Shown piece by piece: positions 1-10,747 of a DNA stretch of 10,747 nucleotides. The DNA lies in contig JAUXFG010000132.1 of assembly GCA_030620115.1 (NCBI GenBank), positions 1 to 10,747 of the forward strand, written 5' to 3'. Within the stretch, counting starts at the first letter, position 1. Every line of letters begins with the position of its first letter. Source of the stretch: Candidatus Fermentibacterota bacterium. GTDB taxonomy: Bacteria; JAFGKV01. A program made the translations under genes and the position numbers. The notes below the pieces were generated by a model. It had not been told where the DNA came from. It saw only the letters and a list, made by a program, of their open reading frames with translations, and searched no databases.

Positions 1-234
1 CTGATGGTGACTGACGTAGTGATGCCCGGGAAAAGCGGTAAGCAGCTTGCGGAAGAGATCGAATCGAAACGGCCTGGAATGAAGGTGATATACATTTCCG
101 GATACACGGATGATGCCATGGCTCATCACGGAGTATTGGAATCCGGCATCGTGCTTGTGCAGAAGCCATTTACACCGGAATTCTTGCTCAAGAGAATCCG
201 CGAGGTTTTGGCTAGCCCCGACTGCGTTCAATAG
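1..234 (+). CDS. C-terminal part of a receiver (REC) domain protein, 5' end outside window
   Basis: The frame is open from the first base (Leu-Met-Val-Thr-Asp...) to a TAG at 232-234, giving 77 visible residues. They match the second half of a CheY-like receiver. The phosphoacceptor Asp is codon 5 (bases 13-15) in TDVVMPG. The switch position is Ser in ISGYTDD, and the conserved Lys is in VQKPF, followed by the closing helix. The GYTDDA...HHGVLE...QKPFTPE pattern is typical, from family knowledge, of receivers at the C-terminus of PAS-containing hybrid histidine kinases. The gene is therefore most likely a hybrid kinase, although a stand-alone regulator is possible. The internal ATG at base 4 is not a credible start because it lies inside the domain, beside the phosphoacceptor. 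It converges on the 580-aa kinase gene with 47 bp between them and no clear terminator hairpin. Confidence 0.85.
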   Translation: MMVTDVVMPGKSGKQLAEEIESKRPGMKVIYISGYTDDAMAHHGVLESGIVLVQKPFTPEFLLKRIREVLASPDCVQ

Positions 235-259
235 CGGGTCTTGTCCCCCAGTCTCAATT

Positions 260-288
260 TCAGATTAGAGATTTCAGATTCTCAGATT
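260..288. repeat. Heptanucleotide tract, TCAGATT-like
   Basis: Units TCAGATT (260-266), AGAGATT (267-273) and TCAGATT (274-280) run in perfect 7-bp phase. After one extra base a further TCAGATT follows at 282-288. The tract fills the gap between the two convergent genes and runs into the stop codon of the leftward kinase (282-284). It belongs with the other 7-bp-period tracts around 2034-2716. Confidence 0.6.
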
Positions 289-2024
289 GAAGACTCCCTC
301 TCAACCAGCTTTTCTATGATCGCAACCAATCCCTTGAGACTCACCGGTTTGCTCAAGTACTCGTCCGCACCTGCTTCCAGACAGCGCTCCCGGTCTCCCG
401 GCATGGCCAAGGCGGTCAGCGCAATAATGGGCGTGGATGCCAGATCATCATTCTCTCGGATCCGCCGAGTCGCCTCCAATCCATCCATCCCCGGCATCTG
501 GATGTCCATCAAGATTACATCGGGCCGCTCCTCCAATGCACGGGCCACCGCCTCTGCTCCATCCCGTGCGATCACCATCCGGTACCCCTTCACCTCAAGG
601 TAGTCGGATATCGTGTTGATGGTCTCCTCTTGATCATCGGCCAGCAAGACAATCACACCGCTCTTCTTGGAGACTTTCTCTGTTCCTTCGTCCTCCCGTT
701 GCTCTGCTTCGAATACCTTCTCCTCCTCCGCTTCCCGATCACCACCACCCCATGGCAACGACAACGTAAAGCGGCTCCCTCTGCCGACTTCGCTCTCCAC
801 GGAGATGCTTCCCCCATGTATCTCGGCCAAACGATGGGCCAATGCCAGCCCCAGTCCCGTACCCTCATACTCCCGCGCCAATTTCCCATCCAGTTGCACA
901 AACGGTTTGAAGAGAGACTCCATGTCCTCTGCTGCAATGCCGATGCCCGTATCCCGCACGGTGAAGTAAACCGCTTCCTGGTCTGCATCACCTCGTACCT
1001 CAAGCCCAATCGACCCGCCCTCCGGCGTGAACTTCATGGCATTGCTCAGGAGATTCACCAGGACCTGTTTCAGCCGCCGCTCATCGGCACGGATCGTTCC
1101 CACCGAACTATCGAATGAAGAAGAGATCGTAAGCTCCTTCTTCTGAGCCTCCGCTTTGATGAACCCAAGGGCCGAATGACAGAATGATTCCACCGAGACC
1201 ACTCCCATCTCCAACTCGATCTTACCCGCTCCGATCTTCGAGAGATCAAGGATGTCCGTGATCAGCGCGAGCAGATGCCGGCCGCCCTCCTCTATCCGTT
1301 TGAGCGCCCGGTGCTGCTTCTCATTGCAGGCGCCAAACACCTCCTCTTGGAGCGCCTCTGACATGCCTAGAATCGCATTCAGCGGCGTCCGCAGCTCATG
1401 GCTCATACTAGCCAGGAACTCGTCCTTCAAGCGGGACGAACGGGCCAGCTCTCTGTTGGCGGCGCTCAACTCCGCCGTCCGCTCTGCCACCCGCTCCGCC
1501 AACATGGCCCGCTCTTCTTCCAACGCCGCCTCTATCCGTTTCCGCCGAGCAACTTCGAGAGACAATGTCTCGTTTGCAGCAGCCAGCTCCGATGTCCGTT
1601 CCCGAACACGAATCTCCAGCTCGTCACGCGCTCGGCGCAACGCCTCCTCCGCGCCACGCTTCTCTATGGCCCTCTGGATCATGATCAGAAGCTGACCTTC
1701 CTCCAAGGGCTTCTTCAAGTAGCCGTACGCGCCCAGATTCACCGCCTGGATGGCAGACTCCTCCGTCGCATGCCCCGTCATGAGGATGCACTCCGTACGC
1801 GGCGAAAACCCCTTTACCTCCCGCAACACGTCCACGCCCGACGTATCCCCTAACTCCAAGTCTATCAGAGCAACCGCCGGCTTCTCTTCAACAGCCCTCT
1901 CCATCCCAGCCTTCCCCGTCTCGGCCACAACAGGGGAATAACCGTTCACTTGGAGAATTCTTGATAGAAGCCTCCTGATACTCTCATCATCATCCACAAT
2001 CAGAATCGTCTGTTCATCCCGCAT
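282..2024 (-). CDS. Hybrid histidine kinase, REC-HisKA-HATPase-REC (580 aa)
   Basis: A soluble two-component hybrid kinase with two receivers. REC1 (about 5-122) has Asp11-13, phosphoacceptor Asp55, Thr83 and Lys105. A heptad-rich linker (about 123-195) contains two RERTSEL/ERTAEL-type coiled-coil segments. HisKA (about 196-262) has the phosphorylatable His209 in MSHELRTPLN. HATPase_c (about 310-425) has N-box Asn324/Asn328, G1 DTGIGI at 358-363 and G2 GTGLGL at 388-393. REC2 (about 456-575) is complete: Asp463/464, Asp507, Thr537, Lys559. With no PAS, GAF or membrane segment, its only visible input is REC1, so it probably reads phosphoryl signals from another protein. The ATG at 2024 is supported by GGAGAG 10 nt upstream and by placing the receiver exactly as in the paralogue at 2749-5886. 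An unusual acidic, charged linker (about 428-455) joins kinase and REC2. Domain calls are very secure; the stimulus is unknown. Confidence 0.95.
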   Translation of the reverse strand: MRDEQTILIVDDDESIRRLLSRILQVNGYSPVVAETGKAGMERAVEEKPAVALIDLELGDTSGVDVLREVKGFSPRTECILMTGHATEESAIQAVNLGAYGYLKKPLEEGQLLIMIQRAIEKRGAEEALRRARDELEIRVRERTSELAAANETLSLEVARRKRIEAALEEERAMLAERVAERTAELSAANRELARSSRLKDEFLASMSHELRTPLNAILGMSEALQEEVFGACNEKQHRALKRIEEGGRHLLALITDILDLSKIGAGKIELEMGVVSVESFCHSALGFIKAEAQKKELTISSSFDSSVGTIRADERRLKQVLVNLLSNAMKFTPEGGSIGLEVRGDADQEAVYFTVRDTGIGIAAEDMESLFKPFVQLDGKLAREYEGTGLGLALAHRLAEIHGGSISVESEVGRGSRFTLSLPWGGGDREAEEEKVFEAEQREDEGTEKVSKKSGVIVLLADDQEETINTISDYLEVKGYRMVIARDGAEAVARALEERPDVILMDIQMPGMDGLEATRRIRENDDLASTPIIALTALAMPGDRERCLEAGADEYLSKPVSLKGLVAIIEKLVERESSI

Positions 2025-2033
2025 TTCTCATCA

Positions 2034-2068
2034 GCTCTCCGCTATCGGTTGTCAGCTATCAGCTTCCC
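2034..2068. repeat. Degenerate heptanucleotide tract, GCTATCA-like
   Basis: Five consecutive 7-bp units begin at 2034: GCTCTCC, GCTATCG, GTTGTCA, GCTATCA, GCTTCCC. The units are imperfect, but the phase is kept throughout. The tract includes the probable ribosome-binding site of the leftward 580-aa kinase gene (GGAGAG on the minus strand, at 2035-2040), so repeat and translation signal overlap. Confidence 0.5.
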
Positions 2069-2101
2069 TTCTTCCAAATCCCCCTCTTCAAATCCGACAT
2101 T

Positions 2102-2136
2102 CGATGTTGAATGTTGAATGTTCGATGTTCGACGTT
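2102..2136. repeat. Heptanucleotide tract, CGATGTT/GAATGTT
   Basis: Five units in exact 7-bp phase: CGATGTT, GAATGTT, GAATGTT, CGATGTT, CGACGTT. Half-matching bases continue on both sides. There is no coding potential. Confidence 0.75.
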
Positions 2137-2162
2137 CAATCCTCCCAATCCCCCATTCCTGG

Positions 2163-2190
2163 ATTATAGATTATAGATTCCAGATTCTTC
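2163..2190. repeat. Heptanucleotide tract, ATTATAG-like
   Basis: Four units in 7-bp phase: ATTATAG, ATTATAG, ATTCCAG, ATTCTTC. It is followed at 2193-2202 by ten consecutive C residues, a spot where sequencing or assembly length errors are plausible. Confidence 0.6.
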
Positions 2191-2206
2191 CTCCCCCCCC
2201 CCTCCC

Positions 2207-2306
2207 AGATTCTTCGGTCGCTCCGCTTCCTCAGAATGACACGTGTTGCCACGTCCAATGCCAAGCATCCCTGTCATTCTGAGCGACGGCAAGAAGCGAA
2301 GAATCT
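2207..2306. repeat. Inverted repeat doublet 1 (34-bp hairpin repeat, two copies)
   Basis: A minus-oriented 34-bp copy (2207-2240) and a plus-oriented copy (2273-2306) face each other across 32 bp. In the plus sense each copy begins GTCATTCTGAG and ends GAAGAATCT, with a variable GC-rich middle. ATTCT near the start pairs with AGAAT near the end, so each copy can fold alone, and the pair can also form one long cruciform. The layout resembles REP/BIME doublets. Confidence 0.85.
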
Positions 2307-2365
2307 CTCCTTGCTTCTTGTTCCGTCATCTCAACGCTGCACGCTCTCCTCTCCCCTCCCCTCCC

Positions 2366-2466
2366 AGATTCTTCTGTCGCTCCGCTCCCTCAGAATTACA
2401 CGCATTCACACATCGACATAGGCACCACCACTGTCATTCTGAGCGACTGCAGGGAGCGAAGAATCT
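2366..2466. repeat. Inverted repeat doublet 2 (34-bp hairpin repeat, two copies)
   Basis: The minus-oriented copy is 2366-2399 and the plus-oriented copy is 2433-2466, separated by 33 bp. The first copy carries one change at the outer end (AGAATTAC instead of AGAATGAC). The spacer begins with CGCATTCACACATC and ends with GCACCACCACT (offset by a few bases), closely matching the spacer of doublet 3 but not that of doublet 1. Doublets 2 and 3 therefore look like the more recent duplication. Confidence 0.85.
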
Positions 2467-2530
2467 CTCCTTGCTCCTCGTTCTGTCATCTCAGCGCTGA
2501 ACGCTCTCCTCCCCTCCGTCTCCGTCATCT

Positions 2531-2551
2531 GTACGCTGTACGCTGTACGCT
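2531..2551. repeat. Perfect heptanucleotide tract, GTACGCT x3
   Basis: GTACGCT occurs three times without mismatch. Related ACGCTxx strings occur in the equivalent filler positions after doublets 1 and 2 (around 2334-2346 and 2495-2505), suggesting the tract expanded inside a duplicated filler. Confidence 0.8.
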
Positions 2552-2569
2552 CTCTTCCCCTCCCCGCCC

Positions 2570-2670
2570 AGATTCTTCGGTCGCTCCGCTCCCTCAGAAT
2601 GACAGGCATTCACACATCCATCTCTGCACCACCACTGTCATTCTGAGCGACTACAGGGAGCGAAGAATCT
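2570..2670. repeat. Inverted repeat doublet 3 (34-bp hairpin repeat, two copies)
   Basis: The minus-oriented copy is 2570-2603 and the plus-oriented copy is 2637-2670, with a 33-bp spacer. All six copies in the region are exactly 34 bp and alternate strictly in orientation (-,+,-,+,-,+). Confidence 0.85.
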
Positions 2671-2695
2671 CTCCCACATCCTCTCTCCGTCATCC

Positions 2696-2716
2696 GAACC
2701 CTGAACCCCGAACCCA
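2696..2716. repeat. Heptanucleotide tract, GAACCCN x3
   Basis: GAACCCT, GAACCCC and GAACCCA follow one another in exact 7-bp phase, 32 bp beyond the stop codon of the 1045-aa kinase gene. Confidence 0.65.
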
Positions 2717-2748
2717 AACTGCTCCGCCATAGCGAAAAGCCCGCATCT

Positions 2749-5700
2749 TCAGGATTGCTCCTCTCGTGCCGAGAGCAAGTCCACCAACACCTGTGGTCTG
2801 ATCGGCTTGCTCAGGTACTCGTCCGCCCCCGCCTCGAGGCACCGCTCGCGATCTCCGGGCATGGAAAGCGAAGTGATGATGATGAGAGGGATGCCATCCA
2901 GATCAGACTCTGCCCTCATGCGCCGGATCGCTTCTGCGATATCGATATGCGGCACATCAATGTTTATGACAACTCCCTTGGGCCGTTCCTTTCGCGCGTA
3001 TGCCATCACCCCGGAAACATTACTTCGGTCCACAACTCGATAGCCCTCTCCCTCCAAAAAATCGATAGCGGCTTGACAGGTATTGTCCGCACCGAAGGAC
3101 ATCACCGTCACCACGCCCCTTCTCCCCCGCTCGCCCACTGCGATACGGCGCTCCCCAATACCTTCTTCCTCGTCACGCTCCAACGGCAGGGACACCGTGA
3201 ACCGGCTCCCCGCTCCTTCCTCACTCTCCAATCCAACACTTCCTCCATGTAGTGCGGTCAACCGATGGACCAGGGACAAGCCCAATCCCGTACCCTCATA
3301 CGCACGGGACAACCTGCTGTCCAACTGCACAAACGGCTCAAAAAGCCGCCCCATAGCTTCCTGTGAGATGCCGATACCCGTATCCCAGACCGTAAAATGA
3401 ACTGCTCCCTGATCCGTATCAGCTTCCACTTCAAGCCCAATGGACCCGCCCTTTGGTGTGAATTTCACTGCATTGCTCAAGAGATTCACCAGGATCTGCT
3501 TCAGCCCGCGCTCATCAGCCCGGATCGTCCGAATCGCGGGGCCGATTTGTGAGGATACTTGGAGCTCTTTCTTGTGGGCTCCTTGCTTCAAAAGGCCCAG
3601 GGCCGCCTGGCAGAGCGCCTCCACCGCGACTGGCCCGAACTCAAGTTCTACTTTTCCCGATTCGATCTTGGAGACGTCAAGAATGTCATTGATCAGGGCC
3701 AGCAGATGCCGCCCGCTTTCCTCAATCCGGCACAACGATTTGAGTTGTTTCTCATTCATCTCGCCGTATACTTGCTCCTGAAGCGCCTCTGATACACCCA
3801 GGATCGTATTCAGTGGCGTACGAAACTCGTGGCTCATATTCGCCAAGAATTCATCCTTCAGGCGCGAGGCTCTGGCCAGCTCGGTATTGGCCGCACGCAA
3901 TTCCGCCGTCTGTTCTGCGACGCGGTCAGCCAAAGAGGCCCGTTCAGACTCCAGCGCCTCCTCGGCTCGTTTGCGATCGAAGATCTCCTGCTGGGCTTGC
4001 TCGTATAGCCGGGCATTCTCAACGGCAATACCGGCCTGGTGGGCCAGCGATTGGAGGAGGGGCACATCGGACTGATCGAAAGCGTAGGATTGGTCACTCT
4101 CCACATCCAATACGCCAATAAAACGGCCCTTCACTATGATGGGAAGCTCGAGTTCGGAGCGAGTGCCCGGCAACTCCGGGGATGCAACGTAACAAGGTTC
4201 ACTGAGGACATCATTGACCAGTATCGGCTTGCCGGTTCTCGCGGCCTCTACTATGGGACTCGTCGTTGAATCGAGTGTGCCGATCAATTGGCCCGGGGTG
4301 AGCCGGATGTCGGCATCACCCACCGTGCTGCCGTCTCGAAAAACGAGCCGACTTCCCTCCAGCAGCGCAATGCCGACAAAGTATTGGCCAAAATGCGCCT
4401 TGGTTGTGTCCACAATCTGACGAAGTACCGCATCTACGCCGAGCACGGAGGTGACGGCACGCCCTACTTCGTTGATGGTCGCCAATGCCTGGGCTCTTTG
4501 CCTGGATTCCTTGAGCAACCGCTGATTCTCGAATCCGATGGCCACCTGGGCAGCGATGGTCGAGAACAGAGTCAAATCCTCCTGGTTGAACAGGTTCTCC
4601 TGCTCGTAGCTCTGAATGCCCATCACTCCGACCACCTTGTTCCGAACCAGAAGGGGAACTCCCATCCACGAGACGGCACGTTCACCCAGGAATTCTATCC
4701 CCTGCGCTTCATGAAAGGCGTGGTACTCCTGGGAGCTGTGGAGCAAGACCGGCTCCCGATTCCGGATGATCCAGCCGGTGAGACCCACATCCACGGCGCG
4801 GAACATGAGGGATTGACGCTTGCCGTGTTCGATGCTCAGGGCCAAAAACCACTGGCGGCTTCGCTCCTCATAGAGCGCGACATAAAAGTTCCCCGCATCG
4901 AAGAGCCTGCTGATCTGTTGGTGCACCACTCCCAGCAAATCGTCCAGCTCGAGCTCCGCAACGATCTGTCTGCCGATCTCATTGATGAGCGCCAACCGGG
5001 TGGCACGGTCTTTCAGCTTATCCTCGGCTCTCCTCCGCTGGGCGACCTCTTCCTGCAGATTCTTGTTCGCCTCAACGAGCTCCGCGGTCCGCTCCTGAAC
5101 CCGTATCTCCAGCTCATCATGCGCCCTGCGTAGCGCCTCCTCGGCCTTCTTGCGATGGGTGATGTCGCGGACCTGGAGCAGGACGGCCGGCTTGCCGGCG
5201 TAGTCGATGGGACCTGCCCGGATTTCTACAGGTACCGCGTAACCGTCACTGGTCCAACTGTATCCATCAACTTGACCATATTCGCCCTGCGACAATCCCG
5301 GAAAGTCACGCGCCACTTCTTCCCTCTTGTCAGGGGGAACAAGTTCGAGGACACTCTTCCCAATCAATTCATCGCTCGTCAGACCATGAAGCCGACATGC
5401 GGCGGAATTAACCTCAAGGACCGTGCCGTCGAGATCCTCTACGAACACGGCATCGGGGGAATTCTCGAACAGAGACCGGAATCTCTTCTCGCTTTCCCGG
5501 AGTAGCTTGTCCGTGTCTCGCCTCTCGATGGCTCGCTGGATCAACATCAGCAGCTGGCCCTCATCCCAAGGCTTCTGTATGTAGCCGTACGCGCCCAGAT
5601 TCACCGCCTCGATAGCAGACTCCTCCGTCGCGTGCCCCGTAATAAGGATGCATTCCGTATCCGGCGAATGTTTCCTCACCTCCCGCAGCACGTCCACGCC

Positions 5701-5886
5701 GGACATATCCCCCAACTGGAGGTCTATCAAAGCAACCGCCGGCTTCTCTTCCACAGCCTTCTCCATCCCATCCTTCCCCGTCCCGGCGACAATGGTAGAG
5801 TAGCCTCTCCTCTGGAGGACTCTTGTCAGAAGCTTCCGGATGATCTCTTCATCATCTACAATGAGAATCGTCGGGTTAGCCCGCAT
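2749..5886 (-). CDS. Hybrid histidine kinase, REC-PAS-GAF-GAF-HisKA-HATPase-pseudoREC (1045 aa)
   Basis: A large soluble hybrid kinase. REC1 (about 5-122; Asp11, Asp12, phosphoacceptor Asp55, Thr83, Lys105) is followed by PAS (about 131-245), a coiled coil, GAF1 (about 296-457), GAF2 (about 466-627), a second coiled coil and HisKA, with His686 in MSHEFRTPLN. HATPase_c has N-box Asn805, G1 DTGIG at 835-839 and G2 GTGLG at 865-869. The final receiver-like domain (about 924-1045) has lost its active site: the acidic pair is Phe931/Gly932 and the phosphoacceptor position is Asn975 (codon AAC), while Thr1005 and Lys1027 remain. It is therefore probably a pseudo-receiver. I chose the ATG at 5886 over the upstream ATG at 5940: it has GAGG 6 nt upstream, aligns with the 580-aa paralogue, and avoids running the gene through a likely -10 box. 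PAS and GAF ligands are not predictable. Confidence 0.95.
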   Translation of the reverse strand: MRANPTILIVDDEEIIRKLLTRVLQRRGYSTIVAGTGKDGMEKAVEEKPAVALIDLQLGDMSGVDVLREVRKHSPDTECILITGHATEESAIEAVNLGAYGYIQKPWDEGQLLMLIQRAIERRDTDKLLRESEKRFRSLFENSPDAVFVEDLDGTVLEVNSAACRLHGLTSDELIGKSVLELVPPDKREEVARDFPGLSQGEYGQVDGYSWTSDGYAVPVEIRAGPIDYAGKPAVLLQVRDITHRKKAEEALRRAHDELEIRVQERTAELVEANKNLQEEVAQRRRAEDKLKDRATRLALINEIGRQIVAELELDDLLGVVHQQISRLFDAGNFYVALYEERSRQWFLALSIEHGKRQSLMFRAVDVGLTGWIIRNREPVLLHSSQEYHAFHEAQGIEFLGERAVSWMGVPLLVRNKVVGVMGIQSYEQENLFNQEDLTLFSTIAAQVAIGFENQRLLKESRQRAQALATINEVGRAVTSVLGVDAVLRQIVDTTKAHFGQYFVGIALLEGSRLVFRDGSTVGDADIRLTPGQLIGTLDSTTSPIVEAARTGKPILVNDVLSEPCYVASPELPGTRSELELPIIVKGRFIGVLDVESDQSYAFDQSDVPLLQSLAHQAGIAVENARLYEQAQQEIFDRKRAEEALESERASLADRVAEQTAELRAANTELARASRLKDEFLANMSHEFRTPLNTILGVSEALQEQVYGEMNEKQLKSLCRIEESGRHLLALINDILDVSKIESGKVELEFGPVAVEALCQAALGLLKQGAHKKELQVSSQIGPAIRTIRADERGLKQILVNLLSNAVKFTPKGGSIGLEVEADTDQGAVHFTVWDTGIGISQEAMGRLFEPFVQLDSRLSRAYEGTGLGLSLVHRLTALHGGSVGLESEEGAGSRFTVSLPLERDEEEGIGERRIAVGERGRRGVVTVMSFGADNTCQAAIDFLEGEGYRVVDRSNVSGVMAYARKERPKGVVINIDVPHIDIAEAIRRMRAESDLDGIPLIIITSLSMPGDRERCLEAGADEYLSKPIRPQVLVDLLSAREEQS

Positions 5887-5928
5887 CTTAGTCCTCGTAT
5901 TAAGTGAAAGGTACTCGTCCTTACATAG

Positions 5929-5956
5929 ATAATACTCCACCAGCGCCGGGAATCAA
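5929..5956 (-). promoter_or_regulatory. Probable sigma-70 promoter for the 1045-aa kinase gene
   Basis: Read on the minus strand, TTGATT (plus-strand 5951-5956) is followed after 16 bp by TATTAT (5929-5934). These match the TTGACA and TATAAT consensus at four and five of six positions. Transcription would begin around 5922, leaving a leader of about 36 nt before the ATG at 5886. The housekeeping-factor consensus is assumed to apply to this organism. Confidence 0.45.
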
Positions 5957-5979
5957 GTATCAACTTGACTCCACCCTCA

Positions 5980-6053
5980 GTCATTGCGAGGAGGGTAGCG
6001 ACGAAGCAATCTCATCCGCTCATCGAGATCGTCGCGCTACCGCTCGCGATGAC
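5980..6053. repeat. Long hairpin repeat, copy 1 (74 bp)
   Basis: The element starts GTCATTGCGAG and ends CTCGCGATGAC, its near reverse complement. A left arm of 34 nt and a right arm of 29 nt pair imperfectly (GGTAGCG with CGCTACC, TCTC with GAGA) around an 11-nt loop at 6014-6024. It sits between the leftward promoter and the rightward operon. Confidence 0.85.
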
Positions 6054-6067
6054 CAGCCCCACCACGT

Positions 6068-6140
6068 GTCATTGCGAGGAGACTAACGACGAAGCAATCT
6101 CATCCGCTCATCGAGATCGCCGCGCTACTGTCGCGATGAC
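6068..6140. repeat. Long hairpin repeat, copy 2 (73 bp)
   Basis: A near-identical direct copy of the element at 5980-6053, with the same 11-nt loop sequence. The left arm is altered (GAGACTAACGAC instead of GAGGGTAGCGAC) and no longer matches the CTAC of the right arm well, so this copy has lost some pairing. It is separated from copy 1 by 14 bp. Confidence 0.85.
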
Positions 6141-6154
6141 CAGCCCCACCCTCA

Positions 6155-6167
6155 GTGATTGCGAGGA
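6155..6167. repeat. Partial third copy of the long hairpin repeat
   Basis: GTGATTGCGAGGA matches the first 13 bases of the two upstream copies with one mismatch, then similarity stops. The same short lead-in (CCACCCTCA) precedes copy 1 and this fragment, so it looks like a truncated direct repeat. Confidence 0.6.
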
Positions 6168-6320
6168 AGGTCACGAAAGTGTAAAGTACTTCCTGGCCTG
6201 TCCTGAAACATCCCCCAATTCAAAATCCAGACTTGGCCGCAGGCCTCCCAGCTCTCCAGCGGCATTGCGCCAGACCCCGGCCGACGTCACATTGGGAGCA
6301 TGAAACGGAGAACTATATCT

Positions 6321-8693
6321 ATGACGCAGGCTGAACCTACCCAAGAGGGAATCTCGGAACACACGGCCCAACTCGAAGCACTACATCAGGTGGGGCTCGA
6401 GCTTGCCGCGGAGCTGGATCTGGATTCGCTCCTCCACTCCATCGTCTCACGAGCCATGGAGCTGCTTGATGGAGACGGTGGAGGGCTCTATCTCTACAGG
6501 CCGGATCGCGATGTTTTGGAATGGGTTGTGGGAATCGGCCCCGGGGCGCCGCCCAACGGCAGCGCCCTCCACCGGGGCGAAGGGCTCTCAGGGAAAATCT
6601 GGGAAACGGGGAAGCCGCTTCTCGTGAATGACTATCAGCGATGGAAGAAGCGAGCCCCAATCTACAATGATCTCCCCGTGGCGGCCATTGCGGGTGTACC
6701 GATCCAATGGGGTGAGGAACTGCTGGGGGTCCTCAATATCTCAGCGAAGAATCCAGGCTCTTTCTCATCTGACAACATCGAGTTATTGGGTCTATTCGCC
6801 ACCCAGGCCGCCATTGCCATCCGCAATGCCCGGCTTTTTCGCGAAGGGGAAAGACGGATCACCCAACTCGCCATCATCAACGAGATCGGCCGCGCCATCT
6901 CCTCTGCCCTGGAGTGGGGAGAACTGCTGGAGACGGTACATCAACAGGTCAGTCGCCTCTTTGACACCACCAATTTCTACATTGCCACCTACCAGGAAAA
7001 CCGCGACGAGTGGACCACGGTCCTCCGTCGGGAACATGGTATTCTGCAACCAAGTGCCACCTACAAGGTGGGCGCCGGCTTCACGGGCCACATCATCCGC
7101 AACCGGAAATCCCTGCTCTTTCGATCCAGCCGGGAAAATATTGCTTTCAAGAAATCGTTGGGACTCAAAAGTCTGGGGGAGCTCGCCCGCTCTTGGTTAG
7201 GCGTGCCCCTGGTCGCAGCCGACAAGGTAGTAGGCGTCATGGCCATCCAGAATTACGAGCAGGAGAACCTCTACGATGAAGACGATCTGGCCCTATTCAC
7301 CACCATTGCCGCCCAGGTAGCCATTGCCATGGAAAACCAGCGGCTCTTGGAGGAGACCCGCCATCGTGCCCAGGAGCTGGAGGTCATCAACGAGGTGGGT
7401 CGCGCTATCACCACCGTGCTTGATGTAGACGCGGTACTTCGTCGGATTGTAGACACCACGAAAGAACGTTTCGGCCAGTACTTCGTCGGCATTGCGCTGT
7501 TGGAGGGAGATCGACTGGTCTTTCAAGATGGAAGCACGGTGGGCAATACTGATGTTCGGCTCACGCGGGGACAATTGGTCGGGACACTTCAATCAACCAC
7601 CAGTCTTATCTCAGAGGCTGCGCGAACCGGCAAGCCGGTATTGGTCAATAATGTCCTCGATGATCAACGTTACCTTGCAGCTCCGGAACTGTTGGACACC
7701 CGTTCCGAACTGGACATGCCTATTGACGTCAAAGGCCATGTCATCGGGGTGTTGGGCATGCAGAGCGAGCGGCCGTTCGCGTACGACCAAGCAGACGCGG
7801 CTCTCCTCCAATCGTTGGCAAGCCAGGCCGGCGTGGCCATCGAGAACGCACGACTCTACGAAGAGGCCCAGCGAGAGCTCGCTGAACGCAAACGAGCGGA
7901 GAGCAAGGTGCAGAGGGCACTGAAAGAACTAGAACGCTCCAATACGGAATTGGAGCAGTTCGCCTATGTCGCGTCCCACGATCTGCAGGAGCCTTTGCGC
8001 AAAGTGCAGGCCTGCGGCGATCGGCTGTCGGTCAAGTATGCCCATGCCCTCGACGAGAGGGGGCGTGATTATATGGAGCGTATGACCGGAGCAGCCCACC
8101 GAATGCAAGCCATGATCAACGATCTGTTGGCCTTCTCCCGGGTCACGACGCGGGCGAAGCCCTTTATCTCGGTTGACCTCGGCGAGATCACGCGGGAGGC
8201 GGTCTCTGACCTCGAAATACGTGTGCAACAAACCGGCGGCCATGTAGAGATCGGCAATCTGCCCACCATCGAAGCGGATCGCATGCAGATGTGCCAATTG
8301 TTCACGAATCTCATAGGCAATGCCCTGAAATTCCATCGCGATGGCATCGCCCCCCATGTAAAGATCCATGGGGATTTTTTGGATGAGGATACCGACCCTG
8401 AAGTCACCTCAAGTCTGAAGGAACCCTGGATAGAACGCGAAAAAAGCTGCAGGATTGTGGTGGAAGACAACGGGATTGGGTTCGATGAGAAATTTCTCCA
8501 GCGGATCTTCCAGCCATTTCAACGACTCCATGGCCGCGGAGAGTATGAAGGAAGCGGCATTGGTCTTGCCATCTGTCATAAGATAGTAGTACGTCATCGC
8601 GGCAGCATCACCGCCGAAAGCACGCCCGGCCGTGGAGCAATCTTCATGGTAACCCTGCCGGTGAAACAATCCATGGAAGGAGATAATTCATGA
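6321..8693 (+). CDS. Triple-GAF sensor histidine kinase, Cph1-type kinase core (790 aa)
   Basis: Three GAF domains (about 17-173, 182-341, 353-513) lead through a coiled coil (ELAERKRAE...) into HisKA, with His553 in VASHDLQEPLRK. HATPase_c follows, with N-box Asn667, G1 DNGIG at 716-720 and G2 GSGIG at 744-748. The HDLQEPL box and the RLHGRGEYEGSGIGL segment are typical of the kinase class found with cyanobacterial-type phytochromes and Rcp1 regulators. However, the first cysteine is at residue 565, so no GAF can bind a bilin covalently or use Cys metal ligands. GAF2-GAF3 strongly resemble GAF1-GAF2 of the 1045-aa kinase. No membrane segment is visible. The start is ambiguous: the ATG at 6321 has GGAG 10 nt upstream, whereas the ATG at 6300 (seven residues longer) has GGGAG only 1 nt away. 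I prefer 6321. The gene overlaps the next by ATGA, so the two are probably cotranscribed and translationally coupled. Confidence 0.93.
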   Translation: MTQAEPTQEGISEHTAQLEALHQVGLELAAELDLDSLLHSIVSRAMELLDGDGGGLYLYRPDRDVLEWVVGIGPGAPPNGSALHRGEGLSGKIWETGKPLLVNDYQRWKKRAPIYNDLPVAAIAGVPIQWGEELLGVLNISAKNPGSFSSDNIELLGLFATQAAIAIRNARLFREGERRITQLAIINEIGRAISSALEWGELLETVHQQVSRLFDTTNFYIATYQENRDEWTTVLRREHGILQPSATYKVGAGFTGHIIRNRKSLLFRSSRENIAFKKSLGLKSLGELARSWLGVPLVAADKVVGVMAIQNYEQENLYDEDDLALFTTIAAQVAIAMENQRLLEETRHRAQELEVINEVGRAITTVLDVDAVLRRIVDTTKERFGQYFVGIALLEGDRLVFQDGSTVGNTDVRLTRGQLVGTLQSTTSLISEAARTGKPVLVNNVLDDQRYLAAPELLDTRSELDMPIDVKGHVIGVLGMQSERPFAYDQADAALLQSLASQAGVAIENARLYEEAQRELAERKRAESKVQRALKELERSNTELEQFAYVASHDLQEPLRKVQACGDRLSVKYAHALDERGRDYMERMTGAAHRMQAMINDLLAFSRVTTRAKPFISVDLGEITREAVSDLEIRVQQTGGHVEIGNLPTIEADRMQMCQLFTNLIGNALKFHRDGIAPHVKIHGDFLDEDTDPEVTSSLKEPWIEREKSCRIVVEDNGIGFDEKFLQRIFQPFQRLHGRGEYEGSGIGLAICHKIVVRHRGSITAESTPGRGAIFMVTLPVKQSMEGDNS
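8675..8682 (+). promoter_or_regulatory. Strong ribosome-binding site inside the end of the triple-GAF kinase gene
   Basis: GGAAGGAG lies 7 nt before the ATG at 8690, inside the last codons of the upstream kinase. With the ATGA overlap it indicates efficient, coupled translation of the regulator. Confidence 0.8.
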
Positions 8694-9145
8694 TCTCAAC
8701 TCACCAGCCGATCACTATCCTCATGGCAGAGGATGATCCCGACGATCGGCTCATGACAAAGGAGGCCTTCGAGGAGAATCGCCTGGCAAATGACTTGCGT
8801 TTCGTGGAGAACGGTGAAGAGCTGATGGACTATCTCTACCGGCGAGGCGAGTTCAGCGACCCGGACAAATCGCCATACCCGGGCCTGATACTGCTGGACC
8901 TGAACATGCCTCGCAAAGATGGGCGTGAGGCATTGGCGGAGATCAAGGCCGACGCGACCCTGCGTCGTATTCCTATTGTTGTGCTGACCACCTCAAAGGC
9001 CGAAGAGGACATCTTGCGTTCCTACGACATGGGCGTGAGCTCATTCATCACCAAGCCAATTACCTTCGAGGGGTTGGTAGACTTGATGAAGACCTTGGGC
9101 AAGTATTGGCTTGAGTTTGTTGCACTTCCTCCTCTACCGTCTTGA
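8690..9145 (+). CDS. Rcp1-type single-domain response regulator (151 aa)
   Basis: A stand-alone CheY-fold receiver: acidic Glu14/Asp15/Asp16, phosphoacceptor Asp70 in LLDLNMP, switch Thr100 in VLTTSK, and Lys122 in TKP. The insertion between strand 2 and strand 3 (DYLYRRGEF...PYPGLILLD) and the overall length are typical of the Rcp1 family, the partners of phytochrome-like kinases. No output domain follows, so it acts by protein contact or as a phosphoryl relay or sink. The ATG overlaps the kinase stop codon, making the triple-GAF kinase the obvious cognate partner. A short extra tail (FVALPPLPS) follows the last helix. The start is firm because of the ribosome site at 8675-8682. Confidence 0.95.
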   Translation: MISTHQPITILMAEDDPDDRLMTKEAFEENRLANDLRFVENGEELMDYLYRRGEFSDPDKSPYPGLILLDLNMPRKDGREALAEIKADATLRRIPIVVLTTSKAEEDILRSYDMGVSSFITKPITFEGLVDLMKTLGKYWLEFVALPPLPS

Positions 9146-9268
9146 TCATGCCGTCTGCACAAGAATCCAAAATGACAGTCCTCGCGAGGATTCGCCCATG
9201 ATCGGGAATCGATTGCCAACCGATTCTGTAGTGCTTCCCACATGGGGCTTATGTCAGAGGAAACAGTG
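9146..9268 (+). other. Short intergenic spacer with small palindromes
   Basis: This spacer contains a perfect 12-bp palindrome TCCTCGCGAGGA (9179-9190). It also contains an inverted pair GATCATG/CATGATC (9145-9151 and 9198-9204) and an inverted pair GAATCG/CGATTC (9206-9211 and 9221-9226). None is followed by a T-run, so an intrinsic terminator is not supported. No promoter is clear. The next gene may be read through from the upstream pair. Confidence 0.4.
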
Positions 9269-10390
9269 ATGGACCAAGAACTCATCAGCGTACTCCTGGT
9301 TGATGACGACGACGATGACTTCGTGTTGGTTCGTGATCTGCTCGCTGAAGCATCGTGGAGCCGATTCGATCTTGAGTGGACTAAGGAATACGAGGATGCC
9401 TTGGAGATCATGGACCAGACACGACACCACATCTATCTGGTGGACTACCGTCTTGGAGAACGAAACGGATTGGAACTGATGCGGGCCGCCATTGCCGGTG
9501 GCTGCAATGCACCCATCATCCTCCTGACCGGTCAAGGCTGCCGCGAGGTGGACCTCTCTGCCATGAAGGCGGGGGCAGCGGACTACCTCGCAAAGGACCA
9601 CCTCAGCGCCGAATTGCTGGAGCGTTCCATTCGCTACGCTATCGAGCGAAAACGAACCGAACACGACATCCGGCGCCATGCACTGGAGCTGCAAACACGC
9701 AATGAGGATCTGGACGCATTTGCCCATACCGTAGCCCACGACCTCAGGACCCCGCTGGGAAGCATCATCGGTTTTGCCGAGCAACTTGAAGAGTTCCGCG
9801 AAACCATGTCGAAAGAGGAGATCCAAGAATGCCTGCAGATCATCTTGCACGTCGGGTACAAGATGAGCAGCATCATTCATGAATTGCTCTTGTTGGCCGG
9901 GGTGCGTAAGAAGGAGGATGTGCAGAGAACACCGCTGAATACGGCACGTATCGTGACAGAGGTTCAGATGCGACTCACTCGACTCATCAAGGAGCATGGG
10001 CCGGAGATCATCGTGCCCGAAACCTGGCCGCCGGCCATGGGCTACGGCCCATGGGTAGAGGAGGTATGGGTCAACTACATCTCCAATGCCATTCTATATG
10101 GCGGGCGCCCCCCACGCGTGGAGTTGAGCGCAACCGAACAAGCGGATGGCATGGTACGTTTCTCGGTACGCGACAACGGCCCCGGCCTTGCGCCGAACGA
10201 AAAGGTGCGGCTCTTCACTCCTTTCACCCGACTGGAGCAGGTACGCTCCACGGGATACGGGCTGGGGCTCTCCATCGTGCGACGCATTGTGGAGAAGCTT
10301 GGCGGAGAGGTTGGTGTAGAGAGCGAGATCGGCCAAGGCAGTGTCTTCACATTCACCCTGCCCGGAAAGCTGACTATTGGACATACATAA
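9269..10390 (+). CDS. REC-HisKA-HATPase histidine kinase (373 aa)
   Basis: A soluble kinase whose only sensory module is an N-terminal receiver (about 6-125): a run of six Asp at residues 12-17, phosphoacceptor Asp59 in LVDYRLGE, Thr87 in LLTGQG, and Lys109 followed by Asp rather than the usual Pro. A helix (about 126-148) leads to HisKA, with His157 in TVAHDLRTPLG. HATPase_c has N-box Asn273, G1 DNGPGL at 302-307 and G2 GYGLGL at 329-334. From the layout it probably takes its input as phosphorylation or docking at the receiver, possibly from the kinase/regulator pair just upstream. Three in-frame ATGs exist (9242, 9251, 9269). I chose 9269 because AGAGGA lies 7 nt upstream and only a short lead remains before the receiver. 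No HPt or output domain is attached. Confidence 0.93.
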   Translation: MDQELISVLLVDDDDDDFVLVRDLLAEASWSRFDLEWTKEYEDALEIMDQTRHHIYLVDYRLGERNGLELMRAAIAGGCNAPIILLTGQGCREVDLSAMKAGAADYLAKDHLSAELLERSIRYAIERKRTEHDIRRHALELQTRNEDLDAFAHTVAHDLRTPLGSIIGFAEQLEEFRETMSKEEIQECLQIILHVGYKMSSIIHELLLLAGVRKKEDVQRTPLNTARIVTEVQMRLTRLIKEHGPEIIVPETWPPAMGYGPWVEEVWVNYISNAILYGGRPPRVELSATEQADGMVRFSVRDNGPGLAPNEKVRLFTPFTRLEQVRSTGYGLGLSIVRRIVEKLGGEVGVESEIGQGSVFTFTLPGKLTIGHT

Positions 10391-10420
10391 CACCGGGGCT
10401 ATTCTCTCCTCCACAGTATC

Positions 10421-10456
10421 ATCGGGATCGGAATCGCTATCGGAATCGGTATCGAA
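10421..10456. repeat. Hexanucleotide tract ATCGNN x6
   Basis: Six units in exact 6-bp phase (ATCGGG, ATCGGA, ATCGCT, ATCGGA, ATCGGT, ATCGAA) lie 30 bp after the stop codon of the 373-aa kinase gene. The tract is simple-sequence DNA without coding evidence. Confidence 0.75.
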
Positions 10457-10479
10457 TTGAGGTGTGATCACATGGCCCT

Positions 10480-10539
10480 TAGCCCGCATTTCTCACTGGC
10501 CATCTGCTGCTGCCGAAAGTTGGTGAGAAATCCGGGCTA
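10480..10539. repeat. 17-bp inverted repeat, possible IS end or palindromic element
   Basis: The left arm (10480-10496, TAGCCCGCATTTCTCAC) is the reverse complement of the right arm (10523-10539) at 16 of 17 positions, with 26 bp between. It lies between the convergent 373-aa kinase gene and the transposase remnant, where a terminator or an IS terminus would be expected. Neither side carries a T-run after the stem, which argues against a standard intrinsic terminator. Its position 37 bp past the transposase stop makes an insertion-sequence end plausible but unproven. Confidence 0.6.
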
Positions 10540-10576
10540 GCCCTGCCCTTTACCCACAAAAAAGGTCTGGGCAATC

Positions 10577-10747
10577 TCATCCGTCCTCCAGCAACCCGAA
10601 CCCCAGGCATGCAAGGTTCTTAATTCTATAATCCGAGAACAGCACCTCAGCAGGCAATTCCGGGGTTTCTCTGCCCAGGAGAGTCATCAGCATAATCCGC
10701 CAAGCAATGACAAGGTTAATGGCAATAGCTCGCCGCAGGCGTTCAGC
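10577..10747 (-). pseudogene. C-terminal remnant of an IS4-family (Tn5-like) transposase, internally deleted, truncated by window edge
   Basis: The minus strand is open from the window edge to a TGA at 10577-10579, giving 56 residues. Key segments are AERLRRAIAINLVIAW, then RIMLMTLLGRETPELPAE and VLFSD, ending GFGLLEDG. The first part matches, from memory of the family, the C-terminal helical region of Tn5-like IS4 transposases (the R-AIAI-L-IAWRI...LGR..P.LPA signature). In full-length relatives, several dozen residues normally separate VLFSD from a terminal GFALLEDG-type sequence. Here the two are joined within about ten residues, implying an internal deletion. The N-terminal catalytic DDE region would lie outside the window, so whether the upstream part is intact is unknown. 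It is probably inactive. It shows that this end of the signalling island borders mobile DNA. Confidence 0.75.

Follow-up and report, generated by a model that had tools for sequence, protein, structure and literature searches.

The locus described here raises the question of whether a hybrid histidine kinase that has lost the phosphorylation site of its terminal receiver carries a repurposed regulatory domain or a decaying one. The window, that is, the whole stretch of DNA analysed, comprises 10,747 nucleotides, and the kinase, with 1045 amino acids (aa), is encoded on the minus strand at 2749-5886. According to its open reading frame (ORF) and Pfam matches, the domains are arranged as REC-PAS-GAF-GAF-HisKA-HATPase-pseudoREC, and an alternative upstream in-frame GTG at 5940 would give an ORF of 1063 aa. 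The N-terminal receiver (residues 7-116; minus strand, as are all parts of this gene, 5539-5868) harbors all five catalytic residues (D11/D12, D55, T83, and K105) and served as an internal control. It is followed by a PAS domain (residues 135-242; 5161-5484), two GAF domains (residues 314-454 and 484-623; 4018-4947), a HisKA domain (residues 677-744; 3655-3858) with His686 (codon 3829-3831) correctly placed in the motif NMSHEFRTPLN, and a HATPase_c domain (residues 791-903; 3178-3516) with intact ATP-binding motifs. The terminal receiver (residues 924-1045; 2752-3117) matched Response_reg PF00072 weakly, with 54.3 bits against a cut-off of 30.2, and the match begins at profile position 13, leaving beta1 and the acidic pair unmatched.

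We compared this domain with the terminal receiver of the tandem paralogue, a 580-aa REC-HisKA-HATPase-REC kinase identified from its ORF, Pfam matches, and identities (minus strand, 282-2024), whose own terminal receiver is intact (Pfam match at 315-650; Asp507 codon at 504-506). The initial annotation had set Asn975 opposite Asp507 and Phe931/Gly932 opposite Asp463/Asp464, and both pairings were borne out by a gapless alignment with an offset of 468 and by the codons. The phosphorylated aspartate is replaced by Asn975 (AAC, GTT on the plus strand; 2962-2964), where the paralogue has GAC, and the acidic pair (GAT GAT) by Phe931 (TTC) and Gly932 (GGT) at 3091-3096. Ile983 (2938-2940) stands in place of the conserved D+8 Gly, and the D+5 position is also lost (His980). 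From the canonical phosphorelay set of DD, D, T, and K, three of five residues are thus absent, and T1005 and K1027 are present. As had also been claimed, the switch Thr, the conserved Lys, and a sequence block were kept: Thr1005 (2872-2874), with Ala replaced by Ser at T+1, Tyr1024 (K-3), which forms a Y-T pair with Thr1005, Lys1027, and Pro1028. The block itself, MPGDRERCLEAGADEYLSKP (residues M1009-P1028, from beta4 through alpha4 and beta5; 2803-2862), includes Tyr1024 and Lys1027 and is identical to the paralogue at 20 of 20 residues, despite 11 synonymous codon differences. The further claim that only the acids were lost held for the acids and for this block, but 25 of the 60 positions conserved in the subfamily were changed, without frameshift or stop, and omega outside the block was about 0.7. 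The losses were concentrated in the N-terminal half (19 of 34 conserved positions, versus 6 of 26 in the C-terminal half; Fisher p 0.017), where they affected the acidic loop, the ARNG-type beta2-alpha2 turn, and the phospho-Asp loop including the D+8 Gly.

The homologous hybrid kinases used for comparison came mainly from Chloroflexota. Asp was found at the equivalent of position 975 in all 47 homologous terminal receivers (45 aligned and two read by eye), so its loss is specific to the 1045-aa kinase. Within the 45 aligned sequences, position 931 was acidic in 45, position 932 in 44, and position 983 was Gly in 45. A sequencing or assembly error, or a local pair of frameshifts, would be suggested by the single transition that separates Asn975 from Asp; however, the 25 changed positions lie in a gapless alignment and a single open frame, and GC3 is equal in the domain (0.667) and in the remaining gene (0.678), so this explanation can practically be dismissed.

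Only three genomes in the collection represent the source class and phylum. The search for orthologues in two genomes of the same family returned none at E 1e-100 and only generic kinases at E 1e-40. An orthologue sharing the Asp loss was likewise absent from these two genomes, 400 Chloroflexota genomes, and 82 Chloroflexota genomes of one order, and the Chloroflexota matches that were followed up were intact receivers. The source genome yielded 57 receiver domains, three of which (approximately 5%) lacked the Asp by eye; the other two carry Gln (L150, G000:C160:11970-12308) and Ser (L151, G000:C91:4374-4709). This rate agrees with published values for bacterial receivers, of which 2.0% miss the D and approximately 6% are pseudo-receivers (PMC12632262), and with an overall share of approximately 4% aspartate-less receivers, enriched in Chloroflexi (PMC4395418). 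The Asp loss is therefore real and lineage-specific, and it belongs to a fairly common type of event. Several Chloroflexota homologues (L086, L087, L091, L093, L096, L097, L098, and L079) have two receivers after the HATPase domain, and in L096 the first of these lacks the acidic pair (IITSDQ), a layout resembling that of ShkA. As the nearest relatives of the kinase pair are found in Chloroflexota while its own phylum is represented by three genomes, horizontal transfer or a close relation of the two phyla is possible.

We also considered whether another acid, such as Asp977 (D+2) or Asp982, has taken over as the phosphorylation site of the domain. In favor of this, the 21 homologues of the tree set all have Gln in place of Asp977, and Thr1005 and Lys1027 are kept. 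However, receiver phosphorylation chemistry requires Mg2+, and both metal-binding acids are gone; moreover, alpha1, which forms the kinase-docking surface of receivers, has diverged strongly, with only 3 of 19 residues across beta1-alpha1 (926-944) identical to the 580-aa paralogue. A substitute acceptor is very improbable, and the terminal receiver of the 1045-aa kinase is almost certainly dead for phosphotransfer.

The intact sister kinase in the same cluster allowed the change to be dated relative to the duplication and assigned to one domain. Identities between the two kinases were 76% for the N-terminal receivers, 75% for HisKA, and 71% for HATPase, versus 45% for the terminal receivers. 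In a tree with 20 homologues (LG+G4, fixed topology), the branches of the kinase core were nearly equal, 0.228 for the 1045-aa and 0.203 for the 580-aa kinase, whereas those of the terminal receiver were 1.79 and 0.30, a sixfold difference; a single rate multiplier for core and receiver was rejected (LRT 41.9, 2 df). All catalytic residues were preserved in the N-terminal receivers, which share the fold and are presumably of equal age. The change was thus confined to one domain and, as judged from these alignments and branch lengths, the acids were lost after the duplication that gave rise to the neighbouring 580-aa kinase. When the terminal receiver was placed alone in a free tree, the placement failed (support 28, long branch); it is too divergent to be placed, and the evidence for the sister relation therefore comes from the kinase core and gene order.

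The gap between the sister kinases (2025-2748) contains an 89-nt unit and a 67-nt unit, each in three copies and partly inverted relative to each other (CTGTCATTCTGAGCGAC...GAGCGAAGAATCT), forming an intergenic, mobile-looking array. A second, different intergenic family (GTCATTGCGAGGAG...GACGAAGCAATCTCATCCGCTCATCGAGATCG) occurs in two to three copies at 5971-6176, between the divergent kinases. The divergent gene (6300-8693) encodes a 797-aa GAF-GAF-GAF kinase with 50% identity to residues 294-907 of the 1045-aa kinase; duplication is thus probably the source of the shared GAF pair as well. The start of the contig (window 1-233) falls inside another receiver gene.

The initial annotation had described a kept fold signature and proposed structure modelling, and the prediction agreed with that description. 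The AlphaFold2 model, built with 30 sequences from the window and the locus, showed a complete canonical (beta-alpha)5 fold for the terminal domain (pLDDT 91.1, pTM 0.84); since the alignment consisted of canonical receivers, this indicates fold compatibility rather than proof. The nearest solved structures were the canonical receivers DivK, PleD, and KdpE, and the comparison with PleD (2v0n_A) gave a VIA Z of 19.2 and an rmsd of 1.7 A over 122 residues. The Asp-lacking pseudo-receiver FrzS (2i6f) was found at rank 42 of the Foldseek matches. The best 50 structure matches were mostly canonical receivers; CikA and KaiA were absent from those listed, which does not exclude a likeness.

To estimate selection on the domain, nine taxa were analysed with a branch codon model in which all domains had the same branch times. 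On the branch of the 1045-aa kinase, the HATPase region had an omega of 0.11; within the receiver, omega was 0.62 in the N-terminal half and 0.25 in the C-terminal part. These values are rough, since synonymous sites are close to saturation. When the receiver was divided into block and remainder, residues 1009-1028 had an omega of 0.002, and the remainder 0.71. In the block, neutrality was rejected (LRT 14.6, 1 df) and the constraint equalled that of intact receivers; a common relaxation factor for block and remainder was also rejected (LRT 15.5), the block being less relaxed. The p-values for the single block are optimistic, since its conserved look was the reason for picking it and synonymous sites approach saturation; put plainly, the constraint is that all 20 amino acids are identical although 11 codons differ synonymously. 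These 11 synonymous differences in 20 codons also ruled out that the block was recently copied from the paralogue by gene conversion. The dN/dS check over residues 924-1045, proposed for orthologues in the initial annotation, was run here on this branch.

These results bear directly on early decay, in which the terminal receiver, redundant beside the intact sister, is drifting, and the block survives only for C-terminal folding or solubility, not for signalling. The receiver branch six times that of the paralogue, an N-terminal half with 19 of its 34 conserved positions lost, and the omega outside the block, which was indistinguishable from 1 (LRT 0.36), are all consistent with it. In contrast, neutral evolution of the whole domain was rejected (LRT 42.2, 2 df), the predicted fold is fully intact, and the block shows the same degree of constraint as its counterparts in intact receivers. 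Neither a stop nor a frameshift was found, although truncation would cost the kinase nothing; under full neutrality, a domain with 1.3-2.7 substitutions per codon, as fitted, would be stop-free with a probability of 0.013 to 0.0001. The initial annotation had named Asp in orthologues together with random substitutions elsewhere as a sign of decay, and half of that pattern was observed: relatives carry the Asp and many substitutions occur elsewhere, yet block 1009-1028 is constrained. The constraint speaks against a simple whole-domain decay, but relaxed selection across the larger part of the domain is compatible with it. A remnant that keeps the fold under relaxed selection is a serious rival, to which we assign a minor share of the probability. 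Since the acids are gone, the fold is predicted to be intact, and one segment is under purifying selection, conversion to a pseudo-receiver explains the data better than whole-domain decay. The proposed conversion stands in this form, except that the losses were not limited to the acids.

We consider the terminal domain to be an aspartate-less pseudo-receiver of a hybrid kinase, formed after duplication, which would be regulatory through its alpha4-beta5 face while phosphotransfer occurs in trans; the probability of this reading as a whole is roughly 0.6. The alpha4-beta5 block was held while the phosphorylation face and alpha1 changed freely and the kinase core evolved normally. The alpha4-beta5 face is the usual dimerisation and output face of receivers, and the retained block, together with the Thr1005/Tyr1024 pair, suggests that selection preserves the former output face. 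With one face under strong selection, the domain is probably a repurposed regulatory part rather than a dead remnant, and its retention for function is likely. More tentatively, with slightly less than even chances, its action would be exerted by the alpha4-beta5 face, either on its own kinase or on a partner.

As the HisKA motifs are intact, much as in the sister kinase, His686 would still autophosphorylate, and since its own terminal domain offers no phosphoacceptor, the phosphoryl group would be passed in trans. The most likely acceptor would be the terminal receiver of the 580-aa sister (Asp507), whose HisKA is 75% identical, or a nearby stand-alone receiver with intact acids (plus strand, 8690-9145; Pfam and alignment). 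The pseudo-receiver would then act as a phosphorylation-independent module through its conserved alpha4-beta5(-alpha5) face, either gating the core or holding a partner receiver. In a variant of this explanation, the domain only recruits, holding a partner response regulator or receiver near His686 without gating its own kinase. The retained alpha4-beta5 face, the intact receivers encoded next door, and the precedent of VirA, whose receiver has been proposed to recruit its regulator (PMC4705274), argue for this variant; however, the VirA receiver keeps its Asp, and we regard recruitment without gating as rather unlikely. Returning to the preferred pseudo-receiver, a more specific and speculative picture is that of a receiver caught mid-conversion after tandem duplication. 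The phosphorylation face and docking helix would have been lost in one lineage while the output face stayed fully constrained, and the kinase would signal only in trans into its sister, with the old face serving as a fixed or ligand-gated regulator. We think this picture somewhat less probable than not.

The working mode of bacterial pseudo-receivers is largely unknown (PMC12632262), and the 1045-aa kinase may show which surface selection keeps once phosphorylation is given up. The similar core of its sister also makes a swap of the terminal domains an available test. Feature by feature, the sequence of the terminal domain agrees with the definition of pseudo-receivers (PMC12632262) and with their aspartate-less subset, a known class. 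Several pseudo-receivers in the literature form separate small Pfam families without catalytic residues (PMC12632262). The profile search (E up to 0.001) returned only PF00072 and none of PF06490, PF21155, PF21194, PF21695, PF21714, or PF22368; by profile, with these six small families taken as a group, the domain does not belong to the CikA/KaiA families. The comparison with CikA and KaiA made in the initial annotation survives as an analogy of mechanism, while the PF00072 match and canonical receivers as the nearest structures speak against kinship. A literature search on degenerate receiver domains in hybrid kinases gave no matches.

Like the 1045-aa kinase, the histidine kinase CikA of Synechococcus ends in a pseudo-receiver. 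The CikA pseudo-receiver has been reported to inhibit autophosphorylation (PMC12632262). By analogy, ShkA of Caulobacter is the better mechanistic precedent: its pseudo-receiver (REC1) also lies within a hybrid kinase, keeps the kinase inactive until c-di-GMP binding (PMC7010744, PMC12632262), and has a functional alpha4-beta5-alpha5 face. However, ShkA has a c-di-GMP site with a DDR linker, and its layout, in which the pseudo-receiver sits between the HATPase domain and an intact receiver, was not found in the 1045-aa kinase, where the pseudo-receiver comes last (924-1045 of 1045). In VirA of Agrobacterium, the C-terminal receiver of a hybrid kinase is likewise thought to contact a partner regulator, but it keeps its Asp (D766), which the 1045-aa kinase lacks. 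One of the contact modes of ShkA, CikA, and VirA would be the most probable role. Like the aspartate-less and pseudo-receivers of PF00072 (PMC4395418, PMC12632262), the terminal domain combines the PF00072 fold with the absence of the site Asp and the acidic pair. It differs from them in its C-terminal position in a hybrid kinase, its origin after duplication beside an intact sister, and its sharply limited zone of constraint, and its value lies mainly in being an internally controlled example with that sister adjoining.
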